34,527 bases of DNA from assembly GCA_030532425.1 (NCBI GenBank), contig JAUNLD010000002.1:1-34527 (forward strand), written 5' to 3'. The notes beneath the pieces were generated by a model. The model did not search any database. It was given only the letters and a program-made list of their open reading frames with translations, and was not told the DNA's origin. The stretch comes from Lautropia sp. GTDB taxonomy: Bacteria > Pseudomonadota > Gammaproteobacteria > Burkholderiales > Burkholderiaceae_E. Within the stretch, counting starts at the first letter, position 1; every line of letters begins with the position of its first letter. A program made the translations under genes and the position numbers. Below, one piece after another: positions 1 to 34,527 of this stretch.

Positions 1-1553
1 GGGGTTGCAGCCGCCGGGGCCGGCCCTGCCCGGGGGGCCTCTGACGGGGCCGCATCGGGCAGCGGGGCGGGCGCCTCTGACTGTGCGGGCGGCTGGGAGC
101 CGGACTGGGTCGCCTCGGCTTCTGCCTGTGCGGCCACGGCGTTGGCCGTGGCCACGGCCGCGTGCGCAGCCTGGCTGGCGCTTTCGACCGCTTCGGTGGC
201 CACGGTCTGGGCCACGGCCACGGCTTCGGCGGCGATGGCCGCCGCCTCTTCGGCGCTCAGCTCGGGAGAGGCGGCCCCTTCAGGCGTGGCATCGGCCAGG
301 GGCGCATCGGCACGGGGGTCCATCTCCATGGCCACCGGCGAGAGCTGGCCCGACACCGGGTGGAAGGGCATGCGCTCTTCCTGTGGCACGGGGGCATCGT
401 TGCGGATGCGGTACCAGACGAACAGCCCCAGGGCCGCCGTCATCAGCGCCATGCTTTGCGGAAAGCCGCGGGCGCCCAGATGCTGCATGGCCAGGCCGCT
501 GACGAGCGGGCCGACCGCGGCCCCCGCACCGTGCAGCAGCAGCAGGCCGCGGGTGGCCTCCAGCGCTTCGTTGGCGGGAAAGCGGTCGGTGGTCTGGGCC
601 ACTGCCATGCCGTAGAGCGAAAACTGGAAGATGCCCAGCAGGAAGGCGACGGCGATGTAGTCGGCCGGGGTGGCGGCGCCATCGAGCAGCAGGTCGAGCG
701 TGCTCATGCCGGCCAGCGCCAGTGTGGCGCCGGCGGTGATGGCCAGCAGCACCTCGCGCCGGTCCTTGCTGTGGTCCGACAGCCAGCCAATGGGCCACTG
801 GGTGATGGCGCCGCCGATGATGGCGGCCGCGGTGAAGTTGGCAATCTCGACGTCACTGAAATTCAGGCCGCGGCCGTACAGGGCCGTGAGTGCCCAGAAC
901 GCGCCCTGTACCAGGCCCGAGCACAGCGCCCCGGCCACGCCCGAGGGCGTCCTGCTGGCCAGCGTGCGCATCGACAGGCTGGGGGTGGCGATCGGCAGAG
1001 GCTGGGGCACGGGCGTCAGCGCAATCGGCAACAGCCCCATGCTGAAGAGGATGGCGGCGATGACGAAGGATTCGAGTGCGCTCGCCCCATGGATGGTGAC
1101 GAGGTACTGGCCGGCTGCCACTGCGGCCAGGTTGACGATCATGTAGACCGCGAAGATGCTGCCCTGACTGCCGGGTGTGGACTGGCTGCGTTCGTTCAGC
1201 CAGCTTTCGATCACCATGTAGATGCCCATCAGCGACAGGCCGTTGAACACCCGCAGCACCAGCCAGGCCCACGGGTCGATGACCAGACCGAACGACAGCG
1301 TGAGTACCGCCGAGAGGGCAGCAAAGCTGGCAAAGGAGCGCACGTGCCCGACACGGCGGATCATGATCGGGCAGATCCAGGCGCCGGCCACGTAACCGGC
1401 GTAGTAGCCCGACATGATGAGACCGATCATGAAATTGCTGAAGCCTTCGGACACGCCCCGCAGGCCGATCAGCATGCCCAGCAGGCCCGAGCCGATCAGG
1501 AGCGTGCCCATGCCGATCAGGAGGGAGGAAATTGACCAGATCGAGCGCAGCAT
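1..1553 (-). CDS. MFS transporter, YcaD-like, with Ala-rich tail (3' end outside window)
   Basis: An open frame runs from an ATG at 1553 off the left edge (about 517 codons, no stop seen). The first ~385 residues are a chain of hydrophobic helices typical of a 12-helix major facilitator. Visible traits include an early Gly-rich segment, GYYAGYVAGAW, the cytoplasmic-loop-like RRVGHVRSF after helix 2, VIESWLNER, and a second-half loop GWLSDHSKDRREV. This arrangement resembles the YcaD family of inner-membrane MFS proteins, whose substrates are unknown. After YRIRND (about residue 384) the protein becomes a hydrophilic tail: a Pro/Glu stretch, then an Ala/Val/Glu-rich run, then Pro/Ala repeats continuing past the edge. 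The tail is unusual for the family. The start is not supported by a good ribosome site. It lies 92 bases downstream of the M16 peptidase on the same strand and may be cotranscribed. The fold is secure; substrate is unknown. Confidence 0.85.
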   Translation of the reverse strand, partial: MLRSIWSISSLLIGMGTLLIGSGLLGMLIGLRGVSEGFSNFMIGLIMSGYYAGYVAGAWICPIMIRRVGHVRSFASFAALSAVLTLSFGLVIDPWAWLVLRVFNGLSLMGIYMVIESWLNERSQSTPGSQGSIFAVYMIVNLAAVAAGQYLVTIHGASALESFVIAAILFSMGLLPIALTPVPQPLPIATPSLSMRTLASRTPSGVAGALCSGLVQGAFWALTALYGRGLNFSDVEIANFTAAAIIGGAITQWPIGWLSDHSKDRREVLLAITAGATLALAGMSTLDLLLDGAATPADYIAVAFLLGIFQFSLYGMAVAQTTDRFPANEALEATRGLLLLHGAGAAVGPLVSGLAMQHLGARGFPQSMALMTAALGLFVWYRIRNDAPVPQEERMPFHPVSGQLSPVAMEMDPRADAPLADATPEGAASPELSAEEAAAIAAEAVAVAQTVATEAVESASQAAHAAVATANAVAAQAEAEATQSGSQPPAQSEAPAPLPDAAPSEAPRAGPAPAAAT

Positions 1554-1645
1554 GATGGACGGGCGTAGGGCAGGTTGCGGGCGTGTGCCCGGATCGTGTC
1601 CGGATCATATCAAGGAGCGGGCAGCGTCCGTGGCCAGCAGGCACT

Positions 1646-4474
1646 TCATGGTTTTGGCGCAACACCTCCTGCGGTGCCGGCGGGCACCTCCTTGAAACTG
1701 CCGGCGCTGATCGTCAGCGATTTCTTGGGGTCAAACCACTTGCGCAGCGCGCCGTTGACATCTTCCAGCCGCAGCGCAGCCAGCCGGCCGTCGATGTCGA
1801 TCCAGCGCTGCATGGTGCTGCCCCAGTAGAGGTTGCTGGCCAGCAGGCCGGCGACGTTGGCCTCCCCCGTCAGGTACTGGCGGCGCAGATCCTGCAGGGC
1901 GCTGCGGGCCGAGTCGAGCTCTTCCTGCGTGAAACCCGTCTTCAGCACCTCGGTGATCTCCTCGCTCAGGGCCTGCTCCAGGCGTTGCAGATTGGCCGGG
2001 GCCAGGATCGCGCGGATGTTGATCATCGCATTGTCGGTGTCCCGTGCGGCCGACAGCGAGGCATAGGCGCCATAGCTGATGCTCTCCTTCTCGCGCAGAC
2101 GCTCGGACAGCCGCGTGCCGGGGGCGCCGCCGAGCAGGCGGATCGCCATCGACAGGGCCGGGTAATCGGGATGATCTTCAGACAGGGGGATGTTGCGGCC
2201 CTGGAAGAAGACGGCATTGGCCTTGTCGGGCACCTTCAGATACACCTGCCCGGTGGGCAGGCCGTGATAGGGCTTGGGGATGCGGGCGTAGGCCTGCGGG
2301 CTTTTCCAGTCACCCAGCAGCTTCTGCAGTTCGGCCTTCAGCGTCTCGGGCTGGAAATTGCCCACGGCCGTGAACTGGCCGTGCGAGGCACCGGCAAAGT
2401 CCTGCCAGAAGCGGGCCAGCCGTGCCGGCGTCTGGCGCTTCGCATCGGCGATCACCGTGTCCAGATCGCGGTGGTGGCGCGGATCGTCCTCGGGATAGGC
2501 GTGGAAGCGGGCGGCCAGCGCCTCGGACACCAGGGTGTCGGGCTGCTGGCGCTGGGCGGCGATGCCGGTCAGCAGCCGGTCCATCCGTTCGCGGAAGAGG
2601 TCGTCCGGGAACACCGGTTCACGGATGGCCTCGACCGCCAGCGCCAGCGCCGGTTGCAGGTTGGCGGCCGGCACGCTCAGGGCCAGCTTCAGGCCCTCGG
2701 CGTCGGCATTCACGTTCAGCTGGGCATCCAGTGTGCGCAGCTGGTCATCGAACTGTTGCTGGGGCAGGCGGCGGGTACCGGCCAGCAGCATCGTGCCAAT
2801 GCCGTCGGCCTCACGCCAGCGCCCCTTGAGGGTGTCGAGGCTGCCCCATTGCAGGTTCAGGTTGATGCTGACGCGATCACCCTTCACCTGCCGTGGCAAC
2901 AGCGCGTAATCCAGGCCGCTGGCCAGCTTGCCGGTCACCGTGCGCTCGCTGATGCTCTGAGGATCCAGCGCAAAATCGGCCTTGAAGGCTTCGCTCTGCT
3001 TCCACGGGTGATCCTTCAGCAGCGCCGCGATGTCGGGGCGGCTCGGCGCAGGCGCACGCACCGGTTCCGTCGTGGGCAGGTACCAGGCCAGCGTGCGGTT
3101 GTCGCGCACCAGCCAGCGCCTGCCGGCGGCACGGATCTCGTCCAGCGTCATCGTCTCGGCCCAGTCGGGCTGGGCAAAGAGCAGCCGCCAGTCGCCCTGG
3201 GCCACCGACTCGGTCAGGGCCATCGCCAGGGCCTCGGGGTCTTCCAGCATGCGCTGGATGCCGTTCTTCACATCCTGGCGGGTGCGGTCGAGCGATTCCT
3301 GCGTCAGGGGCAGCTCCTGCTCCAGCACCTGGCGCATCGTGTCCCACACCACCTTCTGCTTGCCCTCGTCGGCCAGCGTGGCAGCCAGCACCAGCATGCC
3401 GGGGTCGTACAGATCGGTGGTCGAGGCGCCCAGGCTCACCGCCTGGCCGGTCTTGACCAGCTTCTGGTAGAGCGGCCCGTCGGGTTCGCGGGTGAGCATG
3501 CCGGCCAGCATCGACAGCGCCACCGTGTCACGCTCGGCGCCGGCCGGTGTGTGATAGCCCGCCAGCAGCAGGGGCACCCCGCCGGTGCGGCGCAGCACCA
3601 CCTCGCGCTCGCCCTGCTGCACCGGGTCGAGCGTGTAGGGCACCGGCACCGGCGTGTCCGGCCGGTGGATGCCGCCAAAGGCCTTCACCACGGCCTCCAG
3701 GGTGGAGGGCACGTCCATCTGGCCGGTGATGATAAGCACGGCGTTGTCGGGCCGGTAATAGGTCTTGTAGAAGGCCTGCAGATTGGCGGGCGCCACCGCA
3801 TCCAGGTCCGACAGCGCCCCGATCACCGAGCGCCCGTAGGGATGGAAGCCGTAGGCCGTGTTCATCAGCTGCTGGTAAAGCACGGTGGCCGGGCGGTTCT
3901 CGCTGGCCTGCATCTCGTTGATGACCACCGGGCGCTCGCTTTTGAGCTTGCCGGCGTCGATGCGCACATTCGTCATCGTGTCGGCCAGCCAGCCCAGCAT
4001 CCAGTCGCGGGTGGCGTCGCTGGCATTGAACTGGCCAAAGTAGTTGGTGCGGTCGTACCAGGTGGTGCCGTTCCATTCGATGCCGCGCCGCGTCAGCTCC
4101 TTCTTGGGGTCGGGCGTCTTTTCGGTGCCCTTGAACAGCATGTGTTCCAGCAGGTGCGCCATGCCGGCCTCGCCCGGGCCCTCGTGCCGGCTGCCCACCC
4201 GGTAGGTGAGGTTGATGGTCATCGTCGGCCGCGATTCGTCCGGGGCCAGCAGCACGGTCAGGCCGTTGTCCAGCCGGTATTCGGTGACGCCATGGATGGC
4301 CTGGCCCACCTGCTGCACACCGGCCACACGCGGGGACGCCTGGGCCGCCGCCGGTGCGCTGGCCGGGGGCGTGCCCGCCGCTTGCGCCGGCACTTCGGTA
4401 CGGGCGTGCAGGGCCGGGGCATTCAGCCCCAGGGCCAGGCCGACCAGCAGGGCCAGCAGCGGCCGGGCCGGCAT
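1646..4474 (-). CDS. Periplasmic M16 (pitrilysin/insulinase) zinc metallopeptidase, two-domain
   Basis: Encodes about 942 residues from the ATG at 4474. I chose this start because it opens directly into a classic signal peptide (MPARPLLALLVGLALG, cleavage after ALHA near residue 24); the frame stays open to 4639 but that extension is Arg/Pro-rich. The inverted zinc motif HLLEH is at about residues 107-111 and the third ligand Glu is about 76 residues later (NEMQASENRP), exactly the M16 spacing, so the N-terminal half should be active. The C-terminal half repeats the M16 fold without the zinc motif (Arg/Tyr-containing LSERLREKESISYGAYA), as in full-length pitrilysin-like enzymes that clamp peptides between two halves. 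Inferred role: degradation of peptides in the periplasm. The MFS gene follows on the same strand. Substrate cannot be read from sequence. Confidence 0.92.
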   Translation of the reverse strand: MPARPLLALLVGLALGLNAPALHARTEVPAQAAGTPPASAPAAAQASPRVAGVQQVGQAIHGVTEYRLDNGLTVLLAPDESRPTMTINLTYRVGSRHEGPGEAGMAHLLEHMLFKGTEKTPDPKKELTRRGIEWNGTTWYDRTNYFGQFNASDATRDWMLGWLADTMTNVRIDAGKLKSERPVVINEMQASENRPATVLYQQLMNTAYGFHPYGRSVIGALSDLDAVAPANLQAFYKTYYRPDNAVLIITGQMDVPSTLEAVVKAFGGIHRPDTPVPVPYTLDPVQQGEREVVLRRTGGVPLLLAGYHTPAGAERDTVALSMLAGMLTREPDGPLYQKLVKTGQAVSLGASTTDLYDPGMLVLAATLADEGKQKVVWDTMRQVLEQELPLTQESLDRTRQDVKNGIQRMLEDPEALAMALTESVAQGDWRLLFAQPDWAETMTLDEIRAAGRRWLVRDNRTLAWYLPTTEPVRAPAPSRPDIAALLKDHPWKQSEAFKADFALDPQSISERTVTGKLASGLDYALLPRQVKGDRVSINLNLQWGSLDTLKGRWREADGIGTMLLAGTRRLPQQQFDDQLRTLDAQLNVNADAEGLKLALSVPAANLQPALALAVEAIREPVFPDDLFRERMDRLLTGIAAQRQQPDTLVSEALAARFHAYPEDDPRHHRDLDTVIADAKRQTPARLARFWQDFAGASHGQFTAVGNFQPETLKAELQKLLGDWKSPQAYARIPKPYHGLPTGQVYLKVPDKANAVFFQGRNIPLSEDHPDYPALSMAIRLLGGAPGTRLSERLREKESISYGAYASLSAARDTDNAMINIRAILAPANLQRLEQALSEEITEVLKTGFTQEELDSARSALQDLRRQYLTGEANVAGLLASNLYWGSTMQRWIDIDGRLAALRLEDVNGALRKWFDPKKSLTISAGSFKEVPAGTAGGVAPKP

Positions 4475-4855
4475 GGGCTGGCGGACGGCGTTCTGCAAGA
4501 AGGGCCGGGCCACGCGTTGGGCACCTGGCCGGGCGGCAGCCGGATGGCCGATGGCGCGGGCGCTGGCTGTAGCGTGGTCCGTGCGGGGCGCCGCAGTGCG
4601 CCGGGGTGACGAGGCAGAAGAAACAGGGCGGATGCGCATGAGGCGAAGGCAGGGCAGAGCCGTGAAAAAGGAAAAACTCTACCAGAGCGGCCGGGGCAAC
4701 AGTACCGTCCCCTTCCGTCTGGCATGTGGGGGTATTGAACGGCAGATGTTGCCGTGTGGATGACAGCGGCCGTGGGGCGGCTGGTCCCGCTGTCGTACGG
4801 GCTTTCATGGGGGCAACCCCCGGGAAAAATGTCCGCCTGCCGTGTGGGGGCGTGA
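4475..4855. other. Upstream region of the M16 peptidase gene, no supported gene
   Basis: About 380 bases between the chosen M16 start and the first recognisable downstream coding remnant. The minus-strand frame of the peptidase stays open to 4639, so a longer N-terminus cannot be excluded, but the extra residues look like translated GC-rich leader. A minus-strand TAGAGT-like -10 sits near 4680 with only a poor -35 match. I see no RNA gene here. Confidence 0.4.
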
Positions 4856-5302
4856 TTGTCACCCATGATTTTTGGCTGGATAGGATTCCCCGTGGCAGCG
4901 TTGCCTGGCGTCGTGACCTGCAAGGCCATCGACCCCGTCGTCCTCTCCGTCACCAGCACTGACCGTTTTGGTTGGTCGTCTCAAGGCGGCAACGTGTCGT
5001 TCAAACCGGAAGGCCTGCTTCAGCTCAATCCGTCGGTGGCGTTTGCCGTCAACGATCGTGTCACCTTGAGCGGAGGCTTGCAATGGCTGCGTCGCTCGGC
5101 TGCTCTTCCTGTTGTGGAGTATCACGCTGCCGGAGGTATTGCCGGGCTGTACGGCGGTGGATATGGTTATCTTGCAGCAGGCGGCCGTAGTCCGGTTGGG
5201 TTTCACCTCTGCGGCTCTTGGCGGCTGTGCGAGTGGGATTTTCCCCGGTTCGTGGATTTTTCAGTGCTGCCTTGGCTGTGGGAGGGGCTGCTTCAGGTGT
5301 GA
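4856..5302 (+). pseudogene. Decayed C-terminal fragment of an outer-membrane beta-barrel (MetA/transporter-like) protein
   Basis: The plus-strand frame contains a short stretch that reads like real protein: IDPVVLSVT, then FKPEGLLQLNPSVAFAVNDRVTLSGGLQW at about 4935-5090. The pattern DPVV... PG..l.LnpsvaFAvNDRvTLSgGlqW is typical of the last strands of a family of Phenol_MetA_deg-like outer-membrane barrels. There is no N-terminal body before it and no signal peptide. After residue ~80 the barrel pattern (GGGYGYLAAGG, then a FVDFSV-like end) is only partly recognisable and appears split between frames, suggesting frameshifts. I therefore read it as a gene remnant. The family assignment rests on motif memory only. 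The alternative is a chance open frame. Confidence 0.4.
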
Positions 5303-5394
5303 TTTCTGCCGTTCGCGAATGAGTTATAACCCATTGTCCAGTCTATGATTTTCCTGCCGGGTTTTTTGTCTCGACGGGCTTGGGTGCTAAGGGT

Positions 5395-5622
5395 ATGGTT
5401 CCGTCATTGTTTTTTCAGCGAGTTCTTTTTGTTTTTCTGGGCTTGTCGCTTGTCTTGATTGGTGCATGCCTTGTGGTGTGGTTTTCGGGGTTATTGGCAG
5501 ATATTTTTAATTTGATCCAGTGGTGGAGGCGGTTTTTTCTGATTTTCTTTGTGTCTGTATTTGTAAATAAAGGGGCTGGTTTTGCGATCAAGGCCTGGCG
5601 TTGCAAGTTTCAAGGCCGCTGA
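5395..5622 (+). CDS. Hypothetical small membrane protein in an AT-rich patch
   Basis: A 75-residue frame (ATG 5395; a TTG at 5380 would add five residues) with two strongly hydrophobic segments: FFQRVLFVFLGLSLVLIGACLVVWF and, after a short polar turn with WWRR, FFLIFFVSVFV. The end is basic (AIKAWRCKFQGR). No family is recognised. Base composition here drops to roughly 45% G+C with many T-runs, very unlike the flanking genes, which is compatible with recent acquisition or with decay of a non-coding stretch. The AAGGG before the ATG is too close to be a convincing ribosome site. It sits between the barrel remnant and the norB terminator. Small two-helix proteins in such patches can be immunity or toxin proteins, but nothing here proves it. 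Confidence 0.35.
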   Translation: MVPSLFFQRVLFVFLGLSLVLIGACLVVWFSGLLADIFNLIQWWRRFFLIFFVSVFVNKGAGFAIKAWRCKFQGR

Positions 5623-5641
5623 AACATGTCAATGGCCCCCC

Positions 5642-5668
5642 AAAAAAAAACGGCACCGGGGTGCCGTT
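5642..5668 (-). terminator. Rho-independent terminator of norB
   Basis: On the minus strand a 9-bp stem AACGGCACC/GGTGCCGTT (very short loop, or 7 bp with a 4-base loop) is followed by nine T residues (5650 down to 5642). It lies about 60 bases past the norB stop. A second perfect 9-bp hairpin GCCACGGGC/GCCCGTGGC (5679-5702) lies between it and norB and may stabilise the mRNA 3' end. Confidence 0.9.
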
Positions 5669-5730
5669 CAAGGGGAACGCCACGGGCGGGGGAGCCCGTG
5701 GCAGGGCCGTTGCCGGCCCCGTGTGCAGGA

Positions 5731-8016
5731 TCAGGCAGCCTGTGCGCCGGCAGCCTTGCCGCGCGGTGCCGGAGCGCCTTCCTTGTGTTGCAGGCCCAGA
5801 ATTACCTGCCAGGCAAAGGCGGCTGCACCGGCGATGAAGATCAGGTCACCGATGGTGCGCACCCAGCGCAGCGTGTGGATGATCGGCGTCTGCTCGACGA
5901 ACTCGGCGCTGCGGGCCCACCACAGACCGACGCTGATCGAGGCATGGGCCTGGATGATGCCGATCGGCAGCAGGCTGGTGAACAGCATCAGCGCCAGGCC
6001 GCCGTTCAGGCAGACGAAGCAGGTCATCATCAGCCGCTGGTTCAGCTCCAGCGACGGGCGGATGTAGCGCAGCACCATCAGCGTGAAGCCCAGCGCCAGG
6101 AAGCCATAGACCCCGAAGAGTGCGGCGTGGCCATGGTTGGGCGTGGTGTTCAGGCCCTGCAGGTAGTAGAGCGAGATCGGCGGGTTGATGAGGAAGCCGA
6201 AGACGCCGGCACCGACCATGTTCCAGAACGAAACGGCGATGAAGAACATCAGCGGCCAGCGCATCGGCTGCATCCACAGTGCCTTGTGCTGCACCGTCCA
6301 GTTCTCGAAGGCGTCATAGCCCAGCAGCACCAGCGGCACCACTTCCAGGGCCGAGAACATCGCACCCACGGCGGTGATCGGGGTGGTGGTGCCCGAGAAG
6401 TACAGGTGGTGGAAGGTGCCCGGGATGCCGCCGATCAGGAACAGCATGGCAGCGAGCAGGCTGGCGGTGGTGGCGGTGTGCTTGCTGACCACGCCCAGGT
6501 TGTAGAAGACGAAGGCAACCGAGCAGGTGGCGAACACTTCAAAGAAGCCTTCCACCCACAGGTGAACCACCCACCAGCGCCAGTATTCCATGATCGAGAT
6601 GTGGGTGTGCTCGCCATAGAACAGCGCAGGCGCATAGAACAGGCCGATGGCGGCCGCAGCCATCGTGAACAGCACCAGCAGGCTCTTGTCGCCGGGCTGG
6701 CGCAGGGCAGAGATGATGCCGCGCAGCATCAGGATCAGCCACAGCACCAGGCCGATGAACAGCGCAATCTGCCAGACGCGGCCGATCTCGACGAATTCAT
6801 AGCCCTGGTGGCCCAGCCAGAAGTTCAGGTGCGAGGCCATCCAGCCTTTCAGGGCCACGAACTGCCCCCCGAAGGAGCCGACCACAACCAGGATCAGCGC
6901 CCAGAACAGCACGTCGACGCCCAGTTTCTGAAAGGCCGGATCCTTGCCGCCGTTGATGATCGGCACCAGAAAGAGGCCCGCCGCCAGAAAGCCGGTGGCA
7001 ATCCAGAAGATGGAGGCCTGCACGTGCCAGGTGCGCACCAGCGTGTAGGGCAGCCAGTCGGCCACCGGGATGCCGTAGAACTCCTGCCCCTCGACGGTGT
7101 AGTGGGCGGTGAAGCCTCCCAGCAGCACCTGCACGAGGAAGAGGGCACCCACGACCAGCAGGTATTTGCCGAGCGCCTTCTGCGAGGGCGTCAGCTTGAT
7201 GAGCGTGAGGGGATCCTGCCTGGGGGCTTCGACCTCGATGTGCTGCTGATGGGTGAAGAAGGCCCAGATCCAGATGATGATGCCGATGCCGAAGATCAGC
7301 GTCACGACGGAGGCGATCGACCAGATCACGTTCTCGGCCGTGGGCTTGTTGCCGATCAGCGGCTCGTGCGGCCAGTTGTTCGTGTAGGTCACGTCCAGGC
7401 CGGGCCGGTTGGTCGAGGCGGCCCAGGCCGACCAGAAGAAGAAGGCGTTGAGCTTGGCACGCTGCACGGGGTCGGCCAGCGTGTTCTCCTTCATCGCATA
7501 GGCTTCACGCGTCTTCTTGTAGTCGGGATGATCGCTGAAGAGCTTGTCGTAGTAGGCCGCCACGGCCTCGATCGAAAGGACACGATCCGCCGGCAGCGTC
7601 ACCTTGCCGGTGGCGGGGTCATAGGTGTTGGTCCGGAAGGTTTTCGTCGAGTCGAAGCTCAACGTGGCCTGATCGCGCTCGGACAGCTCGTTGAAATTCT
7701 TGCCGTAGGTGCGCTGGGCCTGCTGGTCGAGCCAGCCGAGCACCTCACGGTGAATCCAGTCGGCCGTCCAGTCCGGTGCCTGGTAGGCACCATGCCCCCA
7801 GACGGAGCCGATCGACATGCCGCCGATGCCCTGCCAGGCACTCTGGCCGTCGTAGATGTCCTGCTCGGTGTAGATGACCTTGCCGTCTTCACTGACGAAG
7901 GCGGTGGGGATCGGCGGGCGTTCGTGGTAGACCTCTTTGCCGAAATAGCCGAGCACCGTGAACGCGCCGATCAGGATGAACGCAAGGATCACCCAAAGTC
8001 GCTTGTACTCTTTCAT
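5731..8016 (-). CDS. norB: Quinol-dependent nitric oxide reductase (qNor)
   Basis: Encodes 761 residues, the usual length of single-subunit qNor, which reduces two NO to N2O at a haem b3/non-haem iron centre in the inner membrane using quinol electrons. The start at 8016 gives the usual MKEYKRLWV opening with AGGGA eight bases upstream. Residues ~10-30 form TM1. A long periplasmic segment follows with IYDGQSAWQGIGGMSIGSVWGHGAY, the qNor-specific N-terminal part that replaces NorC. A helix bundle of about 13 more segments carries the core motifs: GEHTHISIMEYWRWWVVHLWVEG (catalytic-region His at about 485), FSGTTTPITAVGAMFSALEVVPL, and HGHAALFGVYGFLALGFTL. All key regions are intact. It is monocistronic with its own terminator, and the upstream FNR/Dnr box suggests induction by low oxygen or NO. 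Role: NO detoxification or denitrification; no other denitrification gene is in the window. Confidence 0.97.
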   Translation of the reverse strand: MKEYKRLWVILAFILIGAFTVLGYFGKEVYHERPPIPTAFVSEDGKVIYTEQDIYDGQSAWQGIGGMSIGSVWGHGAYQAPDWTADWIHREVLGWLDQQAQRTYGKNFNELSERDQATLSFDSTKTFRTNTYDPATGKVTLPADRVLSIEAVAAYYDKLFSDHPDYKKTREAYAMKENTLADPVQRAKLNAFFFWSAWAASTNRPGLDVTYTNNWPHEPLIGNKPTAENVIWSIASVVTLIFGIGIIIWIWAFFTHQQHIEVEAPRQDPLTLIKLTPSQKALGKYLLVVGALFLVQVLLGGFTAHYTVEGQEFYGIPVADWLPYTLVRTWHVQASIFWIATGFLAAGLFLVPIINGGKDPAFQKLGVDVLFWALILVVVGSFGGQFVALKGWMASHLNFWLGHQGYEFVEIGRVWQIALFIGLVLWLILMLRGIISALRQPGDKSLLVLFTMAAAAIGLFYAPALFYGEHTHISIMEYWRWWVVHLWVEGFFEVFATCSVAFVFYNLGVVSKHTATTASLLAAMLFLIGGIPGTFHHLYFSGTTTPITAVGAMFSALEVVPLVLLGYDAFENWTVQHKALWMQPMRWPLMFFIAVSFWNMVGAGVFGFLINPPISLYYLQGLNTTPNHGHAALFGVYGFLALGFTLMVLRYIRPSLELNQRLMMTCFVCLNGGLALMLFTSLLPIGIIQAHASISVGLWWARSAEFVEQTPIIHTLRWVRTIGDLIFIAGAAAFAWQVILGLQHKEGAPAPRGKAAGAQAA

Positions 8017-8185
8017 GTTGCACTGTCCCTGGATAATGTAAGGGGGTTGCGGACGTGGCCTGTGGCCGTGCAGGCGCATGCCTGGGGGCACCCGCCTGCG
8101 GGAGAGCCCCCCGCGGTGTCTTGCTGCGGCTGCGCGGTGGGCGGCAGCTTTGCCCGTCAAACCCGTGTGAAACACTCACAAATTC

Positions 8186-8228
8186 ATTGTGGCAGTCTGT
8201 ATCCGGGGCGTGATTGATGAATATCAAT
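8186..8228 (-). promoter_or_regulatory. FNR/Dnr-type box and -10 element for norB
   Basis: TTGAT-GAAT-ATCAA at 8214-8227, extended to ATTGAT...ATCAAT (8213-8228), is a perfect inverted half-site pair matching the CRP/FNR-superfamily consensus. Reading the minus strand, a CACAAT hexamer (8191-8186, 4/6 to TATAAT) lies where a -10 falls if the box is centred at -41.5, the class II activator position, giving a start near 8179 and a ~160-base leader. The regulator could be FNR, Dnr or Nnr; the sequence does not distinguish them. Confidence 0.8.
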
Positions 8229-8232
8229 CGCG

Positions 8233-8261
8233 TTTTCCGGATAAAAAATGCGACTGATAAT
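8233..8261 (+). promoter_or_regulatory. Possible sigma-70 promoter for the MOSC gene
   Basis: TTTTCC (8233-8238), 17 bases, then GATAAT (8256-8261; 5/6 to consensus). The -35 is poor. The start would lie near 8268, leaving a ~145-base leader to the GTG at 8414. The FNR box overlaps its upstream side, so the divergent genes could share regulation. Confidence 0.35.
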
Positions 8262-8413
8262 CAAATTCTTTTATGGGCTCGGGGATTCGGGGACTCTGGG
8301 ACTCTGGGGCTCATGATGCTTCGAGCCAGGGCCTGGCGGCAGCAGCGCCTGCCCGGGGAATGGGCGGCCATCGGTGCCTTCGCTATCATCGTGTCTTTGC
8401 AAAGGGGGCTGCC

Positions 8414-9244
8414 GTGGTCGCCATCACCGATCTCCACATCTATCCCGTCAAGTCGTGCGCGCCAATCCGGCTGACGCAGGCTGATCTCTGGGAAACCGGG
8501 CTGGCCTTCGACCGTTTCTGGATGCTGGTGGATGCCGGGGGCACGTTCATGACGCAGCGCAGCCATCCGCAGATGGCGCGCATCCAGCCGTCGTTGCGTT
8601 TTGGGCAGCTGCGCCTGCAGGCGCCGGGCATGCTGGCGCTGGATGTGCCGATTGGCGATTTCGATTATGCGGGGGCCGAGCGGCTGCGTACCGAGGTCTG
8701 GCGGCAGCCGGTCGAATGCCTGGTCGAGCCGGCGCTGGTCAATCAGTGGTTCAGCACCTTTCTGGGCCAGCCCTGCCGGCTGGTGCGCATCGACCCGGAT
8801 TTCCGGCGCATCTGCAAGCCCGAGGTGACGGGTGACGATGAGGCGATCACCCAGTTTGCCGATGGCTTTCCGCTGCTGGTGATCTCCCGGGCCTCGATCG
8901 ATGCGCTGAACCGCCGGCTGGAAAAGGTGGGTGAGCCGCCGGTGGACATCCTGCGCTTCCGGCCGAACATCGTCATCGACGGCATCGATGCGCACGAGGA
9001 AGACGACATCGAGACGCTGACGCACGCCGATTACACGCTGCGGCTGGTGCAGGCCTGCGAGCGCTGCCCGATTCCCAATCTTGATGTCGAGACGCTGACC
9101 TTTGGTACCGAACCGACCCGCACACTGCGTGAATACCGGCTGGGGCCTGGTGGCCGCAACGTCATCTTCGGCATGAACGGCATCGTCATCGCCGGGGCCG
9201 ATACGGCGGTGCTGCGTGTCGGCGATGAGCTGGAACCGGCCTGA
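8414..9244 (+). CDS. MOSC-domain protein (MOSC N-terminal beta-barrel + MOSC)
   Basis: Encodes 276 residues from GTG 8414, preceded by AAAGGGGG at a good distance and opening into VVAITDLHIYPVKSC, the classical start of MOSC_N proteins. The frame is open further upstream but that part looks non-coding. The N-terminal barrel covers about residues 1-120 and the MOSC domain about 125-275. The conserved cysteine region is present as CERCPIPNLDVETL, and FRPNIVIDG is the standard MOSC block. MOSC proteins transfer or bind sulfur and molybdenum cofactor; the YcbX/mARC-like branch reduces N-hydroxylated compounds. No ferredoxin domain is fused here, unlike E. coli YcbX. It is divergent from norB across the FNR box. 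The specific reaction is unknown. Confidence 0.9.
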   Translation: MVAITDLHIYPVKSCAPIRLTQADLWETGLAFDRFWMLVDAGGTFMTQRSHPQMARIQPSLRFGQLRLQAPGMLALDVPIGDFDYAGAERLRTEVWRQPVECLVEPALVNQWFSTFLGQPCRLVRIDPDFRRICKPEVTGDDEAITQFADGFPLLVISRASIDALNRRLEKVGEPPVDILRFRPNIVIDGIDAHEEDDIETLTHADYTLRLVQACERCPIPNLDVETLTFGTEPTRTLREYRLGPGGRNVIFGMNGIVIAGADTAVLRVGDELEPA

Positions 9245-9269
9245 CGGCTGCCTGCCCGCGTGAAGGGCG

Positions 9270-9289
9270 CCTTCCCGATGGCGGGAAGG
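9270..9289. terminator. GC-rich hairpin between convergent genes
   Basis: Perfect 8-bp stem CCTTCCCG/CGGGAAGG with a four-base loop, midway between the MOSC stop and the SGNH gene stop. There is no T-run on either side, so it is a weak or Rho-assisted bidirectional terminator at best. Confidence 0.45.
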
Positions 9290-9311
9290 GCCTTGCCCGC
9301 CCGGGCCCCGA

Positions 9312-10472
9312 TCAGTTCAACGCCCGGTCGATCATCCGCGCCAGCTGCCAGGCGGTGCAGGTTTCGGTAAAGACCACGGCGCGGGCCTGCCGCTCGGCAT
9401 CACCCGAATCCAGATCGATGCGGCCGGTGGAGGCCCAGTAATCGATCATGTCGTAGCGGCGCATCATCGGCTGATCGTGCAGGTTGATCGTCCAGCGCAG
9501 GTACTGGCGGTAGTCGTCGGTGCGGTAGAGCGCCTCGAACTGCGGGTGATAGGGCGGATCCAGCACGATGGTGTCCACCTTCTGCGCGCGCAGCTGCTTC
9601 AGGCCCCGGTCCAGTGCCTGTGCCATCCGGGCCGGCGGCAGGCCCCGGCGCGTGTCGGCGCGGCCCAGGTTCCAGATCACCAGCGCAGGCTTGCGTGGCA
9701 CGATCTGCCTGCCGATCAGTGCGGCCTGTTCGCCGACACTGGAGTTTTGCCGGCCAACCGACTCCACCCGGATCTGGCGCCCCGGAATGGGCGGCAGCTC
9801 GCGGCCCAGCTGGGCCTGCAACAGCGTCGTCAGTGAGGTCTGGCGCGGGGGCGGTCCACGGCGCAATGTGCGCCGGCCGCTGGCGGCGGGCGCGGTGCTG
9901 TCCGCATGGGGGCTGTCCGAGCCCAGTACCAGCACCAGCAGGTCGCCCTTGCCCCGCACCAGGGCAGCCGTCAGGCCCGGCAGGCGCGTCGGTGGCGAAC
10001 GCAGCGATTCGGGCACCACGCAGCTGCGGGCCAGCTTGCGCTCGTCGGTGGTGTCGGGCGCGGCCGGCAGCCGTGTGTTGGCGCTGCTGGCAGGCGGGGG
10101 CTGGGTGCCGGTGGGGGGCAGCGGCGGTGCCGGCTGGGGGGCCGTCTGCACCGGAGGCGTGGGGGATGGGGCCGCTGGCTGATCCGGAGGGGCGGCCGGT
10201 TCCGGTGGCCTGGGCGGCGGGGCCGTCTGAGTTGCCGGCATGGCCGCTGGGGCGGGTGAGGAGGCCGGTTGAGGGATGGCCGTAGCCGCTGGGGCCGCAG
10301 GGGGCGAGGTATGCTGATCCGCCGGGGCGGGCGGGGGCTCGGTGCTGCTGGTCTGGGCCAGTGCAGGGCAGGCCAGCAGGGCCGCCAGCAGCAGGATGCG
10401 GGGGCGCGGCCCCGGGGAGCGGTGGGGGGCCGCCCGCAGACGGGGGGCGATGGCAGGGGGGCGCGCGGTCAC
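9312..10472 (-). CDS. Secreted SGNH/GDSL-fold protein with Pro-rich linker, catalytic residues apparently degenerate
   Basis: Encodes 386 residues from GTG 10472, whose last bases overlap the opgC stop (GTGA), so translation is likely coupled. Residues 1-40 are a long basic leader plus hydrophobic core ending ACPALAQ, a probable signal peptide. Residues ~42-135 are almost only Pro, Ala, Thr and Gln, a flexible linker. The C-terminal ~230 residues follow the SGNH outline: LLVLVLGSDS (block I, about 177-187), VESVGRQNSS with Gly (block II, ~240), LVIWNLGRADTRRG (block III, ~264-277) and a terminal helix TETCTAWQLARMI. Block III lacks the Asn of GxND and the terminal DxxH lacks His, so hydrolase activity is doubtful. 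Pairing with an OpgC-type acyltransferase suggests a periplasmic partner handling acylated glycans. Fold assignment is moderate; function is unknown. Confidence 0.7.
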   Translation of the reverse strand: MTARPPAIAPRLRAAPHRSPGPRPRILLLAALLACPALAQTSSTEPPPAPADQHTSPPAAPAATAIPQPASSPAPAAMPATQTAPPPRPPEPAAPPDQPAAPSPTPPVQTAPQPAPPLPPTGTQPPPASSANTRLPAAPDTTDERKLARSCVVPESLRSPPTRLPGLTAALVRGKGDLLVLVLGSDSPHADSTAPAASGRRTLRRGPPPRQTSLTTLLQAQLGRELPPIPGRQIRVESVGRQNSSVGEQAALIGRQIVPRKPALVIWNLGRADTRRGLPPARMAQALDRGLKQLRAQKVDTIVLDPPYHPQFEALYRTDDYRQYLRWTINLHDQPMMRRYDMIDYWASTGRIDLDSGDAERQARAVVFTETCTAWQLARMIDRALN

Positions 10473-11767
10473 GATGAGGCTCCGGTCTTGGGGGGCGGTG
10501 GCGGGGCGTACGGAACGGGGGCAGCGTCGGCCGTGCCCGGGGCCGTGATGGCGGGAGCGCCGGCGGGTGAGGCGTCGGCAGCGCTCGGAGCCGCCTGGGT
10601 GCGGCGGCTGTCGGCCGGCTTGCCGGCCGTGCGCTGCCGGTACCAGTGCAGGTGGAAGGACACGGCCGTCATCACCGCCAGCCCGCCCAGCACCACCGCC
10701 AGCTGCATCGGCCAGCTGCGGCCAAACTCCACCAGCACGAAGTGGGCGATGAAGGACAGCGAGATGCCCAGGCAGAAGATGTAGAGCGAGTGCTGGCCGC
10801 AGCGGATGATCGGCAGCGTGGCCGGCCACGACAGGAAGCGCGCATCGGGCCGGGTGTAGTGGCCCACCAGGTAGGCCACCGCCAGAAAGTGCAGTACCCG
10901 CGCCGGGCCGAGGTTGGTCTTGTCGATGGGATAAAGCCACCAGCCCACCAGGGGTTCGGTGATGCGGTCGATGGCCGGCACGCGCCAGCCGATGGCGATG
11001 ATGGCGGCAAAGATCAGGTAGACCACACAGACCCAGGCCAGCCAGGGGCGCCAGCGCAGCCAGGGGGCATTCTGGTTGCGTACCGAGGCACAGAGCACGC
11101 CGATGACGAACATCAGCTGCCAGCCCAGCGGATTGAAGAACCAGACATCGCCGCCTTCGTAGACCGGAAAGGCCCATTGCCGCAGCTGCACGCCCGTCCA
11201 GAGCCCCAGCGAGAGCAGCAGGGTCAGCGGGCGCGAGATGCGGGCCAGCACCAGAAACAGCGGCAGCCCCGCCAGCAGCACGATGTACATCGGCAGCACG
11301 TCGAGGTTGACGGGGCGATAGCGCAGGATCAGCGCATCCATCACCGATTCGAGCGGCGAATCGAGAAAGGCGCTGATGTTCAGCTCGTCGATGAACGAGG
11401 CATTGCCAAAGCGTGTGGCCACCCACGAGATCTGGGCGATGAAGAAGACGAACAGCAGGATGTGCGCGGCATACAGCTGCCAGCAGCGCTTGAGCACCTG
11501 CAGGCTCATGTAGATGAAGCCGCGCTTTTCATACGAGCCGCCGTAGACCAGCGCCGCCGTATAGCCCGAGATGAAGACGAAGATCTCGGTGGCATCGCTG
11601 AAGCCGAAATTGCGGAAGGTCAGCTGGCCGATGTCGCTGGAGGGGATGTGGTCGATGAAGATGAACCACAGGGCCAGCCCCCGGAAAAAATCCAGCCGCA
11701 GGTCGCGCGGGGGTTTGGCCAGCGGGGCGCTGGCGCCCGCTGCCGGGGGACGGTCAGGGCTGCTCAT
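10469..11767 (-). CDS. opgC: OpgC-family membrane acyltransferase
   Basis: Encodes about 432 residues from ATG 11767; the frame is open to 11869 but upstream codons look like leader. After a Pro/Ala-rich cytoplasmic start the protein reads RDLRLDFFRGLALWFIFIDHIP and FGFSDATEIFVFISGYTAALVYG, the signature of OpgC (PF10129), followed by about ten membrane helices. OpgC proteins transfer succinyl groups to osmoregulated periplasmic glucans in the inner membrane. The C-terminal ~60 residues are a Pro/Ala-rich cytoplasmic tail. No opgG/opgH is in the window, so the acceptor could be another glycan. It is the first gene of a two-gene unit with the overlapping SGNH protein. Family is clear; the symbol implies homology, not proven substrate. 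Confidence 0.88.
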   Translation of the reverse strand: MSSPDRPPAAGASAPLAKPPRDLRLDFFRGLALWFIFIDHIPSSDIGQLTFRNFGFSDATEIFVFISGYTAALVYGGSYEKRGFIYMSLQVLKRCWQLYAAHILLFVFFIAQISWVATRFGNASFIDELNISAFLDSPLESVMDALILRYRPVNLDVLPMYIVLLAGLPLFLVLARISRPLTLLLSLGLWTGVQLRQWAFPVYEGGDVWFFNPLGWQLMFVIGVLCASVRNQNAPWLRWRPWLAWVCVVYLIFAAIIAIGWRVPAIDRITEPLVGWWLYPIDKTNLGPARVLHFLAVAYLVGHYTRPDARFLSWPATLPIIRCGQHSLYIFCLGISLSFIAHFVLVEFGRSWPMQLAVVLGGLAVMTAVSFHLHWYRQRTAGKPADSRRTQAAPSAADASPAGAPAITAPGTADAAPVPYAPPPPPKTGASS

Positions 11768-12188
11768 GGGCGGTGCTCGTGCAGGAAAGGGCGAAACGGA
11801 TGCGGGCACGCCGGGAGGGCTGGCGCCCGTCTGCGCAAATTCGGTGGGGAGACATGGCCATCGGTCCAAGCCAAAGCAGCCTTCATTCTAGAGCGTGTCA
11901 TGAACTTGTTTGGCGGGGGCCGGGCCTCCGGCCGCGTGCTGACAGGGCGCGGCACTTGGGCCAGGGCGCGCGGGGGGCTGCTGCCTGGATCGCGGCGCCT
12001 GCTTTACCGCAACTTTACATGGGCTTCAATCCGCCTTGACCGGCAGCGCCCAGAATGGCGTCCATCGGGTCTGGGGCTGCGAATCGGGCACCAGCCGTGT
12101 CCGGCAGGGCCGGTTTTCGCGCAGGTGATTTTTGTGGCCCATGCACCCGGACCTTCAACCCCAGTGAATGACATAGGGAGTACCCACG
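11768..12188. other. Divergent intergenic region opgC / spy-like gene
   Basis: About 420 bases of very GC-rich sequence with no supported gene. It contains the CpxR-like repeat at 12002-12018 and an AGGGAG ribosome site at 12176-12181 for the Spy-like gene. I find no convincing -10 element for opgC. The open frames crossing it are extensions or antisense shadows. Confidence 0.5.
12002..12018 (-). promoter_or_regulatory. CpxR-type direct repeat upstream of the spy-like operon
   Basis: CTTTAC-CGCAA-CTTTAC on the plus strand, i.e. GTAAA-N6-GTAAA on the minus strand, an 11-base period that puts both copies on one DNA face. E. coli CpxR binds GTAAA repeats separated by about 5 bases. The site is ~170 bases before a Spy/CpxP-like gene that is followed by its own OmpR-type regulator and kinase, so autoregulation is the natural reading. 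The downstream -10 is unclear (TTCAAT at 12025-12030 is one option). Confidence 0.55.
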
Positions 12189-12950
12189 ATGAAATTCGGC
12201 AAGAAAGTGATGGCGGCGATGATGATGGGCCTGGTGACGGCATCGGCCGTGGCAGGCGGTGGCGGTGGCAAGGGCGAGGGCCGCTGTGGCCACGAGGGCG
12301 GCCCGTCGAAGACGATGCATGCCGGTGGCCCCGGTGGGCTGGCCCTCTTCGGCATCGGCCCCTTCGGTGCCCGGCCGATGATGCCACCGGGCAAGCCGGG
12401 CGAGCCGTCGCAGGGCGACAAGGCTGGCCAGGGCGCCCGTGAAGGGGCGGTCGGGCAGGCCGCAGGGGCATTGACCGACGAGCAGCGTGCCCGGCGTTTC
12501 GAACAGCATCTGGAAACACGCATTGCCCGCGTGCTCAGGCGCGTGGATGGCACGCCGGAGCAAAGTCGCAAGATCGCTGCCGTGGTGGCCAAGGCGATGA
12601 GCGACATGCAGCCGCTGCACGAGCAGCTGCGTGCGCTCGACAGGAAGGCGGCCGATCTGTTCAAGGCCGACACCCTCGATCGCCAGGCCTTCGGGCAGCT
12701 GCGTGCCGAGCGCCTGACGCTGATGGATCAGATCTCGCAGCGTTCGATGTCGGCCTGGCTGGATGCGGCTTCGCTGCTGGATGCCGGCCAGCGCCAGAAA
12801 CTGGGTGAGCTGCGCGAGCGCGGTGGCCGGGGTGTTCATCGTGGCCGCGACGGTGAGCACCACGTGCATGGCAAGCGGGGCGAGCCGGGGCAGCGCGTCG
12901 AGCGTCCGGCTGCGGCGGGCAACGACCAGGCCGACGGGGCGGTCCGCTGA
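12189..12950 (+). CDS. Spy/CpxP-family periplasmic chaperone-like protein
   Basis: Encodes 253 residues with a good AGGGAG ribosome site. The signal peptide is MKFGKKVMAAMMMGLVTASAVA (about 22 residues). A Gly-rich, Cys/His-containing segment (GGGGGKGEGRCGHEGG) and a Pro/Gly linker run to about residue 93. The helical Spy-like domain follows: LTDEQ at 95-99 matches the LTxxQ motif and the degenerate LLDAGQ near 196-201 is its second copy, with amphipathic helices between. The tail (214-253) is His/Arg/Gly-rich (VHRGRDGEHHVHGKRGE), possibly metal-binding. Spy and CpxP bind unfolded proteins, and CpxP also inhibits its kinase. It is longer than E. coli Spy (161 aa) because of the two low-complexity flanks. 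Cotranscription with the downstream kinase system suggests stress sensing with feedback. Confidence 0.85.
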   Translation: MKFGKKVMAAMMMGLVTASAVAGGGGGKGEGRCGHEGGPSKTMHAGGPGGLALFGIGPFGARPMMPPGKPGEPSQGDKAGQGAREGAVGQAAGALTDEQRARRFEQHLETRIARVLRRVDGTPEQSRKIAAVVAKAMSDMQPLHEQLRALDRKAADLFKADTLDRQAFGQLRAERLTLMDQISQRSMSAWLDAASLLDAGQRQKLGELRERGGRGVHRGRDGEHHVHGKRGEPGQRVERPAAAGNDQADGAVR

Positions 12951-13136
12951 CGGGCCGTCCTGTCCGGGCGCGCCAGGGTGCGGGGCGGGCTGGCGTTTGG
13001 GCGCCGGGTGGCGCATCATCGCCGGCGGGCCCCGGCTGGCCGTCTGCCTGATGCGGCCGGGCGTGTTCCGCGAGGCGCCTGGCCCCGGGGCCGCCGTCCG
13101 GCCCGATCGCCCGCGCACGTCCAGGAGGACATCACC

Positions 13137-13868
13137 GTGAACCACGCCGGCATTCTGTTGATTGATGACGACCGCCGTCTGGCCGACATGGTCGGCCGCT
13201 ATCTGGCGCAGGCCGGCTTTGCGGTCGAGCACCGGGACACCGGTGCGGCGGGCCTGAGCAGCCTGAGGGCGCAGGTGCCGGCGCTGGTGCTGCTGGACCT
13301 GATGCTGCCCGATGCCGACGGCCTGGACCTGTGCCGGCAGATCCGTGCGCTGCCGGGCGCGGCGGCGGGAGTGCCCGTGCTGATGCTGACGGCGCGTGGC
13401 GAGACGATGGACCGTGTCATTGGCCTGGAAGTGGGCGCCGACGATTATCTGGCCAAACCCTTCGAGCCGCGCGAGCTGCTGGCACGGGTGCGGGCGCTGT
13501 TGCGCCGGGCTGCCGCACCGGGGCCGGCCAGCGGTGCCGGGGCGGCGCCGGCCGAGGTGCTGGTGCTGGATGATCTGGAGATCGATGTCGATGCCCGCGA
13601 GGTACGGGTGGCGGGCGAGCGCCGCAGCCTCACCAGCCATCAGTTCGACCTGTTGCTGGCGCTGGTGCGCCACGCCGGCCGGGTGATGTCGCGCGAGCGG
13701 CTGATGGATCTGGTCAAGGGGGCGCCGCTGGAGGCCTTCGACCGCTCGATCGACGTGCACGTCGGCAAGATCCGTCAGGCGATCGAGGCCGATCCGCGCC
13801 AGCCGCAGCGGCTGTTGACGGTACGTGGGGTGGGCTATGTGTTTGCGCGTCCACGTGAGGGGCATTGA
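13137..13868 (+). CDS. OmpR/CpxR-family response regulator
   Basis: Encodes 243 residues from GTG 13137 with a strong AGGAGG seven bases upstream; the frame is open upstream but that start is clearly best. Receiver domain residues ~4-118: acidic triad DDD (10-12), phospho-acceptor Asp54 in VLLDLMLPDADG, Thr85 in LTAR, Lys107 in YLAKPFEP. A 25-residue linker precedes a winged-helix DNA-binding domain (LTSHQFDLLLALVRHAGRVMSRERL, then DVHVGKIRQAI and VRGVGYVFARP). All catalytic residues are intact. It is separated from the Spy-like gene by 186 GC-rich bases and abuts the kinase. Most like CpxR/RstA; likely binds the GTAAA repeat upstream of the cluster. Confidence 0.95.
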   Translation: MNHAGILLIDDDRRLADMVGRYLAQAGFAVEHRDTGAAGLSSLRAQVPALVLLDLMLPDADGLDLCRQIRALPGAAAGVPVLMLTARGETMDRVIGLEVGADDYLAKPFEPRELLARVRALLRRAAAPGPASGAGAAPAEVLVLDDLEIDVDAREVRVAGERRSLTSHQFDLLLALVRHAGRVMSRERLMDLVKGAPLEAFDRSIDVHVGKIRQAIEADPRQPQRLLTVRGVGYVFARPREGH

Positions 13869-13870
13869 AC

Positions 13871-15373
13871 ATGCGTCGTCTGTCGCTGACGATCTTCCTG
13901 TCGTTGCTGGCCAGCCTGACGCTGATGGCACTGGCCGTGTCGTGGGCCTGGCGCTGGCAGGTGGCCCAGCGTGCGGAGGAACGGGAGAACCGTTTCACCG
14001 AGGCACTGGCGGCCGAGGTGATTCCGGCGGCTGCCGATGGCGTGCCCCGTCTGCGCGCAGCACTGCACCACTGGCACCGGCGCCTGAGGGTGGATCTGCA
14101 GGTGATGGATGCCGATGGGCGGGTGCTGGCCGCGGCCGGACGGCCCTTCGGGGCGGATGGCCAGACGCTGGACCCCCGTTCGGTGCGCCCGGCGGATGGC
14201 GGGCCGGACGGACGTGGCACGAGGGATATGCGGACCGGAGCTGCCGGGGCAGAGCCGCCCGCGTTCGTCGAGGATGGGCCGGCAGGGGATTTTCGAGGAG
14301 GACACGCGGATGATGGACGTGCCGGGCGGGGGCGTGCCGGCCGCGGCCCAGGGGATGAACACCCGGCGCCCGAAGGGGGCTACCGGCCGCGGGTGATGGA
14401 GGCGGTGGTCCATCAGGTGGCGTTGCCGGATGCGCGCACGCTGCGGATCCGCTCGTGGCGGCCGGTGCCGCCGCGATCGCCCGTCAGTGCACCGGTGGCG
14501 CTGGCGCTGCTGTTTGTGGCGGTGGGGCTGGCCGCCTGGCCGGTGTCGCGCCGCATCACCCGTCGCCTGGAGGCGTTGCAACACATTGTCGACCGCCAGG
14601 CGGCGGGCGACCTGAAGATTCGTGCGGCGGTGCAGGGGCATGACGAGGTGGCGGCACTGGCCGAAAGTTTCAACCGGGCGGCAGCCCGGATCGAGGAACT
14701 GGTGGGCCGGCAGGAGGCCTTGCTGACCAGTCAGCGCCGCCTGCTGGCCCATGCCTCGCACGAGCTGCGTTCGCCGCTGGCGCGCATCCGCATGGCCACC
14801 GAGCTGATGATGGACGATCCGGCCGGCGCAGGGGGGCATGCGGGCGAGGTCCGCCAGAGCATTCACGAACTGGATGAACTGGTCGAGGAAATCCTGCTGG
14901 CCAGCCGGCTGGATACCGATGCGGGCGGCGAAGGCCCGCACGATCCGGTCGATATCGTTGCCCTGGCCGCCGAAGAAGCGGCGCGTGTCGAGGCCGAATT
15001 GCAGGTGCAGGGCGATATCCCGGCCGAAATACCCGGCGAGTTGCGGCTGCTGCGGCGCCTGCTGCGCAATCTGCTGGAAAACGCCCGCCGTTATCACCCG
15101 CCGGGGGGCGAGCCGGTCCTGCTGAGCCTGGTGTCGTCACCCGAGGGGCTGCGCATGACGGTCAGTGACCGGGGGCCGGGCGTGCCGGCGGCAGCCCGGG
15201 AGCGGATCTTCGAGGCCTTCTACCGGGTGGATGGGCACTCGGAACAGGCCGGCAACGTGGGCCTGGGGCTGTCGCTGGTGCGTCAGATCGTCCGCCGCCA
15301 TGGGGGTGAGGTGCGCCATCAGCCGCGTGAGGGCGGCGGCAGCCACTTCGTGGTGACACTGCCGCTGCACTGA
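13871..15373 (+). CDS. Sensor histidine kinase (CpxA/RstB-like)
   Basis: Encodes 500 residues from ATG 13871, two bases after the regulator stop. TM1 is about residues 5-25. The periplasmic part (~30-200) begins with an ordered region (LRAALHHWHRRLRVDLQVMDADGRVLAAAG) but then has ~70 residues of Gly/Asp/Arg-rich low complexity (~100-172), unusual for a sensor. TM2 is ~205-224, then HAMP. H-box HASHELRSPLARIRM has His297; N-box LLENARRY (Asn404), G1 DRGPGVP (Asp433) and G2 GNVGLGLSL complete an active kinase. It ends six bases from the convergent rppH stop. Inferred signal: envelope or metal stress, by analogy with CpxA and the linked Spy-like protein. Confidence 0.93.
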   Translation: MRRLSLTIFLSLLASLTLMALAVSWAWRWQVAQRAEERENRFTEALAAEVIPAAADGVPRLRAALHHWHRRLRVDLQVMDADGRVLAAAGRPFGADGQTLDPRSVRPADGGPDGRGTRDMRTGAAGAEPPAFVEDGPAGDFRGGHADDGRAGRGRAGRGPGDEHPAPEGGYRPRVMEAVVHQVALPDARTLRIRSWRPVPPRSPVSAPVALALLFVAVGLAAWPVSRRITRRLEALQHIVDRQAAGDLKIRAAVQGHDEVAALAESFNRAAARIEELVGRQEALLTSQRRLLAHASHELRSPLARIRMATELMMDDPAGAGGHAGEVRQSIHELDELVEEILLASRLDTDAGGEGPHDPVDIVALAAEEAARVEAELQVQGDIPAEIPGELRLLRRLLRNLLENARRYHPPGGEPVLLSLVSSPEGLRMTVSDRGPGVPAAARERIFEAFYRVDGHSEQAGNVGLGLSLVRQIVRRHGGEVRHQPREGGGSHFVVTLPLH

Positions 15374-15379
15374 CCCGCG

Positions 15380-16549
15380 CTAACGGCGGCGGGGCCTGGT
15401 GCGGGGGCGCGCCGGCGGCTCGGGCAGGCTGGTGGGGCGCGGGTCGGCGCTGTCGACGTTGCCGCCGGCCGGACGGCTATGGGGGCGATCGCGCCCGCTG
15501 CCGGGAGCAGCACCGGCCGGGGCAGGGCGTCCGTTGCCTGACCGGGGGGCCGGGCGGTTGCCCTGGACACCGGGACGCTGATGGAGCGCCGTGCCCTGGC
15601 CATGGCGGCGGTTGCCCTCGGCGCCACGACGGCTGGTGTGGCTGTCGGTACGCTCGTCGCTCCGGCGGGCACGGGCGGGCGCGCGGGCGGGGGCTTCGCC
15701 CTGGGGGGCCTGGCGAGCCGGGGCGGAGCCGCTGCGCGTGGGGGATGTGCCCGGGCCATGGCGTGCGGCCGACCGGGTGCTGCTGGCGCCACTGCCTCCC
15801 TGCGTGCCAGCACGTTGAGCATGGCTGCGCTGGCCCTGGGGGGGCGAGGCCGGGCGGCTGCTGCCCGCACCGCCGCCCGTGCTGCGTGGGGCGTTGCCCT
15901 GGCGGGCACTGGCGCTGCCGGCGTCGTCGGCCGGGCTGGCATGCCTGCCACGGCCGGGGTTGCGGGCGCTGCGCGGGTTGCTGCGCTGGTTCTGGGTGCC
16001 GCGAATGGCCGTGCCGGCCCGTGGCGCACTGCTGCGGGGCGGGTCGGGCAGGTCGGGGGCATCGGCCGGGCGGGGCGGCAGGCCCGCCAGCACCGACAGC
16101 TCGGTCAGTGCCTTTAGATAGACCGGGCGCTTGAATTCGATGACGGCATCCAGTGGTGACCAGTAATCGCTCCAGCGCCAGGCATCGAATTCCGGGTGGT
16201 CGACCGCCTCCAGCGAGATGGCGCTGTCTTCGGCCACCAGCCGCAGGATGAACCAGATCTGCTTCTGGCCACGATAATGGCCACGCCACTCGCGGCGTAC
16301 CCAGCGGGTGGGCACGTTGTAGTGCAGCCAGTCGCGCGTGCGGCCGATGATCTCGACGTGGCGTGCACTCAGGCCGACTTCTTCGTGCAGTTCGCGGAAC
16401 ATGGCCTGCTCGGGCGATTCGCCCGCCTTGATCCCGCCCTGCGGGAACTGCCAGGCCTGCTCGCGGATACGCTTGCCCCAGAAAACCTGCTGGTCTCGGT
16501 TGAGCAGGATGATCCCGACGTTGGGGCGATAGCCGTTCTTGTCCAGCAT
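15380..16549 (-). CDS. rppH: RNA pyrophosphohydrolase with very long disordered C-terminal tail
   Basis: Encodes 389 residues from ATG 16549 ([17 protein letters not shown], the canonical RppH start). RppH is a Nudix hydrolase that converts 5'-triphosphate RNA ends to monophosphate and so starts RNase E-dependent decay. The Nudix box is intact at about 38-60 ([23 protein letters not shown], with the G, E and REUxEE positions). The catalytic domain ends near residue 165 (E. coli RppH is 176 residues in all). The remaining ~220 residues are almost entirely Arg, Pro, Ala, Gly, Ser and Gln, with net strong positive charge and no recognisable fold, and end in RPRTRPRRR. The tail is likely disordered and could bind RNA. 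The reading frame is uninterrupted, so it is not an obvious frameshift. Divergent from proS. Confidence 0.95.
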
Positions 16550-16720
16550 GTGGTGGCTCGGTTGGTCCGGGGGCTGCGCAGGCAACACCCGTCATCGGGT
16601 CGCTGGGACGGCGCACTGCCTGCCCGCGCCAGGCACTGGCCGGGTGAAAAAGGCAACGCAACGGCACCCGCTGGCCGGATGTGGTGTTTGTTTGGCTGCG
16701 AGAGCATTCCCTGCCGGGGA

Positions 16721-16749
16721 AAGTTCTCTAGAATGTTGGTCATTATATT
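16721..16749 (+). promoter_or_regulatory. Possible proS promoter
   Basis: TATATT at 16744-16749 is a good -10 in an otherwise GC-rich divergent gap. The -35 is poor (AAGTTC at 16721-16726, 17-base spacing). If real, transcription would start within a few bases of the ATG at 16760, giving a nearly leaderless mRNA. Confidence 0.3.
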
Positions 16750-16759
16750 AGTCGAGCCT

Positions 16760-18529
16760 ATGAAAGCCACAGCCCTGCATATCCCCACGTTCAAAGAAGC
16801 GCCGGCCGACGCCGAGGTCATCAGCCATCAGCTGATGATGCGGGCCGGGATGATCCGCAAGCTGGCCGGCGGCATCTACACCTACATGCCGCTGGGTCTG
16901 CGCATCATCCGTCGCATCGAGACCATCATCCGCGAGGAGATGGACGCCGCCGGCGCCATCGAGCTGCTGATGCCGATGGTGCAGCCGGCCGAGCTGTGGA
17001 TGGAGTCCGGCCGCTGGGATGCCTATGGCCCCGAGCTGATGCGCGTGCGCGACCGCCACGCGCGCGATTTCGTGATCCAGCCCACCTCCGAGGAAGTCAT
17101 CACCGACATCGCCCGCCAGGATCTGCGCAGCTACCGGCAGCTGCCCAAGAACTTCTATCACATCCAGACCAAGTTCCGCGACGAGCGCCGCCCGCGTTTT
17201 GGGGTGATGCGGGGCCGCGAATTCACGATGAAGGATGCCTATTCCTTCGATCGCAGTCCCGAGGCGGCGCTGGTCAGCTACCAGAAGATGTTCGATGCCT
17301 ATGTGCGGATCTTCGACCGCCTGGGTCTCACCTACCGCGCGGTGGCCGCCGACACCGGCTCGATCGGCGGCTCGGCCAGCCACGAGTTTCAGGTGATCGC
17401 CGAAACGGGCGAAGACGCCCTGGTCTACAGCACCGCTTCGGATTACGCGGCCAACATCGAGCTGGCCGAAGCCCTGCCGCTGCTGGCCGAACGCGCCGCC
17501 CCGGCCGAGCCGATGACGAAGGTGCACACGCCGGGGCAGGCCACCTGCGCAGACGTGGCGAAGTTCCTGGGCCTGCCGCTCGACCGCACGATCAAGTCGC
17601 TGGTGCTGAGTACCGAAGAGCCGGCCGGTGAAGGCCAGTCGCCCAAGGTGACGGTGTGGCTGCTGATGTTGCGGGGCGACCACGGCATGAACGAGGTCAA
17701 GGTCGGCAAGGTGCCGGGTCTGGCCGGTTTCCGTTTTGCCACCGAGGCCGAGATCCTCGATCACTTCGGCACACCCCCCGGCTACATCGGCCCGGTCGGC
17801 ACGAAAAAACCGGTGCGCATCGTCGTCGATCGCACGGTGGCCAACATGAGCGACTTCGTGGCAGGGGCCAACGCGGTCGACTACCACATCAGCGGCATCA
17901 ACTGGGGCCGTGACCTGCCCGAGCCCTTGCCCGAAGGGCAGGAGGGGCCGGTGATGGTGGCCGACATCCGCAATGTCCAGGCCGGCGACCCGTCGCCGGA
18001 CGGCAAGGGGGTGCTGGCCATCCAGCGTGGCATCGAGATCGGCCACGTCTTCTATCTGGGCACCAAGTATTCCGAAGCGCTCAACGCCACCTTCATCGAC
18101 GAGGATGGCCAGGCCAGGCTGCTGGAGATGGGCTGCTACGGCATTGGGGTTACCCGCCTGCTCGGCGCCGCCATCGAGCAGAACCACGACGAGAAGGGCA
18201 TCATCTGGCCGGCGTCCATTGCGCCCTTCGAAGTGGTGATCTGTCCGCTGGGGCTGGCGCGTTCCGAGGCCGTGCGCGAGGCCACCGACCGCCTGGCTGC
18301 CGAGATGCAGGCTGCCGGCCTGCGCTACGTGGTGGACGACCGCAACGAGCGCCCCGGCGTGATGTTTGCCGACTGGGAGCTGATCGGTGTGCCGCTGCGC
18401 GTGACCATCGGTGACCGTGGCCTGAAGGAAGGGCTGGTGGAGCTGACGGTTCGTCGCGGCCTCGAAACCACCCAGGTGCCCCCGGCCGAGGTGCTGGCCC
18501 GGGTGCAGGCGCTGCTGAAGACGCTTTGA
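16760..18529 (+). CDS. proS: Prolyl-tRNA synthetase
   Basis: Encodes 589 residues from ATG 16760; an in-frame ATG at 16733 exists but family members begin MKA...[12 protein letters not shown], as here. Class II aminoacyl-tRNA synthetase that charges tRNA-Pro in the cytoplasm. Motif 2 is [17 protein letters not shown], motif 3 [13 protein letters not shown], plus the TSEE loop ([15 protein letters not shown]) and the C-terminal anticodon-binding domain (~490-589). Between motifs 2 and 3 lies the bacterial INS editing-type insertion (about 225-405), which deacylates Ala-tRNA-Pro. Length is typical. The following lytic transglycosylase overlaps its stop codon. Confidence 0.98.
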
Positions 18530-19146
18530 AGACCGGACGGCGCCAGTGGCTGGGCCAGCTGGCCGGGGCTGCCGTCGGGCTGATGGCGTCGCCGGCCGTG
18601 CGGGCCGGTGCCCAGCAGTACGAAGTGCTGGGCGATGCGGTGCGGCTGGCGCTGGCGCGTGGTATCGCGGCCCCGGCCGAGGCCGAACCGCTGTGGGCGT
18701 CGGCGCGTGAGCGCATCGAGTGGCTGTCGCAGATGTCCGACCGCCTGCCGCGCCGGCACCTGCCCAGCTTCGAGGCGCGGCAGGCCTTCCTGCGCACCGT
18801 CCGCTACGAATCCCAGCGCGCCGGCCTGGCGCCCGATCTGGTGCTGGGCCTGATCCAGGTGGAGAGCGGTTTTCGGCAGCACGCCGTCTCGCGCGTGGGG
18901 GCACGCGGCTACATGCAGGTGATGCCCTTCTGGACGCGGGTGCTGGGCGACGGCAATGCCGATCGCCTGTTCGACCGCCAGGTCAACATCCGCTACGGCT
19001 GCGTGATCCTGCGCCATTATCTTGATGTCGAGCAAGGCGACCTGTTCATGGCGCTGGGCCGCTACAACGGCAGCCGTGGCCGCGCCAAATACCCCGATGC
19101 GGTCTTTGCCGCCCAGCGCCGCTGGCGTTTCCGGCCGGCGGGCTGA
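18526..19146 (+). CDS. Lytic transglycosylase (SLT domain), secreted
   Basis: Encodes 206 residues. The start is TTG 18526, overlapping the proS stop (TTGA), implying coupled translation; no better start lies nearby before the signal sequence. The N-terminus [28 protein letters not shown] carries twin arginines before a modest hydrophobic core, so Tat export is possible. The SLT domain runs from about residue 90: [29 protein letters not shown] has the catalytic Glu in the ES motif, followed by [10 protein letters not shown] and the [13 protein letters not shown] and ALGRYNGS motifs. It cleaves peptidoglycan with formation of 1,6-anhydro-MurNAc, the substrate class recycled by AmpD, which is also encoded in this window. 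Confidence 0.93.
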
Positions 19147-19187
19147 GCTCCCTGCGCGGCGCACCTGCTGGCGGATGATGCCGCTGG

Positions 19188-19327
19188 TGCACAACAACCG
19201 ACCGTTCATTCCCCCGGAACCAACGTTCGTCGGTGCAGACAACCGGGCACGCACGCCTTGTGTCGGCGCTCGTTATCCTTTCGTCCAGACGCTCGGGTGA
19301 CAGGTGTCGCCGGCTGCACAACAACCG
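19188..19327 (+). repeat. 13-base direct repeat in the leader of the GGDEF-EAL gene
   Basis: TGCACAACAACCG occurs at 19188-19200 and again at 19315-19327, 127 bases apart, in the ~270-base gap before the c-di-GMP gene. Nothing else in the gap is recognisable, and I see no c-di-GMP riboswitch consensus. Significance is uncertain. Confidence 0.5.
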
Positions 19328-19418
19328 CACCGGCCCATGTTGCTCCTGCTTCTTGCCCATCTCCTGTCGACAGGCCGGTGTACAGCAGACGGGGCATGGG
19401 GTTTCCCGGGGAGAGAAA

Positions 19419-22400
19419 GTGCAAGACGAAGCATCCACGGTCAGGCAGCGGCTCAGTTCCCGCCAGTTGGCTGGCTGGGTGCTGTTGCTCATCCTGTTCT
19501 CGTACCTGGTGTGGCTGTTTGCCTACCCGATGGCCTATTCCAAGCCCGACCAGGTGCTGTCGTACCGGATTCTGGCCTCGTCGAAGAATTTCAACGAGCT
19601 GTCCAACGTGCTGGGGCCGTTGCGCGAGCAGGGGCCCGACCTGGCGCTGGGAGGCAATCATGCCCAGCTCAAGACATTGTGGGTGCTGGCCCGCATTCCG
19701 GCCGATACGGTCGAGCGTTCGCGCGTGCTGCACATCAGCAACCGCTCGGTGCTCAAGGGTGACGCCGTCATCCTGGATGAATTCGGCCAGGCGTTGCTGT
19801 ACTCGCATTTCAGCAGCGATCAGGATCCGGTCAATGCCGATCGTGCGCTGCCGGGCTACGCGATCACGCTGCCCGAGCTGCCGCTGCCCTTGCCGGCGGG
19901 GCATCGCCGCTTCAGTGGCGAGCACGATCTGACGCTGGTGCTGCGGCTGGAGCTGGCCACCCCGGGGCTGGCGCTGTCGCTCAATCTCTGGGACAGCGAG
20001 CGTTTTGTCGAGGCGCAGCGCCAGATCGAGCAGCAGGGCACCATGCTGGGCAGCATCCTGGTGCTGATGGGGCTGACCGCCTTCGTGGCCGGGCAGCTGA
20101 TGCACCTGCGCGTGGTGCGGATGCTGGCATTCTGGCTGGGCGCGCGTGCAGCCTACCTGCTGTCGGCCGGCGGCTATCTGCAATTCTGGCTGGGCATGTC
20201 GGCCACCGGCTCGCTGGGCAACGCGCTGGAGCAGATGGCACAGATGTCGCTGCCCTGTGCCAGCGCCGCGCTGATGTGGAGCCTGATGGAGAGCAGGCTG
20301 AAGGGGCACCGTTTTGGCACCTGGCTGCACGGCATGTCGGTCGTCACCGTGTTTGCGCTGGTGGTGTCGGGGCTGCTGCCGGCCGAGATCTTCCAGACAC
20401 TGCTGTACCTGGTGGCCGCCGCCGTGATCGCCACCGTGGTCGGGCTGATGGTGGTCAACCTCAGCCATCGCGTGTCGGTGATGTCGATCTGGTATCTGTG
20501 CACACCGTGTCTGGACGGGCTGGCGGCGGCCAACACGCTGCTGTATCTGCTGGGCATCACCAGCGCGCCGCTGCCCTGGCTCGATCTGCAATCGACGACG
20601 CTGCTGGCGGTGATGAATGCCTCCACTGCCGTGATCGGCTATCTGGCTCACGAGCGCTCGCGCCAGCTGCGCACCCAGGAAGCGACGATGGACGCGCTGG
20701 GCCGCTATCAGGCCACCTACAAGACGATCCCGATCGGGCTGCTGTCTTTTGATGCCGCCAGCAACATCGAGCGCTACAACGAAGTCTCGACCCGGCTGTT
20801 CAACGTGCCCACGGAAGGACGGCGGGCAACGCTGCCTGAGGGAACGGGGGCTTCGGGCGCAGAGGGGGGCGATGGACCCCTGGTGGCCAGCAGCCGGGAT
20901 TCGGACATCCTGCAAGCGCTGAACGACGCCTTCCCGGCCGATCTGCTCGAACGCATCCGTCAGGATCTCGCCAGTTTCGACGAGGCCGATTTCGTCTGGC
21001 GGCTGGAGCAGGATGACGGCCACCGCTGGCTGCGGGTACAGGCCCAGAAGACCCATACCGGCCATGATGTCAGCCTGACCGATGTGACCGCGCTGAAGCA
21101 GGCCGAACACCACCTGATCCACGAATCCCAGCACGACAAGCTGACGGGGGCGCTCAACCGGCACGGGCTGGAGTTGCGTATCGAGGCGCTGCTGCACAAC
21201 CCGGCCCACATTGGCCAGGTGGCGGTCTGCTACGTGGACCTCGACCGCTTCAAGGTGCTGAACGATGTCTTTGGCCACCAGGCCGGCGATGCCGTGCTCT
21301 GTGATGTCGTGCGCCGCCTGCGCACGCGTCTGGGCACGCAGGTGGAGATTGCACGGATGGGGGGCGATGAGTTTGCCCTGCTCCTGCACACCAGCGAACC
21401 GCCGCACAGCCTCCAGGCACATCGTGCGCTGGATGCCATTGCCGGCCGGCCCTTCGAGATCTCGCGCAAGCGTTTTGCCGTGACCGCCAGTGTCGGGTTG
21501 TGTCCGCTCGGCGAGGGGCAGGGCTATGAAGACCTGATCGACGGGGCCGACCGTGCCTGTCGGGAGGCCAAGCGCAAGGGGCGCAACCAGGTGGTCGTGC
21601 TGGAAGAGGGGGACACCGAGCATGAGCGCGCCGGTCAGCAGGTCGAGATCGAGGTGCTGGAGCGTCTGCGCAAGACCAAGGAATTCAGCGATTTCGAGCT
21701 GGCCATCCAGCCGGTGGTGGGGCTGGGGGACTCCAACCGGCTGGGCGGGGAGATCCTGCTGCGCCACCACACGCCCGATGGCACGTTGCGCTCGCCCACC
21801 GGCCTGATCGAGGCGGCCATCTACCGTGGCGAGATGGCCACCATCGACCGCTGGGTGCTGGCCGAGACGCTGCGCTGGCTCAGCACCAACGAACGCAATT
21901 TCCGTGCCCTGGATTTCATCTCGCTCAACCTCTCGGCTGAGGCGCTCAGCGACGAAGCCTTCAAGACGCACCTGATCGGCCAGGTGCGGCGTCATCAGCA
22001 CGTCGCGTCCAGGCTGGTCATCGAGATCGACGAGACCGTGGCCATGCAGGACGGCTACATGATGAAGCGGCTGATCGGCACGCTGCGCCAGTATGGCGTG
22101 CGCGCTGCGCTCGACAATGTGGGCAGTGGTTTCATGAACCTGCAGGCCATCAGCGAAATCGGTGTCGGCTACCTGAAGATCGATGGTGCCTTCACCAGCT
22201 CGATGGCGCAGCAGGGCTCTGGCCAGGTGGTGCTGCGCACGATCACCGTGCTGGCCCACGAGCTGGGCATTGCCAGTGTCGCCAAGTCGGTGCAGGCCCG
22301 CTCCGTGCTGCCCACGCTGGAGCGCATCGGTGTCGATTATGGTCAGGGCCAGGCGCTGGGCGCACCGATGCCGCTGGCCGAGTTCGAACAACTGGTGGGC

Positions 22401-22505
22401 CTGGGCTCTGGCGGTGGCTCCCCGGTGTCGCCGACCGCCACCACCCGGCACGATGGCGCGGGCGACGTGGCCCACTATTCGCGCCTGAGCGCCCGCGGGG
22501 TCTGA
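19419..22505 (+). CDS. Membrane GGDEF-EAL protein, active-looking GGDEF and degenerate EAL
   Basis: Encodes 1028 residues from GTG 19419 with GGGGAG six bases upstream. TM1 (~16-37) is followed by a periplasmic domain (to ~205), then about seven membrane helices (~208-410), resembling 7TMR-DISM sensors. A PAS-like domain covers about 430-560. The GGDEF domain (~570-730) is intact: YVDLDRFKVLNDVFGHQAGD and GGDEF at 648-652; no RxxD inhibitory site precedes it. The EAL domain (~740-1000) is eroded: EAL is EIL (778-780), the metal-binding DD is DN (899-900), and the catalytic Glu of the AEGVE motif is Lys (AKSVQ, Lys956). NLS and KID remain. Inferred role: c-di-GMP synthesis or sensing with an EAL half that binds but does not cleave. 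Convergent with rluF, 40 bases apart. Confidence 0.9.
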   Translation: MQDEASTVRQRLSSRQLAGWVLLLILFSYLVWLFAYPMAYSKPDQVLSYRILASSKNFNELSNVLGPLREQGPDLALGGNHAQLKTLWVLARIPADTVERSRVLHISNRSVLKGDAVILDEFGQALLYSHFSSDQDPVNADRALPGYAITLPELPLPLPAGHRRFSGEHDLTLVLRLELATPGLALSLNLWDSERFVEAQRQIEQQGTMLGSILVLMGLTAFVAGQLMHLRVVRMLAFWLGARAAYLLSAGGYLQFWLGMSATGSLGNALEQMAQMSLPCASAALMWSLMESRLKGHRFGTWLHGMSVVTVFALVVSGLLPAEIFQTLLYLVAAAVIATVVGLMVVNLSHRVSVMSIWYLCTPCLDGLAAANTLLYLLGITSAPLPWLDLQSTTLLAVMNASTAVIGYLAHERSRQLRTQEATMDALGRYQATYKTIPIGLLSFDAASNIERYNEVSTRLFNVPTEGRRATLPEGTGASGAEGGDGPLVASSRDSDILQALNDAFPADLLERIRQDLASFDEADFVWRLEQDDGHRWLRVQAQKTHTGHDVSLTDVTALKQAEHHLIHESQHDKLTGALNRHGLELRIEALLHNPAHIGQVAVCYVDLDRFKVLNDVFGHQAGDAVLCDVVRRLRTRLGTQVEIARMGGDEFALLLHTSEPPHSLQAHRALDAIAGRPFEISRKRFAVTASVGLCPLGEGQGYEDLIDGADRACREAKRKGRNQVVVLEEGDTEHERAGQQVEIEVLERLRKTKEFSDFELAIQPVVGLGDSNRLGGEILLRHHTPDGTLRSPTGLIEAAIYRGEMATIDRWVLAETLRWLSTNERNFRALDFISLNLSAEALSDEAFKTHLIGQVRRHQHVASRLVIEIDETVAMQDGYMMKRLIGTLRQYGVRAALDNVGSGFMNLQAISEIGVGYLKIDGAFTSSMAQQGSGQVVLRTITVLAHELGIASVAKSVQARSVLPTLERIGVDYGQGQALGAPMPLAEFEQLVGLGSGGGSPVSPTATTRHDGAGDVAHYSRLSARGV

Positions 22506-22545
22506 GCGCACCGTCCGGGGCGCACCGCCGTCCCGGTGTTGCCGC

Positions 22546-24318
22546 TCAGAAGTGCTCGTCAGCGCCCAGATAACGCCATTGGCCGGGGGGCAGCTGGCCC
22601 AGCATCACCTGACCGATGCGGATGCGCTTGAGGCCGGTGACGTGCAGTCCCACCGCCTCACACATGCGGCGGATCTGCCGGTACCTGCCCTCGTGCAGCA
22701 CGAAGCGCAGCTGCTCGGGGTTCTGCCACGTCACCTCGGCCGGTTTCAGTGGCCGGCCATCCAGCGACAGCCCGTGCCGCAACAGGGTGAGCCCCTCGGC
22801 CGGGAAGGCGGCCTGCACGTTCTGCTCGATCTCGCCATAACGCACCCGCACCAGATATTCCTTGCTGGTGGCCGAATCCGCGCCGATCAGCTGGCGGGCC
22901 ACCCGGCCATCCTGCGTCAGCACCAGCAGCCCGGTCGAATCGATGTCCAGCCGGCCGGCTGCTGCCAGACCGCGCAGCTGGGCCGGATGAAAGCGGCGGG
23001 GGTGGGTGTCGCCCACCCAGCGGCTGCCCGCATCGATCAGCACCGTGGCGGGCTGATGGCCGTCTTCGGCCTGACCGCTGACATAGCCCACGGGTTTGTG
23101 CAGCAGGATCGTCACCCGTGCCTGTTGCTGGCTGGTGGCCGCCTTCTGTACTTCCACCTGGTCGCCGGGCATCACCTTCTGGCCCAGATCGGCTGGCTTG
23201 CCATTGATGTGGATCCAGCCGCGCCCGATCCAGTCATCGGCCTCGCGGCGTGAGCAGACCCCGGTGCGGGCCAGATACTTGTTCAGGCGCTCTCCACCGG
23301 GGGACGGGCTGCGCACGTCCTCGGCCGACAGCGTGGGCGAGGCCACAAGGCTGGCCTGCCGGGCTGGCCGTGCGCCGGGCTCCTGCTCCTGCTGCTGGGC
23401 GAGGTGGGCAGCCTGGGTGGCATCACCGGTTGTGGAAGGCCGGGTGCTGGCCGGATCGCTGTCGTTGCCCGTGTGGCTTGCCTGCGGGGCGCGGTCCGTG
23501 CCTGTTGTCTGGTTACTGGCCGTGACCGCCGTGGCACGTGCGGCTGCGGCGGCCTCGGCGCGCAGCGCCGAGCGCGCCCGGTAGGCCGGCTGCGGGCCAT
23601 GGGTCTCGGCCACGCGTGTCAGGCCGGCATCGGGGGCGTGCACCAGCCCCAGTGCGGCGGCGGCATCACGCACCACGTGGTCCGGATTCAGGGCGCCGCT
23701 GCGCTGGGCCGGCGCACGCCGGTTGCTGGCCTTGCGCCCGTCGGAGCGGGCGCCCCGGTGGGGCTGCGTGAACCCGTCGTCTGCATGACGTGGAGTGCGC
23801 CCGGCACCGGCTGCCGCTTCTGGCCCGGGGGCGCGATGACGGGCATCATGGCGCTCGCCGTCGCGGGGGCTACGGTTGCGGACACCACCGCGCCGGTCGC
23901 CATCACGCTGCGGACGCGGAGAATGCGCACGCGAAGAGAAGCCACCGCCACCTTCGTCATGGCGCCGGGGCCGTGATGGAAAGCCTTCCCCGCCAGCTCC
24001 TTCAGCAGGGCGCGGGGGGCGCGGGCGAAACCCGCCTCCGCCTGCACCCTCGCGTCGGGGGCGTGCCTGAAAGCCGCTGCTCTCGGCACTGCCTGCGCGG
24101 TGGCGTGGTTGAAAGCCTTCGCGGCGGGGCGCAGCTCCGTCGTTGCTGCGCCGACGGCGGGCAGCGGGGGTATCGGCATCGTGGCCACGGGCCTGTTGCC
24201 CATCACGACGCCGGCCGGCAGGGGCGCCGCCGGGGCGCGTGGTGCGGGGAGGCCGGCCACCGGCCGGGCGGGCGGGGGACGCCGGCCTGGCGGCCGGACG
24301 CATCTTCAATGCAGACAT
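22546..24318 (-). CDS. rluF: RluF-type 23S rRNA pseudouridine synthase with ~340-residue disordered N-terminus
   Basis: Encodes about 590 residues from ATG 24318 (a GTG at 24330 and ATG at 24303 are alternatives; none has a clear ribosome site). The last ~245 residues are the enzyme: an S4 RNA-binding domain from about 343 (LNKYLARTGVCSRREADDWI), then the synthase domain with catalytic Asp458 in GRLDIDSTGLLVL, the EYLVRV block and RQIRRMCEAVGLHVTGLKR. The RQIRRMCE ending and GEWR-like GQWRYL match RluF, which modifies U2604 of 23S rRNA; RluB is a close alternative. The first 340 residues are Arg/Gly/Pro/Ala-rich low complexity including five GF-x-x-R repeats. E. coli RluF has a short basic tail at the other end. 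The frame is continuous into the enzyme without a good internal start before about residue 340. Confidence 0.88.
   Translation of the reverse strand: MSALKMRPAARPASPARPAGGRPPRTTRPGGAPAGRRRDGQQARGHDADTPAARRRRSNDGAAPRREGFQPRHRAGSAESSGFQARPRREGAGGGGFRPRPPRPAEGAGGEGFPSRPRRHDEGGGGFSSRAHSPRPQRDGDRRGGVRNRSPRDGERHDARHRAPGPEAAAGAGRTPRHADDGFTQPHRGARSDGRKASNRRAPAQRSGALNPDHVVRDAAAALGLVHAPDAGLTRVAETHGPQPAYRARSALRAEAAAAARATAVTASNQTTGTDRAPQASHTGNDSDPASTRPSTTGDATQAAHLAQQQEQEPGARPARQASLVASPTLSAEDVRSPSPGGERLNKYLARTGVCSRREADDWIGRGWIHINGKPADLGQKVMPGDQVEVQKAATSQQQARVTILLHKPVGYVSGQAEDGHQPATVLIDAGSRWVGDTHPRRFHPAQLRGLAAAGRLDIDSTGLLVLTQDGRVARQLIGADSATSKEYLVRVRYGEIEQNVQAAFPAEGLTLLRHGLSLDGRPLKPAEVTWQNPEQLRFVLHEGRYRQIRRMCEAVGLHVTGLKRIRIGQVMLGQLPPGQWRYLGADEHF
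23920..24117 (-). repeat. ~14-codon imperfect repeats in the rluF N-terminal extension
   Basis: Five units opening GFQPRHR, GFQARPR, GFRPRPP, GFPSRPR and GFSSRAH, spaced 14, 14, 16 and 14 residues, joined by Glu/Gly-rich spacers. The regular period points to internal duplication. The composition resembles RGG/RS-type RNA-binding disordered segments. Confidence 0.7.
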
Positions 24319-24381
24319 CGGAATCGGCACCCGATGGCGGGTGCGGCAAAAGGAGAGGGGGCGGGGCGTTGGTGATGGCGC

Positions 24382-24891
24382 TCAGCGCTGGTGGGCAATG
24401 ATGCGCGCCTTGATGTCTTCGTAGACATGGGCGGGCACGATCTTGCGGCGTTTGAGATCATCCTTGCCGGTGTAGGGACGCCCCTTGATGATGGCCTTTG
24501 CCCGGGCGGCTCCGATGCCGGGCAGCGTGGCCAGCTCGGCTTCCGAGGCACTGTTGAGATCGAGCTTGGCGCCGCTGGGGGGCATGGCGGCCTTGCCGGT
24601 GCCTTTGTCCGGGGTGCTGCTGGTGGCAGCGCCCCTGGAAGGGGCTGCCCGGTCAGAGGCGCGGACTCTGGTGTCGGTGGCTTTCTGGCTGGCGCTGGCC
24701 TTCAGGCCGTCGGTGGAGGTGCCGGCCGCGGTCTTGGTGCTGGCGGCGGCCTTGTCCTGGGCTGCCGGGCGAAGCGCAGCCGCATCACCCTTGTCGGCAG
24801 CATGCAGCGGGGTGCTCAGCACAAGGGCCAGTGCGGTCAGCAGGCTAGGCAGCGGGGAACGGGAGGCAGGGGCAGAAAACGGGATCTTCAT
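24382..24891 (-). CDS. ComEA-like secreted helix-hairpin-helix DNA-binding protein
   Basis: Encodes 169 residues from ATG 24891, the Met that opens a signal peptide (cleavage after LSTPLHA, ~31); the frame continues upstream to 25287 through a polyproline shadow that I do not believe. Residues ~32-108 are an Ala/Thr/Lys/Ser-rich basic linker. The last 60 residues are a ComEA-type HhH domain: LDLNSASEAELATLPGIGAARAKAIIKGRPY then DDLKRRKIVPAHVYEDIKARI. ComEA proteins bind double-stranded DNA in the periplasm during transformation. Here pilS/pilR are encoded ~5 kb away, but no other competence gene is linked. rluF follows after ~60 bases on the same strand. A general HhH protein is the alternative. 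Confidence 0.88.
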   Translation of the reverse strand: MKIPFSAPASRSPLPSLLTALALVLSTPLHAADKGDAAALRPAAQDKAAASTKTAAGTSTDGLKASASQKATDTRVRASDRAAPSRGAATSSTPDKGTGKAAMPPSGAKLDLNSASEAELATLPGIGAARAKAIIKGRPYTGKDDLKRRKIVPAHVYEDIKARIIAHQR

Positions 24892-25402
24892 GGGCGGGAC
24901 GGGGTGAGGCAGATGAGGCGCGGGTGGGCGTGGCAGGAGGGCCGACGCCAGCAGCGGGACAGCATCTGTGCAGGAAGCAGCAAAGACTGTGGACAAGGTG
25001 CCGCGGGTGGCGACGGAGAACGCAGCATGCGCCAGTCGGCGGGTACGCACGTGCCGGGGACGCTGCATCAAGATTACCAAAAAGCGGGGGTGATCGCGCT
25101 GCTGGGGGGGCGCGGCGGGGGGGGGGGGGGGGGGCCCTGGGGCCCGGGGCCGCCGGCATTGGCGGCGGACAGCCGCGCGGGCGGTGGTGGGGGGAGGGGG
25201 CGGGAGCAGGGGGCTGTTGGCAAGAGGCCGCCCTGCATCTGGGGAGCGGGCCTGCGCCAGGTGGCTGCCGGCGGAGGGCGGGGCCACTTAGGGTTCATCC
25301 CTATGGCGTCTGAAGCCATTCAGTAGGAACATGATACCCATGTTGCAGACCTGATGAAGCTGCCTTGCTTTTGGGCTTGGCTGTCGATCAGGTCTCCAGA
25401 AA
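24892..25402. other. Gene-free, extremely G-rich region upstream of comEA-like gene
   Basis: About 510 bases between the comEA-like start and the small RNA terminator. Open frames on both strands here are Gly- or Pro-runs produced by base composition. On the minus strand TATCAT (25336-25331) with a weak TTCATC 16 bases upstream is a possible comEA promoter, which would give a ~430-base leader carrying the homopolymer as a C-run. No RNA family is recognised. Confidence 0.5.
25117..25134 (+). repeat. 18-G homopolymer
   Basis: An uninterrupted run of 18 G on the plus strand, flanked by GGGGGGG (25104-25110) and by GGGCCC-type sequence. Such runs slip during replication and can fold as G-quadruplex DNA. 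Its true length may vary between cells or be misread by sequencing. Confidence 0.9.
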
Positions 25403-25466
25403 GAAAAAAGCCCGCACGGATAAACGTGCGGGCTAATCCACCAAAGGAGGAGGTGGAGGAGACGGT
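25403..25466 (-). ncRNA. Candidate trans-acting small RNA with anti-Shine-Dalgarno loop
   Basis: A compact transcription unit read on the minus strand. A TATAAT -10 at 25476-25471 predicts a start near 25466. The ~64-nt RNA opens with a C/U-rich stretch (CCGUCUCCUCC), then a 6-bp stem UCCACC/GGUGGA (25457-25452 with 25442-25437) whose 9-base loop is UCCUCCUUU, exposing CCUCC, complementary to the AGGAGG ribosome site. It ends in a perfect 10-bp terminator hairpin with six U. The layout (anti-SD loop plus Rho-independent end) is that of Hfq-type or CcsR/alpha-r14-like CU-rich sRNAs in Alphaproteobacteria; homology is not claimed. A leader peptide reading (Ser-Ser-Thr-Ser-Ser) would need an ATG overlapping the -10, so I prefer RNA. 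Confidence 0.6.
25404..25434 (-). terminator. Rho-independent terminator of the candidate sRNA
   Basis: Perfect 10-bp stem AGCCCGCACG/CGTGCGGGCT with a six-base loop, followed on the minus strand by six T (25409-25404; the first T also pairs in the stem), then CTT. One of the strongest terminators in the window. Confidence 0.92.
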
Positions 25467-25470
25467 TCCC

Positions 25471-25498
25471 ATTATAGCCATCCTCCGGCGTGGTGCAA
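25471..25498 (-). promoter_or_regulatory. Sigma-70 promoter of the candidate sRNA
   Basis: Minus strand: TTGCAC (25498-25493), 16 bases, perfect TATAAT (25476-25471). The -35 is partial, the -10 is consensus. It is the only perfect TATAAT I noticed in this GC-rich window. Confidence 0.65.
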
Positions 25499-25541
25499 GA
25501 CCCTTGCCTGCCTTTTTGCGACCGTTTGTCGCCTGGCAGCC

Positions 25542-25592
25542 AAAAACGGCCAGAACGTTGTTTTCAGGCAACGTCATGGCCGTTTTTTTTTT
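25542..25592. terminator. Strong, probably bidirectional terminator
   Basis: Outer stem AAAAACGGCCA (25542-25552) with TGGCCGTTTTT (25577-25587), a 2x2 internal mismatch, inner stem ACGTTG/CAACGT (25555-25560, 25569-25574) and an 8-base loop. Ten T follow on the plus strand (25583-25592) and five T close the minus-strand side. On the minus strand it ends the glycosyltransferase transcript and insulates the sRNA promoter. No plus-strand gene that needs it was found. Confidence 0.88.
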
Positions 25593-25741
25593 GCCTGTGT
25601 TGCGGGGCAAACCTGCGTCGGGCGCCCTCGTCCCGGCTGGGGGCCTGGTCTCCTGTTGCCATGACCCCCACCCCTTGCCAATGGCGTGGCCCTGTCGAGC
25701 GGCTTGCGTGCCTGCTCTGGCCGCTGCGGGCCGCGGCCGAG

Positions 25742-26590
25742 TCAGCCCGATTTCAGCTGTTGCACCAGCTGGCGGACGATCTCGGCATCGACGCCGACAT
25801 CGAACTTGCGGGCAAAGAGCTTGTCCGACCGGGCAAGCCGCTCGCGGTCGGCCATCGTCAGCACGCGCGGATGCGAGGCGCCCTCGTCAAAGACCTCGTC
25901 GTGAAAGCTCTGCTGCCGCACCGAGTCGGCAAAGGGCGAGTTCATGATGAAACTCTGGATCATCACCTCGTCCGGCCGGTAGGTGCGTGCCATGGCCCGC
26001 CGCCAGGCGGGCAGCTGCGGCGATTCGATCATGTGCTGGCAGAAGGCCCGGTTGAGCACCAGATAGGGGCGGCTGCCCACGTAGCGGGCATCACCCAGCT
26101 CTTTGCGCCAGCGGTCGATACGCAGCCTGGGCAGGTTGATGCCCGTGCTGGAGAAGGGCGGCTCTATCCGGATGCGGTGGATGCGGGCGTAGGGATCGGC
26201 CCAGCGGCTGAGCGGATCGAAGTGGTCGATGAAATTGCAGTGCTCCTGGCCCCGGAAGGTGGCGATGATCTGCTCGATCGGGCGCAGCGGCAGATCCTGC
26301 CCGCTGAGGTTTATCAGCATCTTCCACGGCTCGGGCCGGGCCAGCAGCTGGGCCATGCCGTCCAGGCGGGCCTGCATCAGGCTCCACGAGGCCCAGCGCA
26401 TGTCGCGTGGCGGGGCGATGATGACGTTGGCGTGGCGTCGTGCCACGGCCTGCAGTGCAGGCGCGTCGCCGGACAGCGTCTTGCGGTCGGGCAGCACCAG
26501 ATAGAGGCAATCAGGGTGCTGGATGCAGTGGAGCAGCTGGGCCAGCTGCCCGGGCTGCTGGTGCGCGGTAATGAGGAAGGCCAGTGACAC
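25742..26590 (-). CDS. GT14-like (core-2/I-branching) beta-glycosyltransferase
   Basis: Encodes 282 residues from GTG 26590, preceded by GGTGAG at five bases. No signal peptide or membrane segment, so cytoplasmic. It opens MSLAFLITAHQQPGQLAQLLHCIQ, and contains APPRDMRWASWSLMQARLDGM and WKMLINLSGQDLPLRPIEQI, the hallmark blocks of the Core-2/I-branching family (PF02485), whose bacterial members add sugars to surface polysaccharides. Later blocks are YVGSRPYLVLNRAFCQHMIES and YRPDEVMIQSFIMNSPF with the acidic DE that likely includes the catalytic base. Length suits bacterial members. It is a single gene between ffh and a strong terminator, and acceptor and donor are unknown. Confidence 0.9.
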   Translation of the reverse strand: MSLAFLITAHQQPGQLAQLLHCIQHPDCLYLVLPDRKTLSGDAPALQAVARRHANVIIAPPRDMRWASWSLMQARLDGMAQLLARPEPWKMLINLSGQDLPLRPIEQIIATFRGQEHCNFIDHFDPLSRWADPYARIHRIRIEPPFSSTGINLPRLRIDRWRKELGDARYVGSRPYLVLNRAFCQHMIESPQLPAWRRAMARTYRPDEVMIQSFIMNSPFADSVRQQSFHDEVFDEGASHPRVLTMADRERLARSDKLFARKFDVGVDAEIVRQLVQQLKSG

Positions 26591-26598
26591 AACAACTC

Positions 26599-26684
26599 AC
26601 CATGAAGAAATGACGGAACGAATGTCTCATTAAACACGAAACCGTGCCATGAACTTGTTGGTAACCGCCCAGTGTCTTCATGGT
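26599..26684. repeat. 10-base inverted repeat between ffh and the glycosyltransferase gene
   Basis: ACCATGAAGA (26599-26608) and TCTTCATGGT (26675-26684) are perfect inverted copies 66 bases apart, spanning most of the ffh-glycosyltransferase gap. The proximal copy overlaps the ribosome site of the glycosyltransferase, so in RNA the pairing could hide it. Confidence 0.45.
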
Positions 26685-26700
26685 TTGCAGCTGGCCCTCC

Positions 26701-28089
26701 TCAGCCAGGGGGCAACCCGCCCATGCCTCCGCCGATGCCACCCCCGCCCATCATGCCTTTCATGGCGCGCATCATCTTGGCCAGACCGCCCTTCTGCATC
26801 TTCTTCATCACCGACTGCATCTGCGAAAACTGGTTGAGAAGCCGGTTGACCTCCTGCACGGGCACACCGGCACCGGCAGCGATGCGGCGCTTGCGGCTGG
26901 CCTTGATGAGTTCGGGCTTTTCGCGTTCGGCCTGGGTCATCGCGTGGATGATGCCCTGCATCCGTCGCATGTCGCGCTCGGCCTTGTCCATGTCGTCGGC
27001 AGTGGCCTTGCCCTGGATTTCGGCTGGCAGCTTGTCCATCAGCGAGCTGAGGCCGCCCATCTTCTTCATCTGGCCAATCTGCTGAAGGAAGTCGTTGAGG
27101 TCGAAGCGGGAGCCTTTCTTGAGCTTGTCGGCCAGCTGGGCGGCTGCCGCCTGGTCGACGTTGGCGTGCGCCTGCTCGACCAGTGCGACGATGTCGCCCA
27201 TGCCGAGGATGCGGTTGGCCATCCGGTCGGGATGAAAGACATCCAGTCCGGTGAGCTTTTCGCCCACGCCCACGAACTTGATGGGCTGGCCGGTGATGGC
27301 CTTGACCGACAGCGCCGCACCCCCGCGGGAATCGCCGTCGAGCTTGGTCAGCACCACGCCGGTGAGCGGCAGCGCCTCGGAAAACGCCCGGGCGGTGTTG
27401 ACGGCATCCTGGCCCTGCATCGCATCGACCACGAACAGCGTCTCGACGGGCCCGAGGCTGTCGTGCAGCAGGCGGATCTCGTCCATCATCGCCTGGTCGA
27501 TGCCCAGGCGGCCGGCCGTGTCGACGATCAGCACGTCGTGATAGTGGTTTCTGGCCCACTCGACGGCGGCGCGGGCGATGTCGGCCGGCTTCTGGTCGGG
27601 CTGCGAGGGGAAGAAATCGACGCCGGCCTGTGCAGCCACCGTCTTGAGCTGGTCGATGGCAGCCGGGCGATAGACGTCGCACGATACCGTCAGCACCTTT
27701 TTCTTGCGGTTTTCACGCAGCCATTTGGAAATCTTGCCGACGGTGGTGGTCTTGCCCGCCCCCTGCAGGCCTGCCATCAGGATGATGGCGGGCGGCTGGG
27801 TGGCCAGATTCAGCTCGGCGGTTTCGCCGCCGATCAGCTCGACCAGCGCGTCGTGGACGATGCCGACCAGCGCCTGGCCGGGGCTGAGCGATTGCAGCAC
27901 CTCCTGCCCCAGCGCCTTTTCCTTCACCTGGGCGATGAAATCGCGTACCACCGGCAGCGACACATCGGCTTCAAGCAGGGCGATGCGGATCTCGCGCAAC
28001 ATCTCCTGCGTGTTGGCTTCGGTCAGGCGGGCTTCTCCCCGCATGGTCTTGACGACACGGGCAAGGCGTTGGGAAAGACTGTCGAACAT
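26701..28089 (-). CDS. ffh: Signal recognition particle protein Ffh
   Basis: Encodes 462 residues from ATG 28089 (MFDSLSQRLARVVKTMRGEARLTE, canonical Ffh start); the frame upstream is a shadow. Ffh is the SRP54 GTPase that, with 4.5S RNA, targets inner-membrane proteins to FtsY and the translocon. N domain ~1-85; G domain with P-loop GLQGAGKTTT, DVYRPAA, DTAGR and TKLDGDSRGG; M domain from ~295 with the Met-rich, RNA-binding part (SRKRRIAAGAGVPVQEVNRLLNQFSQM) and a Gly/Met-rich end (MMGGGGIGGGMGGLPPG). All essential motifs are intact. It is divergent from ypjD, as in many proteobacteria. No 4.5S RNA gene was found in the window. Confidence 0.98.
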   Translation of the reverse strand: MFDSLSQRLARVVKTMRGEARLTEANTQEMLREIRIALLEADVSLPVVRDFIAQVKEKALGQEVLQSLSPGQALVGIVHDALVELIGGETAELNLATQPPAIILMAGLQGAGKTTTVGKISKWLRENRKKKVLTVSCDVYRPAAIDQLKTVAAQAGVDFFPSQPDQKPADIARAAVEWARNHYHDVLIVDTAGRLGIDQAMMDEIRLLHDSLGPVETLFVVDAMQGQDAVNTARAFSEALPLTGVVLTKLDGDSRGGAALSVKAITGQPIKFVGVGEKLTGLDVFHPDRMANRILGMGDIVALVEQAHANVDQAAAAQLADKLKKGSRFDLNDFLQQIGQMKKMGGLSSLMDKLPAEIQGKATADDMDKAERDMRRMQGIIHAMTQAEREKPELIKASRKRRIAAGAGVPVQEVNRLLNQFSQMQSVMKKMQKGGLAKMMRAMKGMMGGGGIGGGMGGLPPG

Positions 28090-28357
28090 GGCAGAAGTGA
28101 CCCGCAGGCGCTGGGTGGAATCGGTGTGAAGGGATGCTTGGTCCGGCAACATCACTGTTGCAGGGCAAGCGCTGGAGCTGCATGGAACAGGCACCGTGGC
28201 TGGGCGCACCGGGGCATCGGGGGCAGCAGGAGGTGGCCCGTGCCGTCCGGTGAGGTGCCATGGACGGTACGGGCCCTGGCACTGATGCCCCCGGTCTGGG
28301 GATGCGGCCGCCGCGAAGACGTGTTCAGAGTAGCCCTGGGCAGAGTAAACTGCGACG

Positions 28358-29245
28358 GTGAGCATTGTACTAACACTCGTTTTGTTGTCGGTCGGGCTGT
28401 ATGCCCTGGCGCTGGTGCGTGGTCTGCGGCGCGACGCCCGGCAGGGCGGCGGGCACGCTGCCGCACCGGCCCCCGTGTCTGCCGCGCCTGCCGACGGTGC
28501 CGTTTCCGTGCGCCCCGATCCCGTGCTGGGGGCGGCGCTGGTCACACATGCCCTGACGCTGTTGTGGCCGATGTCGGACGATGTCTTTCACTTCGGCTTT
28601 GCCTATCTGCTGTCGGCCACGGTGTGGATCGGGCTGTTCCTGGTCTGGGTGGAAAGCCGCCGGGTGACGATGGGCCGGCTGCCGCTGCTGCTGGCGCCCC
28701 TGGCGATGCTGCTGGTGACGCTGCCGCAGTTCTTCCCGGGCGCGGCCTTCCGGCTCGATCAGCAGGCGCCGCTGTTCGTGCCGCACCTGGTGGTGGGTAC
28801 CCTGGCCTATGGCATGGTCTTCATGGCCGCGTTGCAGGCACTGCTGATGGCGGCGGCCGAACACCGGCTGCACCCTCGCCGGCAAGACCGCGCTGGTGTA
28901 TTGACGACACTGCTGGCGCGCGGTCATCAGGCCTTGCCGCCGTTGATGGTGCTGGAGCGCATCCTGTTCCAGGTCATCCGCGTAGCATTCGTGCTGCTCC
29001 TGCTCACCACCGTCAGCGGTGCCGTCTTCGGCGAGGAAATCTTCGGCCGGGCGTTGCCGCTGAATCACAAGACGGTGTTTTCGCTGGTGGCAACAGTATT
29101 CTTTGGTCTGTTGCTGCTGGGCCGTCGTCTGTGGGGATGGCGGGGGCGGCTTGCCATCCGGCTGACGCTGGGAGGCTTCATCCTGTTGCTGCTGTCTTAT
29201 GTCGGCAGCCGCTTCGTCCTGGAAGTGATCCTGCAGCGCATCTGA
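28358..29245 (+). CDS. ypjD: YpjD/CcsA-like inner membrane protein
   Basis: Encodes 295 residues from GTG 28358. It has about eight hydrophobic helices. Blocks typical of the cytochrome c assembly (CcsA/YpjD, PF01578) family are present: HFGFAYLLSATVWIGLFLVWVESRR, LFVPHLVVGTLAYGMVFMAALQALLMA, LPPLMVLERILFQVIRVAFVLL, and LNHKTVFSLVATVFFGLLLLGRRLWGWRGRLAIRLTLGGF. The tryptophan-rich haem loop of true CcsA/CcmC is not obvious, so I favour the YpjD branch (function not established). A -10-like TAAACT with TTCAGA upstream sits just before the start. First gene of the ypjD-PP0621-pilS-pilR-ampD run, divergent from ffh. Confidence 0.92.
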   Translation: MSIVLTLVLLSVGLYALALVRGLRRDARQGGGHAAAPAPVSAAPADGAVSVRPDPVLGAALVTHALTLLWPMSDDVFHFGFAYLLSATVWIGLFLVWVESRRVTMGRLPLLLAPLAMLLVTLPQFFPGAAFRLDQQAPLFVPHLVVGTLAYGMVFMAALQALLMAAAEHRLHPRRQDRAGVLTTLLARGHQALPPLMVLERILFQVIRVAFVLLLLTTVSGAVFGEEIFGRALPLNHKTVFSLVATVFFGLLLLGRRLWGWRGRLAIRLTLGGFILLLLSYVGSRFVLEVILQRI

Positions 29246-29298
29246 AACCCAGACCTGCCGGCCCGCCCGGATGAGGCCGGCGCCGAAGCGGGGGGTCC

Positions 29299-29586
29299 GT
29301 GGGAAAACTCTTGTTGTGGATCATCGTGGGCATGCTCGTCATGCTGCTGGTGCGCATGCTGGGCGCCTCGGCCCGGGCGTGCCGTCAGGGCGGACAGGGG
29401 CGAAGAGGGGGCCAGGACGCGGCGCCGGGCACGTCTGCGCCCACACAGGACGTGATCCTGGCCTGCCACGTCTGTGGCGTGCATCTGCCTGCCTCTGAAG
29501 CCATGTTTGCCCATGGTCGCGTCTACTGCTGCGAAGAACACCGCCAGCAGGACCGTGGTGCCCTTGAGCACAAGACATTGCGCTGA
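29299..29586 (+). CDS. PP0621-family small membrane-anchored zinc-ribbon protein
   Basis: Encodes 95 residues from GTG 29299 after a G-rich ribosome site. One N-terminal membrane helix (KLLLWIIVGMLVMLLVRMLG, residues 3-22), a Gly/Arg/Gln linker, then a small metal-binding knuckle: Cys56-x2-Cys59, and Cys77-Cys78-x2-His81 in HGRVYCCEEHR. This matches the PP0621 family that precedes pilS in many beta- and gammaproteobacteria. Its stop overlaps the pilS start (TGATG), so the two are translationally coupled. Function is unknown; a role near the PilS sensor in the membrane is inference from synteny. Confidence 0.9.
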   Translation: MGKLLLWIIVGMLVMLLVRMLGASARACRQGGQGRRGGQDAAPGTSAPTQDVILACHVCGVHLPASEAMFAHGRVYCCEEHRQQDRGALEHKTLR

Positions 29587-31358
29587 TGGGCATGGCCGGC
29601 AAGCTCGACCGGCTGGCCCAGTCTGCCGGCGGCACCGAAGCCGCCCTGCAGCAGGCCGCCACCTACTGGACCTCGTTGCGCTATCTGGCTGACGGGCGTC
29701 TGGTCATCTCGTTGCTGCTGCTGATCTACGTGCCGGTGCTGGGCCCGGACACGAGCGTGTCGCTGCCGTATCTGCGCAAGCTGTTCGTCCTGCTGACGAT
29801 CTTCTATTTCTGCTGCGCGGTGCTGTATTCGGTGGCGGTACGCAAGATCCGGCGCGGTTTCTCGTGGCAGCTGTTTTCTCAGGTCACGCTGGATGTGGTG
29901 GTCATCGGCATGATCGTCTATGCCAGCAACGGCCGCAGTGGCCTGGGCGCGCTGATGATTACGCCGGTGGCAGGGGTGGCCATCCTGTCGGCCCAGCGGG
30001 CCGCGCTGGGGGTGGCAGCGGCGGCGTCGATGATGTTGCTGGGCGAGACGGCGCTGCGCATCCTGCAGCGCCACGAGAGCCTGGGCAACAGTACCATCGG
30101 CAACGAGCTGATGATTGCGGCCTTCATCAGCGCGACCCTGTTCTTCATGGCGCTGGTGGTCAACCGGCTGGCACGCCGGCTGGCGATGCAGGAGCGGCTG
30201 GCCCTCCGCCGGGCCGAAGACCTGCGCAACCAGCGGGCCATCAATGCGCTGATCGTGGCCGAACTGGATCAGGGCGTGATCGTCTTCGATCCGCGTGGGG
30301 GGCCACGCGACATGAATCCCAAGGCGCGGCGGATGCTCAACCTGCCGATGGGCGCACCGGTATCGGCCGCCGACCCGAAGGCGCTGGCCTGCCTGCGCAG
30401 CATTCTGGGCGCACCGGGCAGCGTGGTGGATTTGCAGATCAATGGGCCCCAGGGGCCGAGCCGCATCCGTGCCCGTGTGCTGACGGGGGGGCATTCGCGC
30501 AGCCGTGATGAGGATTTTGGTGAAAGCCCGTATTACCCCGATGCCGACAACGGTCGTGGCGGCCGGGCGCTGCTCGACCGTGTCGTGCTGCTGGAGGACA
30601 TGCGCCGCATCGAGGATCAGGCCCAGCAGCTGAAGCTGGCCTCGATGGGGCGGCTGTCGGCTTCGATCGCGCACGAGATCCGCAATCCGCTGGGCGCCAT
30701 CCGTCATGCGGGCAACCTGCTGGGCGAGCAGCTTGAAGACAGCCGCTTGCGCCGGCTGACGACGATCATCGAGAACAGCACGCTGCGCATCGACCGCATC
30801 GTCGAGGACGTGCTGTCGCTGGCGCGCCGGGTGGCCACGCGCGAGAACCTGAGGCTGGACGAATTCCTGGCGCAGTTCATCCCCGAATTTCTCAGCCAGG
30901 CTGACGGGGTGCCGCAGACACGGATCGGTGTGCAGATCGAGGCGGCACCGGCGCTGTCCTTCGACCCCAATCATTTGCGCCAGGTGATGGTGAACCTGCT
31001 GGGCAATGCGTTGCGCTATGCCAGCGAGGACGAAGCCAGCGTGCTGGTGCTGTGGACGGCGGGCAGCGATGGGCAACCGCAGCTATGGGTGCTGGACGAC
31101 GGCCCGGGTGTGCCGGAGGAACAGCGTCAGCATCTGTTTGAACCTTTTTTCACAACCGAAGCCCGGGGCACCGGCCTGGGGCTGCACATGACGCAGGCGC
31201 TGTGCAGCGCCAATGGGGCCAGCATCCGTTACGAAGTGGGCAGCCGTCTGCCGAACGGTGTGGCGCATCGCTATTGTGCGGGTTTCGTGATCCTGCCAAT
31301 GCAGGGAGGGCTGGGCGACGAGCCGGCTCCTGCCGCCTTGGCCCGACCTCTGGAATGA
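29586..31358 (+). CDS. pilS: PilS-type sensor histidine kinase
   Basis: Encodes 590 residues from ATG 29586. Six hydrophobic helices lie within ~30-205, the PilS layout without a large periplasmic domain. A cytoplasmic PAS-like domain follows (~220-345; IVAELDQGVIVFDPRG, MNPKARRMLNLP). HisKA H-box SIAHEIRNPLGAIRHA has His363; then N-box NLLGNALRYA, G1 DDGPGVP, F-box LFEPFFTTEARGTGLGLHM. All ATPase motifs are intact. In Pseudomonas, PilS phosphorylates PilR to drive sigma-54 transcription of pilin and senses pilin levels in the membrane. The pilin gene itself is outside the window. pilR starts four bases after its stop. Confidence 0.94.
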   Translation: MGMAGKLDRLAQSAGGTEAALQQAATYWTSLRYLADGRLVISLLLLIYVPVLGPDTSVSLPYLRKLFVLLTIFYFCCAVLYSVAVRKIRRGFSWQLFSQVTLDVVVIGMIVYASNGRSGLGALMITPVAGVAILSAQRAALGVAAAASMMLLGETALRILQRHESLGNSTIGNELMIAAFISATLFFMALVVNRLARRLAMQERLALRRAEDLRNQRAINALIVAELDQGVIVFDPRGGPRDMNPKARRMLNLPMGAPVSAADPKALACLRSILGAPGSVVDLQINGPQGPSRIRARVLTGGHSRSRDEDFGESPYYPDADNGRGGRALLDRVVLLEDMRRIEDQAQQLKLASMGRLSASIAHEIRNPLGAIRHAGNLLGEQLEDSRLRRLTTIIENSTLRIDRIVEDVLSLARRVATRENLRLDEFLAQFIPEFLSQADGVPQTRIGVQIEAAPALSFDPNHLRQVMVNLLGNALRYASEDEASVLVLWTAGSDGQPQLWVLDDGPGVPEEQRQHLFEPFFTTEARGTGLGLHMTQALCSANGASIRYEVGSRLPNGVAHRYCAGFVILPMQGGLGDEPAPAALARPLE

Positions 31359-31362
31359 CGAG

Positions 31363-32892
31363 ATGAATGGTGGCAGTGCAATGAAGGGTGGCGTGGCACA
31401 TGAGGCACGCCGGGAGCGCGTGCTGGTGGTGGATGACGAGGAAAGCCTGCGCGAGCTGCTGGAGCTGACGCTGGAGGGCATGGGCCTGCAGGTGGACGTG
31501 GCCGCTGATCTGGCAGAGGCACGTGGCCTGCTGGGCCAGCACCGGTATTCGCTGTGCCTGACTGACATGCGCCTGCCCGACGGCAACGGGCTGGATCTGG
31601 TGCAACAGATCAGCGCACAGGGAGTTGATGTCCCTGTGGCGGTGATTACGGCCTATGGCAGTGCCGAGAATGCGGTGGCGGCTCTGAAGGCAGGCGCCTT
31701 TGATTATCTGACCAAGCCGGTGGGGCTGGATGCGTTGCGCACCCTGGTGCGCTCGGCCCTGCGTGTGCCGGAGGCGCCGGCCACGCTGAAGGTGCCGGCA
31801 CCGGCAACACGCAGTCCGGGGGCGGCGGCGCGCAAGCACAGTGGTCTGCTGGGCGAGTCGCCGGCGATCGAGGCCGTGCGCGTGGCCATTGGCCGGATGG
31901 CGCGCAGCATGGCACCGGTGGCGGTCACGGGCGAATCCGGTTCGGGCAAGGAGCTGGCGGCGCGTCTGATCCACCAGATGAGTGGTCGGGCCGAAGGGCC
32001 GTTCATCGCCGTCAACTGCGGGGCCATCCCCGAAAACCTGATGGAGTCGGAATTCTTCGGCTATCGCAAGGGCGCATTCACCGGGGCCGACAGTGACCGC
32101 ATCGGCTTCTTCATGGCGGCCAACGGTGGCACGCTGTTTCTGGATGAAGTGGCCGATCTGCCGCTGCCGATGCAGGTGAAGCTGCTGCGTGCCATCCAGG
32201 AGAAGCGTATCCGCAAGGTGGGCGCCGTGACCGAGGAACCGGTGGATGTGCGCATCGTCAGCGCCACCCACCAGAATCTGGCCAACTGCGTGAGCAGCGG
32301 GCGCTTCCGGCAAGACCTTTTCTATCGCCTCAACGTGATCGAGCTGCGCATGCCGGCCTTGCGTGAGCGCAGTGAGGATGTGGGGGTGCTGGCCGAGGCG
32401 ATCCTGACGCGCCTGGCTGCGCGCGCCGGTATCGAGGGGCAGCCGCAGCTTTCCAGCATGGCGTTGCGCTATCTCCAGAGTTATCCTTTTCCGGGCAACG
32501 TGCGCGAGCTGGAAAACATTCTGGAGCGCGCGCTGGCGTTCTCGGATGGGCGTGTCATCAATGTCGAGGATCTGGGGCTGCGGCCGATGGTGACCGAGGC
32601 CCAGGAGCGCGAGCCGGCCCGGCCCGAGCCGCTGGCTTCGGGGATGGCGGGCGAGGTTTTCGGGGTGGAAGGGGCGCCGGTGACCGAGGGCGTCGCAGAC
32701 GATGCGGCGGGCCGTGGCTGGCAGATGGTTGATGGAGTGCCCAGCTCGCTGCCCGATTATCTTGACCAGGTGGAACGTGATGCGATCCTGCTGGCACTGG
32801 AGCGCACGGGGCAGAACCGCACGGCTGCGGCGCGATTGCTGGGGATCACCTTCCGTGCCCTGCGTTACCGTCTGCAGCGGCTGGGGATATGA
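31363..32892 (+). CDS. pilR: PilR-type sigma-54-dependent response regulator
   Basis: Encodes 509 residues from ATG 31363. Receiver domain ~17-135: DDEE, phospho-acceptor Asp68 (CLTDMRLPDGNG), Lys in YLTKPVGL. AAA+ domain ~160-400 with Walker A GESGSGKE, the sigma-54-contacting GAFTGA loop, Walker B TLFLDEVADL, and arginine-finger region FRQDLFYRLNVIELRMPALRER. A ~70-residue acidic/Ala linker precedes a Fis-type HTH (ERTGQNRTAAARLLGITFRALRYRLQRLGI). Complete NtrC-family activator; next to pilS it should control type IV pilus genes. Its stop overlaps the ampD start (ATGA). Confidence 0.95.
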   Translation: MNGGSAMKGGVAHEARRERVLVVDDEESLRELLELTLEGMGLQVDVAADLAEARGLLGQHRYSLCLTDMRLPDGNGLDLVQQISAQGVDVPVAVITAYGSAENAVAALKAGAFDYLTKPVGLDALRTLVRSALRVPEAPATLKVPAPATRSPGAAARKHSGLLGESPAIEAVRVAIGRMARSMAPVAVTGESGSGKELAARLIHQMSGRAEGPFIAVNCGAIPENLMESEFFGYRKGAFTGADSDRIGFFMAANGGTLFLDEVADLPLPMQVKLLRAIQEKRIRKVGAVTEEPVDVRIVSATHQNLANCVSSGRFRQDLFYRLNVIELRMPALRERSEDVGVLAEAILTRLAARAGIEGQPQLSSMALRYLQSYPFPGNVRELENILERALAFSDGRVINVEDLGLRPMVTEAQEREPARPEPLASGMAGEVFGVEGAPVTEGVADDAAGRGWQMVDGVPSSLPDYLDQVERDAILLALERTGQNRTAAARLLGITFRALRYRLQRLGI

Positions 32893-33617
32893 TCGCGCAG
32901 CGGCTCCGCGTTCAGGCTTGTGTCCAGCATGCGGGGAAGCAGCAGGCAGGGAAGGCACGGGCAGTGAACAGGCGGAGCTTGATGAACAGGGATGATGGTG
33001 TTGATGCGCGTGCCGATGCGCGCTGCGGGGGGACGCAGGCTTCGGACGCCGGCTTGCAGAAGGTGGCGCCGGTGTCGTGGTTGCCCCGCATGCAGGTGGT
33101 GCCCAGCCCCAATGCCGATGAGCGGCCGGCGGACATCGCCATCGACACGGTGATCCTGCATTACATCAGTCTGCCACCCGAACATTTCCGCGGCGAAGCG
33201 GTGCAGGCGCTGTTCACCAACACGATCGACGGCAGCGCGCACCCGTATTTTGAGCGTCTGGTGGGGCTGAAGGTGTCGGCGCATTTCTTTTTGCGACGGC
33301 ATGGGCAGTTGCTGCAATTTGTTCACCCCGATCGGCGCGCCTGGCATGCGGGCGTTTCGCGTCTGCTGGATCGCGAGCGCTGCAATGATTTCTCGATTGG
33401 CATCGAGCTGGAGGGCAGCAGCCGGCGCCCCTTCACCGAGCGTCAGTATCAGCGTCTGCTGGCCTTGCTGGAAAGCCTGTTTGAGCGTTATCCGGTGCGT
33501 TACATTGCCGGGCACAGCGATGTCGCACCCGGGCGCAAGGAAGATCCCGGTCCGTTTTTCGAGTGGCAACGGCTGCAACCCCTGCTGGACCGTTTCGGGG
33601 TGATCCGGCCGTTCTGA
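32889..33617 (+). CDS. ampD: 1,6-anhydro-N-acetylmuramyl-L-alanine amidase AmpD
   Basis: Encodes 242 residues from ATG 32889, which overlaps the pilR stop (ATGA); ATG 32982 would remove 31 poorly conserved residues and is possible, since E. coli AmpD has 183. Cytoplasmic zinc amidase (Amidase_2) that removes the stem peptide from anhydro-muropeptides during cell-wall recycling. Zinc ligands are His91 (VILHYISLPP), His209 and Asp219 (GHSDVAPGRKEDPGP); also VSAHFFLRRHG, RAWHAGVS and RCNDFSIGIELEG are textbook AmpD. It would consume products of enzymes like the lytic transglycosylase at 18.5 kb. In enterics its loss derepresses ampC; no ampR/ampC is seen here. Confidence 0.97.
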   Translation: MIAQRLRVQACVQHAGKQQAGKARAVNRRSLMNRDDGVDARADARCGGTQASDAGLQKVAPVSWLPRMQVVPSPNADERPADIAIDTVILHYISLPPEHFRGEAVQALFTNTIDGSAHPYFERLVGLKVSAHFFLRRHGQLLQFVHPDRRAWHAGVSRLLDRERCNDFSIGIELEGSSRRPFTERQYQRLLALLESLFERYPVRYIAGHSDVAPGRKEDPGPFFEWQRLQPLLDRFGVIRPF

Positions 33618-33679
33618 TGGTGTTTTGCGCGTCTGAAGCTGAAAATCGCCTGCTTTCCGGTAAAAAAGGGGCGCTTTGA

Positions 33680-33709
33680 TTGCAACAGGCTTTATGCTCA
33701 CGTTATGAT
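33680..33709 (+). promoter_or_regulatory. Sigma-70-like promoter upstream of the histone-like gene
   Basis: TTGCAA (33680-33685), 18-base spacer, TATGAT (33704-33709; 5/6 to consensus). Predicted start near 33716. It is the best promoter in the gap after ampD. Confidence 0.5.
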
Positions 33710-34029
33710 CGGGCCGGTGCAGGATGTTGCGTGCTTTTGTGCGTGTTCGTGCGGGGGTGTGGCCCGCTGGCGCAGGGGCATGGGGGCCGTCGTTGCATGG
33801 GCAGGTTCGTGACGGGTGTCGTGAGCGCTTTCCAGCCGACATGCCATTTTGATGCAGTTCCCTGTGCGTGGACAGGATTGTCGATGTCTTGTGTTCGTTT
33901 CAATCGATGGTGAACGCCGCGAAAGGGTCTCGTTGTCATGACGCCCTGCGTTGGGCAGGTGTGCGGGGCGGCAGGGCAGGCGGATGTTTCGGGGCATGTG
34001 GCCCGGTCGACATGAAGCATTTTTATCGG

Positions 34030-34085
34030 ACAGACAGAAGGTTTGGATTGCTGCCCGCGGGCAACAGGACATGCCTTTTGTCTGT
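34030..34085 (+). other. Long stem-loop in the presumed leader of the histone-like gene
   Basis: ACAGACAGAAGG (34030-34041) pairs along 12 positions with CCTTTTGTCTGT (34074-34085), one pair being G-U in RNA. Between the arms lies a second hairpin around the palindrome TGCCCGCGGGCA. No T-run follows, so it is not a terminator. It is 238 bases before the ATG. Confidence 0.5.
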
Positions 34086-34322
34086 TGCTGGCAGCATTCC
34101 GGCGCCTCGCCGCTCAGGTGGGGCAAAGGCTGTCGCCAGACTGCGGGGGTATGCTGGGGCTGTGGTGGCCTTGCATGCCCGTTTTCATTTATCGGTACGC
34201 CTGTTCAGGGATGTGCGTATCGGTGAACCCGTGTCTTTGCCGCCGTGCTTTCATGGCCTGCGTGAAGGTGCCGATGCGGCGGACACGAATGATCTGTCAT
34301 TCCCTGTTCGAGGAGCTCATTG

Positions 34323-34527
34323 ATGGCAACAACCACCAGGAAAACTGCGGTGGCCAGCAAGAAAACGGCAGCCGCCAGGCCTGCTACCCGTGCAGCGGCC
34401 GCCAGCCGGGCAAAGCCGGCTGCCACGACACGCGGTCGTCGCAAACTGGCGGAAGAAACTGTCGTCGAAACCCCGGCCCGTCGTGGCCGCAAGCCCAAGG
34501 CCGAAACGGTTGCCGCTGCGGCTGCCA
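34323..34527 (+). CDS. Lys/Ala-rich histone H1-like protein (3' end outside window)
   Basis: The frame opens at ATG 34323, with GAGGAG eight bases upstream, and runs off the right edge after 68 codons. It is built of Ala, Lys, Arg, Thr and Pro: MATTTRKTAVASKKTAAARP, then ATTRGRRKL, and RRGRKPKAE, which is an AT-hook-like RGRKPK element. Such sequences occur in bacterial histone H1-like and AlgP-like nucleoid proteins, and as N-terminal extensions of H-NS-family or other DNA-binding proteins in Betaproteobacteria. Without the C-terminus the choice cannot be made. Preceded by a long gene-free leader region, so expression is probably controlled separately from ampD. Confidence 0.75.
   Translation, partial: MATTTRKTAVASKKTAAARPATRAAAASRAKPAATTRGRRKLAEETVVETPARRGRKPKAETVAAAAA

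Follow-up and report, generated by a model that had tools for sequence, protein, structure and literature searches.

A Lautropia member of the RF02278 small RNA family and the PhaR-type operator at the promoters of its Burkholderiales relatives

What is known about the RNAs closest to the one described here? The Rfam family RF02278 (Betaproteobacteria toxic sRNA) owes its name to toxicity to E. coli, growth inhibition by cloned members being cited to Kimelman 2012, and it includes published 'double-hairpin' RNAs such as NcS27. The four homologs reported in Burkholderia cenocepacia J2315 (ncS03, ncS05, NcS27 and ncS62) are short transcripts of 57-92 nt, with starts mapped by dRNA-seq and with predicted pairing to ribosome sites (PMC5688073). 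As measured by qPCR, ncS03, ncS05 and ncS27 are raised in biofilm, under starvation and in glucose medium, and two of the three in stationary phase as well; ncS62 is absent from that table (PMC5688073). Sass et al. (2017) described the regulator of sRNA accumulation in B. cenocepacia as yet unknown, and reported an upstream motif common to three of the four RNAs in their Fig. S3 (PMC5688073). Four RF02278 RNAs are also reported from Herbaspirillum seropedicae SmR1, a plant-associated laboratory strain whose PhaR represses phaP1 and phaP2. A further reported relative of RF02278 is S17S of Bordetella (PMC11722255). Outside the family, MmgR of Sinorhizobium is likewise a short CU-rich sRNA. Its promoter has a site for PhaR, the PHB-sensing repressor; the motif core of Sinorhizobium PhaR is YGCRNYGCR, and gel-shift assays show binding of the purified protein to the mmgR promoter (PMC12542648).

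The locus studied here lies in a Lautropia sp. contig stretch of 34,527 nucleotides, the whole of which we refer to as the window. Judged by its sequence, the window sRNA is a genuine member of the known family RF02278: cmscan scores it at 59.5 bits (E 1.1e-9), the gathering score being 50, over the full length of the model (1-64 of 64). With the score above gathering, it does not constitute a separate family, as the original prediction had considered. The family architecture is present, with two hairpins, the second an intrinsic terminator, and a CU-rich 5' end and loop; sequence, hairpins, CU-rich parts and terminator are common to the window copy, the B. cenocepacia RNAs and Herbaspirillum Hsnc059, 063, 086 and 107. 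Hairpin 1 lacks 2 nt relative to the model, and the assembly of the window's genome contains a single copy above the cut-off, as opposed to the four reported for B. cenocepacia J2315. A second, sub-threshold copy in this genome (C115; L002 1501-1553; 32.8 bits) combines a short hairpin with a terminator but contains no anti-Shine-Dalgarno or CU-rich block, and we do not regard it as a working paralogue. NmsRb of Neisseria (RF02877) and anti-hemB (RF02837) resemble the window sRNA in their CU-rich two-hairpin look; it scores below the cut-offs of both (36.5 bits vs 52, and 26.9 bits vs 49.5), below that of the SorX family, and below the gathering score of suhB (RF00519), to which MmgR belongs (20.4 bits vs 41).

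Table 1. Predicted features of the sRNA locus and its neighbors in the window
Feature	Position	Strand	Basis
sRNA, predicted transcript of ~64 nt	25403..25466	-	RF02278 match spans 25403-25464; fold z -6.7
5' CU-rich pairing block GUCUCCUCC, last bases shared with stem 1	25455..25463	-	sequence
Hairpin 1: 6-bp stem UCCACC/GGUGGA, loop UCCUCCUUU (25451-25443)	25437..25457	-	fold
Intrinsic terminator: 10-bp stem 25434-25409 and U-tract to 25403	25403..25434	-	fold, terminator search
-10 element TATAAT	25471..25476	-	sequence
-35-like TTGCAC	25493..25498	-	sequence; 16-nt spacer to TATAAT
Upstream neighbor ORF	25742..26590	-	tblastn
Downstream neighbor ORF, N-terminus uncertain	24382..24900	-	tblastn

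The elements named by the original prediction, a perfect TATAAT, a CU-rich 5' end, a 6-bp stem with its loop and a 10-bp terminator, are all found on the minus strand (Table 1). TATAAT occurs only once more in the window, likewise on the minus strand, while TTGCAC matches TTGACA at 3 of 6 positions by eye; the start at ~25466 is predicted from the TATAAT spacing. Folding of the 64 nt yields -29.5 kcal/mol, which none of 200 shuffles equalled. By eye, a further terminator-like hairpin (25547-25582), bidirectional and with A/T runs on both sides, is located between the glycosyltransferase-like ORF and the sRNA promoter.

Conservation of the RNA extends well beyond the genus. RF02278 matches were obtained in all nine genus genomes searched, in 49 of 61 relatives (40 above the cut-off) and in 159 of 250 Burkholderiales genomes (100 above the cut-off), but in none of 14 control genomes. 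Across 28 relatives chosen for diversity, 96.7% of cells pair, with changes on both sides in three of the six pairs of stem 1 and in six of the seven counted pairs of stem 2, the terminator; none of five covariation measures was reached in 500 shuffles. The block GTCTCCTCC stands close to the start in 125 of 133 distinct relatives, and the 5' block of the window sRNA recurs in the Bordetella loci that the conserved pattern retrieved. The original prediction would have been refuted by relatives in which loop and terminator are not conserved together; as far as tested, the two are conserved together, although the loop varies, a CTCC, CCTC, CCTT or TCCT core being found in the predicted loop of 91 of the 133 distinct sequences. 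Among the matches listed, many copies occur in single genomes, nine in G043 and eight each in G088 and G184 (loci L043, L327 and L331), and neighboring pairs ~200-400 bases apart are seen in G043, G210 and G233. In part of the family, as at L004, L005 and L007, the -10 element is ~25-28 nt further upstream than in the window, and by eye the extra leader could fold into a hairpin of its own, e.g. GGTCGTCGACGACGACC in L005, which suggests the existence of long and short forms.

The sRNA locus also holds its place within the genus, as judged by tblastn with the neighboring ORFs. The upstream neighbor, which we take to be a core-2/I-branching-type glycosyltransferase, matches upstream of the sRNA in eight of nine genus loci, and the downstream one, presumably a helix-hairpin-helix ComEA-like protein, in six of nine, the window's included in both cases; the misses do not equal absences, because the flanks are short. 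S17 of Bordetella likewise adjoins a gene called glycosyltransferase, a likeness in name. An 18-G run at 25117-25134, upstream of where the minus-strand comEA-like gene probably starts, is the sole homopolymer of at least 10 G or C in the window; it could represent either a slippery tract or an artefact of assembly.

What is new here is a putative promoter link to PhaR among the relatives; the window locus itself is ordinary. Many Burkholderiales RF02278 copies carry TGC-RNY-GCA across the -35 box, the same motif that precedes phasin genes, and it fits the published PhaR operator. In 53 aligned sRNA loci (53 of the 87 matches listed), TGC-N3-GCA occurs within 120 nt upstream in 36, compared to a shuffle mean of 1.6, and in 29 of those 36 it starts exactly 22 nt before TANNNT, i.e. 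over the -35 box. A set of 80 loci from named organisms, taken from at least 120 pattern-found stretches, gives the same picture: TGC-N3-GCA lies within 120 nt in 54 (shuffle mean 1.9), with a -10 exactly 22 nt after it in 42 (shuffle mean 0.03), and is seen in 21 of 255 distant stretches of the same loci. Phasin genes have TGC-N3-GCA within 450 nt upstream in 20 of 23 loci, 19 with TGC-RNY-GCA, three weak rows of the phasin match list being left out. An operator matrix trained on 34 phasin sites, with a threshold score of 11, recovered 26 of another 29 phasin loci, which lie in other genomes and were not part of the training set; two of the three misses (L370 and L375) are contig-end loci whose start position was wrongly assumed. 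A fitting operator also precedes phaR in 6 of 30 phaR loci (L054, L060, L071, L073, L075 and L080), and in 0 of the 19 of the window's family.

Applied up to 250 nt upstream, the matrix reached threshold in 66 of the 80 named-organism loci. Among the 14 misses, counted irrespective of the presence of PhaR, are loci labelled Burkholderia (two of four) and Cupriavidus (two of three), the single Ralstonia locus and one whose flank is no longer than 23 nt; the Burkholderia-labelled L118 (9.1) and L137 (8.3), below threshold, each have a CGCGCTGCG palindrome at -21. Three loci labelled Bordetella (L135, L147 and L155) show an operator-like site 132-197 nt upstream. While S17S is reported to be processed from a ~190-nt precursor (PMC11722255), the window sRNA has its -10 directly at the start.

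Does the operator follow the repressor? PhaR was scored by TIGR01848 in the 250 Burkholderiales genomes, for which a completeness of at least 95% was asked (that of the window's own genome is 88.8%), and sRNA sites were the 146 listed at 50 bits or more, in 100 genomes; the 20 genomes without PhaR comprise nine named without a match and eleven missing from the list of matches. Within 250 nt, a matrix score of 11 was reached at 92 of 120 sRNA sites and in 71 of 80 genomes with PhaR, as opposed to 1 of 26 sites and 1 of 20 genomes without it (Fisher 9e-13, uncorrected for kinship), and in 53 of 1060 random 250-nt stretches. As the genomes are related, raw p-values are inflated, and units of family by PhaR status, one tied family being counted as having the operator, provide only a rough correction: 18 of 19 such units with PhaR contain it, and none of nine without (p 1.4e-6). 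Raising the score to 13 retains 63 of 80 vs 0 of 20 genomes and 14 of 19 vs 0 of 9 units (p 6e-4). The published core YGCRNYGCR, searched within 150 nt, is present at 96 of 120 sites with PhaR, at 0 of 26 without, and in 166 of 800 random stretches. In the sole exception without PhaR, G078 (12.5), the RNY center is missing, while 28 of the 120 sites in genomes with PhaR fall below the operator threshold. Genomes devoid of PhaR have kept the sRNA, but not the palindrome.

In the window copy, TGC-RNY-GCA is lacking from the promoter, which reads GTCTTGCACCACGCCGG and scores -6.5 at the -35 region, with 4.5 as the best value in 150 nt. Its TTGCAC is, from sequence comparison, apparently the retained half of a PhaR-type operator (TTGC-RNY-GCA in relatives). 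Within the genus, G004 (22.6) and G008 (20.9) score high, G005 (13.1) and G006 (13.9) have one core base altered each, and G000, the window's own genome, G001, G002, G003 and G007 score below 5; several members have thus kept the -35 half and lost the second. Decay following loss of PhaR was rejected for the window's genome, which has PhaR and a phasin with the operator; within the genus, such loss is compatible with G002 alone (99% complete) and perhaps with G003 (80%). With the operator degenerate, control by PhaR has probably been lost or become weak in the window copy, and it fails to explain this copy, as the operator is poor even though PhaR and an operator-bearing phasin are present. 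The window copy is probably constitutive or otherwise controlled.

Phasin genes may be connected to the family in another way. Weak RF02278 matches (29-33 bits) directly follow phasin genes in G011, G026 and G057; in G055, which has a 30-bit match after the phasin gene, the CU-rich double hairpin is plain in the sequence. The CU-rich arrangement after the phasin is the same in G014 and looser in G039 and G111, and G019 has a weak match ~450 bases past the phasin domain. Of 23 phasin loci, six have CTCCTCC within ~200 nt after the stop; three of these carry two blocks, and in L092 it lies outside such a hairpin. Among 29 further loci, YCTCCTC follows the stop within 177 nt in five, of which two have it late and lack the layout by eye; both are raw counts. 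CTCCTCC is absent within ~200 nt after the stop of the phasin in the window's genome. At L109, L110, L084, L088 and L355, a CU-rich double hairpin with terminator, like RF02278 below the cut-off, was observed 3' of phasin genes; the double hairpin of the phasin 3'UTR is possibly a phasin-derived sRNA.

In our preferred reading, which we hold with considerable confidence, the window encodes a stand-alone trans-acting RF02278 sRNA that blocks ribosome sites, and a PhaR-type operator, present in most PhaR-containing Burkholderiales tested, has decayed at this copy. Transcription would start at the sRNA's own promoter, predicted to be of sigma-70 type, and end at its own terminator. The CU-rich segments, the 5' GUCUCCUCC and the loop UCCUCCUUU, would then pair with purine-rich ribosome-binding sites on many mRNAs and so reduce the translation of these, with the probable participation of Hfq, as we infer from Bordetella S17. 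In most PhaR-containing Burkholderiales tested, the promoter carries the PhaR-type operator, often over the -35 box, such that the sRNA should stay silent until PHB begins to form, pulls PhaR off the DNA and lets the sRNA rise, a prediction from comparison. In the lineage of the window, with the operator decayed, the copy would probably be expressed constitutively or be under other control.

Could the locus instead be a stray terminator hairpin next to a fortuitous CU-rich stretch, with no RNA gene at all? Terminator-like sites are indeed common here, the terminator by itself being within chance (two sites in 2 kb against a shuffle mean of 1.3), and a simple sigma-70 promoter scan of the sRNA region returned no promoter. 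Yet the full-length Rfam match, the matches in every genus genome searched and the covariation place the sRNA beyond chance, and with compensatory changes in both stems and a 5' block so widely kept, we regard this explanation as highly improbable. A less remote, though still unlikely, explanation is that the upstream TGC-N3-GCA of the relatives serves a different regulator as its operator, or is just a preferred form of the -35 box, with PhaR uninvolved. It draws on the frequent overlap of the motif with the -35 box, on the retention of TTGCA where the second half is lost, as in the window and several genus members, and on the literature searched, which yielded no PhaR-binding evidence for betaproteobacterial sRNA promoters. 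Such an explanation is difficult to reconcile, however, with the full palindrome tracking the phaR gene and being given up in PhaR-free genomes that retain the sRNA; the palindrome moreover equals the phasin-promoter motif, recurs before some phaR genes, and fits the PhaR core gel-shift-tested in Sinorhizobium, mmgR included (PMC12542648).

The mode of action allows for a third explanation, by which the RNA is mainly a decoy mimicking the anti-Shine-Dalgarno tail of the 16S rRNA, or a growth toxin, and not a regulator of defined mRNAs. The family name, the CCUCC-type loop and the slower growth upon overexpression of NcS27 (PMC5688073) speak for it. S17S, however, left exponential growth of E. 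coli BL21 unimpaired and caused no more than a modest slowing as the cells entered stationary phase, yet it does repress a lacZ translational reporter of BP2158; of the genes that respond to S17, 70 (77%) match S17 single-stranded regions (PMC11722255); we therefore give this explanation little credence, less than the involvement of another regulator. For the window sRNA, blocking of ribosome sites is inferred by analogy to such relatives. The AGGAGG at 13123, put forward by the original prediction as a possible target, does precede a GTG start, but its pairing is a generic Shine-Dalgarno match, with a duplex of -16.2 kcal/mol the weakest of four pattern-found AGGAGG-plus-start sites in the window. 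Phasin starts, 28 of 29 of which were scored, gave a mean z of -1.8 against mononucleotide shuffles, a value that any Shine-Dalgarno site may give, and the phasin start of the window's own genome -19.4 kcal/mol (z -4.0); phasin ribosome sites did not clearly stand out as targets. The underlying idea of a terminator-ended, CU-rich sRNA with anti-Shine-Dalgarno blocks agrees well with published relatives, which are expressed and for which action at ribosome sites is predicted and, in one case, shown (PMC5688073, PMC11722255).

How does the preferred reading, with its PhaR-type operator, relate to the alphaproteobacterial system? The parallel with alphaproteobacterial CU-rich sRNAs, already drawn by the original prediction, is apt because the betaproteobacterial relatives and mmgR have a PhaR-type operator in common; as PhaR binds the alphaproteobacterial mmgR promoter (PMC12542648), the link between RF02278 and PhaR looks like a parallel circuit. 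In publications on the RNA family, on mmgR, or on PhaR with sRNAs or phasins, covered mostly by titles and openings, no such link was found, and the main texts of PMC5688073, PMC10987360 and PMC11722255 do not mention PhaR, although the operator motif may have been drawn already in Fig. S3 of Sass et al. (2017). The comparative evidence that PhaR would control much of the RF02278 family, the window copy excluded, is strong.

More broadly, we think it likely, if with less assurance than for the locus itself, that RF02278 represents the RNA arm of PHB-sensing PhaR across Burkholderiales, parallel to alphaproteobacterial mmgR, by which the onset of carbon storage would raise an anti-Shine-Dalgarno RNA and so reduce uptake and catabolism. 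The RNA would originate either from a PhaR-operated promoter of its own or, in certain lineages, from the 3'UTR of the phasin mRNA, itself PhaR-operated, and the wiring would be in the course of being lost in the window's genus, where some members have a perfect operator and others, including the window, only the -35 half. Biofilm, starvation, glucose medium and stationary phase are conditions expected to favor carbon storage, and a PhaR-type operator could explain the rise of ncS03, ncS05 and ncS27 in biofilm, starvation and glucose medium. If true, a broad ribosome-site-blocking RNA would be tied to carbon storage, and the window's genus would exemplify the loss of a regulatory link inside a single genus.
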